Of a stretch of 64,000 nucleotides of DNA, positions 1 through 64,000 are shown piece by piece (within the stretch, counting starts at the first letter, position 1; each line of letters begins with the position of its first letter). The notes under the pieces are model-generated. The model saw only the letters and a program-made list of their open reading frames with translations. It did not search any database and was not told where the DNA came from. Position numbers and translations under genes: made by a program. Origin of the DNA: Colwellia sp. 1_MG-2023 (lineage in GTDB: Bacteria > Pseudomonadota > Gammaproteobacteria > Enterobacterales > Alteromonadaceae); NCBI RefSeq assembly GCF_030546755.1, contig NZ_JAUOPE010000005.1:218411-282410 (forward strand). Reading direction: 5' to 3'.

Positions 1-885
1 ATGTCGTTACTTGATTCTTCTATGCTGATTGTTGGTGAAACAGGTACGGGAAAAGAATTATTAGCCCATGCTTGTCATGCTGCTAGTGATAGAACTGAAA
101 AACCATTTATGACATTAAATTGCGCCTCGTTACCAGATGAAGTGGCTGAAACGGAATTATTCGGTATAGGTTCACCTAATTCTAAAAATAGTAAAAAAGG
201 TTTGTTTGAATTAGCCGATGGCGGCACTATTTTCTTAGACGAAGTAGGGGAGATGTCACCAAAGCTACAGATAAAGCTTTTACGGGTGATACAAAATGGT
301 ATTTTTCGACGTGTTGACGATGAAAATGAAATTACGGTTAATGTGCGAATTATCAGCTCAACTAACCATGATTTATTAACAATGGTGTCACAAGGTGAAT
401 TTAGAGAAGATTTATATTATCGTTTAAATGTTTTGGGGCTTAATATTCCATCATTACGAGAACGTCGCTCTGATATTATTCCTCTTGCTGAGTTTTTTAT
501 CGCTAAATTTTCTCAACGGATAGGTAAATCGAATATTACTATATCGGATGATTGTCGAGATTTTATTGAACATTACCCATGGCCGGGCAATGTTAGGCAA
601 TTAGAAAATGTGTTAATTCGTGCAGTGTCACTAATGGAAGGCAATGTTATTATGACCAATCATTTGCAGTTACCTGCGTATACGCGTGAACATGGTTATT
701 TAGAGCAAGAGTTTGAAGGTACTCTTGATGCCGCTGTTAAAGGCTTTGAAGCTGATCTATTAAGAAAACTATACCCTGCGTACCCAAGTACACGTCAGTT
801 AGCCAAAAAACTGGGGTTAAGTCATACTGCTATAGCCAATAAGCTTCGTGAATATGATATTAATAAAAAAACGGTAAAAATATAA
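1..885 (+). CDS. tyrR: TyrR-type sigma-54-like transcriptional regulator (3' part)
   Basis: This is the C-terminal part of a TyrR-family regulator; the N-terminal ACT and PAS regions lie before the window, so the first ATG is probably internal. The AAA+ domain shows a Walker A motif (GETGTGKE, about residues 12-19), a Walker B region (FLDEVGEM) and a WPGNVRQLEN motif. The usual GAFTGA loop is absent, as in E. coli TyrR, so it is not expected to activate sigma-54. The C-terminus carries a Fis-like helix-turn-helix with SHTAIANKLREY, nearly identical to TyrR. TyrR proteins sense aromatic amino acids. The following maiA fits control of tyrosine and phenylalanine breakdown. Confidence 0.93.
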   Translation: MSLLDSSMLIVGETGTGKELLAHACHAASDRTEKPFMTLNCASLPDEVAETELFGIGSPNSKNSKKGLFELADGGTIFLDEVGEMSPKLQIKLLRVIQNGIFRRVDDENEITVNVRIISSTNHDLLTMVSQGEFREDLYYRLNVLGLNIPSLRERRSDIIPLAEFFIAKFSQRIGKSNITISDDCRDFIEHYPWPGNVRQLENVLIRAVSLMEGNVIMTNHLQLPAYTREHGYLEQEFEGTLDAAVKGFEADLLRKLYPAYPSTRQLAKKLGLSHTAIANKLREYDINKKTVKI

Positions 886-1064
886 CTACGGCCGTGTCGT
901 CATAGGGTTAAATTGCATTTTTTATTCCGTCGCAAGTTGTTTAATTACACTTGAATGTAAAGAATGCCTAACAATTTCAACTAAGATAATTAGTCATGGG
1001 AGATTGGTCTGCTTTTTTTCATGACTTACCATAGTGCAATACATTATTTTTACAGAGTACGGTT

Positions 1065-1703
1065 ATGAAACTATATGGTTATTGGCGATCTTCTGCTGCT
1101 TATCGGGTTCGCATTGCGTTAAATTTAAAAAATATTGAAGTAGAATCTATCCCCGTTCATTTAGTAAAAAATGGTGGAGAACAACATTCTCTAGAATATG
1201 AGAATTTGAATCCTACACATCTTGTGCCGACACTTGTTGATGGTGACCTCGTGTTAAATCAATCCTTAGCTATTATTGAATATTTAGATAATAAGTTTCC
1301 GGTCACACCGTTATATCCAAATAACTACGCAGAGAAGGCTATCGTTCAAGGACTCACATTAGATATCGCTTGCGAGATCCATCCGGTGAATAACTTAAGA
1401 GTCCAGCAATATCTAGTCAATGAATTGAATTGTGATGAACCAGCAAAATTGCAATGGAGCCATTATTGGATGGGAAAAGGTTTTACCGCATTAGAGAAAA
1501 AGCTAGCAAAAACAGCAGGGTTATATTGTTTTGGAGATATAGTTACTATGGCTGATCTGTGTTTAGTTCCTCAAGTGTATAACGCTAATCGTTTTAAACT
1601 TGATATGACTTCATTTCCTCTTATTAATAGCATAGTTGAACGTTGTAACCAGCTTCCCGCTTTTATAAAATCATTACCCGAAAATCAGGCTGATGCTTTA
1701 TAA
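1065..1703 (+). CDS. maiA: maleylacetoacetate isomerase (zeta-class GST)
   Basis: The 212-residue protein has the two-domain glutathione transferase fold of zeta-class enzymes, which convert maleylacetoacetate to fumarylacetoacetate in the homogentisate branch of tyrosine breakdown. The N-terminal thioredoxin-like domain begins with YWRSSAAYRVRIALNLK; many family members have Ser-Ser-Cys or Ser-Thr-Ser there, so the Ala is a small variation. NPTHLVPTLVDGD and the NQSLAIIEYLD motif bind glutathione. The alpha-helical domain contains LYCFGDIVTMADLCLVPQVYNA, a zeta signature. The gene lies 180 bases after tyrR on the same strand. Other homogentisate genes are not in the window. Confidence 0.93.
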   Translation: MKLYGYWRSSAAYRVRIALNLKNIEVESIPVHLVKNGGEQHSLEYENLNPTHLVPTLVDGDLVLNQSLAIIEYLDNKFPVTPLYPNNYAEKAIVQGLTLDIACEIHPVNNLRVQQYLVNELNCDEPAKLQWSHYWMGKGFTALEKKLAKTAGLYCFGDIVTMADLCLVPQVYNANRFKLDMTSFPLINSIVERCNQLPAFIKSLPENQADAL

Positions 1704-1940
1704 GTTTGTATGATGTTAGTATTGATGCAAGTGGTTTAATTTTTATCACTGATAAATTAGCCAAACAGTAGATTTAATATTGTTACATTTAAGTCAGGTT
1801 TTATTGGCTTTATTTGATAAATGTACTTGCATCGTTTCATAAAAAGCGTTGCAATAGTCTCTTCACCTCAACAAAGTTTTATTATTGGTAAATCCATAGG
1901 GTGATGCTTTCGTTTTAAAGTAACTTACATTAAGGTCATT

Positions 1941-2792
1941 ATGGAAAACTCTCAATCTACATCATCTTCGGTTCCATGGGGTATTATTGTTGGAATTACG
2001 ATTGTTATCCTCATCACACTTTGGTTCGTATTATCTGAAGATGAAGTTACGCCTGTAATTCAAGTGCCAGTGGTAGAAGAAGTCGTTGAAGTACCACCTC
2101 CTGCACCTGAAAAGGTTGAACCTGAAGTTATTGAAGAGCCTATTGTTGAAGAAGTGATAGAACAACCGGTAGTAGAGCCAGAATCTCTATTGCCGACACT
2201 TGATGAAAGTGATGCGTGGTTAGAAGAAAAGCTTCCCACGATAACTTGGCGAAAAGAATTACTCAAATTAGTAATAGATGACGATATGATCCGTCGATTT
2301 GTTGTTTTCACGGATAATTTTTCGCAAGGAATATTAGCGTATGAACATAGTCCTTTAATTAAACCAACTACTTCATTTTCTGGTCGTGAAATAAATGAAA
2401 ATGGTGAAATAATTATTAATTGGGATGAAACATCTTCTAGGCGTTTTAGTTTATATGTTGATTTATTACGTTCCGTTGATAGTGAAACTTTAGTCAGTTG
2501 GTATTTCGAATTAAAACCATTAGTCGATGAAGCTTATCAAGAATTAGGTTATCCCGAAGAAAACTTTACTGATATTTTACAAGACGCTATTACTAAAGTA
2601 CTTGATATGGAAATACCTAAAGATCGCATTGAGTTAATTCGTCCTAGTGTGATGTATCAATTTAAAAATGAAGAAATTGAAAGACTCGATGATGCTGAAA
2701 AATTAATGCTGCGTCTCGGGAAAGAAAATTTATTGGTGATCAAGTCTGTTCTACTTGAAATTAGCGAAAAAATCGCTAGAGAAAATAAATAG
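1941..2792 (+). CDS. DUF3014 membrane-anchored protein
   Basis: This 283-residue protein has a short cytoplasmic start, one transmembrane helix (about residues 14-31), a Pro/Glu/Val-rich linker (about 38-80) like that of TonB-type envelope proteins, and then a globular domain of the DUF3014 type (about 85-283, starting LPTLDESDAWLEEKLP). The function of DUF3014 is unknown. The topology suggests a periplasmic domain held away from the inner membrane by the linker. It ends 8 bases before the next acyltransferase gene, so the two are probably cotranscribed, which hints at an envelope role. TAAGG lies upstream of the ATG. Confidence 0.85.
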   Translation: MENSQSTSSSVPWGIIVGITIVILITLWFVLSEDEVTPVIQVPVVEEVVEVPPPAPEKVEPEVIEEPIVEEVIEQPVVEPESLLPTLDESDAWLEEKLPTITWRKELLKLVIDDDMIRRFVVFTDNFSQGILAYEHSPLIKPTTSFSGREINENGEIIINWDETSSRRFSLYVDLLRSVDSETLVSWYFELKPLVDEAYQELGYPEENFTDILQDAITKVLDMEIPKDRIELIRPSVMYQFKNEEIERLDDAEKLMLRLGKENLLVIKSVLLEISEKIARENK

Positions 2793-2800
2793 AGGTTATT

Positions 2801-3382
2801 TTGCTTCCTCAAGTACCTGTTGAAGTTCCACAAACGAACTACCGTTTTGTGAGCATGTTTTCATATAAGTTATTGACTTTATTTGGCTGGAAAATCGTAG
2901 GAGAGCTTCCTCATGAACGTAAGTTTATCCTTGCGGTTGCTCCACATACTTCTAATTGGGACTTTATCGTTTCAGTTTTAGTGATGCTTGCACTGAATTT
3001 AAAGGTCACTTTTATGGGAAAAAAGAGCATTTTTGTTTGGCCATTACGATGGTTTTTATTAAAAATAGGGGGCGTTCCTATTGATAGGCAACACCCACAA
3101 GGAATTGTTGGCCAAATGGTTGAGCTTTTTAATCAAAGCCAAGCAATGATTTTAGGCTTATCTCCTGAAGGTACTCGAAGTAAAACGAAACAATGGAAAA
3201 CAGGTTTCCTAATCATTGCTCAACAAGCAAACATTCCTATCGTACCAATAAGCCTCGACTTTAAGAAAAAAGAAGTAAAAATTCATCACCCTTATTTTGT
3301 CAAAGATAATATCGACAGCGCTTTAACGGAAATTAAAGCAGAATTTATTGATGTTTGTGCAAAAAATCCCCACTTAGTATGA
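2801..3382 (+). CDS. lysophospholipid acyltransferase family protein
   Basis: The 193-residue protein belongs to the PlsC-like acyltransferases, which transfer acyl groups to lysophospholipids or similar glycerol lipids at the inner membrane. The catalytic H-x4-D motif is seen as HTSNWD (about residue 49) and the second motif as PEGTRSK (about residue 127). It is short compared with PlsC (about 245) and resembles the compact YihG/PlsC-like group. The start is TTG at 2801, with AGAGG five bases before it; no ATG fits the N-terminus better. It probably forms an operon with the DUF3014 gene. The substrate is not predictable. Confidence 0.85.
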   Translation: MLPQVPVEVPQTNYRFVSMFSYKLLTLFGWKIVGELPHERKFILAVAPHTSNWDFIVSVLVMLALNLKVTFMGKKSIFVWPLRWFLLKIGGVPIDRQHPQGIVGQMVELFNQSQAMILGLSPEGTRSKTKQWKTGFLIIAQQANIPIVPISLDFKKKEVKIHHPYFVKDNIDSALTEIKAEFIDVCAKNPHLV

Positions 3383-3452
3383 TTTTTACGGGTAGTGCTT
3401 GCATCACCTAACAGTATTAGCGATAATCCTTGCCGCTAAATAGCAGTTCTAT

Positions 3453-3566
3453 GGTGACTTTTTCGGTCCCTTCGCAATGATACTCTGTGAACTCGGCCAG
3501 GTCCGGAAGGAAGCAACCGCAGCAGACGACTCATGTGCCGGAGTGTGGCTGGAGAAGTCGCCACCC
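3453..3566 (+). ncRNA. ffs: 4.5S RNA, signal recognition particle RNA
   Basis: The core contains CCAGGTCCGGAAGGAAGCA and, further on, ATGTGCCGG, which form the conserved Ffh-binding hairpin with its GGAA tetraloop. The outer ends pair: GGTGACTT at 3453-3460 with AAGTCGCC near 3556-3563, giving a rod of about 114 nt, the same length as E. coli 4.5S RNA. It binds Ffh and targets inner-membrane proteins to FtsY. The ends are placed by pairing and are accurate to a few bases. Confidence 0.95.
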
Positions 3567-3852
3567 AATTCAATTAAATCAACGACTTACACATCTTATT
3601 AGCTTTTTGCTACATGAGGTGCTACATGAAAGCGACTAATATCCCTTATCTTCATTGTCGAAATGGTATTTATTCGTATCTTATTAATCTAATATTAAAG
3701 AACGTATTATAAATAATGGTTAACCATGACGCCTTATTTTGCTAGATTATTGTTTTCGATATAAATAATTTGTTATTTAAAGTTCAATTACTAGTTGTCA
3801 GTTTTAATTGGTTTGTTTATATTATTGTACGTTTATCTAATAAGGAAGTTAA

Positions 3853-4554
3853 ATGACCCTCGAATTGGTTGAGCCTACAGAGCAAGAAAAAACGAATAAA
3901 ATTGATATATTTGAACTCCTTCCGGGAAAAATATTGGACATTCAAATAAACCATCCTGTTCAAGTTCGCCTTAAAGTACCTTTAATTGGTTATGAACTCG
4001 GTAATTATATTATTTTAAAATACCCTAATGTACCGAGTGTAACAACGTATAGTGATGTACTTGTTGAAGGCAATGTTGTGGTGGTCAGGTACTTGTTAGA
4101 AGGTGATAAAGGATGCTGTTTTGCTTTTAGAGCAACCATAAGAACAATCACACAAAAGCCGGAAAAGTTTCTAATTTTATCTTATCCAAAAAAAATTGAA
4201 AATAGACAACTACGTCTTCACCAACGCATAACAATGCATCTCCCTGCTGCAATCTCACTGAATGAGCCTAATCAAAGTAACGTAAGAATTAATGGTATTA
4301 TTGGTGATTTATCATTGCAAGGTTGTGGTTTTACCTTTAAAGCGGATAGCGATTCAATAAAAGTTAACGAACGAGATATTTTTGTCTGTGTAGCTCACCA
4401 TAGTAAAGGAGAAATTTTGATCCCTGCGAGAGTTTGTAACAGTAGAAATGAACATGGGAGAGTGAATGTGGGGATTCAATTTAAAGAAGGTGATAAACAA
4501 GTATTATCCTTGCTTGATCACCTATTTATCGATCAAAGTAGTTTACAAAGTTAA
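3853..4554 (+). CDS. PilZ domain protein with YcgR-like N-domain
   Basis: This 233-residue cytoplasmic protein has an N-terminal beta domain (about residues 18-110) like the PilZN/YcgR domain, and a C-terminal PilZ domain (about 115-230). The c-di-GMP contacts are present: R-x3-R as RLHQR and D-x-S-x2-G as DLSLQG. It should therefore be a c-di-GMP receptor of the YcgR type, which usually acts on motility or surface behaviour; the target is not shown by the sequence. The start has a good ribosome site (AAGGAAG). It converges on the ComFB-family gene, and the two stop codons overlap by 4 bases. Confidence 0.88.
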   Translation: MTLELVEPTEQEKTNKIDIFELLPGKILDIQINHPVQVRLKVPLIGYELGNYIILKYPNVPSVTTYSDVLVEGNVVVVRYLLEGDKGCCFAFRATIRTITQKPEKFLILSYPKKIENRQLRLHQRITMHLPAAISLNEPNQSNVRINGIIGDLSLQGCGFTFKADSDSIKVNERDIFVCVAHHSKGEILIPARVCNSRNEHGRVNVGIQFKEGDKQVLSLLDHLFIDQSSLQS

Positions 4555-4814
4555 TTGTTATGCAATTTCATAAACTCTAAAGATTTATTTATTGCTACTT
4601 TTACGTTACTTTCCATTTCAAAGCGCTCAGACGCAGGTAAATAAAAGGCCATATCAACTTCATGTCTAATATATCTGTTAGGTAATTGATTTAAAACTAC
4701 ACAAGTTAAATCTGCAATAAAGTCCGCATCATACTTTTCTTCAAGCTTTAACGCAGCAAAATGTAGAACAACTAATTTTTCATAATAATTATGAATATCA
4801 TCTGAAATTTTCAT
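4551..4814 (-). CDS. ComFB family protein (possible cyclic-dinucleotide receptor)
   Basis: The 87-residue helical protein fits the late competence protein ComFB family (PF10719): the middle DLTCVVLNQLPNRYIRHEVD matches the family core of a helix, a conserved LN-x-LPPRY element and a following polar strand. The family was named from Bacillus competence operons, but members are widespread in Gram-negative bacteria, and some have been reported to bind cyclic dinucleotides. It sits tail to tail with a PilZ gene, another c-di-GMP receptor, with a 4-base overlap. The function here is unknown. The start is the ATG at 4814, preceded on its strand by GAGG. Confidence 0.8.
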   Translation of the reverse strand: MKISDDIHNYYEKLVVLHFAALKLEEKYDADFIADLTCVVLNQLPNRYIRHEVDMAFYLPASERFEMESNVKVAINKSLEFMKLHNN

Positions 4815-4916
4815 GATTAACCTCTTGAGTTACTTTGTATTAAGCCTAATGCTAGATGAAATAAAAAGCTAATGATTTTATTGAGTAAAACCAACTTTTT
4901 TAAAGTTTAAGAAAAC

Positions 4917-5522
4917 TTAACGTTTTTCGCTGACTTCAATTTGTCTTTCAAGTTTGGATATCGCCTGGCGGCACCTGCCTAATCGTTGATGTATAATCAA
5001 TAATTCATCAGATATTTTATCTTTTGCCTTTTGATTTGCTTGAGAAAATTGAATTTGCTTTTGTTCAAGCATGTCTAACAAACGTCGTTCAAATTCATGG
5101 GTTTCTGAGAGCTTTTGATATAAAGTTTGGCTGGGTAGTATTAATGACTGAGCAGCTTGGCGATATTTTTTATCTTTCAGCATTTTTAAATGTTGTTTAG
5201 AGGCGTTATTTTGAGCATCGTTAGCATCAATTGCATTTTTTATTGCCGATATTTGTTGTTCTATTAATGCTAATCGTGCATAAGAAAATTGTACTTTGTT
5301 CGCCTTGATTAATGCGAATAATTCTTTTGATTTATTAATGACTTCATCAACGTAATGGGAAAGCTTATCGCTATTTGTACTAAAGAGAGTTTCAGAGAAA
5401 ATAGGACTATCTTTACGTAGTGAGAATGACTTACTTTTACTGTTAGCCATATCTATATTCACAGCTTGTGCATGTAAGTTAGCTAATATCTCTTGTATTT
5501 TTGTTAATGAAGAGGTTTTCAT
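4917..5522 (-). CDS. priC: primosomal replication protein PriC
   Basis: This 201-residue, highly helical protein carries the PriC signature LYQKLSETHEFERRLLDML (about residues 132-150) and a C-terminal coiled coil with HQRLGRCRQAISKLERQIE. PriC helps reload DnaB on stalled forks that have a leading-strand gap, working with Rep or directly with DnaB and SSB. The length is a little above that of E. coli PriC (175). It lies 10 bases after the end of the TSUP permease gene on the same strand and is probably cotranscribed with it. I am confident of the family, and it is otherwise ordinary. Confidence 0.85.
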   Translation of the reverse strand: MKTSSLTKIQEILANLHAQAVNIDMANSKSKSFSLRKDSPIFSETLFSTNSDKLSHYVDEVINKSKELFALIKANKVQFSYARLALIEQQISAIKNAIDANDAQNNASKQHLKMLKDKKYRQAAQSLILPSQTLYQKLSETHEFERRLLDMLEQKQIQFSQANQKAKDKISDELLIIHQRLGRCRQAISKLERQIEVSEKR

Positions 5523-5532
5523 AGATATAGGC

Positions 5533-6360
5533 CTATTGAAGCCAGGCTTGGTAACCTAAATTACATGACATACCAACCACGACTGTTATAAAAACAGGAC
5601 GTATAAATTTATTACCAAACTTAATGGCCCAATGCGAACCAACCCATGCACCAAGCATGATAAAAATACCCATAGTTACACCAAGTAATAAATTGACATA
5701 TCCTAGATATATAAACGTTAATAAACTAAAAAAGTTACTGACAAAATTTGTCGAACGCGCTAATCCACAACTAAGTAGGATATTTATTTTATAAAGCGCA
5801 CTGGAAGATGAAGTCCAGAAAGCGCCTGTTCCGGGGCCTGCGACACCATCATAAAATCCTAAAATTAATCCTTGAGATGCTTGTTTTGCCTTCAATCCTT
5901 TGGTTTCTTCGGGTAAGCCTTTGTCGTTATAAACGGTCCCTTTTGCGAGTAATGTGTATATAGCAGTAGAGATTATTAGAATAGGTAATGCTTTATCTAA
6001 AAACTCAATTGATAGGTATTTTACCATTATGGTGCCTGCAATTGCGCCAATAGCAGTAAATAGGATGGATGTACGCCAAAATTTTATATCAAAAAGTTTT
6101 TTTCTATAGAATGTTATTGAAGCGGTAAATGAGCCAAACGTGGCAGCAAGTTTATTTGTACCTAATGCTACATGAGGAGGAAGTCCTGCTGTTAGCAATG
6201 TGGGTATCGTCAACATACCGCCACCGCCTGCTATAGCATCAATTAGCCCGGCGAGAAACCCTACGCTACAAAGTGTTATCCATAACTCAAAATTCAATAC
6301 AACATCCATTAAAGGCAATATTTCCAGTCTATGATTATCTAAAAGAATGGAGTTTAGCAT
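5533..6360 (-). CDS. TSUP family transporter (YfcA-like)
   Basis: This polytopic inner-membrane protein of up to 275 residues belongs to the TauE/SafE sulfite exporter-type family (TSUP, formerly DUF81). The signature GFLAGLIDAIAGGGGMLTIP lies near the N-terminus, followed by ALGTNKLAATFGS; a second half-repeat has GFYDGVAGPGTGAFW. This is the YfcA pattern. About eight membrane helices are visible. The substrate is unknown; family members move sulfite, sulfoacetate and other small organosulfur or carboxylate anions. The true start could be the ATG at 6309, which would give 258 residues; neither start has a clear ribosome site. priC follows. Confidence 0.88.
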   Translation of the reverse strand: MLNSILLDNHRLEILPLMDVVLNFELWITLCSVGFLAGLIDAIAGGGGMLTIPTLLTAGLPPHVALGTNKLAATFGSFTASITFYRKKLFDIKFWRTSILFTAIGAIAGTIMVKYLSIEFLDKALPILIISTAIYTLLAKGTVYNDKGLPEETKGLKAKQASQGLILGFYDGVAGPGTGAFWTSSSSALYKINILLSCGLARSTNFVSNFFSLLTFIYLGYVNLLLGVTMGIFIMLGAWVGSHWAIKFGNKFIRPVFITVVVGMSCNLGYQAWLQ

Positions 6361-6784
6361 AATGTTAACTGAACAGAACCTGCTATTTAGGTGTTGTTTT
6401 GCTCTTATTACAATTTAATCAATAGGATTTTTATACAATAATGTCTCTTTATCTTTACGTAAAGGTTATGTTCTCTAATATGTTATTGAAACTTAATGAT
6501 TTAATAATTATCTGTTGGTGACTATTCGAAACGCTTGTTTTTGATCTTCACTTGTGGAGGGTTGTCTTTAACTTATTGATATTAATATTTAATTTTGTTT
6601 TTGATATTTATTTTTACAGTAGTTGAAATTTTATAACCTATAAATTGTAAAGTTTAGGTTTATTTTTAAGTTGTTGAAATATATATATATTGAAAAATTA
6701 ATTTGTATGTGAATTTGTAACTAATGTTACTGAATAGTTACAATTGGTATTGACCATAAATAGAAATTAAGTTTACTATCCATA

Positions 6785-6806
6785 TTGACAGATCAGGTCA
6801 ATGACC
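6785..6806 (+). promoter_or_regulatory. nested inverted repeat, possible operator of the receptor gene
   Basis: TTGAC and GTCAA arms flank a 7-base spacer (6785-6801), and GGTCA-A-TGACC (6796-6806) overlaps it. The first six bases are also a perfect -35 hexamer (TTGACA), with an AT-rich -10-like stretch about 18-20 bases on. A regulator binding here would block the promoter. The regulator is not identified. Confidence 0.4.
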
Positions 6807-6854
6807 AAAATTATAAACAAACAAAGCAATATAGCTTTGATTTTAAACACTAGA

Positions 6855-6868
6855 ATCACGAAAGTGAT
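6855..6868 (+). promoter_or_regulatory. leader hairpin next to the ribosome site of the receptor
   Basis: ATCAC and GTGAT pair around a GAAA loop, and the ribosome site AGGGAG starts two bases later (6871-6876). The stem is only 5 bp, with one possible outer G-C pair after a mismatch, so it may be neutral or may affect mRNA stability and translation. Confidence 0.3.
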
Positions 6869-6881
6869 CCAGGGAGAAAAT

Positions 6882-9743
6882 ATGTATAGCAATAGTAAAA
6901 TAGCTAAAGCTGTTCGTCTTGCCATGATTTTTGGTGCAGGCGCAGCAACAGCAGTTACAACATCATCAGTTTCAGCTGAAGAAGAATCAGCTGAGAAAGT
7001 TGAGCGTATAGAAGTTACAGGTTCACGTATTAAACGTGCCGATATGGAAACTTCTAGCCCAATTCAAGTAACAAGTGCTGAAGATATTGAAATTTCAGGT
7101 TTGACTCGTGTAGAAGATATGCTTAACACATTGCCTCAAATTGAAGCATCTTCAACAATTTTCTCGTCAAATGGTGCTAGCGGTCGTGGTGGCATCGATA
7201 TGCGTGGTTTAGGCGCTCATCGTACATTAGTACTTATTAATGGTCGTCGTATGCAACCAGGTGGTGGTTCAAGTGGTTCTGCCGATGCTAACGCTATTCC
7301 TGGTGCATTAGTTAAGCGTGTTGAAGTAATGACCGGTGGTGGTTCTTCTGTATACGGTGCTGATGCGGTTGCAGGTGTTGTTAACTTCGTAATGGATGAT
7401 GACTTCGAAGGTTTAGAAATTGACTTCATTGGTGGTGGTTACCAACATAATAACGATAACTCATACATCCAAGGTTTAATGGATGAAAAAGGTTTCGAAT
7501 ATCCTTCAGGTGGTTCAGATATCGAAGGTAAAAACTTCGGTATAGAAATTACTATGGGTAGTGACTTTGCTGACGGTAAAGGTCATGCAGTTACATATGC
7601 AACATGGAAGCGTAACAATGAAATGAAGTTTGGTACTCGTGACTACACTTCTTGTGCACTAGACGCAACAGCGACTTCATGTGGTGGTTCTGGTAATGCT
7701 GTTATCCCTAACTTTTACTTAAGTCCAATTGGTGCCGATGGCCATTTTGATTGGGGTAATTACGAATATTTAACATTAACTTCTGATAGTAATTTCCAAC
7801 CTTCATCTGGTAATGTATATAACTATAACCCAGTTAACTTCTTCATGCGTCCAGATGAAAGATTCTCATTTGGTTCTTTCGTAAATTACGAAATTAATGA
7901 TAATTTCATGCCGTACATGGAAATTATGTACATGCGTGATCAAACTAAAGGTCAAATCGCTGAATCAGGTACTTTCTTCAACGAAGAATACCGCATTGAT
8001 TACGATAGCCCATTACTTAGTGATGCACAACGTGGTTACTTAACAGATGCATTTGGTTTATCTTCAGGCGATCAATTTGCAACTTATATCGGAAAACGTA
8101 ACGTTGAAGGTGGTGCTCGTGCATCAATTATTCAACATGATTCATTCCGTGTTGTATTAGGTACTGAAGGTGAACTTAATGATTCTTGGTCTTACGATGC
8201 AAGTATTCAAGTAGGTTCAACTACTGTTGATAACGTTTACATTAACGATTTCTTCGCTCCACGTATTACTACAGCGTTAAGTGCTAATGGCGAAAGCTGT
8301 GCTGATACTGCTGACTGTATTCCTTACGAAGTATTTGCTTACCAAGGTGTTACAGAAGAATCAGCTGGCCTATTAACGGGTGTTGCTTCAATGGTCGAAC
8401 TTTCTGACCAATTTATCTTTAGTGCTTTCGTTTCTGGTGAGTTAGATTTTACAATGCCTGGTGCTGATACACCTGTTGCTGTTGTATTTGGTACAGAATA
8501 CAGAAAAGAAGAATATGAACGTGTTGTAGATGAAGTATACGACAAAGGTTTATTATTAGGTCAAGGTGGTCCAACTCATGCATTAGTGGGTGGCTACTCA
8601 GTTCGTGAACTTTACACAGAAGCAAGTATTCCTTTACTTGAAGGTAAAGAATTTGCAGAGTCTTTAGTGCTTGAATTAGGTTACCGTTATTCAGATTACG
8701 ATGTAACAGGTTCAGAGCCAACTTATAAAGTAGCTTTAGACTGGACACCAGTTGATGATTGGAAAGTACGTGCAAGTTATAACCGTGCAGTACGTTCTCC
8801 AAACATTGGTGAAATGTTTGCTAGCCAAGGTTTAGGTTTATGGTCTGGTGAAGATCCGTGTGCTACTGATACTCCATCATTCACAGCTGCACAATGTGCT
8901 AATACCGGTGTAACTGCTGCTCAATATGGTAATATTGCGGCAAGTCCTGCAGGTCAATATAACGGTGTTTACGGTGGTAACCCTGAATTAACACCTGAAA
9001 TTGCTGATACTTTCTCTCTAGGTTTAGTTGGTCAACTTAGTGATGAAATTGATTTCTCAGTAGATTACTGGAAAATTGAAATTGATGAAGTAATCGGTAC
9101 AGTTAGTGAAGACGTAACATTAACGCAATGTGCTACAACAGGTAACGCTGCTTTCTGTGATAACATTAACCGTAACAATGGTGGTAGTCTTTGGGCTGGT
9201 ACACAAGGTTTTATCACAGCAACAAACATTAACCTTGCAAGCCGTAAATGGGAAGGTGTAGATATTACTGCAGCTTACAACACTGAATTATCAGGTAACC
9301 CATTCAGCGTTACTTTAATTAGTACTTACATGATGACTAAACAGTACGAACCACTTCCAGGTAACCCTGAAGCGATTTACGACTGTTCTGGTACTATCAG
9401 TGCTAAATGTTTCCCTCAACCAGAGTGGAGAAGTGTAATCAATGCTAATTACGACATGGGCGATATTGGCTTAAATGCTAAATTACGTATCAATGGCGAA
9501 GTTTCAAACGGCGATTACGATGGCGATGATAACGATGATTACTTAGTAGGTACAGGTATTGGTTCTCAAACTTACCTTGACTTGAGTGTTCGTTACACAG
9601 TATCTGAAAATATTACTACTCGTTTAGGTATTAATAACATTTTAGATGAAGAGCCACCAATGACTGGTAACACAATGGACCCAGGTGCATTTTATGACCA
9701 ATTAGGTCGTTACATTCACGGTTCAGTTTCTTTAACTTTCTAA
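6882..9743 (+). CDS. TonB-dependent outer membrane receptor
   Basis: The 953-residue precursor has a signal peptide (about 1-32), a TonB-box-like VERIEVTGSRIKR segment, a plug domain (about 50-170, with RGLGAHRTLVLINGRRM and SVYGADAVAGVVNF) and a large beta-barrel ending in SLTF, the usual C-terminal aromatic residue. The plug pattern belongs to the Alteromonadales/Caulobacterales receptors that often import oligosaccharides, peptides or unknown polymers rather than classical siderophores; the ligand cannot be read from sequence. I chose the ATG at 6882 because it has AGGGAG five bases upstream and gives a normal signal peptide; a longer frame to 6801 overlaps the promoter-like repeat. A terminator follows. 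Two TPR-sulfotransferases and a TonB2 operon lie downstream. Confidence 0.95.
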   Translation: MYSNSKIAKAVRLAMIFGAGAATAVTTSSVSAEEESAEKVERIEVTGSRIKRADMETSSPIQVTSAEDIEISGLTRVEDMLNTLPQIEASSTIFSSNGASGRGGIDMRGLGAHRTLVLINGRRMQPGGGSSGSADANAIPGALVKRVEVMTGGGSSVYGADAVAGVVNFVMDDDFEGLEIDFIGGGYQHNNDNSYIQGLMDEKGFEYPSGGSDIEGKNFGIEITMGSDFADGKGHAVTYATWKRNNEMKFGTRDYTSCALDATATSCGGSGNAVIPNFYLSPIGADGHFDWGNYEYLTLTSDSNFQPSSGNVYNYNPVNFFMRPDERFSFGSFVNYEINDNFMPYMEIMYMRDQTKGQIAESGTFFNEEYRIDYDSPLLSDAQRGYLTDAFGLSSGDQFATYIGKRNVEGGARASIIQHDSFRVVLGTEGELNDSWSYDASIQVGSTTVDNVYINDFFAPRITTALSANGESCADTADCIPYEVFAYQGVTEESAGLLTGVASMVELSDQFIFSAFVSGELDFTMPGADTPVAVVFGTEYRKEEYERVVDEVYDKGLLLGQGGPTHALVGGYSVRELYTEASIPLLEGKEFAESLVLELGYRYSDYDVTGSEPTYKVALDWTPVDDWKVRASYNRAVRSPNIGEMFASQGLGLWSGEDPCATDTPSFTAAQCANTGVTAAQYGNIAASPAGQYNGVYGGNPELTPEIADTFSLGLVGQLSDEIDFSVDYWKIEIDEVIGTVSEDVTLTQCATTGNAAFCDNINRNNGGSLWAGTQGFITATNINLASRKWEGVDITAAYNTELSGNPFSVTLISTYMMTKQYEPLPGNPEAIYDCSGTISAKCFPQPEWRSVINANYDMGDIGLNAKLRINGEVSNGDYDGDDNDDYLVGTGIGSQTYLDLSVRYTVSENITTRLGINNILDEEPPMTGNTMDPGAFYDQLGRYIHGSVSLTF

Positions 9744-9763
9744 TAAAAAGTTAAAAAACAAGA

Positions 9764-9799
9764 TAAAGCGGCAAACTGCAAAGTTAGCCGCTTTTTTTT
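9764..9799 (+). terminator. rho-independent terminator after the receptor gene
   Basis: AAAGCGGC and GCCGCTTT form a GC-rich stem around a loop of about 12 bases, followed by a run of T. It separates the receptor from the sulfotransferase genes, which would need read-through or their own promoter. Confidence 0.88.
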
Positions 9800-9839
9800 A
9801 TGGTAAAGTTTTATTAACGCTATAATTAAATGTAAATCA

Positions 9840-11480
9840 ATGAAACAAGAATTATCTATTAATCATGCTATAACTCTGTTTAATTCAAATAAACAGCAAG
9901 CAGGTATCAAGGTTATCGAAGAAATACTTAACCTTGAACCAAACAATGTTACAGCTCACCAAGTGATGGTGAAAGCTGGTTTTCAACAAAAAAATCATGT
10001 CTTGGCTGAAAAGCACTTGTTAGCATTGATAAAAATACAACCATCAACAGATAGTTACTTTCAGCCATTAATTGAATTATATGGCTTTCAAAAACGTTGG
10101 TGTGATTTAGCAAATATATATAAAGAACTAGCTGCGAAACATCCAACTAATGCTAATCATCAATTTAATTGCGGTTATTATTTAAAACTTTGTGGAAAGT
10201 TCTCACAGGCAATAAAATACTATAAGCAAGCCTTATCATTGAATATAAATGATGCCTATGAAGTTTATTTAAATATCGCCATTATTTACAGTGAGCATTT
10301 ATCAGCCCCTCAAAAGGCGATAGATCTATTATTAATCGCTATTGAAAAATATCCTAATCAAGACTCATTAAAATACAATTTAGCTAATGTGTATGAACAA
10401 TTAGGCGATAAAAAGTCAGCTTTTTCTATGTTTCAAAGTGCGTTTAGTCAAAATCCGAAGAATTTTGATGCATTAGCAAGACAAGCTGATATTTATAAAA
10501 TTAATTCGAAAGAAGATGAAATCGTTAAAACCATGAAAGATATCTTTTCTGACAATAATATTGAAAAAAAAGATAAAGTTAATATTGCTTATGCATTAGG
10601 AAAAGCACATGACGATTGTAAAGACTATGAGTTAGCCGCATCATTTTATCAAAAGGCCAATGAATTAGATCAAGTGTATTTACCTCGTTATGAGCCAGAA
10701 AAGTTCGAACAATATATTGACAATATTATTAATACTTTTAATCAAGATTGGTTTAAAGCAACTTCTCAGCTCTCTAATCAAACACCTAAAGAGTCGCCGA
10801 TCTTTATATGTGGTATGTTTCGTTCAGGCTCAACATTATGCGAACAAATAATTGCTAGTCATTCGAAAGTAAATTCCGGGGGGGAACAAGAATTTTTTCA
10901 CCGTTCAATCCTCAGTGATTTTCCTGATTTTCCGTTAGATGTACCGGAAAAATTTGCATCAAATAGAGACAAGCTTTTAACAGATTATTTGAATGAAGTT
11001 AAAGAGTTTAAATCGGGGGGGGATTTATTAACGGACAAACGGCCAGATAATTTTTTGTACTTAGGATTAATAAAAACCTTAATGCCCAACGCAAAAATTA
11101 TTTGGACAAAACGTTTTATTTTTGACAATTGTTTATCAGTTTTCTTTTTAAGGTTAGGCTCATCAATGTCCTACGCAACAAAAATAGAAAACACATTACA
11201 TTTTTATAAACAACAAGAAAAGTTAATGAATCATTGGTTGTCATTATTTGGCGATGATATTTTAGCTTTTAATTATGATGAGCTAATTAGTGAACCTGAA
11301 GTAAACATACGAGAACTAATTTCTTTTTTCGATTTATCATGGGAAGAGTCATGTTTAAATTTTCATCAAGCAAATAACCAAGTAAAAACTGCTAGTGTGT
11401 GGCAGGTGAGACAACCTTTATATAAAGGGTCTTCTGGTCGTTGGAAAAATTACCAGCAATATTTTTCTTTTGACTATTAG
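9840..11480 (+). CDS. TPR-repeat sulfotransferase, first copy
   Basis: This 546-residue protein has N-terminal tetratricopeptide repeats (about 1-290) and a C-terminal PAPS-dependent sulfotransferase domain (about 315-545). The 5'-phosphosulfate loop is seen as GMFRSGSTLCEQIIASHS (about residue 324); NAKIIWTKRFIFDNCLS is the region that binds the 3'-phosphate in the family. There is no signal peptide, so it should act in the cytosol on a protein, peptide or glycan acceptor, which is unknown. It ends about 10 residues earlier than the next paralogue. Two pure G runs (7 at 10878-10884 and 8 at 11015-11022) lie in the catalytic half and could make expression phase-variable. It follows the receptor gene by about 100 bases, after a terminator. 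Confidence 0.9.
   Translation: MKQELSINHAITLFNSNKQQAGIKVIEEILNLEPNNVTAHQVMVKAGFQQKNHVLAEKHLLALIKIQPSTDSYFQPLIELYGFQKRWCDLANIYKELAAKHPTNANHQFNCGYYLKLCGKFSQAIKYYKQALSLNINDAYEVYLNIAIIYSEHLSAPQKAIDLLLIAIEKYPNQDSLKYNLANVYEQLGDKKSAFSMFQSAFSQNPKNFDALARQADIYKINSKEDEIVKTMKDIFSDNNIEKKDKVNIAYALGKAHDDCKDYELAASFYQKANELDQVYLPRYEPEKFEQYIDNIINTFNQDWFKATSQLSNQTPKESPIFICGMFRSGSTLCEQIIASHSKVNSGGEQEFFHRSILSDFPDFPLDVPEKFASNRDKLLTDYLNEVKEFKSGGDLLTDKRPDNFLYLGLIKTLMPNAKIIWTKRFIFDNCLSVFFLRLGSSMSYATKIENTLHFYKQQEKLMNHWLSLFGDDILAFNYDELISEPEVNIRELISFFDLSWEESCLNFHQANNQVKTASVWQVRQPLYKGSSGRWKNYQQYFSFDY
10878..10884 (+). repeat. seven-G homopolymer inside a sulfotransferase gene
   Basis: Seven consecutive G encode Gly-Gly plus the first base of Glu in an AT-rich gene. 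Slippage by one base would shift the frame inside the catalytic domain. Confidence 0.85.
11015..11022 (+). repeat. eight-G homopolymer inside a sulfotransferase gene
   Basis: Eight consecutive G span a Ser-Gly-Gly-Asp stretch. This is the longest G run I noticed in the window and lies about 130 bases after the seven-G run. Confidence 0.88.
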
Positions 11481-11528
11481 CGCCAATATTAAATATTTAA
11501 CGAAAACTTATTGTTTACGGATAACATC

Positions 11529-13226
11529 ATGAATTTTAACAAGCAGCAGACTATTACTCCTCAACAACGTGATTGTTTGCAAAGAGCGGAAAAAGCTGTT
11601 TCTGCAGGAAATATACCTTTAGCTGAATCTGAATATAGAAAGCTAATAGCTAGTCACATTCAAATCCCACAAGTCTATTCACAGCTTGCAGTTATTTGTG
11701 CTCAATCAAACAGGATTGATGAAGCTAAAAAGTTATGGATGTTTGCTCTACAGTTATCCCCTAATTTTCCTGATGCTCTTATTGCTTTAGGGGATGTATG
11801 TAAATTTGAACGCAATTTTAAACAAGCCATTGTTTATTATCTACAAGCACTTAGTGCCAAGCCTAAACTTGCCATTGGTCATTTAAATTTAAGTTTTTGT
11901 TATTTACAGATAGGAAAACTCGAGGAAAGTGAACAATCTTGTTTAAATGCACTAGCTATTATCCCTAACTTTTCGCAAGCAGAAGATCACTTAGGGCAAA
12001 TTTATATCGTTAAAAATGAGCTAGGAAAAGCACAGGCTTTATTTGAAAAACAATTAAAAGTAAATGGTAAAAATGTGAAAGCACTTTACACACTAGGGAA
12101 TATTGTAAAGTCTCAAGGCAAACTTGAAAAAGCAAAAGCATATTATCAACAAGCAATCACCATTTATCCTGAGTATTCACAAGCCCATTTTACCTTTGCT
12201 ACTATTAATAAGTATATTGATAAAAATGATCCACATATTGCATTAATGCAAGAGGAATACAACAAAGCTAATCTACCTACTGAAAATAAAATTCAGTTAT
12301 CTTTTGCTTTATCTAAAGCTTATGAAGATTTACAGGATTATTCCCAAGCATTTAATTACTTAAAAACAGGTAATGATCTTCGACATGCGAGAAACAATTA
12401 TACTATCGAATCGGATAAAGTGTTTTTTCAAAATATTATTGATACCTTTACAAAAGATAGCATAGATAAAATAACATTAAGCTCGCAACATTCATCTAAG
12501 CCTATTTTTATTATTGGCATGCCTCGTTCGGGTACTACGTTAGTCGAAAAGGTTTTAGCTAGTCATTCAAAAGTGCATGGTGCGGGCGAATTAGAACACT
12601 TTTTTAAATACTCAACAGAAGACTTTCTAACAGAAAATAATAACTTTCTATTTGCACCTCTAGAGCACTATCCAAAAGAAAAGTTAGAAAGAATAGGACA
12701 AGAATACCTTAAACAGTTAGAGAGTATTAATTCTAATTCAGAGTATATCACCGACAAATTACCTTTTAACATGCTAATGGTCGGATTTATAAAACTTGTT
12801 TTTCCTAACGCTAAAATCATTCACTGCGTCAGAAATGCTAGAGATAATTGTATGTCAATTTTCAAAAGAAATTTTACTACTGACAATTACCGTTTCGCAT
12901 ATAACTTAAAAACTCTCGGTCAATTCCATCTGTTGTATCAAAAACTGATGGAACATTGGCATAATAACTTTCCTGGATCTATCTATGATATTGAATACGA
13001 AACTCTGATAAAAAATCCAAAAGATGAAATTAAAAAATTAATACAGGTATGTGATTTAGACTGGGAAGAAGCTTGTTTGAACTTCCATCAAACAGAAGCT
13101 GTGATAAAAACGGCGAGTGCTTATCAAGTACGGCAACCCATTTATGATACCTCTGTTGGTTTATGGCAAAAGTATGAAGATAACATTGCTGAGTTATTGA
13201 ATGAGTTAGCTGTTAACGATAAATAA
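11529..13226 (+). CDS. TPR-repeat sulfotransferase, second copy
   Basis: The second paralogue (about 565 residues) has TPR helices (about 10-290) followed by a sulfotransferase domain with the canonical loop GMPRSGTTLVEKVLASHSKV (about residue 327) and NAKIIHCVRNARDNCMSIF for 3'-phosphate binding. It is closer to the family consensus than copy one. TPR-sulfotransferases of this kind are common in Alteromonadales and often sit beside TonB-dependent receptors; their acceptors are not established. The ATG at 11529 is preferred over an in-frame TTG at 11511, though neither has a strong ribosome site. It runs on from copy one with a gap of about 50 bases and converges on the esterase gene. Confidence 0.9.
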   Translation: MNFNKQQTITPQQRDCLQRAEKAVSAGNIPLAESEYRKLIASHIQIPQVYSQLAVICAQSNRIDEAKKLWMFALQLSPNFPDALIALGDVCKFERNFKQAIVYYLQALSAKPKLAIGHLNLSFCYLQIGKLEESEQSCLNALAIIPNFSQAEDHLGQIYIVKNELGKAQALFEKQLKVNGKNVKALYTLGNIVKSQGKLEKAKAYYQQAITIYPEYSQAHFTFATINKYIDKNDPHIALMQEEYNKANLPTENKIQLSFALSKAYEDLQDYSQAFNYLKTGNDLRHARNNYTIESDKVFFQNIIDTFTKDSIDKITLSSQHSSKPIFIIGMPRSGTTLVEKVLASHSKVHGAGELEHFFKYSTEDFLTENNNFLFAPLEHYPKEKLERIGQEYLKQLESINSNSEYITDKLPFNMLMVGFIKLVFPNAKIIHCVRNARDNCMSIFKRNFTTDNYRFAYNLKTLGQFHLLYQKLMEHWHNNFPGSIYDIEYETLIKNPKDEIKKLIQVCDLDWEEACLNFHQTEAVIKTASAYQVRQPIYDTSVGLWQKYEDNIAELLNELAVNDK

Positions 13227-13239
13227 CAATCGTAATTCA

Positions 13240-14016
13240 TTATTTACTAATTTCTTTAATAGTAAAGAATGTAGTTAATATAGCAGGAATTAAAGGTCGC
13301 CAATTATCCCAATTATGACCTTTATTATTTTTTATAAAAGTAACATCATAATTCTTATGAAGAAGTGTATTATAGAATTTATAGATCGCTTGACCGTTAT
13401 CGTTTTTTCCACCAGATGAAAGAAACATTTTTAATGGAAGAGCAGGTGACTTTGCATATAAACGACGAATAATTTTCAAGTGTTGCTCATTTGCAGGAGA
13501 TTGCATGACTAAACCACCAAAGTATTTATTAGCAGTTAGTCCAAAGCAAGCAGCATTTAATCCTCCAAATGAAATACCACCTATTACTCTATCTTCTCTT
13601 GCTAAACTGACAGGAAAATTGTAACTGATTGTAGGAACAAGTTCGTTTATGAAAAAACTGATGTATTTTGAATTACACATAAATTCATTGTTTCTTCTAT
13701 TTTCGATTAAATTATGTGGATTTCTACTGTCAATGAAGATGACATAAATTGGTGAAATTTGGTTCGAAGCAATTAAATCATCCAGTACTGTTATAATCTC
13801 GCCACTTGATAGATACCACTGACCGTCCGTCAAATATAAAGTAGGGAGCAACACTTTTTGAATATCTGTCTTTGGAGTATAAACTCTATAATTTAGATCG
13901 TATTTTAAAATTTCACTTTTGAATAAATAGTTAGTTGATAAAAAACCGCTTGCATGAACCGACTTTGTATTATTAACAATCGCAATGAGAATCGAAGTTA
14001 GTATAAATCTTTTCAT
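13240..14016 (-). CDS. secreted alpha/beta-hydrolase esterase (esterase D/IroE-like fold)
   Basis: The protein of about 258 residues starts with a signal peptide (about 1-22) and has the alpha/beta-hydrolase plan of the putative esterase family: the nucleophile elbow GGISFGG (about residue 146), LFLSSGGKND before the acid position, and the catalytic His in GHNWDNW near the C-terminus. Periplasmic relatives include siderophore esterases such as IroE and PfeE, but also carbohydrate esterases, so the substrate is open. It lies between the receptor/sulfotransferase genes and the TonB2 operon on the opposite strand, and may act on material imported by the receptor. I prefer the ATG at 14016 to a GTG three codons earlier. 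Confidence 0.82.
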   Translation of the reverse strand: MKRFILTSILIAIVNNTKSVHASGFLSTNYLFKSEILKYDLNYRVYTPKTDIQKVLLPTLYLTDGQWYLSSGEIITVLDDLIASNQISPIYVIFIDSRNPHNLIENRRNNEFMCNSKYISFFINELVPTISYNFPVSLAREDRVIGGISFGGLNAACFGLTANKYFGGLVMQSPANEQHLKIIRRLYAKSPALPLKMFLSSGGKNDNGQAIYKFYNTLLHKNYDVTFIKNNKGHNWDNWRPLIPAILTTFFTIKEISK

Positions 14017-14438
14017 AACAATCACTTAGTTTTTTTATCGTTAGTATTTTTACAAATGAGATTAATAATTTAAGTTATTTTGTAGAATGACAAAAATAGT
14101 AATTTATTATTTATAATTGTAATAATATTTGACTTACTACGAACAACTTAGTAAAACATAGGTAGCAAATATTTAATACATAATTTAGGGGTTATTTTAT
14201 AGTCAATTTAGGCAATAAGTTAATAACTTGTTGGTTAATTATTACTAAAACAGGTTGATTTTTGTACTTTCTACTAAATTAACCACCTTTTTACTATGTT
14301 CAGTTGACATAAACACTGTCGTCTGGGAATATTGCATGGTTTTATTCTAGAGAAATTAAAACTTAAAAATGGCAGATTATTAAATTTGCGTTAACAATAA
14401 TATTTGTTATCAAAATTCAATAGCAATGGTTGGGAACT
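14017..14438. other. AT-rich divergent promoter region, esterase / TonB2 operon
   Basis: There is no gene in about 420 bases. It must hold the promoters of the esterase (leftward) and the TonB2 operon (rightward). I looked for a Fur-type palindrome and saw only weak partial matches, so I do not claim one. Confidence 0.6.
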
Positions 14439-15218
14439 ATGTCCAAATTAAGCAAGAAAAGCCTTATCGCATCAACGATAATCGGCTCATTAGCATTAAC
14501 AGCAAGCACTTTCGCTTCTGCAGATGCATTAACTGAACTACATAAAGCGGAAGCTCAAGTATTTAAAGCTTCTGAAAAGTCACAAAGCAAAATCGATAAT
14601 ATCTACGAGCAAACGTTAGAATTATTAGCTGAATACCGTAACACGGTTGATGAAGCTGAAATTTTATCTGGCTACAACGATCATGTTCAATTAATGGTTG
14701 ATGATCAAAATGCCAATATTAAATCGCTTGAAAAGCAAATTGCTGGTATCGATAAAACTAAACAAGGTGTTGTACCATTAATGTACAAAATGATCGACAC
14801 ATTGGAAAAATTTGTTGAACTAGATGTACCAATGAACATTGCAGCTCGTAAAGAGCGTATCCAAGGTTTACGCGATGTTATGGGTAACTCAAACGTTTCT
14901 GTTTCTGAGCAGTTCCGTTTAGTGTTAGAAGCTTACGAAATTGAAGCAAACTACGGTACCGTATTTGGTGTATATCAAGCAGAATTAGACTTTGGTGGTC
15001 AAACATTAACAGCTGATTTCTTACATATGGGTCGTATTTCTTTCGTAGCTCAATCTCTTGATATGAAAAATGCATGGGTTTGGAATAACGAAACTCGTTC
15101 ATGGGATGTGTTAGACGATGAGTACCTTAAGCCTATTACTGATGGTATTCGTATGGCTCGTAAGCAATTACCATTAGATTTAACCAAGTTACCAGTATTT
15201 GCAGCAGGAGCTAAATAA
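14439..15218 (+). CDS. DUF3450 periplasmic protein of the TonB2 operon
   Basis: This protein of about 259 residues has a signal peptide (about 1-28, cut after FASA) and a long helical, coiled-coil region (about 30-130) followed by a compact C-terminal part; this matches DUF3450, whose genes are regularly the first gene of TtpC-ExbB-ExbD-TonB operons in Vibrio, Shewanella and relatives. It is likely periplasmic and an accessory of the energy-transduction complex. Its role is not known in detail. The start at 14439 has GGGA five bases upstream; an in-frame TTG at 14430 is less likely. Its stop overlaps the next start (TAATG). Confidence 0.9.
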   Translation: MSKLSKKSLIASTIIGSLALTASTFASADALTELHKAEAQVFKASEKSQSKIDNIYEQTLELLAEYRNTVDEAEILSGYNDHVQLMVDDQNANIKSLEKQIAGIDKTKQGVVPLMYKMIDTLEKFVELDVPMNIAARKERIQGLRDVMGNSNVSVSEQFRLVLEAYEIEANYGTVFGVYQAELDFGGQTLTADFLHMGRISFVAQSLDMKNAWVWNNETRSWDVLDDEYLKPITDGIRMARKQLPLDLTKLPVFAAGAK

Positions 15219-16567
15219 TGAAAAAAGTAATTAATTATGTATTGCTTGCTGCATCAATGACAGCAGGTATTGCTACTTCAGCAAACGCTAACGATTTGAA
15301 CGAGCTTTTAAAGCAAGTTAAAGCAGATCGTATTTCTGAAGCTAAAATTGATAAAAAGCGTGAAGCTGAATTTACTTCTGCTCGTGCTGATAAACAAGCT
15401 TTATTAAACAAAGCTAAAAAGCAATTGGCTGATGAGCAAGCTCGAAATAAGCGTTTGACGAAAGAATATGCGGCTAATGAAATTACACTAGCGCAAAAAG
15501 AAGTTGAATTAGATAACGCTAAAGGTACTTTAGGTGAAATGTTTGGTGTAAGTCGTGCAGCTGCTGCAAATGCTTACGGTCAAATTGCTACTTCAATCGT
15601 TAGTGCTGAATACCCAGGTCGTGGTGAAGCATTAGACGCAATTGCTAACGCTAAAGCTATTCCTGAATTAGAACAACTTGAAGAGTTATGGTTTGCTTTG
15701 CAAACAGAAATGACTCAATCAGGTGAAATTTCACAGTTTACAGCTGAAGTAACAAACTTAGATGGTTCTAAATCAACTGAACAAGTTACTCGTATTGGTA
15801 CATTTAACCTAGTTTCAGAAAATGGTTACTTAAACTACAACGATGAAGTTGGTCAAATTCAACCATTGGCTAAACAGCCTGCTGGTTACATTGCTGATTC
15901 AGCCTCTAACTTCTTCGGTGAAACTTCTGGTTACTCTCCTTTATATGTTGATCCTTCTCGTGGTGCTATCTTAACGTTAGAAACGCGTAAGAAAACATTA
16001 GAAGAATTTTACCATCAAGGTGGTACAGTTGGTTACGCAATCACTGTATTGCTAATTATTGGTTTATTAATTGCCCTTGAGCGTGTTGTTGTACTTGGTG
16101 CAGTTTCTTCTAAAATGAAAGCTCAACAGAAGAACCTAGACCAACCAAATAATAACAACCCATTAGGTCGCTTATTAACGGTGTATCAAGAAAACAAAGG
16201 TGCTGATGCTGAAACATTAGAACTTAAACTTGATGAAGCTATTTTGCGTGAAACTCCAACGGTTGACCGTGGTATTAGTTTAATCAAGATGTTTGCTGCC
16301 ATAGCTCCTCTAATGGGTCTATTAGGTACAGTAATCGGTATGATTATGACATTCCAAACAATTACCTTGTTTGGTACAGGTGACCCGAAAATTATGGCGG
16401 GTAACATCTCATTAGCACTTGTAACAACTGCTCTTGGTCTTATCGCCGCATTACCACTAATTTTAGTACACAGCATTGTTGCTGGTCGTAGTAAAGCTGT
16501 TCTTCATAAATTAGACGAGCAAAGTGCTGGTTTAATTGCTGCAATTGCAGAGAAGGAGTCTAAATAA
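15218..16567 (+). CDS. ttpC: TtpC, long MotA/TolQ/ExbB-type proton channel protein
   Basis: The 449-residue protein has a signal peptide (about 1-24), a long periplasmic coiled-coil region (about 30-100) and globular part, then three membrane helices of the ExbB/TolQ type from about residue 268 (YAITVLLIIGLLIALERV) to the C-terminus, with APLMGLLGTVIGMI as the family motif. This is the TtpC layout, a fourth component of TonB2 systems that is needed for their function in Vibrio. It overlaps the DUF3450 gene by one base and the exbB2 gene by one base, showing tight coupling in the operon. Confidence 0.93.
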   Translation: MKKVINYVLLAASMTAGIATSANANDLNELLKQVKADRISEAKIDKKREAEFTSARADKQALLNKAKKQLADEQARNKRLTKEYAANEITLAQKEVELDNAKGTLGEMFGVSRAAAANAYGQIATSIVSAEYPGRGEALDAIANAKAIPELEQLEELWFALQTEMTQSGEISQFTAEVTNLDGSKSTEQVTRIGTFNLVSENGYLNYNDEVGQIQPLAKQPAGYIADSASNFFGETSGYSPLYVDPSRGAILTLETRKKTLEEFYHQGGTVGYAITVLLIIGLLIALERVVVLGAVSSKMKAQQKNLDQPNNNNPLGRLLTVYQENKGADAETLELKLDEAILRETPTVDRGISLIKMFAAIAPLMGLLGTVIGMIMTFQTITLFGTGDPKIMAGNISLALVTTALGLIAALPLILVHSIVAGRSKAVLHKLDEQSAGLIAAIAEKESK

Positions 16568-17091
16568 TGTTATTCCTGATAGAGCTTGTTGAATCTGTCA
16601 GGAGTTTTATTGCAACTGGCGGTAATGTACTTTATTTTGTCGCCTTTGCTCTCTTATTGATGTGGATTATGATGGTAGAACGTTATTGGTTCTTAGCATC
16701 AGTTTACCCTAAGATGCGTGATGAAATTATCGCAAATTGGGATGCACGAACTGATACAACATCATGGTATGCACATCGAATTAGAGATACATGGATCTCC
16801 GAAACGGCAGAATTACTTGAACGTAACATGATTACGATTAAAACTTTGGTGGCAATGTGTCCACTGATTGGTTTACTTGGCACAGTAACGGGTATGATTT
16901 CAGTATTTGAAACTATGGCTCAACAAGGTACAGGTAACCCTCGTCTAATGGCTTCTGGTATTTCGATGGCAACTATCCCAACTATGGCGGGAATGGTTGC
17001 AGCATTATCAGGTGTGTTTTTTAGCACAAGATTAGACGCTAAAGTTAAACTAGCAAAGGCTAAACTGGTTGACAGTTTACCTCATCACTAG
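16567..17091 (+). CDS. exbB2: ExbB2 proton channel subunit
   Basis: The 174-residue inner-membrane protein has three transmembrane helices and the MotA/TolQ/ExbB motif CPLIGLLGTVTGMISVFE (about 98-115). The conserved second and third helices line the channel that, with ExbD, uses the proton gradient to drive TonB. It is shorter than ExbB1 (about 240), as is usual for TonB2-linked ExbB. It overlaps the ttpC stop and is followed after 12 bases by exbD2, with GAGAGAG as a ribosome site. Confidence 0.94.
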   Translation: MLFLIELVESVRSFIATGGNVLYFVAFALLLMWIMMVERYWFLASVYPKMRDEIIANWDARTDTTSWYAHRIRDTWISETAELLERNMITIKTLVAMCPLIGLLGTVTGMISVFETMAQQGTGNPRLMASGISMATIPTMAGMVAALSGVFFSTRLDAKVKLAKAKLVDSLPHH

Positions 17092-17103
17092 AGAGAGATT
17101 AGA

Positions 17104-17505
17104 ATGGCACGTAAACGTATTCGTGAAGACGAAGAAGCGGCAATTGATATGACGCCGATGCTAGACATCGTATTTATCATGCTTATATTCTTTATCGTAA
17201 CTACTTCTTTTGTTAAAGAAGCTGGTATTGAAGTTAATAAACCTAAAGCGGCTAATCAGTCTAAACAAAAGTCAGCTAATATTTTCATTGCGGTGAAAGA
17301 TAATGGTGAAATTTGGTTAGATAAACGTCGTGTTGATATAGAACGTGTAGCGGCTAACATTGAAAAATTACTCGCTGAACAACCAAGTGAAGTTGTGATT
17401 GTTCAAGCAGACAAAGACGCTAAGCATGGCGTTGTTGTTAAAGTAATGGACGCTATTAAAGAAGCGGGCATAGACAGAATTTCTATCGCTGCAGCTAAGG
17501 GGTAG
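17104..17505 (+). CDS. exbD2: ExbD2 biopolymer transport protein
   Basis: The 133-residue protein has one N-terminal membrane helix with the essential aspartate in DMTPMLDIVFIMLIFF (about residues 15-30) and a periplasmic domain ending with KVMDAIKEAGIDRISIA, both typical of ExbD/TolR. With ExbB2 it forms the proton-driven motor that powers TonB2. It is the fourth gene of the operon, and tonB2 starts four bases after it. Confidence 0.95.
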   Translation: MARKRIREDEEAAIDMTPMLDIVFIMLIFFIVTTSFVKEAGIEVNKPKAANQSKQKSANIFIAVKDNGEIWLDKRRVDIERVAANIEKLLAEQPSEVVIVQADKDAKHGVVVKVMDAIKEAGIDRISIAAAKG

Positions 17506-17509
17506 TTAT

Positions 17510-18127
17510 ATGGTTCGCTTATTAGTATCAATACTATTAGGCGCAGCTGTTACTTTTGCATTATTTTCTTTTATGGCTTTTCTAATATCCAGTGGTGATA
17601 GAAGAGAAGAAGAAAAATTAGAAAATATTATTGTTGAAGTTAACACTACGCCACCTAAGTCAGCTGCTGAACAAAGACGTCGTGTGCCGCCTCCGCCGCC
17701 GCCGCCGCCTAAAACGCCACCTAAGCCTCAGGCTCCAGAGCCTGAAGTTAATAATACGTCTGGTGGATTAACGTTTAATATGCCTGGTGTACAATTAGCA
17801 GGTGCAAATGCTGGTATATCGGCTCCAGGTGCAGGTTTTGGTCGTGATGGTGATGCAACACCAATTGTTCGTATTGAACCGAAATATCCGATACAAGCAG
17901 CTCGTGATGGTAAAGAAGGTTGGGTTAAACTTTCATTTTCTATTAATGAGATTGGTGGTGTTGAAGATGTAACAGTTATCGATGCAGAACCAAAACGTAT
18001 TTTTGATAAAGAAGCTAGACGTGCTTTACGCAAATGGAAGTACAAACCAAAAGTTGTTGATGGTAAACCATTACGTCAAACGGGTTTAACGGTACAATTA
18101 GACTTTAAAATGGATGGAGGTTCATAA
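17510..18127 (+). CDS. tonB2: TonB2 energy transducer
   Basis: The 205-residue protein has an N-terminal membrane helix (about 4-26), a proline-rich spacer (eight consecutive Pro, then KTPPKPQAPEPE, about 58-80) and a C-terminal TonB domain (about 115-200) with EPKYPIQAARDGKEGWVKL and ARRALRKWKYKP. The short spacer is typical of TonB2. It contacts the TonB box of outer membrane receptors, and the receptor at 6882 is the nearest candidate, although TonB proteins usually serve several. The next gene starts 2 bases after its stop. Confidence 0.95.
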   Translation: MVRLLVSILLGAAVTFALFSFMAFLISSGDRREEEKLENIIVEVNTTPPKSAAEQRRRVPPPPPPPPKTPPKPQAPEPEVNNTSGGLTFNMPGVQLAGANAGISAPGAGFGRDGDATPIVRIEPKYPIQAARDGKEGWVKLSFSINEIGGVEDVTVIDAEPKRIFDKEARRALRKWKYKPKVVDGKPLRQTGLTVQLDFKMDGGS

Positions 18128-18129
18128 TA

Positions 18130-19389
18130 ATGAATAAGATTTTAACATCTTTAACTTTATTGGCTTCATTAGTGTTAGTACAGCTGCCGACATCTTTTGA
18201 TGTTAGCGCAGCAAGTGCTGAAAAGTCAGAAAAGCCAAAGCGTAAAACTCGTTTAATGGGACCTTCAGTTGGTAAGAAAGTGGGTAAAGCATTTGAGCTT
18301 TACTCTACTGATGATATCAAAGGGGCACTTGCTTTACTTTTAGAGATCGATGCAAAAAGCGATTATGACAAAGCTATTTTGGCTCGTTATATCGCTGTAA
18401 TGTACGCAACTTTAGGTGATCAAGAAGCGAAAGCGATTGAATATTTAAAGAAAGCTGTTGGTCCTGATATTTTGAATGAATCTGATCACGGTGAAGCAAT
18501 TAAATTGTTAGCTGATTTACAGATGCAAACAAAAGAATATGAAGGTGCTTTAGCAAATTATAAAGCTTGGATGGATTTTACAGGTAAATCTGATGGTGAC
18601 ACTTGGGTGAAAATTGCTCAAGCAAACTATGAGTTAAAACGCTTGTCTAAAATGATCACACCTGCGGATAATGCCATAGCAGCCTACGGTGATAAACATA
18701 ATAAAAATCCTTACATCTTAAAACTAACGTCTTATTATGAGACTAAAAAGTATAAAGAGGCCGTAAAGGTTCTAGAAACAGCGGTACAACTTTTTCCTAA
18801 CGAAAAAGCCTTCTGGAAACAATTAGGGAATTTTTATCTTTTAGTTGAAGATTATGATCGTGGTATGGCTACGTTAGATTTGGCTTATAAACAAGGATAC
18901 CTTGAAAAAGAGTCTGAAATCAAAACGTTAGCTAGTTTATATGCACAAAATGGTATGCCTTTCAAATCAGCAAAATTATTAGAAAAGCATATATCATCAG
19001 GGCTTGTTAAACGAGATGATACCAATATTTATTCGCTAGCTAATGCTTGGCATGCAGCACAACATATTGATAAAGCTGCTAAATACTATGGTGAATTAGC
19101 TAAAATGACAAATGAAGCTAAACACTATAGTAAGCAAGGTACGTTGTTAGCTCAGGATGAGCAGTTTGAAAAAGCGGTTGTTGCTTTAAATAAAGCGATT
19201 GACTTAGGTGTGCCAAATAAAGGTAGATTGTATATGAGCATTGCAGAATCTCATTTCTATCTTGCACAATATAAAGAAGCTTATGCTGCTATTCAAAATG
19301 CAATGAAAGATCCTAAAACTCGTAAGGGTGCTAAAGGATGGGTTAGTTATATTAAAGATACTGCCGCACGTAAAGGCAAGTCTATTTAA
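18130..19389 (+). CDS. TPR-repeat protein, last gene of the TonB2 operon
   Basis: The 419-residue protein has a signal peptide (about 1-28) and is made up of tetratricopeptide-like helical hairpins (about 50-410), so it is likely a periplasmic scaffold. A TPR protein in this last place is a regular part of DUF3450-TtpC-TonB2 operons in marine gammaproteobacteria. It may help the TonB2 complex or receptors, but a defined function is not known to me. It starts 2 bases after tonB2 and is followed by a strong terminator, marking the operon end. Confidence 0.88.
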   Translation: MNKILTSLTLLASLVLVQLPTSFDVSAASAEKSEKPKRKTRLMGPSVGKKVGKAFELYSTDDIKGALALLLEIDAKSDYDKAILARYIAVMYATLGDQEAKAIEYLKKAVGPDILNESDHGEAIKLLADLQMQTKEYEGALANYKAWMDFTGKSDGDTWVKIAQANYELKRLSKMITPADNAIAAYGDKHNKNPYILKLTSYYETKKYKEAVKVLETAVQLFPNEKAFWKQLGNFYLLVEDYDRGMATLDLAYKQGYLEKESEIKTLASLYAQNGMPFKSAKLLEKHISSGLVKRDDTNIYSLANAWHAAQHIDKAAKYYGELAKMTNEAKHYSKQGTLLAQDEQFEKAVVALNKAIDLGVPNKGRLYMSIAESHFYLAQYKEAYAAIQNAMKDPKTRKGAKGWVSYIKDTAARKGKSI

Positions 19390-19405
19390 TTTAGCAAAGA
19401 CCTAC

Positions 19406-19434
19406 AAAAACCAGCCTTATGGCTGGTTTTTTTA
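19406..19434 (+). terminator. rho-independent terminator of the TonB2 operon
   Basis: AAAAACCAGCC and GGCTGGTTTTT form a perfect stem with a short TTAT loop and a T run. Confidence 0.92.
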
Positions 19435-19467
19435 TGTCTTTAGCATAGTAGAAAGTATCTTAAATAT

Positions 19468-19481
19468 TTGATCTAGATCAA
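19468..19481 (+). promoter_or_regulatory. perfect FNR-type box (TTGAT-N4-ATCAA)
   Basis: TTGATCTAGATCAA matches the FNR consensus in all ten fixed bases. It lies about 82 bases before the ATG of a 40-residue ORF. The best -10-like hexamer, TAGAAT at 19512-19517, would put the box near -49, not the ideal -41.5, so the way it acts is uncertain. It suggests oxygen-dependent control of the microprotein and perhaps the response regulator. Confidence 0.65.
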
Positions 19482-19556
19482 ATATTCCTATCTAAATGAC
19501 AACATTTCGGCTAGAATTCGCGCCGTTCATTTTGTAGTTTATTTCGGAGAGTAAAG

Positions 19557-19679
19557 ATGTCACAACATGAAAATTTTAAAGATAGCTCATCAAAACGTCA
19601 TTTATTTGCAGCCTTTACAGCATTAATTGCTGCGCCATTGCTTCCTATGTTAATGGGTTGGTTTACGGTTTTAAGTTAA
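19557..19679 (+). CDS. 40-residue membrane microprotein, unknown function
   Basis: This short ORF starts MSQHENFKDSSSKRHLFAAF and continues with a hydrophobic stretch (about residues 17-39) that would form one membrane helix, with a positively charged KRH just before it, suggesting the N-terminus is in the cytoplasm. It has a strong ribosome site (CGGAGA, 19545-19550) and ends 25 bases before a response regulator. A perfect FNR box lies upstream. Small one-helix proteins under FNR control often accompany respiratory enzymes, but no such enzyme is adjacent. I do not recognise the family. Confidence 0.7.
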   Translation: MSQHENFKDSSSKRHLFAAFTALIAAPLLPMLMGWFTVLS

Positions 19680-19704
19680 TCATTAATAAGAGTAGATCAA
19701 TAAT

Positions 19705-20088
19705 ATGCATATTTTAATCGTTGATGATAAACAGCCTGTTCGTGAAAAAATTGCTGTTTTGCTTAGTCAGTTAGGCTATACCTTTGAATGTGCGAATAAT
19801 GGTTTAGATGCCTTAGAAAAAGCTCAGAACGCGACTTTTAACTTATATATTATTGATCATCTTATGCCTGTGATGAATGGGATTAAATTAATCACCAATC
19901 TGAAATCACGAGAAGTTACTGCACAGGTGCCGATTATATTTATGAGCACTCAAGACATCAGTACATTTACAAATCTTCCAGAACTTACCTTAGTAGAGCA
20001 GGTAATTTCAAAACCAATTGATGAAAAGTTATTCATACAACACTTAAAGCAACTATTGGTTGAAAATTCTCTCGTACATTCACTATAA
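19705..20088 (+). CDS. single-domain response regulator (CheY-like)
   Basis: The 127-residue protein is a bare receiver domain. The acidic pocket is Asp7-Asp8, the phosphorylation site is Asp51 in YIIDHLMP, the switch residue is Ser/Thr in FMSTQD (about 81-82) and the conserved Lys is in ISKPID (about 103). No output domain is attached, so it must act by protein contact. No kinase gene is beside it. It follows the 40-residue microprotein by 25 bases and may share its FNR-linked promoter. It could pair with any of several kinases; motility CheY itself is less likely from the sequence around the active site. Confidence 0.88.
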   Translation: MHILIVDDKQPVREKIAVLLSQLGYTFECANNGLDALEKAQNATFNLYIIDHLMPVMNGIKLITNLKSREVTAQVPIIFMSTQDISTFTNLPELTLVEQVISKPIDEKLFIQHLKQLLVENSLVHSL

Positions 20089-20144
20089 AAACTGTTCGTT
20101 TTCCATTATTCTTTAGCAATACTAAATAAAAAATATTGCTGATA

Positions 20145-20690
20145 ATGACAGAAACACAAATTTCACAACTTCAAAGCGCCGTTCACACTATTCCTGATTA
20201 CCCTAAAAAAGGTATTTTATTTAGGGATGTAACGGGAATCTTAGATGACGCTCATGCATTTCAATTAACGATTGATTTGTTAACGGATAAATTTAAAAAC
20301 CAAGGCTTCACTAAAGTCGTAGGGACAGAAGCTCGTGGCTTTTTATTTGGGGCACCTTTAGCATTATCATTAGGTGTCGGATTTGTTCCTGTGAGAAAGC
20401 CGGGCAAACTTCCTCGAGCTACCTTTGCAGAAGATTATCAACTTGAATATGGCACAGATACGCTCGAAATTCATCAGGATGCTTTAACAAGTAATGATAA
20501 AGTACTTATTGTTGATGATTTACTTGCCACTGGCGGCACTATTGAAGCAACAAGTAAACTAATAAAAAAACTCGGTGCAAATGTATCTGATGCAGCTTTT
20601 ATTATTTCTTTACCTGATTTGGGGGGTGAGAAAAAGCTCGCTGATCTAGGATTATCGGTTACTTCACTCCTTCAATATGAAGGTGAATAA
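20145..20690 (+). CDS. apt: adenine phosphoribosyltransferase
   Basis: The 181-residue enzyme salvages adenine: adenine plus PRPP gives AMP and pyrophosphate. The PRPP loop is seen as [13 protein letters not shown] (about residues 122-134), and [15 protein letters not shown] and [12 protein letters not shown] are typical of Apt. The ATG at 20145 is preferred; a TTG three codons upstream is in frame but not needed. It is 7 bases before dnaX and forms the usual apt-dnaX-ybaB group of gammaproteobacteria. Confidence 0.97.
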
Positions 20691-20697
20691 GGATTTT

Positions 20698-22893
20698 ATG
20701 AGCTATCAAGTTTTAGCGAGAAAGTGGCGACCTAAATCGTTTCATGAATTGATGGGGCAAGAGCACGTAGTTACCGTGCTAACTAACGCCTTAAAACAAC
20801 AACGCTTGCATCACGCCTACCTGTTTACTGGCACGCGAGGGGTAGGCAAAACCACGATTGCTAGAATATTTGCTAAAAGCTTGAATTGCGACATTGGTGT
20901 TACTGCTGAACCGTGCGGTAAATGTGATACTTGTTTAGATATTGATCAAGGGCGCTTTGTTGATTTATTAGAAATTGATGCTGCTTCAAGAACCAAGGTG
21001 GATGACACTAGAGAAATTCTTGATAACGTGCAATATGCTCCGACAAGAGGGCGTTATAAGGTTTATTTGATAGATGAAGTGCATATGCTTTCTAGAAGCA
21101 GTTTTAATGCTTTATTAAAAACCTTAGAAGAACCTCCTGAGCATGTTAAATTTATTCTGGCAACGACAGATCCGCAAAAACTTCCCGTAACCGTTTTATC
21201 TCGTTGTTTACAATTCCATCTAAAAGCGTTAGCAGTACCACAAATTGAGCGGCAACTTAACATCATTTTAACAGCAGAAAAAGTTTCTGCAGAGCCGTTA
21301 GCTATCTCGTTATTAGCAAAAGCTGCCCGTGGTAGTATGCGTGACTCATTAAGTTTAACGGATCAAGCTATTGCGCAAGGCGAAGGTAGTATAATCGCTA
21401 GCAACGTTCAGAAAATGTTAGGTGGCGTAGATCATCATTGGGTATATAAAATTTTAATCGCCTTGATAAAACAAGATGCTCAAACCTTAATGTCTTTATC
21501 ATTAGATATTGCATCCTATGCTCCAAATTATGGCCGCTTAATGGCTGAACTAATTCAACTATTACATCAAGTTGCTATGGCGCAGGTTGTGGATAGGCAC
21601 TTTGATTTATCACCTGAGCATAATCAATTATTAGAAAAGTTTTCTCAAGCCATGAGCCCAGAAGATGTGCAGCTTTATTATCAAATTGTTTTGGCTGGTA
21701 GAAAAGATTTGCCTTATGCTGCTGATGAACAAGCGGCATTTGATATGGTGTTATTGCGATTACTGGCGTTTAAACCGCAAAAACATGCGATAACAGTAGA
21801 AGAGCAGGTTAAAACATCTGTTGATTTTACTGCTTCAGAGCTTAACGCGTTAAATCAACCCGCTTCGGAAAAACTTTCGATAAATGATAATAAAGCCATT
21901 TCTCATACATTCGTACAGCCTGTTTCTCAGGTAATAGATGATACAGATGTTGATAAACTTTCAGCCGAGTTAGAAAGTATTGAACAACAAGCGGCTCAAT
22001 GTTTAAAAGAGGGTGAAAATACTGATACTTTTACCTCGTTAGATGAATCGTTAGCTGAAAACCCCGTCCAAGTAGACGCTACGAAGAAGGGTGATTTTAC
22101 AAACGTTAATCAAGCGGAAATAGCCCTTACTTCAGCTTCATCGATATCTGATGTGCCAAATGTTGACCTAGAGCATTCTATCGAGGAAACCTTGTCTAAT
22201 GAATCTCGTCCTGATGAGTCCTTGTCTAATGAACAAGCACCATTATTGTCAGAGGAAGAAATAGCAAAAGTAAGCCCTCCTCAAAATGCTTCGCCTATCG
22301 ATTCTATTTTAGCTAGTAGAAATATGCTTCGTAGTCGTAAAAAAGCCTTGGAGAATGATGGAAAAAAGCATAATGACGCCTCTGAGCGTCAGAAAAACAC
22401 AGAAAAAGTAATCAATAAACCGGTAATAAATGATGTCCCTGATATTGCAACAATTTCGGAACAACCATTTACTCCGGAAGTGATCGACCCTAGTGTGGTA
22501 AAAAAAGCTAATCAGGTTGACCGCTGGGCTAATATTATCGATTCAATGGCGTTAAATGGTCGTTTAAGGCAATTAGCTCTTAATGCAACTATTTCAGACG
22601 CTTCAGATGACGAAAAATTTATCTTAGAGTTAAATACTTCTACTAAACATTTAAAATCACCCGTAGCATTAGAGCAATTAGAACAGTTTGTCTCCGATTA
22701 CTTTGACAAACCCATGAAGGTTGAAATTACGGTTGTAGAAGAAACTATTGATGATCCATTTCAGATTCAGGGTAAAATCAACGATAAACGCTATGATTAT
22801 GCCAAAGAATTACTGTTAAAAGATGAAGTCGTTCAATCTTTTAAAGAACATTTTCAAGCTGAAATAGATGAAGAGAGCATTATTGCTCGGTAA
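20698..22893 (+). CDS. dnaX: DNA polymerase III subunits tau and gamma
   Basis: The 731-residue tau protein is the clamp-loader ATPase. It has Walker A GTRGVGKTT (about residue 45), a four-Cys zinc module (about 64-79, ending CGKCDTC), the DEVHMLS Walker B and a sensor region in the first 370 residues, a long acidic low-complexity linker (about 380-600) and a C-terminal tau domain (about 610-731) that would bind polymerase alpha. The start at 20698 gives the standard MSYQVLARKWRP and has AAGGA upstream; an earlier in-frame ATG at 20677 is inside apt. A complete programmed -1 frameshift signal at 22350-22391 predicts a gamma product of about 558 residues. Confidence 0.97.
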   Translation: MSYQVLARKWRPKSFHELMGQEHVVTVLTNALKQQRLHHAYLFTGTRGVGKTTIARIFAKSLNCDIGVTAEPCGKCDTCLDIDQGRFVDLLEIDAASRTKVDDTREILDNVQYAPTRGRYKVYLIDEVHMLSRSSFNALLKTLEEPPEHVKFILATTDPQKLPVTVLSRCLQFHLKALAVPQIERQLNIILTAEKVSAEPLAISLLAKAARGSMRDSLSLTDQAIAQGEGSIIASNVQKMLGGVDHHWVYKILIALIKQDAQTLMSLSLDIASYAPNYGRLMAELIQLLHQVAMAQVVDRHFDLSPEHNQLLEKFSQAMSPEDVQLYYQIVLAGRKDLPYAADEQAAFDMVLLRLLAFKPQKHAITVEEQVKTSVDFTASELNALNQPASEKLSINDNKAISHTFVQPVSQVIDDTDVDKLSAELESIEQQAAQCLKEGENTDTFTSLDESLAENPVQVDATKKGDFTNVNQAEIALTSASSISDVPNVDLEHSIEETLSNESRPDESLSNEQAPLLSEEEIAKVSPPQNASPIDSILASRNMLRSRKKALENDGKKHNDASERQKNTEKVINKPVINDVPDIATISEQPFTPEVIDPSVVKKANQVDRWANIIDSMALNGRLRQLALNATISDASDDEKFILELNTSTKHLKSPVALEQLEQFVSDYFDKPMKVEITVVEETIDDPFQIQGKINDKRYDYAKELLLKDEVVQSFKEHFQAEIDEESIIAR
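22350..22391 (+). promoter_or_regulatory. programmed -1 frameshift signal in dnaX
   Basis: All three E. coli-type elements are present in the right order and frame. GGAG (22350-22353) is the internal ribosome-binding stimulator, 8 bases before the slippery A-AAA-AAG (22362-22368, read GGA AAA AAG). After a 5-base spacer comes a perfect hairpin, TGACGC / GCGTCA with a six-base loop (22374-22391). A -1 slip gives one Ala codon (GCA) and then TAA, so gamma would end at about residue 558. The arrangement equals the E. coli signal, although the surrounding protein sequence is not conserved. Confidence 0.88.
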
Positions 22894-22958
22894 CCTAGAC
22901 TTGAATTTTAATTCATTAACCACTATCGTGGCGGCAATTTAATTTTGTAGGAGATATT

Positions 22959-23285
22959 ATGATGAAAGGTGGCATGGGTAACTTGATGAAACAAGCCCAA
23001 CAAATGCAAGCGAAAATGGCTAAAGCTCAAGAAGAGTTGGCTAATATGGAAGTTATAGGCGAGTCTGGTGCTGGTATGGTTAAGGTGACTATGACGGGGA
23101 GTCATAGTGTTCGTCGTGTAGAAATTGATGACAGTTTAATGGAAGACGATAAAGAAATGGTTGAAGACTTAGTTGCTGCTGCTTTTAATGACGCAGTAAG
23201 ACGAGTTGAAGAACAAAATAAAGAAAAAATGGGAGCTTTAACTGGTGGCATGCAATTACCGCCAGGAATGAAAATGCCATTTTAA
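22959..23285 (+). CDS. ybaB: YbaB/EbfC nucleoid-associated protein
   Basis: The 108-residue protein matches the YbaB/EbfC DNA-binding family, which forms tweezer-like dimers that coat or bridge DNA. Family marks are the Met/Gln-rich N-terminal helix ([18 protein letters not shown]), [18 protein letters not shown] and the C-terminal [13 protein letters not shown]. It has a good ribosome site (AGGAGA). In many relatives recR follows ybaB, but here a strong terminator follows and the next gene is on the other strand, so recR is not in this cluster. Confidence 0.95.
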
Positions 23286-23304
23286 TGATTGTGTGATTTT
23301 CAAC

Positions 23305-23336
23305 AAAAAAGCTCAAGTGAAAACTTGAGCTTTTTT
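23305..23336. terminator. bidirectional terminator between ybaB and the next gene
   Basis: A six-base A run, GCTCAAGT, a GAAA loop, ACTTGAGC and a six-base T run form a symmetric hairpin that can stop transcription from both sides. Confidence 0.92.
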
Positions 23337-23364
23337 GGTATTAAAGAGTGAATATAGTCAGCAA

Positions 23365-24132
23365 TTACCACTTTTTCTTTGGTTGGAACAACATATCTAA
23401 ATCATCTTCTTCAGCTTTTGCTTTTTTAGCTGCATCTGCAGCATTGGTATTTTTCAAAGCCGCAGTAATTTCTTCTAATTGATCTTCTAATTCAGTTTTC
23501 TTTGCCATGGTATAATCTGATTGCTTAGGATGGTCTGTAAGCGTTTGTATGGCTTTTTCATAATATTGACGAGCAGAGCCAAGCATTTCTTTTTGGTGAG
23601 CCTGCATGCCTCTTTTATGTAAGCTCTCAACATTAATTTTTAATTGCATGGCATCAAGTTTTAAATCTTCATTCATAAAGGATTGTGCATCTAAGGCACC
23701 TTTAGACTGCTCTGATTTCAACATTATTCTTAATTTTTTAATGGTTTGGAGAATAACGACCAGCTGTTGATCATTGTCAGGTAAAATAAAACTTTGATCT
23801 TGTCCTGCGTTCGATGAAGCTAAATCCACAGAAGCGTTTAAACGAGCTTCCATTTCACTTATTCTATTTTTAATCCCTTTCATTTCAGGCATTATTTTTG
23901 CCATGTTTTTCACAGCATTTAAGCTTCTTTGGTTAAGGATCTCAACCACTTTAGGGTTAGGCGGTAAGTGAGCTAAGTTTAAAAGTAACTCTTCAGTCTC
24001 ATCTATAATTGCTTTTTGTTTAGCGGCTTTAGCACGTTTTTCTTGTTCTTGTTTTTCTTTATGTTGTTGAATTGCATTCACGATTACTACAATGATGATT
24101 AAAGCAATCACTAAACCTATTATAATACCCAT
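23365..24132 (-). CDS. membrane-anchored helical protein, unknown function
   Basis: The 255-residue protein starts with one strong membrane helix (about 3-20, Ile/Val-rich) followed by a basic coiled-coil stretch (about 22-45) and mostly alpha-helical sequence. The part around residues 165-200 (RGMQAHQKEMLGSARQYYEKAIQTL) looks like a single TPR-type hairpin. The C-terminus is charged, ending in LFQPKKKW. The topology suggests a membrane anchor with a cytoplasmic helical domain. I recall similar proteins in Shewanella and relatives but do not know a function. It is convergent with ybaB. Confidence 0.75.
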   Translation of the reverse strand: MGIIIGLVIALIIIVVIVNAIQQHKEKQEQEKRAKAAKQKAIIDETEELLLNLAHLPPNPKVVEILNQRSLNAVKNMAKIMPEMKGIKNRISEMEARLNASVDLASSNAGQDQSFILPDNDQQLVVILQTIKKLRIMLKSEQSKGALDAQSFMNEDLKLDAMQLKINVESLHKRGMQAHQKEMLGSARQYYEKAIQTLTDHPKQSDYTMAKKTELEDQLEEITAALKNTNAADAAKKAKAEEDDLDMLFQPKKKW

Positions 24133-24422
24133 AGATAATACTCATTTGATGAAAATATGATTTATTAGTCTCAGTCTACAAAAAATGAACTGTTAAGCAT
24201 AGAGATAAGTTACGCTTTTAATATGAAAGTTATTTTTGATGAAATTTTATTAGAATTTACTTTGTATTGATGCTTTATTAGCCTTTTACTCTATTTTATG
24301 GTGTAATATTACATCAATAAATGGTTTATTATGAAAATTAATGAAATTTTTTTACATATTCGTTAAGTTTCTATGGAATAAATTGTTATTTAAGTATATA
24401 TTTTTTGCATAAGCCACACTGA

Positions 24423-25406
<984 letters not shown>

Positions 25407-25476
25407 CTTTTGTTTAGGTAATTTTTGGCCTTGGTGAGTTTTAGGTCCATTGACAGATATTTTACGGACTCGTTAA

Positions 25477-25512
25477 TAAAAAAACCTATGTTAAACTAAC
25501 ATAGGTTTTTTT
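25477..25512. terminator. bidirectional terminator between cysB and sdaA
   Basis: AAAAAAACCTATGTTA and TAACATAGGTTTTTTT form a long perfect stem around AAC, with A and T runs on each side, so it serves both convergent genes. Confidence 0.93.
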
Positions 25513-25537
25513 ATCGATAACGGAATATGAAAGGTGA

Positions 25538-26914
25538 TTAACACTCTATAATATTAACCGCTAAACCACCACGTGACGTTTCTTTATATTTTGTTTTCAT
25601 GTCATTGCCTGTTTCCCACATGGTTTTGATCACTTTATCTAATGACACCTTTTGAGTGCCTGTACCACGAAGTGCAAGCCGTGATGCGTTTATTGCTTTA
25701 ACTGAGCCCATGGCATTTCTTTCAATACAAGGAACCTGTACTAAACCACCTACTGGATCACAGGTTAATCCTAAATTATGCTCCATACCTATTTCAGCCG
25801 CATTTTCTACTTGTTTAGGTGAGCCTCCCATCACTTCAGTAAGCGCCCCAGCAGCCATAGAACAAGCAACACCAACTTCGGCCTGGCAGCCACCTTCAGC
25901 GCCTGATATGGTCGCATTGGTTTTATATAAAATACCAATAGCGGCCGCGGTTAATAGATAACGAATGCAATCTTCATCTTTAACAGGCTTAATAAACTTA
26001 TCGTAATAACATAAAACGGCAGGAATGATACCCGCAGCGCCATTAGTAGGCGCAGTCACTACACGGCTACCCGCTGCATTTTCTTCATTCACAGCTAATG
26101 CAAAAAGGTTGACCCAGTCCATTGCAGAAAGTGGATCATTATTACTTTCTACAGAAAGCGAGCGGTATAATGCCGGGGCTCTTCGGTTGACTTTTAGCCC
26201 ACCTGGTAGTATTCCTTCTGTTGCCATACCTCGTTCTACGCTATCGCGCATCGCTTGCCAGATATTGATTAAGTTACGAGTGATGGTTGCTTTATCATTT
26301 AAGCACAACTCATTTTCCATCATGATGGTACTAATACTTAAGCCTTTTTCACTTGCCAGCGAGATTAATTCATCGGCACTAGAAAATCGGTGAGGGCGGT
26401 CAATATTACTGTGTAAGGAAAGTGCTTTGTCTTTTTCTTTTTCGAAATCACAATCACGCACGATAAAGCCGCCACCAATAGAGTAATAAGTCTCTTGAAG
26501 CACTTCTTGTTCGCCATTGTATGCGTATAGCGTCATAGCATTCGCGTGAGCAGGCAATGTTTTTCGTCGGTGATAAATAATAGATTCATTTTTTGGAAAA
26601 CTAACCGTTTTTGTTGCTGATAACTGTACGCTTTCACTTGAAATAACGTCATTAAGTATTTTATCGATTGAATCAACAGGGATAGTTTCAGGGGATTCTC
26701 CTGATAAACCGAGTATTACGGCTTTACCTGTGCCATGGCCAACTCCCGTTTGACCAAGGGAACCAAACAATTCAGCTTTTACTCGATCAACTTTTTCAAT
26801 TAAGTTTTGTTCTTTTAAATGATCAACAAAAAGTTTGGCCGCTTTCATTGGACCAACCGTATGGGAGCTCGATGGCCCAATGCCAATTGAGAACATATCA
26901 AATACACTAATCAT
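25538..26914 (-). CDS. sdaA: L-serine ammonia-lyase (iron-sulfur type)
   Basis: The 458-residue enzyme deaminates L-serine to pyruvate and ammonia using a [4Fe-4S] cluster. The N-terminal beta domain starts ISVFDMFSIGIGPSSSHTVGPM, the single-chain SdaA form. The C-terminal catalytic domain has GAEGGCQAEVGVACSMAAG and CDPVGGLVQVPCIERN, holding the cluster Cys residues. Length is as in E. coli SdaA (454). It is transcribed alone toward cysB. The pairing of a serine-consuming enzyme with the cysteine regulator next door may be chance. Confidence 0.97.
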   Translation of the reverse strand: MISVFDMFSIGIGPSSSHTVGPMKAAKLFVDHLKEQNLIEKVDRVKAELFGSLGQTGVGHGTGKAVILGLSGESPETIPVDSIDKILNDVISSESVQLSATKTVSFPKNESIIYHRRKTLPAHANAMTLYAYNGEQEVLQETYYSIGGGFIVRDCDFEKEKDKALSLHSNIDRPHRFSSADELISLASEKGLSISTIMMENELCLNDKATITRNLINIWQAMRDSVERGMATEGILPGGLKVNRRAPALYRSLSVESNNDPLSAMDWVNLFALAVNEENAAGSRVVTAPTNGAAGIIPAVLCYYDKFIKPVKDEDCIRYLLTAAAIGILYKTNATISGAEGGCQAEVGVACSMAAGALTEVMGGSPKQVENAAEIGMEHNLGLTCDPVGGLVQVPCIERNAMGSVKAINASRLALRGTGTQKVSLDKVIKTMWETGNDMKTKYKETSRGGLAVNIIEC

Positions 26915-27036
26915 GTGTTAAACCTGAATTATTATCCGTAAATACACGGTAAGTTGAAATTTTATATGGTAATGATAACTGAAAGTATTCATCTAGATAA
27001 ACACTTTTATAGCATATGATAGACGGTTATGAGTGA

Positions 27037-27627
27037 TTAGGTAGGGTTATTTCTTATATGAAGGCTGAGGTCGTTTAAAATAGCTGCTGTGGCTCCCCAG
27101 ATATTATATGACTTATAGGGCATAAAGTGCACTGAATGTTGCCCCTCTTTAAGGTTCACTTCAATGGTATAGTGCTGCGTAGGCGTTAAAAAATGATGAA
27201 AGGGGACATGAAATATTTCAGCTACTTCATTTTCATCAATCGCATACAAAGGGCTGCGCTTTAATATTGCCACAACAGGAGTTATAGCAAAGCCACTCAT
27301 AGTTTGATAAGGATGTAACTGACCGACAATGTCGCATTCATCCTTTTCAATACCCACTTCTTCATGAGCTTCTCTTAACGCAGTTGCAATATGATTTTCA
27401 TCAAAAGTTTCTACTTTTCCGCCCGGAAAACTAATTTGTCCAGGATGGTGCTTTAAGTGTTTAGCTCTTTTGGTTAATACCACATAGAGTTGGTTTTCTT
27501 TCTCAAATAAGGCAATAAGTACAGCTGATTGAGTGAATGTTTTAGGCTTCGTGAGTAAAAGTTCTTGATTGTTTGACTTTGTTAATTGGCTTAAATTAAA
27601 ACGTTGTAAAAATTCATTTTTAGTCAT
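27037..27627 (-). CDS. Nudix CoA pyrophosphatase (NudL-like)
   Basis: The 196-residue Nudix hydrolase has the CoA-specific motif LLTKR-like VVLTKRAKHLKHHPGQISFP followed by the Nudix box GGKVETFDENHIATALREAH and EEVGI (about residues 66-92). Asp replaces the first Glu, as in NudL/YeaB proteins. Such enzymes cleave CoA to 3',5'-ADP and phosphopantetheine. It lies about 70 bases before pabB in the direction of transcription order (pabB is upstream on the same strand), and pabB-nudL is a common gene order in gammaproteobacteria. Confidence 0.92.
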   Translation of the reverse strand: MTKNEFLQRFNLSQLTKSNNQELLLTKPKTFTQSAVLIALFEKENQLYVVLTKRAKHLKHHPGQISFPGGKVETFDENHIATALREAHEEVGIEKDECDIVGQLHPYQTMSGFAITPVVAILKRSPLYAIDENEVAEIFHVPFHHFLTPTQHYTIEVNLKEGQHSVHFMPYKSYNIWGATAAILNDLSLHIRNNPT

Positions 27628-27697
27628 GATAATTCACATTTAATTTATTAACTATGGACAACGATAATTCATCGAAGATTTTTTATTCATCCGTTTT

Positions 27698-29110
27698 TTA
27701 AAGTTTTGCTAAAACCGGTAAAATTTTATTTACTTTATCATAAGATTCTTGATATTCAGCGTCGACATTAGAATCCGCGACTATGCCGCCACCAGCCCAA
27801 CAATGTAAAGTGTTTTTCTCACCGGATTTATCACAAACTAAGGTTCTAATAGTTATACTAGTATCCATATTTCCGCAGGCTGAGATATAGCCAATAGAAC
27901 CACAGTAAATGCTTCTGCGTTGTGGTTCAAGTTCGTCAATGATTTCCATCGCTCTTATTTTTGGAGCGCCCGTTATTGAGCCACCAGGAAATGCTTCTCT
28001 GAGTAAGTCTAAGGCATCAAACTGACTTTCCAGCTCACCAGTAACGGTACTGACTAAATGATGAACTGCAGGGAAACTTTCCACTGCAAATAATGTTGGC
28101 ACTTTTACTGTGCCAGGAAGGCAAACTTTGCTTATATCATTTCTGAGTAAATCGACTATCATCAAGTTTTCTGCTTTGTCTTTTTCAGAATGTTGCAATG
28201 CCGTGGCAAGCGCGTGATCTTGCGCTTTATTCGAGCTCCTTGGTTTCGTACCTTTAATGGGTTTGCTCTGTACGGTATTTTGGTTTACTCGTAAAAATCG
28301 CTCAGGGGAAATACTTAAAATACTGTAATCGGCTAAACGAATAAATGCTGAGAACGGTGCTTGGTTTGCTTCTCTAAGCACTTTATAAGCTTGATATTCT
28401 TCACCTTGATAGTGCGCACTAAAACGCTGTGTAAGGTTTATCTGGTAGCAATCACCAGACAATAAATATTGTTGAATTTTGGCAAATTTTTCTTGATATT
28501 GTTCTGCTGACATATTGCCTTGCCATTGCTGAACCAATTTAAAAGATTCAACTGATCGTGAGTGTTTTTCACTAATCAAAGCATGTAAATAATTTTCTAT
28601 TTCATCTAATTGATTTTCATCAGCAATTAATGAATATTGCTGTGTTTTATTGTCATAAATAATCGCTTGTGAATAAATGCCAACGGCCATTTCAGGAAGA
28701 TTAATATCTTTGTCTGCTTGGCAAGGTAGTTGTTCAAAACGTCTACTTAAATCATAAGAAAAATAACCGACAGCTCCAGTCATAAATGGTAATTCAGTAA
28801 CTTGTATCTCAACTTTTTGGTAAAATGCTTGTTGAACCGCTTGTAAAATAGTTACAGGATCGTCGCTACTATTTTCTAAACGCTGCTCGGAGATATAATC
28901 TACTATAGTGTTGTTATTTATTGTTGTTACAGTGATTTCGGGTTGCCAAACAATTATGTCATAGCGACTATCGACATGTTCACTGTGGCATGAGTCTAAC
29001 CACATTGCCCACGGCTGGTGGGCAAACTGCTCGAATAACGCTTGAGGTTGAAGCGTATGACTAAAGTGCAGAGGTTTTGCCTTGATAACGGCGTTATTAT
29101 TGAGAAGCAA
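27698..29110 (-). CDS. pabB: aminodeoxychorismate synthase component I
   Basis: This 470-residue chorismate-utilising enzyme makes 4-amino-4-deoxychorismate with the PabA glutamine amidotransferase, for folate synthesis. The PIKGT motif (about residue 282) has the Lys that marks PabB; anthranilate synthase TrpE has PIAGT there. Other conserved parts are SGDCYQINLTQRF, SISPERFL, MIVDLLRNDI and FPGGSITGAPKIRAMEII. It is on the opposite strand to fumarase, with a shared promoter region of about 170 bases, and is followed by the Nudix gene. Confidence 0.95.
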   Translation of the reverse strand: MLLNNNAVIKAKPLHFSHTLQPQALFEQFAHQPWAMWLDSCHSEHVDSRYDIIVWQPEITVTTINNNTIVDYISEQRLENSSDDPVTILQAVQQAFYQKVEIQVTELPFMTGAVGYFSYDLSRRFEQLPCQADKDINLPEMAVGIYSQAIIYDNKTQQYSLIADENQLDEIENYLHALISEKHSRSVESFKLVQQWQGNMSAEQYQEKFAKIQQYLLSGDCYQINLTQRFSAHYQGEEYQAYKVLREANQAPFSAFIRLADYSILSISPERFLRVNQNTVQSKPIKGTKPRSSNKAQDHALATALQHSEKDKAENLMIVDLLRNDISKVCLPGTVKVPTLFAVESFPAVHHLVSTVTGELESQFDALDLLREAFPGGSITGAPKIRAMEIIDELEPQRRSIYCGSIGYISACGNMDTSITIRTLVCDKSGEKNTLHCWAGGGIVADSNVDAEYQESYDKVNKILPVLAKL

Positions 29111-29277
29111 AATTAAACCCTAATTTTAATTGTTCTTAAACTTTTTGATAAAAGTTAGCGCGCATTGTGGTGGCGAGCTCGTTATAAGCAGGGTATCATA
29201 TCGGCAAATTTTTAACTTTCAACGTTTTCGCTCGCAAATGTTGATTTTACATTTCCTAACTGTGTAAAGAGATTGTT

Positions 29278-30801
29278 ATGGCTATCATTAAACAAGAAGA
29301 TTTAATTGAGAGTATTGCAGATGCATTGCAATATATATCTTACTACCATCCCCTTGATTTCATTCAAGCATTAGAAAAAGCCTATCATAAAGAAGAGAGT
29401 CAGGCAGCAAAAGACGCAATCGCGCAGATATTAATTAACTCTCGTATGTCTGCTCATGGTAAACGTCCTATTTGTCAGGACACAGGTATTGTTACTTGTT
29501 TTGTTAAAGTGGGTATGGCTGTGCAGTGGGACAACACGGACTTAACCGTTCAGCAAATGGTTGATGAAGGTACTCGACGTGCTTATTTGAATCCTGACAA
29601 TCCTCTACGTGCTTCAATCGTTAAAGATCCTGCGGGTGCGCGAATCAATACTAAAGATAATACGCCTGCGGTAGTGCATATTGATATGGTTCCAGGGAAT
29701 GAAATTGAAGTGATGATCGCGGCGAAAGGTGGCGGGAGCGAAAATAAATCGAAAATGGTGATGCTAAACCCAAGTGATTCAATTGCTGATTGGGTGGTCA
29801 AAACTTTACCAACGATGGGTGCGGGTTGGTGCCCACCGGGGATGTTAGGTATAGGTATTGGTGGAACTGCTGAAAAAGCAGGCGTACTAGCAAAAGAAAG
29901 TTTAATGGATCCTGTCAATATTCAAGAACTTATCGATAAAGGCGCTGAAACAGCTGAAGAAAAGCTACGTTTAGAAATATACGAACGCGTTAATAAACTT
30001 GGTATTGGTGCACAAGGTTTAGGTGGATTAACCACTGTAGTTGATATCAAAATTAATTCAGTACCAACACATGCTGCGTCAAAGCCAGTGGTGATGATCC
30101 CAAATTGTGCGGCTACTCGTCATGTACATTTCCACCTTGATGGCTCTGGACCTGCTGATTTATCTCCTCCTAAGTTGGAAGATTGGCCGGAAATTACTTG
30201 GGAAGTTGGCGAAAATGTTCGTCGAGTGAATGTTGATGATTTGAAAAAAGCCGATATCAGCGACTGGAAAACAGGTGAAACAGTTTTATTAAGTGGTACT
30301 ATTTTAACTGGACGTGATGCTGCGCATAAGCGTATTCAAGATATGCTGGCAAAAGGTGAAAAACTGCCTGTCGACTTTACCGATAAATTTATTTATTACG
30401 TAGGGCCTGTTGATGCCATTGGTGACGAAGCGGTAGGCCCAGCGGGTCCAACAACGGCAACTCGTATGGATAAATTTACTGAAATGATGCTGGCAGAAAC
30501 GGGCTTACTTGGCACCATTGGTAAGGCTGAACGAGGTCCAGAAACGGTAGAAAGTATTAAAAACCATAAGTCGGTTTATTTAATGGCTGTTGGTGGCGCA
30601 GCGTATTTAGTGTCTAAGGCGATTAAAAAAGCCAAAGTTGTCGCGTTTGAAGACATGGGAATGGAAGCTATTTATGAGTTTGAAGTGGAAGATATGCCTG
30701 TTACTGTCGCGGTTGATAGTCGAGGTGAATCAGCTCATGTTACTGGGCCAGCAATTTGGCAGGCAAAAATAGAAGATTTAGATAAAAAGTTATCTAAATA
30801 G
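29278..30801 (+). CDS. fumA: class I fumarate hydratase
   Basis: The 507-residue enzyme interconverts fumarate and malate using an oxygen-sensitive [4Fe-4S] cluster. Cluster ligands are in RPICQDTGI (about residue 66), NCAATRHVHFHLDG (about 278) and the region near 365-370; SGTILTGRDAAHKRI and GPAGPTTATRMD are class I marks. It is related to FumA/FumB; I use fumA as a symbol, since the two cannot be told apart here. No FNR-type box was seen upstream. A terminator follows. Confidence 0.95.
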   Translation: MAIIKQEDLIESIADALQYISYYHPLDFIQALEKAYHKEESQAAKDAIAQILINSRMSAHGKRPICQDTGIVTCFVKVGMAVQWDNTDLTVQQMVDEGTRRAYLNPDNPLRASIVKDPAGARINTKDNTPAVVHIDMVPGNEIEVMIAAKGGGSENKSKMVMLNPSDSIADWVVKTLPTMGAGWCPPGMLGIGIGGTAEKAGVLAKESLMDPVNIQELIDKGAETAEEKLRLEIYERVNKLGIGAQGLGGLTTVVDIKINSVPTHAASKPVVMIPNCAATRHVHFHLDGSGPADLSPPKLEDWPEITWEVGENVRRVNVDDLKKADISDWKTGETVLLSGTILTGRDAAHKRIQDMLAKGEKLPVDFTDKFIYYVGPVDAIGDEAVGPAGPTTATRMDKFTEMMLAETGLLGTIGKAERGPETVESIKNHKSVYLMAVGGAAYLVSKAIKKAKVVAFEDMGMEAIYEFEVEDMPVTVAVDSRGESAHVTGPAIWQAKIEDLDKKLSK

Positions 30802-30832
30802 ATTCCAAACCTTATTATTCACTGAAAAATTT

Positions 30833-30857
30833 AAGCGCTCAAATGAGCGCTTTTTTA
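30833..30857 (+). terminator. rho-independent terminator after fumarase
   Basis: AAGCGCTC and GAGCGCTT pair around AAAT, followed by T residues. Confidence 0.9.
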
Positions 30858-30965
30858 TTGGAAAAAGTCGCGATAATCGTTCGACACCTGAGAGATTTTT
30901 ACTACACTTATTCTTGTATTTTTTAACGAATTTTGAAGAATGACCACAGATTAAAAGGATAGAAG

Positions 30966-31190
30966 GTGGAAACAACGATAAGAAAAGTCACCATTATATA
31001 TTACCGTGATGTCTCCCTTGAACTGATGCATGAAACCGTTTGTTTTCCACAAAACAATAACGGACGAGTGATTATTTCAGAAGAGTTTAAACAAGGAAAG
31101 TCGGTAATTGCCGTTTGTGAAGGCGAGGTTAACATTCTAAATAAAATAGGAGATAGAGTAGAAAATATAGATGTAGAAGATGAAGCTTAG
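30966..31190 (+). CDS. TIGR02922 family small protein
   Basis: The 74-residue protein (METTIRKVTIIYYRDVSLEL at the start, with FKQGKSVIAVCEGEVNILNK later) fits the small family TIGR02922, known to me from Colwellia, Pseudoalteromonas and Shewanella, without a known function. It looks like a compact beta-rich cytosolic protein. The start is GTG at 30966, with AAGGA 6 bases before; no ATG is available. It lies between fumarase and rmuC on the same strand and has no clear operon partner. Confidence 0.8.
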   Translation: METTIRKVTIIYYRDVSLELMHETVCFPQNNNGRVIISEEFKQGKSVIAVCEGEVNILNKIGDRVENIDVEDEA

Positions 31191-31256
31191 CTAGCTCATC
31201 AATAAAAAAGTTAACCTTCACCATTAATTATGTTTAAATGACTGTTAATAAATACA

Positions 31257-32699
31257 GTGGTTAGTTGGTGTGCCGTGGTTGATAAAATTTTAATAATATT
31301 AGATTCATTTCAAAATGAACTGATTGTTTCATGTGTATTGATAGTTGTCTTGCTTTTCACGTTGATGTTATCAAAAGTAATGTCACTTTCTAAAGTGCTT
31401 CAAGACCAGCAGTCAGACATTAAACAATTACTTAGCCATATCGAATTAACCTCAAATTTATCTGAAAAACAGCAACAACAAATAATCAAGCAACAATTTG
31501 AATTTAAACATTATATTGAACAACAATTTTCAGATTTTAAAATAAAATTTCTGAATCAATTTAATGAACAATCTGCTAAACAGTTTTCGACGTTAACTGA
31601 ATTTAATAGCAAACTACAAACCACTCTTCATGAACATCAACATTTGTTTAATCAGAACCAACGTCAATCAGTTGATCAATTGGTTGATCATTTAAATAAA
31701 GCGGCATTAGCGGCTCGTGATGAGCAAGCGAAAACCTTAAAGCAATCAAGCGATGCCATGGCGGTTAAAATTAATGAACTGACCACGTCTACTGATAATC
31801 GATTAAAAGAGATCAGTGGCCAAGTTGAAAAACGACTTGCAGAAGGCTTTGAGAAAACAACGAAAACTTTTAATGATATTTTAAAGCGTCTAGCGTTAAT
31901 TGATGATGCTCAGAAAAAGATCACCGAATTATCAACGAATGTCGTAAGCCTACAGGAAGTATTAAATGACAAACGCTCGCGTGGCGCTTTCGGTGAAGTA
32001 CAACTGAATAGTTTGATCCGAAATGTTTTACCTGAGCAACACTTTTCATTGCAACATACTTTATCAAATGGAAAAATTGCCGATTGCATTTTGTTTTTAC
32101 CAGAGCCGACCGGTAATGTGGTGATTGATGCAAAATTTCCGTTAGAAAGCTATAAAAAAATGATGGATGACGTGTTAGGTGAGCATGACAGAAAAGCAGC
32201 AGAGCGACAATTTAAGCTCGATATTAAAAAACATATTAATGATATTAGCGATAAATATTTAATCGAGAAGGAAACATCAGAAGGCGCGATAATGTTCATT
32301 CCTGCAGAGGCCATTTTCGCTGAAATTCATGCCCACCAAAGTGACTTAGTTGATTATGCAAATACTAAGCGCGTTTGGCTGGCGTCACCGACCACCTTGA
32401 TGGCCATATTAACGACATCTCGTTCAGTGCTTAAAGATGAAGCAACTCGTAAGCAAGTACATGTGATACAAAACCATTTATCATATTTATCACAAGATTT
32501 TTCTCGTTTTAAATCTCGATTTGCTAATCTAGCAAAACATATTGACCAAGCGGCGATGGACGTAAAACAAATTCATACCTCAGCCGATAAAATTTCAACA
32601 CGTTTTGAAAAAATAGAAAATGTTGAATTAAATCATGATGATAATGATAAAGAAGATGATAAGCTTGCTACTAAAACATTAAAAGGCGTTAAAGCTTAA
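31257..32699 (+). CDS. rmuC: DNA recombination protein RmuC
   Basis: The 480-residue protein has an N-terminal membrane helix (about 19-40), a long coiled-coil region (about 45-230) and the RmuC nuclease-like domain (about 235-430) with KRSRGAFGEVQLNSLI and VVIDAKFPLESYKKM, the PD-(D/E)xK-type motif. RmuC limits recombination at inverted repeats in E. coli. The start is uncertain: GTG at 31257 or a second GTG at 31275; both keep the membrane helix. The C-terminus is acidic and low complexity. Confidence 0.93.
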   Translation: MVSWCAVVDKILIILDSFQNELIVSCVLIVVLLFTLMLSKVMSLSKVLQDQQSDIKQLLSHIELTSNLSEKQQQQIIKQQFEFKHYIEQQFSDFKIKFLNQFNEQSAKQFSTLTEFNSKLQTTLHEHQHLFNQNQRQSVDQLVDHLNKAALAARDEQAKTLKQSSDAMAVKINELTTSTDNRLKEISGQVEKRLAEGFEKTTKTFNDILKRLALIDDAQKKITELSTNVVSLQEVLNDKRSRGAFGEVQLNSLIRNVLPEQHFSLQHTLSNGKIADCILFLPEPTGNVVIDAKFPLESYKKMMDDVLGEHDRKAAERQFKLDIKKHINDISDKYLIEKETSEGAIMFIPAEAIFAEIHAHQSDLVDYANTKRVWLASPTTLMAILTTSRSVLKDEATRKQVHVIQNHLSYLSQDFSRFKSRFANLAKHIDQAAMDVKQIHTSADKISTRFEKIENVELNHDDNDKEDDKLATKTLKGVKA

Positions 32700-32726
32700 T
32701 GCTGACTTTTAAAAATGGGTTGTTAT

Positions 32727-33809
32727 TCAATTGACTTGATAAGCAAAAGTACGGTTTCTACCATATGATTTTGCTTGGTATAGAGCTTCGTCCGCATGTA
32801 ACAATATTTTATCTAAATCGTCATCTGGGTTAGCGTTACTGGCGATTCCTATACTGACAGAGCAATTAAAGTTAGGCTGTTGAGGAAGCATAATGTTATG
32901 TTCAGAAATATTTAACCGTATACGTTCAGCTATTTGATTTGCTTCTTGAAGTGTAGTTTCTGGCAATGCAATGACAAATTCTTCACCGCCTAAACGCGCG
33001 AAAATATCTTGTTCTCTTAATAATGAAGTCGTTAAGGTGCAAATTTCAGTTAAGCAAATGTCCCCCGAAAAATGGCCATATTTATCATTGATTTGTTTAA
33101 AGTGATCAAAATCAATTAATAGAATAGATAAAGGCCTTGGGTATTCTTTTTCCTGAAAAATAAGCTGGTTAAGCTTTTCGAAGAAGTATCTTCTATTGGC
33201 AATGCCGGTTAAGCTATCGGTTGTCGCTTGTAAGCGAAGTTGTTCCTCATTACTTTCAATTTGATTGATGAAAATGGTGAGTACGACAATTACTTCTAAC
33301 ATAATAAACAATATAACTGATTGATAAATTAACTCATTTGTGAATGGTGATAAAGTAATTAGCGGCGAAATGTTCTTAGTATTTTCACAATATATAAGTA
33401 AAATGATCGATAAAATACTCAGGAATAGTTTTTCTTTTTTATCTTTTGTATCGAATAATAGATATGCGCCTGTTGGCACTAAAAAGTAATATAAATGAAA
33501 TCCCGATTCATTAGTGACATATAGATTGGTGCAAACTAGCAAATGCAGCATTAAGGTGAGAAAAAACCATACTTTAGCCAATTTAGATAAATATTTTGCA
33601 TTAAGGTATAAAGGCATTAAATAGCATAGTGTAAATAAGCTATTAATTAATGCTACTATTGGGTGCTGTAAAACGAAGATATAATTTAGAGTATAAAGCC
33701 CTGAAATTATTACAGTAATTAATGTAACAATATTGGTTGTTTTTATTTTATTGGCTTGTGAAAAAGGTAAATGTTCACTGCCTGAATTTACGAGATTGGA
33801 TAAAAACAT
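32727..33809 (-). CDS. membrane diguanylate cyclase (GGDEF)
   Basis: The 360-residue protein has about six membrane helices in residues 25-185 and a C-terminal GGDEF domain (about 190-358). The active site reads GGEEF and the allosteric inhibition site R-x2-D (REQD) sits exactly five residues before it, so the enzyme should make c-di-GMP and be product-inhibited. SIGIASNANPDDDLDKIL and DEALYQAKSYGRN are further domain marks. The membrane part has no family I can name, so its signal is unknown. It is divergent from another GGDEF gene. Confidence 0.92.
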   Translation of the reverse strand: MFLSNLVNSGSEHLPFSQANKIKTTNIVTLITVIISGLYTLNYIFVLQHPIVALINSLFTLCYLMPLYLNAKYLSKLAKVWFFLTLMLHLLVCTNLYVTNESGFHLYYFLVPTGAYLLFDTKDKKEKLFLSILSIILLIYCENTKNISPLITLSPFTNELIYQSVILFIMLEVIVVLTIFINQIESNEEQLRLQATTDSLTGIANRRYFFEKLNQLIFQEKEYPRPLSILLIDFDHFKQINDKYGHFSGDICLTEICTLTTSLLREQDIFARLGGEEFVIALPETTLQEANQIAERIRLNISEHNIMLPQQPNFNCSVSIGIASNANPDDDLDKILLHADEALYQAKSYGRNRTFAYQVN

Positions 33810-33932
33810 GCTACGACTCTCAAATGGCTACCCTTTATATTATACGGGCTATTTAAGTGATTCATAGTAGATTTAATAAAGATATATTCTAGTGATCAGT
33901 GGCTAATTTGAATAATGCCTTGAGGTTATAAT

Positions 33933-35123
33933 TTGATTCAAAAATTAGAAGGGTTAAAAACTACATTATGGAGTGGTTTGGCGGTAAGTTTATTAATAGT
34001 AGCAACCCTTGCTACTCAAAATTACTGGCTAGTAAAAATCAACTTTATTGAGCAAGTTTTGATGGGAGTATTTGTTGTTGGGATGTTATTCTCTGCGCAA
34101 TTTTCTCGCAGCCGGTTTACCTTATTAATTGCTCTTTGTTTTGGTTACTACTTAGTTAGTAAGAATGTGTTTGCTGGATTTGATATTTTAAATCAAAATC
34201 CTCAATGGCTATATCTATCAACGTTATTTGTTTTAGCCTACCTAACGTTAATTAAAGATCGTGCACTTATTTCAATCCATGGCATTGTCCGAATTATTGG
34301 TCTTTGCCTTTGTATCGTTTTAGCGAAACTTTGGTTGATTGCGATGAGTTGGTTACAAGGCTATAGCACTAAAAATAGCCTAACCTATCTGGATATTGAA
34401 TTAATTATTATAAATTTCCCTTTATTTGTTGTGGCGCTTTTGGTGCTATTTAAAAGCTTACGTCAGCCAAACTTATTAGTTTCTTCCTTGTTAACTACGT
34501 TAATTGTCGGCAACCTTTATTTTAACGAACAGATTTCCTTACCTCTTAGTGTTATGTTTAGCTTACTGGTTTTACATTACATTGTAGTGGTGGTAATTGA
34601 TTCGTATTATTTAGCTTATCGTGATGAATTAACCCATTTACCTTCGAGAAGAGCATTGAATCAATATGCTTTGTCTTTAGGGCGTAAATATTGTGTCGCT
34701 ATGCTAGATATCGATCATTTTAAAAAGTTTAATGACAATTATGGCCATGATATTGGTGATCAAGTTTTGAAACTCGTTGCGGCAAAACTTGCTGAAGTAA
34801 AGTCTGGTGGCCGAGTTTTTCGTTATGGTGGTGAAGAGTTTACCGCGATATTTCCCCGCAAAACTGCAGATGAAGCACTTGATGAACTTGAAAAGCTGCG
34901 TAAGTCAGTTGCTGATTATAATATTGTGATTCGTCATCCGATAAGAAAAACCAAAAAATCTCGTCAAGGCAAACAGTCAGAGTCTTTAAAAACGGTCAAT
35001 GTTACTATTTCAATTGGCGTGGCGACAAGACAGACAAAAAATAGTTTTGAGCAAACGATAAAACAAGCAGATCAAGCGTTGTATAAAGCGAAAAAGAAAG
35101 GGCGAAATCAAGTTTGCCAATAG
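33933..35123 (+). CDS. membrane diguanylate cyclase (GGDEF)
   Basis: The 396-residue protein has about eight membrane helices (residues 15-225) followed by a GGDEF domain (about 230-395). The active site GGEEF is intact, but the position of the inhibition site is VKSG, not R-x2-D, so product inhibition is not expected. A basic insert (PIRKTKKSRQGKQSES, about 335-350) lies before the VTISIGVATR strand. The start is TTG at 33933 with GAGG 7 bases upstream. It is divergent from the other GGDEF gene by about 120 bases and unlike it in the membrane part. Confidence 0.9.
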   Translation: MIQKLEGLKTTLWSGLAVSLLIVATLATQNYWLVKINFIEQVLMGVFVVGMLFSAQFSRSRFTLLIALCFGYYLVSKNVFAGFDILNQNPQWLYLSTLFVLAYLTLIKDRALISIHGIVRIIGLCLCIVLAKLWLIAMSWLQGYSTKNSLTYLDIELIIINFPLFVVALLVLFKSLRQPNLLVSSLLTTLIVGNLYFNEQISLPLSVMFSLLVLHYIVVVVIDSYYLAYRDELTHLPSRRALNQYALSLGRKYCVAMLDIDHFKKFNDNYGHDIGDQVLKLVAAKLAEVKSGGRVFRYGGEEFTAIFPRKTADEALDELEKLRKSVADYNIVIRHPIRKTKKSRQGKQSESLKTVNVTISIGVATRQTKNSFEQTIKQADQALYKAKKKGRNQVCQ

Positions 35124-35227
35124 GTAGAAAGTGAAAAGCTCAGGTCAGTATTTCTCTCTAATGAGTAGGCTGAAATGAGCTTGACTGTTTAAGCGCTTTT
35201 TAAACTAAATATTTTGAAAATAGTGGT

Positions 35228-36565
35228 TTAATTTAAAATAGCGACATTTACAAAAACTACCGATAACAATACCGGACAAACATATCGTAAATAATTACCC
35301 CAAAGCGCTAACCCTTTTCGGTCTTTTTGTAATGATACATCACGTAACTTATTGCCTCGCTTCCATAACCAACCGACGACAATAAAATAAAACAAGCAGC
35401 TTAGTGGCTGCAAAATTGTTGTTAATACGCGAATAAATGCGCCAAATAACACATCAAAAAACGCAATAAGTAATCCACTGCTACATAATACTATGATGGA
35501 AACTAACCAGGTTGCTTTTTTACGCGTAAAGCCTTTATCTTCAACCATATAAGCAACAGGTACTTCGGTTGAAGAAATAGTTGAAGTAAGAGCCGCGATA
35601 GAAAGAAGTAAGAAAAAACCGCTCGAAACAATTAAACCTATCGTGCCCATAGAATCAAACAAGGCAGGAAGAATATGAAAAATTAACTGACCTTCACCAA
35701 TGAGCTGATTGTCTTGAAAAACTTGTAAACCAGCATGATCTGCGACAAATAGCGCAGGAATAATTAACAGTCCCGCTAAAAAGGCAATAGTGGTATCTAA
35801 TGCGGTGATTGATAATACTAGTTTCCCCATATCTTTATCTTTTTGCATATACGAGCCATAGACCATCATGCCTCCGACACCAATAGATAAAGAAAAGAAA
35901 GCTTGGCCCATCGCTGAGATTATTAATTCAGGATCTGTAACACGAGCAAAATCAGGAATAAGATAAACTTCTAAGCCTTTTTCTGCACCAGGTTGTTGCA
36001 AAATATAGATAATTAAGCCAATTAACATAATGAGTAAAATTGGCATTAAACGCGCTGACCAACGCTCAATGCCGGCATTAACCCCTTGATGAATAATTGC
36101 CGCGCCAAGGAAAATAAAAATTGGAGTGAAAAGAATGTTACGCTCTGTGCTTGAGGTCGCTAACCAAGCGGAGGTTTCTGTCATTCCTAATAACTCAGTT
36201 ACCGCAGATAGAGTATGTGCTAACATCCAGCCTGCTACTATCGTATAAAAGCTTAGCATCATGATTGCGCCACATAAGCCAATAATACCGGCTTTTCTAC
36301 CTAAGCCTTCAGAAAAGCTACTGCAAGCGTCACCTAGGGCTGATACAGGATTTTTTTGGGCTTGGTTGCCGAGATATATTTCAGCGTAAAGCGCAGGTAA
36401 GGCGAGTAAAACGGTAACGAGTAAATATACAAATAAAAAGGCACCGCCTCCATTATTGGCTGCTTGGGTTGGAAAGCCCCAAATATTTCCTAATCCAATA
36501 GCGGATCCAGCGGCCGCTAAAATGAAACCGATACGGGAATGAAAAGAGTCTCTAACCATGGTCAT
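35228..36565 (-). CDS. sodium-dependent transporter, NSS (SLC6) family
   Basis: The 445-residue inner-membrane protein has 11-12 helices and the NSS signature SRIGFILAAAGSAIGLGNIW (about 9-28), which forms the sodium and substrate site in helix 1, with GFPTQAANNGGGAFL following. The family moves amino acids or other small amines with sodium (LeuT, TnaT, MhsT). The substrate cannot be fixed from sequence. Its length is that of the 11-helix bacterial group. It stands alone, convergent with the GGDEF gene. Confidence 0.93.
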   Translation of the reverse strand: MTMVRDSFHSRIGFILAAAGSAIGLGNIWGFPTQAANNGGGAFLFVYLLVTVLLALPALYAEIYLGNQAQKNPVSALGDACSSFSEGLGRKAGIIGLCGAIMMLSFYTIVAGWMLAHTLSAVTELLGMTETSAWLATSSTERNILFTPIFIFLGAAIIHQGVNAGIERWSARLMPILLIMLIGLIIYILQQPGAEKGLEVYLIPDFARVTDPELIISAMGQAFFSLSIGVGGMMVYGSYMQKDKDMGKLVLSITALDTTIAFLAGLLIIPALFVADHAGLQVFQDNQLIGEGQLIFHILPALFDSMGTIGLIVSSGFFLLLSIAALTSTISSTEVPVAYMVEDKGFTRKKATWLVSIIVLCSSGLLIAFFDVLFGAFIRVLTTILQPLSCLFYFIVVGWLWKRGNKLRDVSLQKDRKGLALWGNYLRYVCPVLLSVVFVNVAILN

Positions 36566-36786
36566 ATATTAACTACATTATATTATTATTTGCGTTGAGC
36601 TTACCGAGTTCAATCTCGTTAGTGAAGTTATTTTATAATTTCAGTAATTTTTCTTTCATATCAAAAGTAAAAACTGTAAAAAAATACAGACAATGCAGTT
36701 TTTCTCTTGAAGTTAAACGGCTCAGTACCCACATAACTAAACAGTGCTTAATTAAGCTCAATAATGAGTAAATAGACAAACAGAAT

Positions 36787-37431
36787 ATGTTGCAATATCA
36801 AATAATTCCGGTAACTAAATTTCAACAGAACTGCACACTTTTTTGGTGTGATATCACGAAAGAAGCGGCAGTTGTCGATCCGGGTGGTAATGTTGAACTC
36901 ATTATAAATGCCGTTGAGCAGCATGGATTAACGTTAACTAAAGTGTTATTAACTCATGCTCATATTGATCATGCCGGCGCAAGTCGCGCAATTTCAAAGG
37001 CGTTTAATATTGTTATTGAAGGCCCTAGTAAAGAAGATCAGTTTTGGATTGATTTGATCCCAGAGCAAAAAAAGCAGTTTGGTTTTACTGAAGCAGAGCC
37101 TTTTTTACCTAATCGCTGGCTAAATGAAGGAGATACTGTAAGCTTTGGCGAAATTGAGTTGCAGGTATATTTTTGTCCAGGTCATACGCCAGGACATGTC
37201 GTGTTTTTTCATCCTGAAACAAAATTGGCACAGGTGGGCGATGTTTTATTTAAAGGCTCCATTGGTCGGACTGATTTTCCAAAAGGCGATCATGCAACTT
37301 TAATTCATTCGATAAGAAATACGTTATTCCCTCTGGGAGATGATGTGCAATTTATACCGGGTCATGGCCCTATGAGTACCTTTGGTGCCGAACGTAAAAA
37401 TAACCCATTCGTGGGTGATTCAGTTAGTTAA
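36787..37431 (+). CDS. MBL-fold metallo-hydrolase (YcbL-like)
   Basis: The 214-residue protein has the metallo-beta-lactamase fold with the metal motif THAHIDHAG (about residue 57), then FCPGHTPGHVVF, QVGDVLFKGSIGRTDF and FIPGHGPMST for the other metal ligands. The length and motifs match YcbL and other glyoxalase II-like hydrolases lacking the C-terminal helical domain. It may hydrolyse S-lactoylglutathione or another thioester. The next gene, an ion channel, follows 14 bases later and is likely cotranscribed. Confidence 0.92.
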   Translation: MLQYQIIPVTKFQQNCTLFWCDITKEAAVVDPGGNVELIINAVEQHGLTLTKVLLTHAHIDHAGASRAISKAFNIVIEGPSKEDQFWIDLIPEQKKQFGFTEAEPFLPNRWLNEGDTVSFGEIELQVYFCPGHTPGHVVFFHPETKLAQVGDVLFKGSIGRTDFPKGDHATLIHSIRNTLFPLGDDVQFIPGHGPMSTFGAERKNNPFVGDSVS

Positions 37432-37445
37432 TTAGGATAAATACA

Positions 37446-38288
37446 ATGGCCTCAATGGTTTATCGCTTTCAACGTCGTTTAAAAAAAATTGATTCAAGTC
37501 CAATCTTTCAATGGACTGTGATTGGCGTCATTATCATTTCGGCGTTACTGATTGGCGCCAAAACACATGATTTGCCAGCCCCCGCTGTGCATTTATTATC
37601 GGTACTAGATTCTGCTATTACTGTCTTTTTCTTAATAGAAATTATTATTCGCTTTATGGCGACCCCAAAGAAAAATGAATTTTTCAAAAATGGTTGGAAT
37701 ATTTTTGATACCGTTATTGTCATCGGTAGCTTAATTCCTGCGGGGGGCTCAGGTGTTTTATTGGCGAGGCTTTTACGAGTCTTTCGAGTATTACGTTTAG
37801 TTTCAATGGTGCCAGAATTACGTTTATTGATAAACGCCTTAATTAAAGCCATTCCACGCATGGGCTATATTGCCTTACTTATGTTTGTTATTTTTTATAT
37901 TTACGCCGCAATTGGCAGTATATTATTTGAAGATATTAATAAAGTGCTTTGGGGAGATGTTTCTATCTCTATGTTAACTTTGTTTCGCGTGGCTACATTC
38001 GAAGATTGGACAGACGTGATGTACGAAACCATGGCAGTGCATCCGATGAGTTGGATCTTTTATCTGTCCTTTATTTTTTTAACGGCCTTTATCTTTTTAA
38101 ATATGATGGTAGGTACCATTTTAGAAGTGATGGGGCAGGAACACGAAAGTTATCGTGCTGAATTACATGGTGAAACGGAAGAAGGCGGTGAGCCTGCAAG
38201 TCGAGCGCAAATTGATAACCTTGCACGAGAGCTAACTGAAATTAAAGCGTTACTTCAACAGACAAGCGAGCAAAATAAAAAAGAATAA
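37446..38288 (+). CDS. one-domain voltage-gated cation channel (NaChBac-like)
   Basis: The 280-residue protein has the six-helix plan of bacterial voltage-gated channels. The S4 sensor has regularly spaced Arg (ARLLRVFRVLRLV, about 108-120), the pore helix and filter read TLFRVATFEDWTDVMYE (about 180-196), and S6 is FLTAFIFLNMMVGTILEVM. The C-terminus (about 235-280) is a charged coiled coil, as in NaChBac, for tetramer assembly. The filter has Glu-Asp-Trp-Thr-Asp where NaChBac has Glu-Ser-Trp-Ala-Ser; added acidic residues at these places shift engineered channels toward calcium. Selectivity here is inferred only. It follows the MBL gene by 14 bases. Confidence 0.9.
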   Translation: MASMVYRFQRRLKKIDSSPIFQWTVIGVIIISALLIGAKTHDLPAPAVHLLSVLDSAITVFFLIEIIIRFMATPKKNEFFKNGWNIFDTVIVIGSLIPAGGSGVLLARLLRVFRVLRLVSMVPELRLLINALIKAIPRMGYIALLMFVIFYIYAAIGSILFEDINKVLWGDVSISMLTLFRVATFEDWTDVMYETMAVHPMSWIFYLSFIFLTAFIFLNMMVGTILEVMGQEHESYRAELHGETEEGGEPASRAQIDNLARELTEIKALLQQTSEQNKKE

Positions 38289-38375
38289 TTTTAACAGGCT
38301 GAAATTTTGTATAAATTACTATAAGCGCGTACTATAAAAATCACATTCATTATTTGAGATTGATTACGCGCTTTT

Positions 38376-41234
38376 ATGTTAGCTTATTTCCAAAAAACTC
38401 TGCTCGTTTTCAGCCTAATCATAACAACAGTTTGCAGTGCTCATGCTGAGCCAAATCTCGAACAATCACCTCAAGCTTCCATTACTCAAAAAATTTCCTC
38501 TATCGAAGAAAATCCAGATAAACCTCAAGTGTTATTTCAACTTAAAGAATTATTGGATGGCTATAAGTTAAAAAACAATGAAAGATTGCAAGTCCTTAAG
38601 GCGATTGAAAGTCAATATCGCAATACCAACGACTTTATTAAAGCCATTGAAACGGTTAACCGCATTATTCTTTTATCTGAACAAAACAGTAAATCGGTAG
38701 AGCTGGCACATGCCTATAAAAGGCTAGGTATATATCGTTATTTAAAAGGTGAATATGAGCAATCTATTGAGCATTATACTGACGCATTAGCTATCTTTAA
38801 TGCCCTAGATAGGCCCATTTTAATTGCTAATATGCATAACAATATAGGCTTAGCACAAGCGGCTTTAGGGCAAAATATTCAAGCGATCAATAGTTATCAA
38901 TTAGCAAAAAGTATATATCAGGAAATTGGCAGCGAAATAGATAATATTGATATTCGTTTCAATATCGCTGGCCTATATTTAAAATTAGAACGTTATGACA
39001 CTGCGATTGAAGCATATTTAGATGTTATTGAAAAACGCAAAGAGATTAGCGATTTTGAAGGTTTAGCTCAAGCTTATAGTGATCTAGGGATTGCTTATAA
39101 ACAGTCAAATAAGCCAGAAGTCGCATTAGAATATATGCAAAAATCATTGGCGTATTATTTACATGAAAATGACTTATTTAATCTTGCTTCTATTTACCAC
39201 AATATATCTGAAGTATATTTTGAATTAAATCAGCATGATAGAGTGTTATCGTTTGCAAAAAAGTCTATTGATATTGCTCAACAAAATGAATATAAAACAG
39301 CATTATCTGGAGCTTTACATACTTATGCGAAAGGCCTGTATTATTTAGGCAATGCAAAAGGTTCATTAAATTATTTACTACAATCCCAAAAAATAGCAGA
39401 AGAACTTACTTATGCTAAACAGCTATTAAATAATTATTCATTATTTTCATTAGTTTACGCTAGCCTTAATCAACCTAAGCAAGCATTGAAATTTCACCAG
39501 TTATATATTTTGGCACGTAATAAGCGAGAAAATGATAATTTTAATTTGTTATTAGCAAGTTATGAATCAGAGCAATTAAAACAACAAGTGTTACAGCTAA
39601 AACAAAATGAAAAATTACAACAGTTAGAATTGTCTAAAACAGGGCAAAAACGTAATTTTATTATCATCGCTTTTGTTTTATTGGTTTTGATTGCCTTCTT
39701 TGTTTATCGGAGAAATGCGGAACGAAGATCAAAGCTTGAGTTAATCAGTAAAGTCAAACAACGCACTAAAGAGCTCGAATTATTAGCCGATAAATTACAA
39801 GCTGCGAATAAAGTAAAAAGCTTATTTTTAGCTAATATGAGCCATGAAATTAGAACGCCTTTGACAGCGATTATTGCTCAAGCAGAAGCCTTAATTTATG
39901 AAGATATTAATGAATCAACTTTACATACAGATATTAATATTATTTATAGCAACAGTTTACATTTATTGGAATTGATCAATAACATTTTAGATTTAAGTAA
40001 AGTTGAGGCTAATAAACTCGATTTAGATATTCAATCGCAAGATTTACATATCATACTTCAAGATGTTGCCAGCATGTTTAGTGAACAAGCAAAAATTAAA
40101 GGGTTAACTTTTTCTGTATATCACGCTTTACCGGTTCCTTTTGTTATTCCTATCGATGGTATCCGTATTAAACAAATTCTCATTAATTTATGTGCTAATG
40201 CGGTGAAGTTTACCAAGCAAGGACACGTTAAAGTCATTGTGAAATTAGCATCTAATCAAATTATATTCTCTGTTGAAGATACCGGCATAGGTTTGAGTTC
40301 TTCGCAAATTAACAGTCTGTTTGAGAGTTTTACACAAGGTGATAGCAGTATAAGTCGTCGTTTTGGTGGTACCGGACTCGGACTTTGTTTATCACAACAA
40401 TTAGCTCAGTTGATGCAGGGGAATATAGACATCTCTAGTGTTTTAAACCAAGGAAGTACCTTTGCTTTTAGCTTGCCATGCCCTCCAGGAATTGAGGAAA
40501 AAGCGGATAATCAACTTCATCTCATCGAATCAACGATTGAGGCAAATACGAGAAAAGAAACCGTTGAAAAAATTTCGGGGACTATCTTATTAGCTGAAGA
40601 TCATCAAGATAATCGTCAATTAATCAGTCGTTTATTACGATCTTTAGGTTTAGAAGTTTATACAGCGAAAAATGGTAAAGAAGCGGTAGAGAAGTTTCTT
40701 CAGTATCAGCCACAAGTGATTTTATTAGACATTCAAATGCCTGAAATGGATGGTATCGAAGCCCATACTATTATGAGGCAAAAAGGGGCGACACAACCTA
40801 TTATCGCCTTAACGGCTAATGCAATGGCTCATGAAGTGGAAGAATATTTAGCACAAGGCTTTGACAATCATCTTAAAAAACCTATCGAGAGAAAGATATT
40901 TATACAAACCATTTGTCACTATTATCAACACAAAGTGTGCGCTGATAAAGTTGAAGAAGCTTTAAATCAAGTGGATATGTCTGATTTGATTGAACAGTTT
41001 AAGTCTAACCTAGTCTTAGAACAACAAGACATTATTTTACACATTAAAAATGATGATTATGACCAATTATCTCAACTTGTTCATCGTATTGCAGGTGCCG
41101 CACAAATGTTTGGATTTTCTGCGCTTTCTCAATATGCTATCGCGTTAGAAACCTCGTTAAAAAATAAAGAATTTTCACGAGTGAATGATCAATCTCAAAC
41201 ACTCTTAAATGAGATTGATCAAGTCTTATGGTAA
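38376..41234 (+). CDS. TPR-containing hybrid histidine kinase with receiver and Hpt domains
   Basis: The 952-residue protein has a signal peptide (about 1-24), a periplasmic TPR array (about 80-400), one membrane helix (about 427-445), a coiled coil, a HisKA domain with NMSHEIRTPL (His about 490), an HATPase domain with NAVKF, DTGIGLS and GGTGLGL, a receiver with LLDIQMPEMDG (Asp about 785), and an Hpt domain at the end (VHRIAGAAQMFGF, His about 903). All relay residues for a full phosphorelay are present. The final regulator is not adjacent. The TPR sensor suggests a protein or peptide ligand in the periplasm. Confidence 0.94.
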   Translation: MLAYFQKTLLVFSLIITTVCSAHAEPNLEQSPQASITQKISSIEENPDKPQVLFQLKELLDGYKLKNNERLQVLKAIESQYRNTNDFIKAIETVNRIILLSEQNSKSVELAHAYKRLGIYRYLKGEYEQSIEHYTDALAIFNALDRPILIANMHNNIGLAQAALGQNIQAINSYQLAKSIYQEIGSEIDNIDIRFNIAGLYLKLERYDTAIEAYLDVIEKRKEISDFEGLAQAYSDLGIAYKQSNKPEVALEYMQKSLAYYLHENDLFNLASIYHNISEVYFELNQHDRVLSFAKKSIDIAQQNEYKTALSGALHTYAKGLYYLGNAKGSLNYLLQSQKIAEELTYAKQLLNNYSLFSLVYASLNQPKQALKFHQLYILARNKRENDNFNLLLASYESEQLKQQVLQLKQNEKLQQLELSKTGQKRNFIIIAFVLLVLIAFFVYRRNAERRSKLELISKVKQRTKELELLADKLQAANKVKSLFLANMSHEIRTPLTAIIAQAEALIYEDINESTLHTDINIIYSNSLHLLELINNILDLSKVEANKLDLDIQSQDLHIILQDVASMFSEQAKIKGLTFSVYHALPVPFVIPIDGIRIKQILINLCANAVKFTKQGHVKVIVKLASNQIIFSVEDTGIGLSSSQINSLFESFTQGDSSISRRFGGTGLGLCLSQQLAQLMQGNIDISSVLNQGSTFAFSLPCPPGIEEKADNQLHLIESTIEANTRKETVEKISGTILLAEDHQDNRQLISRLLRSLGLEVYTAKNGKEAVEKFLQYQPQVILLDIQMPEMDGIEAHTIMRQKGATQPIIALTANAMAHEVEEYLAQGFDNHLKKPIERKIFIQTICHYYQHKVCADKVEEALNQVDMSDLIEQFKSNLVLEQQDIILHIKNDDYDQLSQLVHRIAGAAQMFGFSALSQYAIALETSLKNKEFSRVNDQSQTLLNEIDQVLW

Positions 41235-41793
41235 TTTAAATATATTGAAGTTTTGAATATAAAATGTGAGCAAATAATCTCAATAACTTGATTTCATCAC
41301 TCATTCATTTATCGCTGTTAATCAATATCGATTGAAAAGAGTTGTAGCTTTTAGAAAGTATTGAATAGGAAGGAGTTTTCGGGATCAATAACGAAAACTC
41401 AATGATTAATAATAGATCACATTCAAAGATAAATAGTCTATATTATAAGGGCTTTTGATCTTTCGAGATTTTTTTTCAGCATTTTGTTGGGTATTTATAC
41501 AAGGCATATCCTTTGTAATAGGGTTGTTGCACATAAAAAGGCGATAAAGACTTTATGCTCCTGCAAAGTCACCTTACCCCACATCCTTGTGGGGCAACGC
41601 CGTAAAAATGACCAACAAACGCTGTGCGAAGGATTCGGCTAACATCGTTTACGCTTTGTAGAGTAGTATTTGCTTAGAATGACTAGGCTACACACTACTC
41701 GCCGCGATTAAAACGATTTTATCTGAACAAAATTTAACCGTGAAAGATCAACAGCCCCTAATTATATTAAGAAAATTAAACATTGAGGATATT
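41235..41793. other. intergenic region with a structured, probably repeated element
   Basis: No gene was found in about 560 bases. From about 41455 to 41725 the base composition is less AT-rich than other spacers, and several inverted repeats appear: CAGCATTTTGTTGG (about 41478) against CCAACAAACGCTG (about 41611), CCCCAC/GTGGGG (41577-41582, 41589-41594), and GAGTAGT/ACTACTC (about 41660 and 41694). This looks like a folded RNA or a non-coding mobile repeat (MITE-like). The last part should hold the promoter of the chemoreceptor. Confidence 0.55.
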
Positions 41794-43413
41794 ATGTCTT
41801 TTAATATATTGCGCAAACTTCAGTTAATGGCCATTGCGATTATTGTTTTATTTACTTTTGTCATTCTCATTATACAATCCCATAGCGATACTATTGCAGA
41901 TGACTTTGAGACTTTTTATCAGCAAAACTTTAAGGTTTCATTACAATTTGAACGGATAAAAGAAGTCCAAGTTGACACTATGCTTAATGTCAGAGGTCTA
42001 CAGATAAGTTATTTACTCGCATTAACTAATCAAACCCAGGGTTATTTAGATAAAATTAAAGCGAACGAAGTAATAACGCCTAAATTGTTAAATGAGATGA
42101 TGAATAATTTTTCAGGTCAATCTGAAAAATTAAAAAAATTAAAAACCTTAAGTTTAGATTTCCAAAACAAAGCTTCGTTGTTTGTTTCTGCAATGAACAA
42201 TGCCCCTGATAACAAAGCGCCATTTCCAGTTTTTAAAGCCTTTACCACTTCTTACGATGAACTTATTGCTTACTCTAGCGAATTTAAAAAGCAAGTTGAT
42301 TTATCTGCTGATATTACCCACGACTCTGTAAATGACAACATAGTACAAAGTAGTTATGTCTTTTATATTGGTATTATTCTCGCCATTGTTATTTCTCTGA
42401 TATTAAGCTTTCTTATTGCTAATAAAATTAGCAAAGGGATCCAAAATGTACGAAATACAGCAGGCGAATTAGCAAAAGGCTCATTATTGCAAAAAGCTCA
42501 AGTATTTAGTCATGACGAAGTATTAGAGCTTGCAGATGCTTTAAATAATACCATTGATAGCTTGAAAGAAACCATTATCAATATTGGTGAATCAGGGGAG
42601 TTAGTTAATAAAAATAGCATCAATATTATCGATATTAACAAAGATATGTTAACTAGCTCTAATTCTATTACCGATAATACGAATCAAGTTGCAACGGCAA
42701 TAGAAGAAATGTCACTCACGAGTGATAACATAGCCAAGAGTACCACTGAAACCGCCTCTTTTGCGGCAGAAATTAAAAACTTAACTGTGCAAGGGTTAGC
42801 GTCATCTAATGAATCAGTAAATGAAATAAACATGCTCATTGAATCATTAATAGAATCAGCAAATGTTGTACAACAGTTAAAATCAGAAACGACCAACATA
42901 GAACAAATCCTTGAAGTTATTCGTAGTATTTCAGATCAAACCAATTTACTCGCTTTAAATGCAGCCATTGAAGCAGCAAGAGCAGGAGAGCAAGGACGAG
43001 GTTTTGCTGTAGTTGCTGATGAAGTGAGAGGGTTAGCTCAGCGCTCTCAAAACTCGGTGAATGAAATCGAAAGCTTATTGGGTAACTTAACTCAAGCAGG
43101 TGATGAAGCAGTTAAACAAATGAATGAGAGTTCTGATACAGCAAAATCATTACAACAAAAAGTTGAAGAAAGTAATGCGTTAGTGAGTGATATCCAATTA
43201 AAGGTAGACTTGGTTAATGATCAATCGCATCAAATAGCTACAGCGGCAGAAGAGCAAAGTGTGGTTGTTTTAGATGTCAGTAAAAATATGCATGAGATAA
43301 AAATATTAGTTGATGATAACTTTAATTTAGTCAATCAATCGAATGAATGCAGTTACGAAATGAATGAGGCAAGTCAGCAAGTGCAAGATAGAGTGAACTA
43401 CTTTAAATATTAA
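41794..43413 (+). CDS. methyl-accepting chemotaxis protein
   Basis: The chemoreceptor of about 539 residues has a first membrane helix (about 10-28), a small periplasmic helical domain (about 30-185), a second helix (about 188-210), a HAMP domain (about 212-265) and the cytoplasmic signalling hairpin with the tip [20 protein letters not shown] followed by [20 protein letters not shown]. There is no pentapeptide tether at the C-terminus. The ligand is unknown. I chose the ATG at 41794 because GAGG precedes it and a membrane helix follows at once; the frame also runs back to a GTG at 41740 without such a site. Confidence 0.93.
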
Positions 43414-43455
43414 GTAAATTGTTTACTAATTAACTTTATTGCTTTCAAAATTAAC

Positions 43456-43493
43456 GCCTTCAATATTAATCCGGATTTATTAATATTGAAGGC
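43456..43493. terminator. perfect 15-bp hairpin between convergent genes
   Basis: GCCTTCAATATTAAT and ATTAATATTGAAGGC are perfectly complementary around 8 bases. It is placed between two convergent genes, as a terminator would be, but no clear T run follows on either strand, so the mechanism is uncertain. Confidence 0.6.
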
Positions 43494-43516
43494 AATAAGT
43501 AAATATTCAGAAACAA

Positions 43517-43729
43517 TTACTGTTCAACATATTGAAATACTTCACTAATACTGATCTCGAAAATTTCAGCAATTTTAAAAGCAACTTCTAATGAAGGCGA
43601 ATATTTACCTTTTTCAATAGCAACGACAGTTTGTCTTGAAACACCTACCAAATCAGCTAAAGCTTTTTGGGTCATCTCATCATGATCAAAACGTAATCGA
43701 CGAATATTATTGGTGATAGTTTTCGTCAT
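43517..43729 (-). CDS. small XRE-family HTH regulator
   Basis: The 70-residue protein is a bare Cro/CI-type helix-turn-helix: MTQKALADLVGVSRQTVVAI with EKGKYSPSLEVAFKIAEIF following. It is the YozG-like group of short regulators that commonly follow a small membrane protein gene. It starts one base after the stop of the preceding membrane protein gene on the same strand, so translation is probably coupled. I infer that it represses its own operon, as many of this type do. It is not clearly part of a toxin-antitoxin pair. Confidence 0.9.
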   Translation of the reverse strand: MTKTITNNIRRLRFDHDEMTQKALADLVGVSRQTVVAIEKGKYSPSLEVAFKIAEIFEISISEVFQYVEQ

Positions 43730-43730
43730 C

Positions 43731-44207
43731 TTAAAAACCTCTGCGATAGAAAAATAGTTGCGTAGAAAATTTTGCTATTTCAGCGACTAAAGCAAAGATA
43801 ATAATAAAATGCATCACTTTATATTCATTCGGAAGATCTATAGCTAGCAGCTCTTTTGAAGGAAATATAGCGAGTGTTGATAAGGTTGGGAATACTGTGT
43901 ACAAAACGGTTAATAGTGCGCCAACAGACAAAATCCCATAAGCATATCGACTACCGCGTAAGCTAATGAGTATATCCCTTTCGTCAGCAGAGTAATCGGC
44001 ATCTTTATTATCAATAATCGCGATGGTAATTTGTAAAAGTATCTCCAGTACAATGGTTTTAATTACGACTGCTAGCAATAAACTATTAACGGTTTCAACC
44101 GTTAGCTGGCTGTTAGCATTTAATGAGAAAAGTGCTAAAAAGTATTCTAGCCAAATATAAATAAGTATTGCTAATGAAATCCAAGTACTTCTTTCTTTAT
44201 AAGACAT
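43731..44207 (-). CDS. four-helix membrane protein paired with the XRE regulator
   Basis: The protein of about 158 residues has four predicted membrane helices and a charged cytoplasmic loop (IDNKDADYSADERDILISLR, about 71-90), a pattern I know from small DUF2178-like proteins paired with XRE regulators. The molecular function is unknown. I chose the ATG at 44207 (MSYKERSTWISL), which has AAGGA upstream; the frame extends 19 codons more but without a ribosome site and with a non-membrane sequence. The regulator follows directly. Confidence 0.8.
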   Translation of the reverse strand: MSYKERSTWISLAILIYIWLEYFLALFSLNANSQLTVETVNSLLLAVVIKTIVLEILLQITIAIIDNKDADYSADERDILISLRGSRYAYGILSVGALLTVLYTVFPTLSTLAIFPSKELLAIDLPNEYKVMHFIIIFALVAEIAKFSTQLFFYRRGF

Positions 44208-44515
44208 AATAAATCCTTGAGTATGTAAAACCATACATGATGTTAAATATTTTTTACATTGCAAATGTTAGTGCTGATTCCTCTTTGTGTCAAATATATT
44301 TTACTTAAAGTTTTATTTACTTGTCATTTGATTGTGATTTTATGGGTTCATATCAAGAAAAAAATAAGAGGTATTGAGTAAGGTTTTGTTAAATAAACTT
44401 TAAGAATAATAGGTTAGGTCTTATTTTGAGTGGGAGGAGAGCTTTCAACTTTATAGAAAAATAGCGATGAGAAAATCTTGTATGTCAGTCCTAGTTCAAC
44501 GCTTATATTAATAAG

Positions 44516-45058
44516 CTATACAGTTAATGATATTAGCTTAGCGATTGTTTTTAAATTTCGTGTCGTCGCAATCACCTTTAATTTACTCTCGATAAAGTTA
44601 TTAGATAACTTAGTTTTTCCGTACCCGTTAGGGCAATGTAAATAAATGACTTGTTGATCAATTACCAGTTGCTCGGGAGCTTTCACATAACTTAATAAAT
44701 GACTAACTTCATCAGGTTTAGGTAGTGCATTTAAAAAACTGACCAAAACTTTATTACCTTCATTGGCAATATCAATATTTTCAAAAGGAAGTTCATGAAA
44801 AATGTTGTTTAGTTGTTCACTTTTAATGACTAAAACAGGCACATCAAAACTATATACTTGTTTAATTTTATCTTGTAATACTACAGCTAATTCTAGCGCA
44901 TCTTCACTCGCTGATTTAAAACAAATATTACCACTTTGAATATAGGTTGATACTTCTTCATAGCCAACATCTTGACAATGGTTTACTAGATCAGCCATCT
45001 TAATTTTCTTTTGTCCGCTAACATTGATGCCGCGTAATAATGCTATGTATTGTTGCAT
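44516..45058 (-). CDS. DUF1697 domain protein
   Basis: The 180-residue protein fits DUF1697, with YIALLRGINVSGQKKIKMAD at the N-terminus and STYIQSGNICFKS soon after, both typical of the family. The C-terminal part with LSNNFIESKLKVIATTRNLK is also standard. The family is widely spread in bacteria and has no proven activity. It is followed (upstream on its strand) by a DUF962 gene only 25 bases away, so they may be cotranscribed with lysE. The function is unknown. Confidence 0.9.
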   Translation of the reverse strand: MQQYIALLRGINVSGQKKIKMADLVNHCQDVGYEEVSTYIQSGNICFKSASEDALELAVVLQDKIKQVYSFDVPVLVIKSEQLNNIFHELPFENIDIANEGNKVLVSFLNALPKPDEVSHLLSYVKAPEQLVIDQQVIYLHCPNGYGKTKLSNNFIESKLKVIATTRNLKTIAKLISLTV

Positions 45059-45083
45059 TGAGATACCTTAGTTTAGTGATGCG

Positions 45084-45389
45084 CTAAATTTTAATACGGC
45101 CAATTAATATATCTTTAAACATAACCCAGTCACCAATTAAGCTATACAAAGGATAGGTAAAAGTAGCAGGTTTATTTTTTTCGAAAAAAAAGTGCCCTAG
45201 CCAGGCAAAACCATATCCAATAATCGGGAGTAATAAAAGTAAGGTTAGCTGTTGTGTCACAATGACATAACCTAAGGTACATAATACAAGGAGTGAACCT
45301 ATAAAGTGAAGCCGGCGGCAAATACGGTTTTTATGTTGGCTTAAATAAAAAGGGTAAAAGCTTTTGAAAGATTGATATTGCTTAGTCAT
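45084..45389 (-). CDS. DUF962/Mpo1-like membrane protein
   Basis: The protein of about 101 residues has two hydrophobic hairpins and the motifs HKNRICRRLHFIGSLLVL and WLGHFFFEKNKPATFTYPLYSL, which belong to DUF962. The yeast member Mpo1 is an iron-dependent dioxygenase that shortens 2-hydroxy fatty acids by alpha-oxidation; the conserved His residues of the motifs are the likely metal ligands. A bacterial role has not been settled. An in-frame GTG four codons upstream (45401) is an alternative start. Confidence 0.87.
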   Translation of the reverse strand: MTKQYQSFKSFYPFYLSQHKNRICRRLHFIGSLLVLCTLGYVIVTQQLTLLLLLPIIGYGFAWLGHFFFEKNKPATFTYPLYSLIGDWVMFKDILIGRIKI

Positions 45390-45449
45390 AGAAAAACTCA
45401 CTAAAATTTGTACTAATTAATGCTACAGTGAAAAGTTCACTAGCCTATG

Positions 45450-46079
45450 CTAGCTCAGCTTTGAAGTGATTACCTTTAAGCCGATTATACACATTGCACC
45501 CCCCATGATTCTGTCGAGCCAATGCCCCATTTTTTGAAATTTGAGATTGATTTTAGGTCTTGATAATAAAAATACCACAGTCGAAAACCACATAAGTTGA
45601 ATTATCATCATCCAAATACCGTAGATAACTAAGTGCGTGATTGGAATATCAGGAGAAAGTACAACCGTAAAAAGTGCAACAAAATAGATAGGTGCTTTAG
45701 GGTTTAATGCATTGCATAAAAAGCCAATACCGACGGTTTTTAAGGTAGATGATTGTTCAATCGACACTTTACCTTCAGATAGCTGATTCTGAGGTTTGGC
45801 TCTTAGCCCGCAAATTCCCAAATAAAGTAAGTAGCTGCCACCGAGTATTTTAATCACCCATAACGCGGTTGAAGAATTTGCAATAATTGTAGCAAGACCA
45901 AGCGCTGAATAAATGATATGAATTGATAAGCCTAATGCTATGCCAATACTGCATAGCAAACCTGACTTTTTTCCATGGCTGAGTGTTTGCTGGCTGACCA
46001 ATATAAAATCAGGTCCCGGAGAGGCAGCAGCTAATAAATGAATAGAAGTAATTAACAGTAAACCTGACCATAAGTCCAT
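45450..46079 (-). CDS. LysE/RhtB family exporter
   Basis: The 209-residue inner-membrane protein has six helices and the family signature AAASPGPDFILVSQQTLSHG (about 17-36), with GFLCNALNPKAPIYFVALF in the second half. Members export lysine, threonine, homoserine lactones and other amino acids. The substrate is unknown. It is divergent from rsuA by about 125 bases and transcribed toward the DUF962 gene, with about 60 bases between them. Confidence 0.93.
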   Translation of the reverse strand: MDLWSGLLLITSIHLLAAASPGPDFILVSQQTLSHGKKSGLLCSIGIALGLSIHIIYSALGLATIIANSSTALWVIKILGGSYLLYLGICGLRAKPQNQLSEGKVSIEQSSTLKTVGIGFLCNALNPKAPIYFVALFTVVLSPDIPITHLVIYGIWMMIIQLMWFSTVVFLLSRPKINLKFQKMGHWLDRIMGGAMCIIGLKVITSKLS

Positions 46080-46205
46080 TTCAGTTTTCCTTACTCAGTA
46101 GATAATAATTAGGCTATCACCGACAATGAAAATGTTCAATTCAACCTTGCTAAAATTGTTTGTTCACGGATAATATTGCGCCTTGCATTAGATAAAGAGC
46201 TTAAT

Positions 46206-46895
46206 ATGCGTTTAGATAAATTCATTTGTAAAAGTACGGAGCTAACCCGAACGGAAGCAAAGCGCTTGTTAAAAAGTGGTAGTGTGTGCGTTAACGGTGA
46301 AATAAGTAAAAATGCGGCCATGCAAGTGCATGAAAATAACGATATTACGGTTGAGGGGCAAAGCTTAGTGGCACGCGAATCTCGCTATATTATGTTACAT
46401 AAACCCCTTGATACCATTTGCTCAAACGTTGATGAAGGTTATCCATCGTTATTTCATTTAATTGACGTTGATAAAGCGTTTGATATGCACGTTGCTGGTC
46501 GGCTTGATGCAGATACTACTGGGCTTGTTTTGATCACTGACGATGGTCGTTGGTCGCATAATATTATCTCGCCGAAAAAGCAGTGTGAAAAAGTGTATCG
46601 AGTATGGCTTAGAGATGAGGTTCGTGCTGACAGTGCAGAAAAATTTAAAGTGGGCGTACAATTACAAGGTGAAAGCTCATTAACGCTTCCTGCCAAATTA
46701 AACATTATCAATGAAAAAGAAGTCTTACTGACCATCACCGAAGGAAAATATCATCAAGTTAAACGCATGTTTGCGGCAATCGGCAACAAAGTTGTTGGTT
46801 TACATCGTGAGCAAATTGGTCATATAAAACTAGCTGAATTACCTATGGGTGAATGGCGTTATTTAACGGCAGAAGAAGTTAGTGAATTCCTTTGA
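46206..46895 (+). CDS. rsuA: 16S rRNA pseudouridine(516) synthase
   Basis: The protein of about 229 residues makes pseudouridine at position 516 of 16S rRNA. It has an N-terminal S4 domain (MRLDKFICKSTELTRTEAKR and VCVNGEISKNA) and a catalytic domain with the active-site Asp in HVAGRLDADTTGLVL (about residue 100). The length equals that of E. coli RsuA (231). The ATG at 46206 is chosen because MRLDKF is the normal family start; an upstream in-frame ATG at 46176 adds 10 residues without support. Confidence 0.93.
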   Translation: MRLDKFICKSTELTRTEAKRLLKSGSVCVNGEISKNAAMQVHENNDITVEGQSLVARESRYIMLHKPLDTICSNVDEGYPSLFHLIDVDKAFDMHVAGRLDADTTGLVLITDDGRWSHNIISPKKQCEKVYRVWLRDEVRADSAEKFKVGVQLQGESSLTLPAKLNIINEKEVLLTITEGKYHQVKRMFAAIGNKVVGLHREQIGHIKLAELPMGEWRYLTAEEVSEFL

Positions 46896-47073
46896 TTTTC
46901 TTTTTAAGCTTAATTGATTCGAAAAATCATAAAGTACTTTTCAGTTATATTTGCAAAGATCAAAAGCCCTAGTAGAAGATAATTATTTTGTCAAAATAAT
47001 ATTAAAGATTTGTATAAAACTGCCGATATTTTGATCATGTATTTCAAATATGAGTCAATTAGTTAGGTAGGTT

Positions 47074-47370
47074 ATGGATCTTTTTACGGAATTGTTAAAA
47101 CCATCAAACAATTTTAAAACAGAAAGTACGACTAAAGATCGTAAACAGAATAAACAAAGTAAATACCCTAAGTCGGTGCAAACTCGTCAGAGTTCACCAG
47201 CAACAAACAGGGAAAATACGGTTATTCGTAAAGCTTCTAATTGGGATGAGGTTGAACGCCGCTCAGGAAAAGATCGTCGTGAACAAATGGAAGGTCGTGG
47301 TCGTTGGTTAGAATCAAGAGCTGAAAAAGATCGTCGACAAATAGCGAAAGCTATTCAATTCAAAATTTAA
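47074..47370 (+). CDS. small basic hydrophilic protein, unknown function
   Basis: The 98-residue protein is highly charged and lacks a membrane helix. Its C-terminal half holds a duplicated motif: VERRSGKDRREQMEGRG followed by ESRAEKDRRQ, an (E)RR/A-x2-KDRR pattern I have seen in short gammaproteobacterial proteins of unknown function. The N-terminal 50 residues are low complexity and likely disordered. AGG lies just upstream of the ATG. It is followed by the convergent DUF1244 gene. Nucleic-acid or protein binding is possible but not shown. Confidence 0.72.
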   Translation: MDLFTELLKPSNNFKTESTTKDRKQNKQSKYPKSVQTRQSSPATNRENTVIRKASNWDEVERRSGKDRREQMEGRGRWLESRAEKDRRQIAKAIQFKI

Positions 47371-47396
47371 TTTCAACTCTTTGAAGGGGGTTCTGC

Positions 47397-47684
47397 TTAC
47401 TTGTTATTTAACTCATTAAATTTAGCTAATTGCTCTTCAGTTGCAGGTAATTGATATTTTTCTTTCCATTCAGCGTAAGGCATACCGTAAACTTGTTCTC
47501 TAGCTTCGTCAATATCAACGTTCACACCTAACTTTTCTGCTTCGGCAACTGTCCATTTAGAGAAACAATTTCGACAAAAACCAGCAAGGTTCATTAATTC
47601 AATGTTTTGTACGTCTTTTCTATTATCTAAATGTCTTAATAAACGACGAAATACCGCCGCTTGAATTTCAATTTCTTTATCCAT
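47397..47684 (-). CDS. DUF1244 family protein
   Basis: The 95-residue helical protein matches DUF1244: AAVFRRLLRHLDNRKDVQN, then NLAGFCRNCFSKWTVAEAEK and EQVYGMPYAEWKEKYQ. The two Cys in CRNC are conserved in the family and may bind metal. The family is common in alpha- and gammaproteobacteria; no function has been proved. It lies between the hypothetical basic protein (convergent) and csiV on the same strand, about 40 bases after the csiV stop. Confidence 0.92.
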   Translation of the reverse strand: MDKEIEIQAAVFRRLLRHLDNRKDVQNIELMNLAGFCRNCFSKWTVAEAEKLGVNVDIDEAREQVYGMPYAEWKEKYQLPATEEQLAKFNELNNK

Positions 47685-47725
47685 TTTTAATTCTCTTTAA
47701 AGTAGATATTGTGATTTTGGTATAC

Positions 47726-49420
47726 CTAATTATTCGTGTTCACGATAACTTCTTCGGAGTCATCCATTGGTAACTCAGGTCGTTGGTGTCGTCGAATTTG
47801 TATGATCATTCCCATATAAGGGTGATCGAAATAATGTACTTCTCTACTGATCATGCGTCGATCTTGAGTCATACGAATTGGGATGGCTTTTGGGCTTCTC
47901 ATTACTTCGCCAAAATCAGCTGTATCTCCTACCACGCTAGTTTTTAGTTTTAGACTTTCTTGCTCAGCAAGTGTCATATTTAAAATACTAAAATCGTTAG
48001 CCACGTGTAAATAATTGCCAATTAAATAAACGTCAATTAAACCTTCAAGATACCAAGGTTGCACAGGGGCCAGAGGTTTATTCTCGATCATGACGTTATT
48101 ATTAATAGCATTTAACGGTGATTTTGCTTCAGCGGGATTATTTAACCTTGCAACGACATCTTCAACGTTATTTACTTGGTGAATATTGTGAAGGATCTCG
48201 TTTATTTTTGCTGATTTAATCTCTTTCTTCATATCTCCAACAAAATCAGCAACTTCAGTCGAGTTATCAATGGTATGCTTTTGGTGATTTTCAGATAAAG
48301 TAAAAATAGCATTCAAACTTTGCTCTTCTATTAAACTGGCCTGTTTTTCAGCATGATAAGTTGCTAGATTTTTTACATATTGTCCTTGAAGATTATCGCC
48401 AGCAAATATTTTTAGTGGCTGAGAGTCTTGTTTTTCAAAAACCGGTTGTCGCCATGCTAAATGTAGAATAGGGCGGAAGTCTTTGCTGCGTCTTAACTGT
48501 TTAACAATATCTTTTAATCTGAGTGAATCTTCACTTAATAAATAAGGTATATCACTGTAAATATGTTCTACATCATCAATGGTTGTTGGCACAGCATTTA
48601 CTTGAAAACCATGATATGAATAGAGGTTTTTATCGACATTCAATTGCATAAAATCATGCAGAGAAATAGCACAAAGGGCAGAAGATGCTTTGTTATTTTT
48701 ATTGGTTTTTGCAAAAACAGGATAATTAATATATTGATTAAATTGAATTTTCGAAAAAACTTGTTCCGCTTCAATAACGAGTGCTTTTTGTTCTTCAGTG
48801 ATTAAGGAATCATTGATTTTATTTTCAGCTATAAGCGTTGAATCAAGATCTTCATCGCTAGAATTATTAGCCTCAACGTGACTTTTATTATTTTTTTCCG
48901 CATAGGTAAAACCTGCTTTGAGTTGTTCTTGCTTGGTTTTCATGCGATCAAAAAAGTTATCATTATCGCCAGCTTGTGGGGGAACTTGATCATGATTGGC
49001 GCTTTCAGAGGGCATAATAGTGTTATTTTCACCCGTTGAATTTTGTTGATTGACCAGAGCTTGTTCAACAATTTGTTCTTCATTGAGGTCTGAAAGTGTT
49101 TTATTTAGATAAAATGTTGGCCAAACTGTTGATTGTTCTAAATAAGTTCGTTGATCATTGATTTGATTACAAACGGGTAATAACTGTTTTAAACTTTCAA
49201 TGTCTGGATTTAAATAAGGCGTGATCAAATCGAGAGAGTTCGCATAGTTTATGGTAAAATCTTGTTCAGAAAAGCTTTCTTTTGATTTGGTTTTATCATC
49301 AAGCTGACTGATCAGAATAACTTCAATTTCAAACCAATCGCCAAGCCATTTACTTGCCGACATAGCCGATAAAGAAAAAAATAAACTAGAAAATAAAACC
49401 AGACTTTGTTTAATATTCAT
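47726..49420 (-). CDS. csiV: CsiV-family peptidoglycan-binding periplasmic protein
   Basis: The protein of about 564 residues has a signal peptide (about 1-22, MNIKQSLVLFSSLFFSLSA) and the CsiV domain with WFEIEVILISQ near the N-terminus and LEGLIDVYLIGNYLHVANDF in the C-terminal half. In Vibrio cholerae, CsiV binds peptidoglycan and supports the LpoA-PBP1a synthase system. Here the middle (about 150-250) is long and low complexity. It lies directly downstream of mfd, the same order as in Vibrio. The ATG at 49420 with AGGAA upstream is chosen over a start at 49483. Confidence 0.87.
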   Translation of the reverse strand: MNIKQSLVLFSSLFFSLSAMSASKWLGDWFEIEVILISQLDDKTKSKESFSEQDFTINYANSLDLITPYLNPDIESLKQLLPVCNQINDQRTYLEQSTVWPTFYLNKTLSDLNEEQIVEQALVNQQNSTGENNTIMPSESANHDQVPPQAGDNDNFFDRMKTKQEQLKAGFTYAEKNNKSHVEANNSSDEDLDSTLIAENKINDSLITEEQKALVIEAEQVFSKIQFNQYINYPVFAKTNKNNKASSALCAISLHDFMQLNVDKNLYSYHGFQVNAVPTTIDDVEHIYSDIPYLLSEDSLRLKDIVKQLRRSKDFRPILHLAWRQPVFEKQDSQPLKIFAGDNLQGQYVKNLATYHAEKQASLIEEQSLNAIFTLSENHQKHTIDNSTEVADFVGDMKKEIKSAKINEILHNIHQVNNVEDVVARLNNPAEAKSPLNAINNNVMIENKPLAPVQPWYLEGLIDVYLIGNYLHVANDFSILNMTLAEQESLKLKTSVVGDTADFGEVMRSPKAIPIRMTQDRRMISREVHYFDHPYMGMIIQIRRHQRPELPMDDSEEVIVNTNN

Positions 49421-49503
49421 CAATTTCCTAAAGTAAATGATAAGCTTAACTTTGGCTAATAAGCGCTTTATAGCGCTCATCATACCTTGTATTTTATTCG
49501 CTG

Positions 49504-52500
49504 TTAATTAAGTTTTTTACTCAAATCATTCAGTATCGAAGTGATCATCATAAAACGTGATTTTGCATCTTCTGTTGCCCGTACAAACTTTAATTTATTC
49601 GCACCATCCATTTTAAAAACACTGGGTTGAGATTGAATTAGCCCGATGATGAACATAGGGTCAACTTTAGTATTATCACTAAATTCAATTGAACCACCTG
49701 CCGGTCCTGCTTCAATTCGAGCAATACCAATTTTCTGCGCTTTTAACTTCAATTTTGCAATATGCACTAAATTTTTTGTCGCTTGTGGTAACAAACCAAA
49801 TCTATCAATAAGTTCTACTTGAATATCATCTAGCTCAGTTTTCGTTTTAGCACTCGCAATACGTTTATATAAACTTAATCGTAAACTCACATCAAAAATA
49901 TAATCATCAGGCAGTAATGCTGGAACCCTAAGTTCTACTTCGGTTTGTTGTGCAGTCATTTGATCTAATGAAAGTTGTTTGCCTTCTTTTAATGCGGCTA
50001 CGGCTTGATCTAACATTTCCATATATAAACTAAAGCCAACTTGGCTCATTGAACCGCTTTGATCTTCACCGAGTAATTCACCCGCTCCTCTAATTTCGAG
50101 ATCGTGAGTAGCTAGCGTAAAACCTGCACCTAAATCTTCTAATGACGCAATGGCGTCTAGTCGCTTTTTCGCATCTTTGGTCATTACTTTTTCATGTGGC
50201 GTGAGTAAATAAGCGTATGCTTGATGATGCGATCGGCCAACACGGCCACGTAATTGATGCAATTGTGCTAAGCCTAAATGATCAGCTCTGTCCATAATAA
50301 TCGTGTTGGCGCTAGGTACATCAATGCCAGTTTCAATGATGGTAGTACAAACTAAAACATTAAAACGTTGATGATAAAAGTCACTCATGATGCGTTCTAA
50401 ATCACGTTCTCGCATTTGACCATGTGCGGTTACTATTTTTGCTTCAGGCAATAAATTTTGAATATCAGCCGCCACTTTTTCGATCGTATCAACGTTGTTA
50501 TGTAAAAAATAAACTTGGCCACCGCGTAAAACCTCACGCAAGATAGATTCTCTAATTAAGGCATCGTCGCGTTGACGGACAAAGGTTTTGACCGCTAATC
50601 GTTTGGCCGGTGGTGTGGCGATAATAGATAAATCTCTCATACCACCCATTGCCATATTCAGTGTTCTTGGAATAGGTGTTGCGGTTAAGGTTAAAATATC
50701 AACATTCGATCTTAGTTTTTTAATTTTTTCTTTTTGCTTTACGCCGAAACGATGTTCTTCATCGATAATTAGTAAGCCAAGATCATGATACTTAATACTA
50801 TTTTGCAATAATTTATGCGTGCCAATTAAAATATCAATATGGCCTGATTCTACTTTCGAAATCACCTCGTTTTGTTGCTTTGCGGTTTTAAACCGCGACA
50901 ATACTTCTACTGATACTGGCCAGTTAGCAAACCTGTCTTTAAAGTTTTCATAATGCTGCTGGGCGAGCAAGGTGGTGGGTACTAAAATAGCAACTTGCTT
51001 ACCGTCATTCACTGCGATATAGGCTGCACGCATGGCTACTTCAGTTTTACCAAAACCAACATCACCACACACTAACCTGTCCATGGTTTTATCTGAGAGC
51101 ATATCGCTTACTACGGCGTTAATGGCTTGCTCTTGATCATGGGTTTCTTCAAAACCAAAACTATTGGCAAAGGCAATATAGTCATCTTTATTACGAGAAA
51201 ATTGATAACCTTTGTTGTTGGCACGTTTCGCGTAAATATCAAGCAGCTCTGCGGCGACATCTTTAACCTTTTCTGCGGCTTTTCGTTTCGCTTTGGTCCA
51301 AGTGTCATTGCCTAGTTTATGCAATGGGGCGTGTTCTGCATCGCTACCAGAATAGCGACTAATTAAATGAAGTGAGGCAACCGGCACATATAATTTAGAT
51401 TCACCGGCATAACTGAGTGTTAAAAATTCAGTGGTTATGCCACCATTTTCTATGGTCTGTAAACCGACATAGCGACCAATACCATGTTCTATGTGAACAA
51501 CTGGCTGGCCTATTGACAGTTCAGCAAGGTTTTTAAATATGGCATCGGCTTGAGTATCTTGCTGCTTTTTTCTACGCCGTGCTTGACGAACTCTATCGCC
51601 TAACAACTCAGACTCGGTAACTAAGGCAATGGCATTTTTAAGCGATGAGCCTTTACTTTGAAAGATAAATCCGGCTGATAATGCATTGACGGTAATGCCA
51701 ATTTGTTCATTGGAGTCGACAAAACTTTCGATATCATCAAATTGCTGCGGGACCATATGATTGCGTTTTAATAATTCTAAAACACTTTCCCTTCGGCCTT
51801 GGCTTTCTGCAACAAATAATACTTTTTGTGGTGTGGTTTTATCCGCAATAAAAACATTTAATAATTCGAAAGGCTGTTTTAATTGATGATTAACCGTTAG
51901 GTTTGGCAATTCATTAATATCATAATGAATAACGCCTTTACTTTCTCTACTTTCCTGCTGCTCTTCAATTTCAGCCTTGTTGTTTGTATCGTTATTGAGC
52001 AAAGCTGTGTCATCACTTGCCGTATTTTTCGGCATATGAGGAATAGAGATGCGATCAAAAGGTTTTAATGCACTATATAATTCATCTTTATTTAAAAATA
52101 ACTTGCTTGGTTCTAGTAGTGGACGAGTAGGGTCGTATCGCCTGTCTTCATAACGATATTCAACATCGAGCCAATATTGCTCAAGCGCTTTATCTATATC
52201 GCCGGTTACTATGAGTAAGGCATTTTCAGAGAGGTAATCACAGAGTGTATTGGTTTGTTCAAAAAACAACGGCAAGTAATATTCTATGCCAGCGGGCAAA
52301 ATACCATCGCTTACTTGATGATAAATAGATTCTTTATTGATCACGCCAGTGAATAATTCACGGTATTGTTGGCGAAATAAATGGATGCCCGCTTGATCTG
52401 TTGGAAATTCATGCGCAGGCAATAATTCAATGCTTGGAATTTTATCACTTGAACGTTGGTTATCGGGATCAAATAAACGGATCTCATCTATTTCATCATC

Positions 52501-53082
52501 AAAAAAGTCTAATCTAAAGGGGGTATTACTACCCATGGGATACAGATCTAAAATAGCGCCTCGCGCAGAGAACTCGCCATGTTCCATCACTTGGTCAACA
52601 TAACGATAACCACTAGCTTCTAGCTCTTGTCTGAGTTGATGGAGATCTTTTTTATCGCCTTTTTTAATTAATAAACTATTGCTTTCTAGATATTGCTTTG
52701 GCGCAAGTCGTTGAATTAACGTTGAAACGGGCACAATAACTATGCCTCGTTCCATTCTTGATAATTGATATAAAGTGGCTAAGCGTTGAGAAATAATATC
52801 TTGATGAGGTGAAAAAGTATCATAAGGTAAGGTTTCCCAATCGGGAAATAAACAAATAGAAAGTTCGCTATCACGGTTTATACTATATAACTCTTGCTCT
52901 AATCGAAGCGCCGAAGGAGTGTCATGAGTAATTAGCAGTATTGGTTTTTCCGATTGTTTCGCCGCTTGATAAATAGCGATAGTGCTACTAGAACCTAATA
53001 GGTTATGCCAAGTTTTTTTATTCGCCACTTTCCCTCGACGCGAGGTTAAAACGGGTGAATATAGTTGATGTAATTTACTCAT
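49504..53082 (-). CDS. mfd: transcription-repair coupling factor
   Basis: The 1192-residue SF2 translocase releases RNA polymerase stalled at DNA damage and recruits UvrA. It has UvrB-like N-terminal domains (to about 350), an RNA polymerase interaction domain (about 525-600, with GQPVVHIEHGIGRYVGLQTI), the helicase core with Walker A CGDVGFGKTE (about 676) and DEEHRFGVKQ (about 775), and the C-terminal TRCF domain. It is about 44 residues longer than E. coli Mfd; an acidic, Asn-rich insert near residues 355-385 (DTALLNNDTNNKAEIEEQQE) explains most of this. csiV follows it. Confidence 0.97.
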   Translation of the reverse strand: MSKLHQLYSPVLTSRRGKVANKKTWHNLLGSSSTIAIYQAAKQSEKPILLITHDTPSALRLEQELYSINRDSELSICLFPDWETLPYDTFSPHQDIISQRLATLYQLSRMERGIVIVPVSTLIQRLAPKQYLESNSLLIKKGDKKDLHQLRQELEASGYRYVDQVMEHGEFSARGAILDLYPMGSNTPFRLDFFDDEIDEIRLFDPDNQRSSDKIPSIELLPAHEFPTDQAGIHLFRQQYRELFTGVINKESIYHQVSDGILPAGIEYYLPLFFEQTNTLCDYLSENALLIVTGDIDKALEQYWLDVEYRYEDRRYDPTRPLLEPSKLFLNKDELYSALKPFDRISIPHMPKNTASDDTALLNNDTNNKAEIEEQQESRESKGVIHYDINELPNLTVNHQLKQPFELLNVFIADKTTPQKVLFVAESQGRRESVLELLKRNHMVPQQFDDIESFVDSNEQIGITVNALSAGFIFQSKGSSLKNAIALVTESELLGDRVRQARRRKKQQDTQADAIFKNLAELSIGQPVVHIEHGIGRYVGLQTIENGGITTEFLTLSYAGESKLYVPVASLHLISRYSGSDAEHAPLHKLGNDTWTKAKRKAAEKVKDVAAELLDIYAKRANNKGYQFSRNKDDYIAFANSFGFEETHDQEQAINAVVSDMLSDKTMDRLVCGDVGFGKTEVAMRAAYIAVNDGKQVAILVPTTLLAQQHYENFKDRFANWPVSVEVLSRFKTAKQQNEVISKVESGHIDILIGTHKLLQNSIKYHDLGLLIIDEEHRFGVKQKEKIKKLRSNVDILTLTATPIPRTLNMAMGGMRDLSIIATPPAKRLAVKTFVRQRDDALIRESILREVLRGGQVYFLHNNVDTIEKVAADIQNLLPEAKIVTAHGQMRERDLERIMSDFYHQRFNVLVCTTIIETGIDVPSANTIIMDRADHLGLAQLHQLRGRVGRSHHQAYAYLLTPHEKVMTKDAKKRLDAIASLEDLGAGFTLATHDLEIRGAGELLGEDQSGSMSQVGFSLYMEMLDQAVAALKEGKQLSLDQMTAQQTEVELRVPALLPDDYIFDVSLRLSLYKRIASAKTKTELDDIQVELIDRFGLLPQATKNLVHIAKLKLKAQKIGIARIEAGPAGGSIEFSDNTKVDPMFIIGLIQSQPSVFKMDGANKLKFVRATEDAKSRFMMITSILNDLSKKLN

Positions 53083-53361
53083 GAATAGTTTCGTTCTTTA
53101 TACTTTTTTGTCGTGTTAATGCTATTAATTTCGATGTAACCGGTAATTATCGGTCGAGGTAAAATCACTCAGCTATATGATAACATGCGAGAATTTAAAG
53201 TTGGGTATTTTCAGCTGAAATAAATAATCATTGAACACTTGGCGATGCCAAATATGTTTTCAGTAAACTTTACTAAGAATGAGAGGAAAACGATTTACCA
53301 AGGTAGTATACTTCCCCAGTTAACCATAAACTTAAACAACCACTTTAATTAGGAGTCCTTA

Positions 53362-54024
53362 GTGACCAATAACGATGTTTTACGCCGTATTCGCTACACC
53401 TTTAATTTACGAGATGAAAAAGTAGTGGCAATTTTTGCTCACGCACAATGCAAAGTGAGTGAATCTCAGGTTCAAAACTGGTTGAAAAAGGATGATGATG
53501 CCGAAATGGTTGAACTGGCTGATGTTGAACTTGCGAGTTTTTTAAATGGCTTTATCATTGAAAAACGAGGAAAAAAAGACTCAGAGCAACCTAAAGCAGA
53601 AAAAACATTAACAAAAAATATTATGTTAATGAAATTGAAAATAGCATTGCAGTTACAAAATGACGACATTATTGATTTATTAGCTAGTACTGGTTTCACC
53701 CTAGGAAAGTCTGAATTAACGGCATTTTTTAGAAAACCTGATCATAAAAATTATCGTCATTGCAAATCACAATTTTTACGTAACTTTTTACAAGCGTTAC
53801 AAGATAAACATCGTAAAGCGTATACGCCAAAAAAAGCTAAAAGTAAGCTTGTCGGTTCCCAAGCTTCTGGTGTTGAAAATGAAAGTGTTGATACTGGTTA
53901 TAAATCTGCTCGAGCAAATGCGAGCAAACGCTATGTAAATCCCAATGCGACCAAAACAGATGCGAAAAAATCTTCACGTAAAGTTTTAAAGTTAAAACCT
54001 GAAGATATTTATAAAAACAGTTAA
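53362..54024 (+). CDS. yehS: DUF1456 family protein (YehS-like)
   Basis: The 220-residue protein has two DUF1456 repeats (about 1-60 and 78-150), each with the pattern NNDVLRRIRYTFNLRDEKVV and a later SQVQNWLKKDDD; the second repeat starts NIMLMKLKIALQLQNDDII. This is the YehS family, function unknown. The C-terminal 70 residues are Lys-rich and low complexity, a possible nucleic-acid binding tail that E. coli YehS lacks. The start is GTG at 53362, with AGGAG 7 bases upstream. The stop overlaps the next start (TAATG). Confidence 0.88.
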   Translation: MTNNDVLRRIRYTFNLRDEKVVAIFAHAQCKVSESQVQNWLKKDDDAEMVELADVELASFLNGFIIEKRGKKDSEQPKAEKTLTKNIMLMKLKIALQLQNDDIIDLLASTGFTLGKSELTAFFRKPDHKNYRHCKSQFLRNFLQALQDKHRKAYTPKKAKSKLVGSQASGVENESVDTGYKSARANASKRYVNPNATKTDAKKSSRKVLKLKPEDIYKNS

Positions 54025-55007
54025 TGACTCAACAACTTATCCCCTTTATAAGTCAGCTTGCTTTCACTGAACAGTTACAATGGCTTGAACGCTTAAATGA
54101 GCGGTTATCAAAGTCCATGTCGTCTCAAGATCGTTCTTATGACACCCCCATAAAAGTGGTGCATGCTGATAGTTTATCTACTCTCGAAAGGTCGCAATGT
54201 GAAATTGCGATAGTCGCTAACCCTGATCCTAGCGTATTAACTGATTTTCCTTGTTTGGTTTGGGTGCAAAGTTTATGGGCAGGTGTTGAACGATTATTGG
54301 CTGAAATACCTTCGCCTACTTTTAAAATAGTGCGTTTAATAGACCCATGTTTGGCGCAAACAATGGCTGAAGCTGTTGTGGCATGGAGTTATTATTTACA
54401 TCGAGACATGCCACTTTATTTGACTCAACAACGGTGTCAACATTGGCAACAACACTCGGTTGCGTTAACAAATCAACGGACAATCGGCGTATTAGGATTA
54501 GGTGAGCTAGGACTGGCGAGTGTTGAAAAACTTAGTTTAAATGGTTTTAACGTTTTAGGTTGGAGTCGCAGACAAAAATCTATCGATAATGTTGTTTGTT
54601 TATCAGGGCAAGACGGATTAGAACAGCTCTTTTCTGCAAGTGATATTGTCGTCATTTTATTACCGTTAACGGAGCGAACTGCGGGCCTTATTAATCGAAC
54701 CTTATTTAGCAAAATGAAACCAAGCGCGGGATTAATTAACTTCGCTCGTGGCAAGATTGTTCATCATCAAGATTTAATTACCGCATTAAATGAAAAACAA
54801 CTTTCACATGCCGTGTTAGATGTATTTGTTCAAGAGCCGCTACCGCAAGATGATAAATTGTGGCAACACCCTAATATTACCATTTTGCCGCATATTTCTG
54901 CCCCGACAAACCAAGTAACTGCTTGTCAGATAGTTTGTGAAAATATACAAAATTATTTGATATCGGGGAAAATCCCACGCTCAATTGATTTATCAAAAGG
55001 GTATTAA
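54024..55007 (+). CDS. D-2-hydroxyacid dehydrogenase, GhrA-like
   Basis: The 327-residue protein is most like glyoxylate/hydroxypyruvate reductase A. The NAD(P)-binding motif is GVLGLGELG (about residue 157), and the catalytic residues appear as Arg in NFARGKIV, Glu in DVFVQEPLP and His in LPHISAPT. GhrA reduces glyoxylate and hydroxypyruvate with NADPH; the SRR after the second strand (GWSRRQKS) fits NADP preference. Translation is coupled to yehS by one-base overlap, which suggests an operon, without a clear functional link. Specificity within the family is not certain. Confidence 0.9.
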   Translation: MTQQLIPFISQLAFTEQLQWLERLNERLSKSMSSQDRSYDTPIKVVHADSLSTLERSQCEIAIVANPDPSVLTDFPCLVWVQSLWAGVERLLAEIPSPTFKIVRLIDPCLAQTMAEAVVAWSYYLHRDMPLYLTQQRCQHWQQHSVALTNQRTIGVLGLGELGLASVEKLSLNGFNVLGWSRRQKSIDNVVCLSGQDGLEQLFSASDIVVILLPLTERTAGLINRTLFSKMKPSAGLINFARGKIVHHQDLITALNEKQLSHAVLDVFVQEPLPQDDKLWQHPNITILPHISAPTNQVTACQIVCENIQNYLISGKIPRSIDLSKGY

Positions 55008-55037
55008 AAAAGCCATTGAGGTTAAAAGTCATTCTGC

Positions 55038-55051
55038 TTGATTTAAATCAA
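55038..55051 (+). promoter_or_regulatory. perfect FNR-type box at an ideal activator position
   Basis: TTGATTTAAATCAA matches all ten fixed bases of the FNR consensus. A -10-like TAAGAT at 55073-55078 would put transcription start near 55085-55086, which places the box centre at -41.5, the class II activator position. The downstream gene is the DGC protein. A second -10-like hexamer (TATAAT, 55054-55059) touches the box and would be blocked, not activated, by FNR. Confidence 0.72.
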
Positions 55052-55110
55052 AATATAATTCTATTTAGCCGATAAGATAGACGATACCATTTACTCGACT
55101 TGTTAATATT

Positions 55111-55485
55111 ATGACTGAGAAACCTATCGTTTATTCATGCTCGGGGTGCTCTAATGTTGCTCGTATCGCACACGATATAGCCTTAAACCTTGATAGTGAC
55201 GGGATTGCTGAAATGTCGTGTGTTTCAGGCGTGATTGGTAATGTTGCACCCATCAAAGATATTGCGACCTCTGGCAGAACAATTATTGCGATTGACGGCT
55301 GTGATCTTGCTTGTACTAAAACCTGTTTACGTGCCGCAAAGGTTGCACTTTCGCATTATTTTGTCATCACTGATTTAGGAATAGAAAAACGTGATAAATG
55401 GCAAGACTCTTTAACCGATAATAGTAAAGCCATGGTTCATATTTACGGTGAATTATCCAAACATGGTATTAATTTTAGTGCTTAA
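55111..55485 (+). CDS. DGC-domain putative zinc-binding protein
   Basis: The 124-residue protein has the DGC domain: YSCSGCSNVARIAHDIALNL at the start, the namesake IAIDGCDLACTKTCLRAA in the middle and several further Cys (CVSG). The Cys cluster probably binds zinc or another metal. The family has no proven function; members are found beside redox and metal genes. A perfect FNR box sits upstream at the ideal distance from a -10 motif, suggesting induction when oxygen is low. The gene is alone, with no strong ribosome site. Confidence 0.9.
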   Translation: MTEKPIVYSCSGCSNVARIAHDIALNLDSDGIAEMSCVSGVIGNVAPIKDIATSGRTIIAIDGCDLACTKTCLRAAKVALSHYFVITDLGIEKRDKWQDSLTDNSKAMVHIYGELSKHGINFSA

Positions 55486-55534
55486 AAGCGCATTTTTTAT
55501 AAATCAAACGGGTTAACTTGTTCTTGGGTGAAAT

Positions 55535-55551
55535 ATCATTATGATAATGAT
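55535..55551 (+). promoter_or_regulatory. Fur-like palindrome over a promoter
   Basis: ATCATTAT-G-ATAATGAT is a perfect 8-1-8 palindrome containing GATAATGAT. It overlaps a -10-like TATGAT (55540-55545), with TTGTTC (55518-55523) sixteen bases before as a possible -35. The match to Fur boxes is partial (the half-sites are those of the GATAAT type), so Fur repression is a hypothesis only. Confidence 0.45.
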
Positions 55552-55570
55552 TCTTTCCAAGGGATAAATA

Positions 55571-55942
55571 ATGACCAGGTTTTTTACTCTATTAGCGAAT
55601 GTATTTTTTCCGATAAGGTATTTATTGGCTTTTATTTGTTTCGCCTCGCTATTTTTAATCATTTATCTATTAGTTTTTGCACCGTTAGAATTACAGTCTC
55701 TCTATTTAACCGCTTGTTTATTAAGTTTTCTCTGGTGTTTAGTTTTATTTGTTTTGTGCCATAGTTTTCATGGTGAAGTTGCGAGTAAAAATTCATCCAC
55801 CGCTGAATCGAAACCTAAACTAGGATTTTTCCGCCGTATCAAGAAAAAGCTCTCTAAAATTTTTTTATGGATTTACAGTGTTGCTTTTCTTGCGCTAATT
55901 ATTGTGTCTTTGCATTTAACAATAAAAGTATTAACACTTTAG
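55571..55942 (+). CDS. small membrane protein, unknown function
   Basis: The 123-residue protein has three predicted membrane helices (about 18-36, 42-62 and 96-120), with a charged loop between helices 2 and 3 containing FFRRIKKKLSK. I do not recognise a family. The ATG at 55571 has AAGGGA 6 bases upstream. A Fur-like palindrome lies over the probable promoter, which may tie it to iron. Another frame across the same bases (55528-55764) lacks a ribosome site and is taken to be a shadow. Confidence 0.72.
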   Translation: MTRFFTLLANVFFPIRYLLAFICFASLFLIIYLLVFAPLELQSLYLTACLLSFLWCLVLFVLCHSFHGEVASKNSSTAESKPKLGFFRRIKKKLSKIFLWIYSVAFLALIIVSLHLTIKVLTL

Positions 55943-56043
55943 ACTATTACGTAAGTTGTTATTAAAGCCAAAATTTTGCTTGCTGACAGGCAACGAAGCA
56001 AATACTCTTTACCAATCCTATTAATTCTTTATATGAGTTTGTG

Positions 56044-56454
56044 ATGCGATTTTTATCTCGACGTTTAGTAATGCCAAGTGACTTAAATTATGGCTATTCA
56101 TTATTTGGTGGCAGAGTCTTGCAATGGATTGACGAAGAAGCGGCGGTTTATGTTATTTGTCAGTTAGAAACTAATTGTTTAGTGACGAAACATATTGGTG
56201 AAATCAGCTTTGAAGCTCCTGCGATGCAAGGTGATATAGTTGAATTTGGATTAGAAACGAAAAAAGTAGGCAAGTCTTCAATTACCGTTACTTGTTTGGT
56301 ACGAAATAAAGTCACGAAAAAAACGATTTGTTTAGCCGATGATATTGTTTTTGTTAAAGTTGATCCCGAAACTCGACAGCCCGTTCCTCACGGTAAAACG
56401 CTTGAAGCGTTAAAACAACAAACCCTTGATGAAGTAAAAACACTGAATCTTTAA
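56044..56454 (+). CDS. hotdog-fold acyl-CoA thioesterase
   Basis: The protein of about 136 residues fits the YciA/acyl-CoA thioester hydrolase group of the hotdog fold: RRLVMPSDLNYGYSLFGGRV and LQWIDEEAAVYV carry the catalytic Asn/Asp region, and CLADDIVFVKVDPETRQP ends the domain. Such enzymes cleave acyl-CoA to free acid and CoA. The chain-length preference is not readable. The ATG at 56044 is preferred to a GTG one codon earlier, because TGAG lies six bases before it. It stands alone. Confidence 0.9.
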   Translation: MRFLSRRLVMPSDLNYGYSLFGGRVLQWIDEEAAVYVICQLETNCLVTKHIGEISFEAPAMQGDIVEFGLETKKVGKSSITVTCLVRNKVTKKTICLADDIVFVKVDPETRQPVPHGKTLEALKQQTLDEVKTLNL

Positions 56455-56662
56455 CTAAGTTTCAGCTTTTATATTGATTAATTTATTTAATTTTATTTAC
56501 CACTACAACAACCCTTAATTATTTTTGCCCATAGCTTTAGGTGTTATTTTCTTTTTTACCTAGAGTTTACCTGTAATTTAGCATCGGTTAAATATTTGTC
56601 ACTAGTGTGTTGGTGATGTATAACACTATTAACTGTTTGTATTTTCATCACAGGAAATTGCT

Positions 56663-57025
56663 ATGACAACTCAATGGGATGCTGATAAACCAATTTACTT
56701 ACAGCTTTATCAGCAAGTAATAACGCGCATACTCGATGGGTATATTAAAGAAGGTGAAGCATTGCCTTCGGTGAGAAAGGTTGCCTCACAATATCAAATT
56801 AATCCTATTACGATTTCGAAGGCTTATCAAATGTTGCAAGACGAGCAGGTGGTAGAAAAACAAAGAGGTAAAGGACTTTTCGTTATCAAGGGGGCAAAAG
56901 GTACTATGTTAGCGCGAGAAAGAGAATCCTTTTTAACCCAGCAATGGCCACAAATATTACAACAAATCACACGATTACAATTATCAACAGAGCAACTTTT
57001 ATCAAATAGTAAGGGGGAGAAGTAA
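56663..57025 (+). CDS. GntR-family regulator (YtrA type)
   Basis: The 120-residue regulator has an N-terminal winged helix of GntR type (PIYLQLYQQVITRILDGYIK, then SVRKVASQYQINPITISKAY) and only a short helical tail (about 80-120), as in the YtrA subfamily. YtrA regulators usually repress an ABC transporter operon encoded just downstream, which is the arrangement here: the stop overlaps the ATPase start (TAATG). The ligand is unknown; some relatives respond to cell-wall antibiotics or acetoin. Confidence 0.93.
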   Translation: MTTQWDADKPIYLQLYQQVITRILDGYIKEGEALPSVRKVASQYQINPITISKAYQMLQDEQVVEKQRGKGLFVIKGAKGTMLARERESFLTQQWPQILQQITRLQLSTEQLLSNSKGEK

Positions 57026-57882
57026 TGACTCAGTTAATTTCTATTTCTCATCTAAATAAAAGCTACGGTAAAAATACCGTCGTGTCAGATTTCAATTTAT
57101 CTGTGCATTCGGGGCAAATTCTCGGATTAGTGGGTCCAAATGGTGCCGGTAAAACAACGTGTTTACAGGCTATGTTAGGTTTAGTTGATTATCAGGGGAA
57201 TATCGATATTTTAGGCTTTAACCCTAAAAAACAACGTGAAAAAATGCTCGAACAAGTTGCATATATTGCAGATGTTGCCGTATTACCTAAGTGGTTGAAA
57301 GTGAAACAATCACTGGAGTATTTAGCCGGTATTCATCCTCGCTTTAATCGTGAAAAAGCGGAGGAGTTATTAGCTAAAACCAATATTAAATTTGATAGTA
57401 AAGTAAAACATTTATCAAAAGGGATGGTAACACAGTTACATTTAGCGTTAATCCTGGCGATAGATGCCAAAGTGTTGATTTTAGATGAACCAACGTTAGG
57501 ACTTGATATTTTAACACGTCGTCAATTCTATACGCATTTATTGGAAGATTTTTATAATGAAGATAAATGTATCATTGTGACCACACATCAAATTGAAGAG
57601 ATAGAACATATTCTAACGGATGTAGCGTTTATCCAAGACGGAAAACTCGTACTTGCTGAAAGTACCGATAACATCAAAGAACGCTTTCAATTAGTGGCCG
57701 TTACTCACGAAAATGTTGAGCAAGCGCATGCGTTAAAACCGCTTTTTACTAATAGTTTAATGGGGCTGAACATGATGTTGTTTGATAACAAAAACAGGGA
57801 TGATTTACAGCCGTTAGGTCAAGTAAGTGTACCAAGTTTGGCTGATATTTTTGTTGGTGTCTTAGCTAAGGAGGCAATCTAA
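57025..57882 (+). CDS. ABC transporter ATP-binding protein
   Basis: The 285-residue ATPase has Walker A GPNGAGKTT (about residue 36), a signature region LSKGMVTQLHLAL (about 133) that departs from the usual LSGGQ, as is common in YtrB-like proteins, Walker B VLILDEPTLGLD and the H-loop His in TTHQIEEIEH. It is the energy subunit of an ABC-2 type exporter or envelope stress transporter. It overlaps the regulator before it and the permease after it by one base each. Confidence 0.94.
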   Translation: MTQLISISHLNKSYGKNTVVSDFNLSVHSGQILGLVGPNGAGKTTCLQAMLGLVDYQGNIDILGFNPKKQREKMLEQVAYIADVAVLPKWLKVKQSLEYLAGIHPRFNREKAEELLAKTNIKFDSKVKHLSKGMVTQLHLALILAIDAKVLILDEPTLGLDILTRRQFYTHLLEDFYNEDKCIIVTTHQIEEIEHILTDVAFIQDGKLVLAESTDNIKERFQLVAVTHENVEQAHALKPLFTNSLMGLNMMLFDNKNRDDLQPLGQVSVPSLADIFVGVLAKEAI

Positions 57883-58784
57883 TGAATACGTTGCAATTTA
57901 CCACGAATATCAAAAAAGAATTATGGGAATATAAAAAAATATTTTTATGGATCCCTATTATCTTAGCTATATTGTTTATCTGCGCCCCCTTTATCAGTTT
58001 ATTATTAAATGACATTTCAAACGTTCATTGGTTAACTAGATTTGAACGCATTGCTGAACTTACCCAATCAGAAGGCTTGTCACAAATAACCTTTGGTTTT
58101 ATCTCGGTATTATTTTTACCTTTTGTTATCACTTCTGGCATCGTTCAGCTTTATTATTTTATTGCTTGTTTATATGATGAACGTCGCGATTTATCCATTA
58201 TGTTTTGGCGATCGCTGCCTGTTTCTGATGCGATGAGTGTTGGTGTTAAGCTTTTGGTGGGGGCGTTAATTCTCCCTGCGATATTTTTAATAGCTGCTAC
58301 AGGGGTCGTACTTGTTTTTCTTATCATGATAGTGATTGCAAGTATTGTTCTTTCACTAGGTTATGATATTTCTTTATGGCAATTATGGGCTAATGGCGAC
58401 GTAATTTGGCACCTTGTTTCTTCATGGAGTAGTTTATTGCCTTATTCATTATGGATGTTCCCAATTTATGCTTGGTTAATGTTTGTCTCTGCTTTTGCCA
58501 AAAAAGCGCCCTTTCTTTGGGCCGTTTTGCCCGTGATTATTGTGTTATTAGTAGAAAGCTTTTTTGTGAGTTACTTTGATCTCAATACTCGTTTTTTTGC
58601 TCAAACGTTAATGGATTATTTTGCAATCTCGCAAAATGCTTTAGATGTCTATGCTAATCAACACACTAGTATTACCGTGATACCTTTTAATGTAATGAAA
58701 GATAAAATAAGCCTGGTTGCTATATTACTTGGTGCAGGCTTAATGTACGGCACATATTGGATGAGGATAAACAAAAGCCAATAG
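57882..58784 (+). CDS. ABC-2 type permease
   Basis: The 300-residue protein has six predicted membrane helices (first at about 20-42) and the LYYFIACLYDERRDLSIMFW segment, a coupling-loop pattern of ABC-2 permeases after which the catalytic operon partner would dock. It is the membrane subunit for the preceding ATPase. The transported compound is unknown; by operon type (GntR-ATPase-permease), drug or peptide export or envelope stress response is likely. A strong terminator follows. Confidence 0.9.
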   Translation: MNTLQFTTNIKKELWEYKKIFLWIPIILAILFICAPFISLLLNDISNVHWLTRFERIAELTQSEGLSQITFGFISVLFLPFVITSGIVQLYYFIACLYDERRDLSIMFWRSLPVSDAMSVGVKLLVGALILPAIFLIAATGVVLVFLIMIVIASIVLSLGYDISLWQLWANGDVIWHLVSSWSSLLPYSLWMFPIYAWLMFVSAFAKKAPFLWAVLPVIIVLLVESFFVSYFDLNTRFFAQTLMDYFAISQNALDVYANQHTSITVIPFNVMKDKISLVAILLGAGLMYGTYWMRINKSQ

Positions 58785-58815
58785 CTTAAACCAAAGGCTC
58801 CTGTGACTTTAAAGT

Positions 58816-58848
58816 AAAAAGCGACTAACTTAGATTAGTCGCTTTTTT
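58816..58848 (+). terminator. rho-independent terminator of the ABC operon
   Basis: GCGACTAA and TTAGTCGC pair around CTTAGA, with AAAAA before and TTTTTT after. Confidence 0.92.
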
Positions 58849-58973
58849 GTGCAAATAACTATGAAAAAAGTCAAAGCTAAAGTCGACAAGAAATGCTCTT
58901 GCGAAAAGAGAGGCTACATACTGACGATAAAGTGTGTCTAAAAGAATAAGAATGTGTCAAAAAAACAATAATA

Positions 58974-59264
58974 TTACTGGCCTGAACAGTTATTACCATT
59001 GCCGAATGCTTTAGCTCCAGAGATTCTGTTGCTGCTATCAACCATAAAAGTTAATGAACAAAAATTACCAGCGACATGCATTGAGTTGGAGTGATCATAC
59101 TCAATAATTCTATTACCGTCCTCAAGCTTTAAAAAACTGTCGGGCGTGCCATATTGTTCGATCAACGAGCCAAGCGATTCACCTTGCCACTGCGAGACAT
59201 TTCCGTTTGAAGCACATGAAGCAACGAATACCATGAAAATACTGCTAATTACGACATTTTTCAT
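58974..59264 (-). CDS. small lipoprotein, unknown function
   Basis: The 96-residue protein has a lipoprotein signal peptide with the lipobox VASC (Cys about residue 17), so it should be lipid-anchored. The mature part has a segment (SLGSLIEQYGTPDSFLKLED) that resembles the SmpA/OmlA-like fold, where a similar Gly-Thr-Pro turn occurs, and two more Cys (CSLTF and NNCSG) that may form a disulfide. The function is unknown. It is alone between two terminators or spacers. Confidence 0.75.
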   Translation of the reverse strand: MKNVVISSIFMVFVASCASNGNVSQWQGESLGSLIEQYGTPDSFLKLEDGNRIIEYDHSNSMHVAGNFCSLTFMVDSSNRISGAKAFGNGNNCSGQ

Positions 59265-59408
59265 TTTACTACTCTAGATATCAGTTACTGAATAAATTGA
59301 TTATATATTGAACTGGTAAGAGTTGTAAAACATGTTACAGGTTAGACACGCTTTGAAATGAATTGACGTGTTCATATTACTGAACAACACACTTTTAGCT
59401 TGATGATT

Positions 59409-59612
59409 TTATTCAATTTCATCGGTAATGAAATCTAAATAATTTTTTACCGCGAAATATCGAATAGACTTTTTAAGTTTGACTTTTTTAGCGATAAGCA
59501 GGCCGTCACAATAAATTTTAACCACCTGTTTATCGCCATTACTGTCGGCTTCATAATCATGAAAAGGATTGAGCCTTAAGTTATCAAACTCTGTTTTCAT
59601 GATCAGTTTCAT
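59409..59612 (-). CDS. small protein downstream of the MTHFR-like gene, unknown function
   Basis: The protein of about 67 residues (starting MKLIMKTEFDNLRLNPFHDY) is beta-rich in appearance, without membrane segments. Its ATG lies four bases after the stop of the MTHFR-like gene, with AGGTAA as ribosome site, so the two are almost certainly cotranslated. I do not recognise the family. The tight coupling suggests a partner or accessory of the MTHFR-like protein. An ATG at 59600 is also possible. Confidence 0.65.
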   Translation of the reverse strand: MKLIMKTEFDNLRLNPFHDYEADSNGDKQVVKIYCDGLLIAKKVKLKKSIRYFAVKNYLDFITDEIE

Positions 59613-59616
59613 CAAG

Positions 59617-60612
59617 TTACCTAATTAAGTTATCTAATTCTTGTTTGGCTAAATAACTGTCCATCATCGAACGTAATAATTTATAAAGCAAAATTGAACC
59701 ATCTATTTCTTCTTTACGGTTAGTTAAACTTTCAATGTTTAAACCAAGCGGTAAATTATAAGGTAAAACCGCATCTAAAATTTGTTGTAAGCTATTGGCA
59801 CATATACGAATAGATTCATACAGCGGTTTTTCCGCATTTAAGATCCGTAAAGAGGTAGCTTCTGGCACGCTAACACCTAACCATTCAATAAACTCTAAAG
59901 TTTTTTCACTACCACAAGGTGAAAACGTTAAAATAAAACGTTGGGGTTTAATATTTAACTTTTTACATTCAATAGCATAGCGCGTCAGCATATCAATAGT
60001 CGCTTGTGGATTATATATCGCTTGCGATATAAAAAAGTTACAACCTTGCTGATGCTTTTCAATTAATCTTTCGTGCTCATTGCCTTTTTTAGCATGACGT
60101 TCTGCGATAGTAACGCCGCCAATAAAAAATTCATTTTGATTATCTACTAGGGTTTTATATGCATTAGCTAATGAAAGAGAAATGGTGTTTTTCTTTGAAG
60201 GACTTCCTACTAAAACAATGTCACGAATGCCGTATTCTTGCCATGCTTCGTTCGCCCATTGATTAAAGTCATCGGCATTTGATTGCACAACACTTTTATA
60301 AGTGATGACAGGGCGTGCTGACTTTTGATTTAACAATGCAGAATAATGTCTTGGATCATGCGTGGTTTTAAACGGAAAAGGACGAGGTTTATTGGTACGA
60401 GAGTCTTCATCTTGAATGTCATATACAATCAAACCATCGAAATCAATATCGCTTACTCGTTCAAGTAGTTTACTGGCAATACTTTCTACTTGTTCAATTG
60501 GAGTATCACTTTTGGGTGGTGTTGTACCAATAAAGTATACGCCTCGCGTAACATCGTTATATCTTGCTTTTAGCTCTGATCCGTTATTCACTGTTTTTTT
60601 CGTTCTTAACAA
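59617..60612 (-). CDS. methylenetetrahydrofolate reductase-like protein
   Basis: The 331-residue protein looks like a divergent TIM barrel of the MTHFR family: YDIQDEDSRTNKPRPFPF near the N-terminus, DIVLVGSPSKKNTISLSLA, GGVTIAERHAKKGNEHERL and HQQGCNFFISQAIYNPQAT in the second half, where MTHFR has a similar Gly-Ala-Asp-Phe-Ile-x-Gln segment. It is not the classical MetF, which is better conserved. It may act on folate or another cofactor with flavin. It is followed by a coupled 67-residue protein. A nested inverted repeat lies upstream. Confidence 0.75.
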   Translation of the reverse strand: MLRTKKTVNNGSELKARYNDVTRGVYFIGTTPPKSDTPIEQVESIASKLLERVSDIDFDGLIVYDIQDEDSRTNKPRPFPFKTTHDPRHYSALLNQKSARPVITYKSVVQSNADDFNQWANEAWQEYGIRDIVLVGSPSKKNTISLSLANAYKTLVDNQNEFFIGGVTIAERHAKKGNEHERLIEKHQQGCNFFISQAIYNPQATIDMLTRYAIECKKLNIKPQRFILTFSPCGSEKTLEFIEWLGVSVPEATSLRILNAEKPLYESIRICANSLQQILDAVLPYNLPLGLNIESLTNRKEEIDGSILLYKLLRSMMDSYLAKQELDNLIR

Positions 60613-60665
60613 TTTTAATTACTATAATGATACCCCTTCTCAAGCTAAAAATCTTACTTAACGAT

Positions 60666-60699
60666 ATGCTAAAAAGTGATTTATTATCACAAATAGCAT
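60666..60699 (-). promoter_or_regulatory. nested inverted repeat upstream of the MTHFR-like gene
   Basis: ATGCTA-(AAAA)-GTGAT-(TTATT)-ATCAC-(AAA)-TAGCAT: two sets of arms share one centre. It lies 54-88 bases before the start of the MTHFR-like gene and could be an operator or a leader hairpin. It is also after the end of the 63-residue ORF on that strand, so a weak terminator is the alternative. Confidence 0.45.
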
Positions 60700-60738
60700 G
60701 AAATACCATCATTCAGCTTTATTTAAATAAGATAAATA

Positions 60739-60930
60739 TCATAATCTTGCAGTAAAAATAACAGGGAGTTTATGAAATGTGCATATGTTTTTAAATGCAG
60801 CATTGACGTTTCCACTATTAAATTTTTTGGCCTTTAGCTCAAGATTTGAAGTCTCTGAAAATACACGTAAATCTACTTTCTCATAACTGTCTTTAAGTAA
60901 ACGATCAACGTCAAAACTTAGCTTGGCCAT
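60739..60930 (-). CDS. possible 63-residue protein, unknown function
   Basis: The short ORF encodes MAKLSFDVDRLLKDSYEKVD and a mixed hydrophilic sequence ending PVIFTARL. It looks protein-like in composition and has an acceptable ATG, but no close ribosome site (the nearest purine-rich stretch is more than 20 bases off). It lies in a 400-base gap upstream of the MTHFR-like gene, on the same strand. It may be real, or the remnant of a longer gene. I do not recognise it. Confidence 0.4.
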   Translation of the reverse strand: MAKLSFDVDRLLKDSYEKVDLRVFSETSNLELKAKKFNSGNVNAAFKNICTFHKLPVIFTARL

Positions 60931-61019
60931 TTCGTTTAAAAACTTAGTTTTAGCACCTTATCAATGCTTTTTGCTAACAGGGCATTTAATGATATTTCTC
61001 AATCATTCACTCAACAACC

Positions 61020-61211
61020 ATGACTGAAACCCATTTCACCTGGCAATTTCAAATAATGAAAGTAATTGCTGTCGCTTTTGGCGTGATGGCACAAACGTTA
61101 TTACCTGATCCACAAGTTGAAAAAAACATTGAAACCATGATCGTTGCTAAACGAAATATTGATGAGCAAGAAGCTGAAAAGAACAATAAAAAAGGCAATA
61201 CAACCGAGTAA
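61020..61211 (+). CDS. possible 63-residue protein, unknown function
   Basis: The ORF encodes a short protein with an N-terminal hydrophobic stretch (MKVIAVAFGVMAQTLLP from residue 13) and a charged Glu/Lys/Asn-rich tail. It could start at the second Met (61056), which would make the hydrophobic part a signal-like N-terminus. No clear ribosome site is seen for either start. It is convergent with dusC, with 13 bases between the stops. I do not recognise a family. Confidence 0.38.
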   Translation: MTETHFTWQFQIMKVIAVAFGVMAQTLLPDPQVEKNIETMIVAKRNIDEQEAEKNNKKGNTTE

Positions 61212-61224
61212 TAATGTAAGTTGA

Positions 61225-62169
61225 TTATATTTTTGCGATTTGTTTTAAGATATCGTCTTTATTTTTCATCAGTTTAATTGCATTAAATAACGCTTCAGCT
61301 TGCGGATATTGTAGTTTTAAATAGCGTAACCACTGTTTTAAGCGACTCGAAAAATAGAAACTTTTATCGCCTTGCAATTCTAACTGTGCATAATGTTGAA
61401 ATAATTGACTAACAGATCCCCAAGGCATTTTATCTTCTTTTTCTTTGACAACATTTGCTAAGTTAGGCATGGCTAATGCGCCTCTACCTAACATGATATT
61501 TGCTGTTTTTGCTTCTCTTATGCATTGTTTTGCATCGGATAATGACCAAATTTCGCCATTAGCAAACAGTTCAATGTTATATTTTTCGCTGATTTCACCA
61601 ATGTGATGCCAATAAGCGGGTGGGTTATAACCATCACGCTTTGTTCGTGCGTGTATCGTTAATTGATTGGCATTTGCGCTGGTAATGGCACTGACAATTT
61701 CATCTAAAAGTGAAGCATCATCAAAACCCAAACGAATTTTTGCGGATAATATTTGTTCCTGTGGCAATGCTTGTTTTACGCTGTTTACAATTTGATAAAT
61801 AGTTTCAGGCGTTTTTAATAAAACAGCACCACCTTTACTTTTATTGACCGCTTTTGCTGGACAGCCAAAATTTAAATCTACACCATGCGAACCTAATTCA
61901 ATGGCTTTAATGGCATTCTCAGCCATCCAATGTGGTTCTTGACCGAGTAATTGTACCCGAGTTGGTGTGTTATTTAGCGTAAAGCCACCGCGTATTAATT
62001 CAGGGGATATTTTATGAAATATATGGGTAGGAACTAGCCTATCTACAACGCGTACAAATTCAGTTATACATAAATCGTAACAATTTATCGAGCAAAGTAA
62101 ATTACGCATAAGCTCATCTGCCACGCCTTCCATTGGAGCTAATATGACTTTATTTATTTGATTAATCAT
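61225..62169 (-). CDS. dusC: tRNA-dihydrouridine(16) synthase
   Basis: The 314-residue flavoenzyme reduces uridine 16 of tRNA to dihydrouridine. The N-terminus has ILAPMEGVADELMRNLL and CITEFVRVVD, which match DusC better than DusA or DusB; RVQLLGQEPHWMAENA and the catalytic Cys in DLNFGCPAKAVNKSKGG (about residue 101) follow. The C-terminal helical domain is tRNA-binding. It is divergent from the EGKCG repeat gene by about 195 bases. Confidence 0.95.
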   Translation of the reverse strand: MINQINKVILAPMEGVADELMRNLLCSINCYDLCITEFVRVVDRLVPTHIFHKISPELIRGGFTLNNTPTRVQLLGQEPHWMAENAIKAIELGSHGVDLNFGCPAKAVNKSKGGAVLLKTPETIYQIVNSVKQALPQEQILSAKIRLGFDDASLLDEIVSAITSANANQLTIHARTKRDGYNPPAYWHHIGEISEKYNIELFANGEIWSLSDAKQCIREAKTANIMLGRGALAMPNLANVVKEKEDKMPWGSVSQLFQHYAQLELQGDKSFYFSSRLKQWLRYLKLQYPQAEALFNAIKLMKNKDDILKQIAKI

Positions 62170-62197
62170 TAAAATAGTTTTTGTTAATAGACTTATG

Positions 62198-62210
62198 TGT
62201 GAAGTTCACA
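62198..62210. promoter_or_regulatory. 13-base palindrome between dusC and the EGKCG repeat gene
   Basis: TGTGAAGTTCACA is a perfect palindrome about the central G. It is too short for CRP (which needs six bases between half-sites) but could be an operator for a small repressor controlling either divergent gene. Confidence 0.35.
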
Positions 62211-62363
62211 TAATCTTTTAGAGATAAATAAATTGAGGATTGAAATTTATTTTCAAACGTCAGGTCTTGTTAATAAGTAGTACTTAATTACTGTTGTGTA
62301 AAAAGCTATTCAACACATCATACTAGATATAATGTCTAAGTTTACAATATAAAGGAAAACAAT

Positions 62364-62765
62364 ATGAATATAATTAAAAAATCAGCTGTTGTGTTAATGT
62401 TAAGTGCATTTGCTTTAACTTCGTTAGTCAGTCTTTCAGCCAAAGCTGAATCGAATCCGTTTGAATCTCAAGACATTGTTACTATCGTTGATGACCATGC
62501 TAAAGAACATAAGTGCGGCGAAGGGAAAAAAGATAAAAAAGGAAAATGCGGTGAAGGCAAGTGTGGCGAAGGGAAAAAAGCCATGAAAGGAAAATGCGGA
62601 GAAGGCAAGTGTGGTGAAGGGAAAAAAGCCATGAAAGGAAAATGTGGCGAAGGCAAGTGCGGCGAAGGGAAAAAAGCTAAGAAAGGAAAATGCGGCGAAG
62701 GCAAGTGTGGCGAAGGTAAAAAAAGTAACAAAGATAAAAAAAGTAAATGTGGCGAAGGTAAATAA
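62364..62765 (+). CDS. HvfA-like EGKCG repeat protein, probable RiPP metallophore precursor
   Basis: The 133-residue precursor has a signal peptide (about 1-28, cut after SAKA), a short linker, and from about residue 50 a low-complexity region of Cys, Gly, Lys and Glu. Four 16-residue repeats GKCGEGKCGEGKKxxK (residues 60-123) are present, each with one exact EGKCG motif; there are ten Cys in all, every one followed by Gly-Glu-Gly-Lys. This is the pattern of HvfA, whose EGKCG Cys are turned into copper-binding oxazolone/thioamide groups by the DUF692 (MNIO) enzyme HvfB with its partner HvfC. No such genes are near: dusC lies upstream on the other strand, an SDR downstream, and the gene has its own terminator. 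The ribosome site is AAAGGAAA. Confidence 0.82.
   Translation: MNIIKKSAVVLMLSAFALTSLVSLSAKAESNPFESQDIVTIVDDHAKEHKCGEGKKDKKGKCGEGKCGEGKKAMKGKCGEGKCGEGKKAMKGKCGEGKCGEGKKAKKGKCGEGKCGEGKKSNKDKKSKCGEGK
62541..62732 (+). repeat. four tandem 48-base coding repeats
   Basis: Four in-frame 48-base units (62541-62588, 62589-62636, 62637-62684, 62685-62732) each encode GKCGEGKCGEGKK plus three residues. They differ mainly at third positions, so copy number may vary between strains. Confidence 0.88.
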
Positions 62766-62794
62766 ATATTATCGTCAAATAAGTTTCGTATAGT

Positions 62795-62820
62795 AAAAGC
62801 CACAGTATTGTGGCTTTTTC
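62795..62820 (+). terminator. rho-independent terminator after the EGKCG repeat gene
   Basis: AAAAGCCACA and TGTGGCTTTT form a perfect stem around GTAT, with T residues following. The repeat gene is therefore monocistronic. Confidence 0.88.
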
Positions 62821-62942
62821 GTTTTTTAAACTATTTATTATTTTTTCAATTTCATTGAAGATAATCACTTTCAATTATTCATTAAAGTTTCAGGTATTAT
62901 TGTTTAAAATATGTTGAAATTTATCAAAAAAAGTAGCGAGTT

Positions 62943-63623
62943 ATGAGTCAAAACGTTGTAATTACAGGTGCAAACAGAGGTATTGGTTTTGCAATGAGTA
63001 AAATATTTACTGAGCGAGGAATGAATGTATATGCATTATGTCGTCAGTCTTCAGAACAACTCGACACCTTGTCCAAACAAACAGAAAATTTGCATGTTAT
63101 TCCAGGTATAGATGTTGCAACTGATGCGGGAATCACTGCAATGGCAACAGCATTAAAAGATATCACTATAAGTATTCTTGTTTGTAATGCAGGTATTTTA
63201 CGCGATGAGCAATTAGGCTCATTAAATATTGCAACCCTGCGTGAGCAGTTTGAAGTAAATGCCATTGCTCCTTTACGTTGTGTTGATGCATTAGCACAGC
63301 AGTTTATTCCAGGTAGTAAGGTGGCAATGATAACTTCTCGTATGGGATCTATTGCAGATAATGGTTCTGGAGGTCGCTATGGTTACCGAATGTCAAAAGC
63401 TGCACTCAATGCTGCGGCTATGTCTTTATCAAAAGATTTAGCGAGCGAAAACGTCGCGGTGGGAATTTATCATCCAGGCTATGTTCAAACGGAAATGGTT
63501 AATCATGGTGGCGATATAAGTGCTGATGAGTCTGCTGGTAAATTAGTTAATTTAATTCTCGATTTATCGATGCAAGAATCTGGCGTTTTTAAACATTCCA
63601 ATGGACAAATTCTTCCTTGGTAA
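62943..63623 (+). CDS. SDR family oxidoreductase
   Basis: The 226-residue protein is a classical short-chain dehydrogenase: TGANRGIGFAMSK for cofactor binding (about residue 8), CNAGILRDE, the catalytic Ser in MITSRMGSI and Tyr/Lys in YRMSKAAL (about 150). It resembles the small NAD(P)-dependent SDRs near the YciK/CsgA-like group. The substrate is unknown. Its last codons overlap the start of the next gene, so they form an operon. Confidence 0.92.
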   Translation: MSQNVVITGANRGIGFAMSKIFTERGMNVYALCRQSSEQLDTLSKQTENLHVIPGIDVATDAGITAMATALKDITISILVCNAGILRDEQLGSLNIATLREQFEVNAIAPLRCVDALAQQFIPGSKVAMITSRMGSIADNGSGGRYGYRMSKAALNAAAMSLSKDLASENVAVGIYHPGYVQTEMVNHGGDISADESAGKLVNLILDLSMQESGVFKHSNGQILPW

Positions 63624-63988
63624 CAGAAGAAAAATCATACAAGCCCCAGTATGTTCGTATTTGGCGAACCGTTCAAATGATCCCTTTAGGTAAAGTTGCT
63701 ACCTATGGACAAATAGCGGATTTAGCGGGTTTACCCGGTAGAGCACGTTTGGTTGGCAAAGCATTGGGAGCCGTGCCTAAAACAGGTTGGGATAAACAAC
63801 CTGTTCCTTGGTATCGAGTGATTAATGCCCAGGGAAAAATTTCTTTTCCGCTCAACAGTGAATACTTTTTAACTCAAAAAGGCTTATTACAAGAAGAACA
63901 AATCATTGTTATAGGGGCAAAAATCAAGTTGTCGAATTTTCAATGGCAACCTGATTTGTCTGAATTATTATTTAAACTGACCTATTAA
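63617..63988 (+). CDS. alkyltransferase-like protein (MGMT family, Atl/YbaZ type)
   Basis: The 123-residue protein has the DNA-binding domain of O6-alkylguanine-DNA alkyltransferases (VATYGQIADLAGLPGRARLV, the recognition helix with the Arg finger), but the active-site Pro-Cys-His-Arg is replaced by VPWYRVINAQGKIS, with Trp in place of Cys. This is the mark of alkyltransferase-like proteins, which bind O6-alkylguanine and hand the lesion to nucleotide excision repair. The start appears to be TTG at 63617, overlapping the SDR gene by 7 bases; the first internal Met is too late in the domain. Confidence 0.92.
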   Translation: MVTEEKSYKPQYVRIWRTVQMIPLGKVATYGQIADLAGLPGRARLVGKALGAVPKTGWDKQPVPWYRVINAQGKISFPLNSEYFLTQKGLLQEEQIIVIGAKIKLSNFQWQPDLSELLFKLTY

Positions 63989-64000
63989 ATTTTCTATGTA

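Follow-up and report, generated by a model that had tools for sequence, protein, structure and literature searches.

An HvfA-like precursor gene in Colwellia that appears to have outlived its modifying enzymes

A gene for an HvfA-like repeat precursor stands alone in the genome of Colwellia sp. 1_MG-2023, and it raises the question of whether its product is still modified or serves the cell in an unmodified form. The ORF lies at 62364-62765 (+) of the window, i.e., the whole stretch of 64,000 nucleotides that was analysed, and was read from the sequence as a 133-aa protein with an ATG start and an AAGGAA ribosome-binding site (62352-62357, +), which was kept in the upstream alignment. Residues 1-28 (62364-62447, +) were assigned to a signal peptide with a predicted cut after AKA, based on the KK, the hydrophobic core and the AxA. 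This putative signal peptide was clear by eye, conserved and present as an N-terminal helix in the predicted model, and the precursor is probably exported by Sec. The mature N-terminus, ESNPFESQDIVTIVDDHAKEH (62448-62510, +), separates the signal peptide from the repeats and, by motif comparison, does not carry the leader motif [LM]xxGY. It is followed by four 48-bp (16-residue) units and a partial unit (62511-62762, +; units at 62511-62558, 62559-62606, 62607-62654 and 62655-62702); as a tandem array, the 48-bp repeat extends over 62511-62723 with 4.4 copies and a 90% match. In the preliminary description, made from the sequence alone, the four units were considered exact; their number stood, while the units KCGEGKKDKKGKCGEG, KCGEGKKAMKGKCGEG (twice) and KCGEGKKAKKGKCGEG proved to be near-exact only. 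The ten Cys residues, every one in CGEGK and mostly arranged as CGEGKC pairs, and the four EGKCG motifs were found as described. The repeat region is not restricted to Cys, Gly, Lys and Glu, as had been stated, and also has A, M, D, N and S. The anticipated change in the copy number of the 48-base units was evident among congeners, in which the precursor measures 130, 133 or 143 aa and the repeat number differs.

The assignment of the protein as HvfA-like was upheld by the NCBIfam NF050137 (KCGExKCG_twice) domain, which scored 79.4 bits against a cut-off of 19.5. The HvfA equivalog model NF050188 gave 50 bits, below its cut-off of 95; this model is a weak discriminator, with three of the five tested enzyme-served precursors also scoring below 95 bits, and it was dropped as a separator of orphan and enzyme-linked classes since it gave no clean split. 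The precursor was syntenic in two congeners (protein identity 86-88%), and dN/dS values of approximately 0.03-0.2, with dS near saturation, were obtained within the window genus and the genera closest to it. Based on the NF050137 score, the synteny and the dN/dS values, the ORF is not a chance one. The orphan precursors are under strong purifying selection; they contain no stops, and the predicted signal peptide, the Cys residues and the promoter are conserved in at least 13 genera. AlphaFold models of the window protein and four relatives were disordered (pLDDT 38) with no metal site visible, which would argue neither for nor against metal-induced folding, and a search of solved structures returned chance matches only.

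The genome search for DUF692 and DUF2063 proteins and the comparison of neighbourhoods among relatives, both proposed in the preliminary description, were performed. In the whole genome (assembly 99.99% complete), no match was obtained for PF05114 (DUF692/MNIO) or with an HvfB-class MNIO from a relative as the query, and neither the DUF2063 (PF09836) partner nor a YcaO protein was found. The suggestion that an enzyme encoded at some distance may act on the precursor was thus contradicted, and an MNIO at another locus of the window genome was ruled out as an explanation. The description of the product as a likely copper-binding RiPP became doubtful, given that the genome has no recognised modifying enzyme, and the alternative offered beside it, an unmodified metal buffer, fits better. 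Among 197 genomes of the GTDB family, many of them drafts, an MNIO was present in 146 and the precursor domain in 145; 29 of the 145 precursor-bearing genomes had no MNIO of any kind. DUF2063 was absent in all 29 of these and present in 5/5 MNIO-positive controls. The orphan-type genomes with MNIOs had other classes only (identity to the HvfB-class query no higher than 44%, versus 59-72% in the linked genomes). The action of such an other-class MNIO on the orphan in trans was rejected as a general explanation, being possible in some species only, with 29 orphan genomes lacking any. Loss of the enzymes through assembly was considered unlikely in view of the 99.99% completeness of the genome and of several orphan genomes that consist of a single contig in which the locus is intact. 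One orphan-type genome (G194, contig C63, 21469-21672) contains a short fragment that is interrupted by stops and bears a weak resemblance to MNIO (35% over 69 aa); it may be the remnant of an MNIO of one class or another. In another genome (G053), an enzyme-linked precursor appears to be split within its repeats across the ends of contigs C20 and C21 (L132 end, L133 end); such repeats break assemblies and may thereby conceal precursors.

The same state has been reported previously for 67 of 2583 complete genomes, which carried Buf_EGKCG without an MNIO and were called rare (PMC12452194, Table 3); it was left unexplained there, and the share in the present family sample is 29/145. In the present analysis, the orphan state was traced to one clade, together with its locus, the loss of the leader, a residue shift and selection. 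The name given to NF050137, 'oxazolone/thioamide-modified RiPP metallophore', is probably wrong for approximately one third of the precursor-bearing genomes sampled. It is also outdated in its chemistry, as is the oxazolone/thioamide conversion assumed for this gene at the outset: the HvfA modification has been reassigned to 5-thiooxazole (PMC12668002; PMC13419390).

Comparison of the neighbourhoods revealed one shared locus, which holds the two enzyme genes in some genomes and lacks them in others. The usual order in approximately 35 enzyme-linked genomes, with local variation, was [DUF3450-TolQ-TolQ/ExbB-ExbD-TonB-TPR]-(dusC, divergent)-precursor-MNIO-DUF2063-(response regulator)-apt-dnaX-ybaB, in which the names of the DUF3450/TonB cluster come from sequence reading and not from a family search. 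In the orphan genera g2, g5, g10, g14, g29, g32 and g39, the precursor was flanked by the TonB cluster and/or dusC, the response regulator, apt and dnaX were present, and only the MNIO and DUF2063 genes were gone from the locus. In the window genus and in g9, g40 and g42, the dusC-precursor pair stands beside an SDR and/or alkyltransferase-like gene and dnaX lies elsewhere, approximately 40 kb from the precursor in the window genome. The divergent upstream gene of the window, a dusC-like tRNA-dihydrouridine synthase (61225-62169, −; PF01207), belongs to the conserved synteny; dusC adjoins the orphan precursor in 20 genomes and an enzyme-linked precursor in several others. Downstream, the precursor is followed by an SDR-family gene (62943-63623, +), as it is throughout the window genus and in three genera related to it, and the order of the dusC-like, SDR and alkyltransferase-like neighbours was kept in two congeners. 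No DoxX gene, a frequent but not essential member of such systems, was identified next to the precursor. Together with an intrinsic-terminator-like hairpin with a T tail (62795-62818, +) and the predicted signal peptide, these flanks agreed with the earlier view of a secreted orphan between dusC and an SDR with a terminator of its own. The alkyltransferase-like gene (63617-63988, +; PF01035) encodes 123 aa with a C-terminal PVPWYRVI. The active site of the methyltransferase is PCHR, so the product probably belongs to the ATL proteins, which lack the Cys acceptor. On the other side, a 331-aa protein (59617-60612, −) adjoins dusC and is kept in 10 genomes; it matched nothing in Pfam, and NCBIfam gave only a weak match, to methylenetetrahydrofolate reductase.

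In a dnaX tree of 80 genomes, built from this one protein marker and midpoint-rooted, all 37 orphan-type genomes fell into one clade (support 100/100), which also includes one precursor-less genome. A linked clade was sister to the orphans, and more linked lineages were placed outside that pair. Since linked operons are widespread in Pseudomonadota, including Haemophilus, Neisseria and Fontimonas (PMC12668002, PMC12452194), a single loss at the base of the clade is the simplest reading. As all orphans would derive from one event, the species counts given here are not independent and describe a difference between lineages rather than many cases.

The orphan and linked precursors also differed in sequence. 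In the segment that joins the signal peptide to the repeats, the motif [LM]xxGY (in one case xxxAY) was present in 44/44 linked precursors and in 0/50 orphans; 43 of the former were identified by script and that of G031 by eye, its LTSGY lying just outside the scripted window. A GY flag in three g27 genomes was discarded, as it arose upstream of the true start and the motif was absent in the 26 residues that lead up to the repeats. The junction A[EDN]xNPF was found in 50/50 orphans and 12/44 linked precursors. Glu occupied the −3 position of Cys in all 543 scored sites of linked precursors. In the orphan pairs, −3 of the first Cys was Lys in 244 cases and Glu in 20, whereas −3 of the second Cys was Glu in 259/259; the Cys residues and their GEGK context were almost perfectly conserved. 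The combination of the [LM]xxGY leader with Glu at every −3, shared by all linked precursors examined in the family, is missing from the window precursor. As a control, genus g37, in which the precursor lies apart from the MNIO (approximately 59 kb in G038) and an HvfB-class enzyme is present in the genome, has kept both signatures. In the FonBC system, Arg at the −3 position in both repeats blocked processing, while Ala at position 1 was tolerated (PMC12668002); given this tolerance, the change to Lys alone need not abolish modification.

Upstream of the precursor, a putative ECF-sigma-type promoter (62242-62267, +) consists of GAAATT (62242-62247), a 16-nt spacer and GTCT (62264-62267). The pattern TGAAAT[TA]-N16/17-GTC[TAG] occurred upstream of 44/49 orphan and 27/37 enzyme-linked precursors, compared to 1.1% of shuffled upstream regions; this ECF-sigma-like promoter is common to both kinds of gene. 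Its form is of the ECF sigma type and differs from that of Caulobacter sigma-F (GTAACC-N16-CGAA, PMC3511200, versus TGAAAT-N16/17-GTCT here). In a genome-wide search, matches to the motif did not exceed the reversed-pattern controls, and for this reason no regulon is claimed. The motif was also seen upstream of a CutA-like gene (L258, in one of the genomes G043 and G006) and of genes for secreted thioredoxin-like proteins with WC[ST]WC (L262 in G006, L264 in G043). This vicinity may hint at a metal/thiol stress regulon and is given as a lead only.

We consider it reasonably probable (about 0.62) that the gene encodes a former captophorin/oxazolin precursor, the enzymes of which were lost, and that its product is now an unmodified periplasmic thiol buffer for metal or redox stress. 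An ancestral precursor-MNIO-DUF2063 operon of the hvfABC/captophorin type would have lost two genes, for the HvfB-class MNIO and the partner DUF2063 protein, in the common ancestor of a Colwellia/Thalassotalea-like clade, and the window gene would be its surviving first gene. The precursor would then have drifted from enzyme recognition, losing the GY leader and exchanging Glu for mostly Lys at −3 of the first Cys, while strong selection would have retained the secreted repeat protein and its ECF-sigma-type promoter. After export by Sec, the CGEGKC thiol pairs of the unmodified protein could bind a thiophilic metal, Cu(I) first and perhaps Zn; alternatively, within the same proposal, they could absorb oxidative or disulfide stress in the envelope in a periplasmic, metallothionein-like manner. 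We infer that an envelope buffer with unmodified thiols for Cu(I) and other thiophilic metals, presumably induced by stress, is the best reading, with redox buffering a close second. That enzymes were lost rather than gained leans on the wide spread of linked operons (PMC12668002, PMC12452194).

A role mainly as a thiol redox buffer, in which CGEGKC thiol/disulfide cycling would shield the envelope against hypochlorite and other oxidants and metal binding would be secondary, is the alternative that we regard as a possible, though doubtful, one. It draws on the retained ECF-type promoter, on the same motif in front of a secreted thioredoxin-like gene in two related genomes and a CutA-like gene in one, and on the hypochlorite envelope response of H. 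influenzae, which is governed by the ECF factor RpoE2 (PMC7907618); against it, the genome-wide motif matches at or below the control level mean that the putative regulon is not established. The almost perfect conservation of the Cys residues and their GEGK context would also agree with a RiPP that is still modified in trans by an unlinked, unrecognised enzyme, an option left open in published work wherever no MNIO is linked to the precursor (PMC12452194). We find this improbable in a genome without MNIO, DUF2063 and YcaO, for a precursor that has lost both the leader motif and the −3 Glu belonging to the first Cys, and beside conserved neighbours that comprise only housekeeping genes, a response regulator and the genes of the TonB cluster. 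Slightly less probable still is that an enzyme unrelated to MNIO and YcaO, encoded elsewhere, replaced HvfBC in the clade and modifies the Cys residues; in that case, the leader and −3 shifts would be signs that the new enzyme recognises the precursor, not that recognition was lost.

The history could also be read in the opposite direction, with the single gene as the ancestral state and the MNIO-DUF2063 pair inserted at the locus in other lineages. The orphans do fall into a single clade, and the dnaX tree was rooted by midpoint only, yet linked operons occur across Pseudomonadota (PMC12668002, PMC12452194) and linked genomes are placed not only as the sister of the orphans but also further out in the tree, so we hold this to be quite improbable. 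A decaying relic without function, as the disappearance of the biosynthetic enzymes might imply, is hardly credible: it is refuted in the main by the low dN/dS, and the intact reading frames with their conserved elements also speak against it.

The preferred reading, that of an unmodified thiol buffer, makes the clade a natural experiment on the worth of a RiPP precursor without its modification. The enzymes were dropped, while the precursor, its export signal, Cys residues and stress-type promoter were kept under strong selection, which suggests that, in the Colwellia/Thalassotalea group, an enzyme-processed peptide turned into a secreted protein that works by itself and unmodified as a metal or redox buffer. 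What the modification adds, be it affinity, metal choice or resistance to oxidation, can be tested directly if orphan proteins are compared with linked ones of neighbouring genera. The GY leader and Glu at −3 provide simple sequence marks that separate the two classes.

With the HvfA/oxazolin precursor of Haemophilus (NF050137, NF050188; Buf_EGKCG type 1), the orphan shares the KCGEGKCG pairs and, by prediction, a Sec-type signal peptide; in contrast to HvfA, its genome is without HvfB/HvfC, it has no leader GY, and its first Cys mainly follows KGK instead of EGK. The captophorins (fontiphorin FonA, gonophorin NgoA and oxazolin), which are 5-thiooxazole copper peptides, are likewise secreted peptides with EGKCG repeats, whereas the window genome has no recognised enzyme to install their defining 5-thiooxazole. 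The bufferins (BufA1 DUF2282, BufA2) resemble the orphan as secreted, Cys-rich copper-buffering precursors, with ECF sigma control in Caulobacter, but represent another precursor family served by another MNIO class. Metallothioneins offer a functional analogy based on Cys content; to our knowledge, they have no sequence relation to the orphan precursor. Both are small, Cys-rich and disordered with closely spaced thiols, and the orphan differs in its predicted export and in its Lys/Glu/Gly repeat array.
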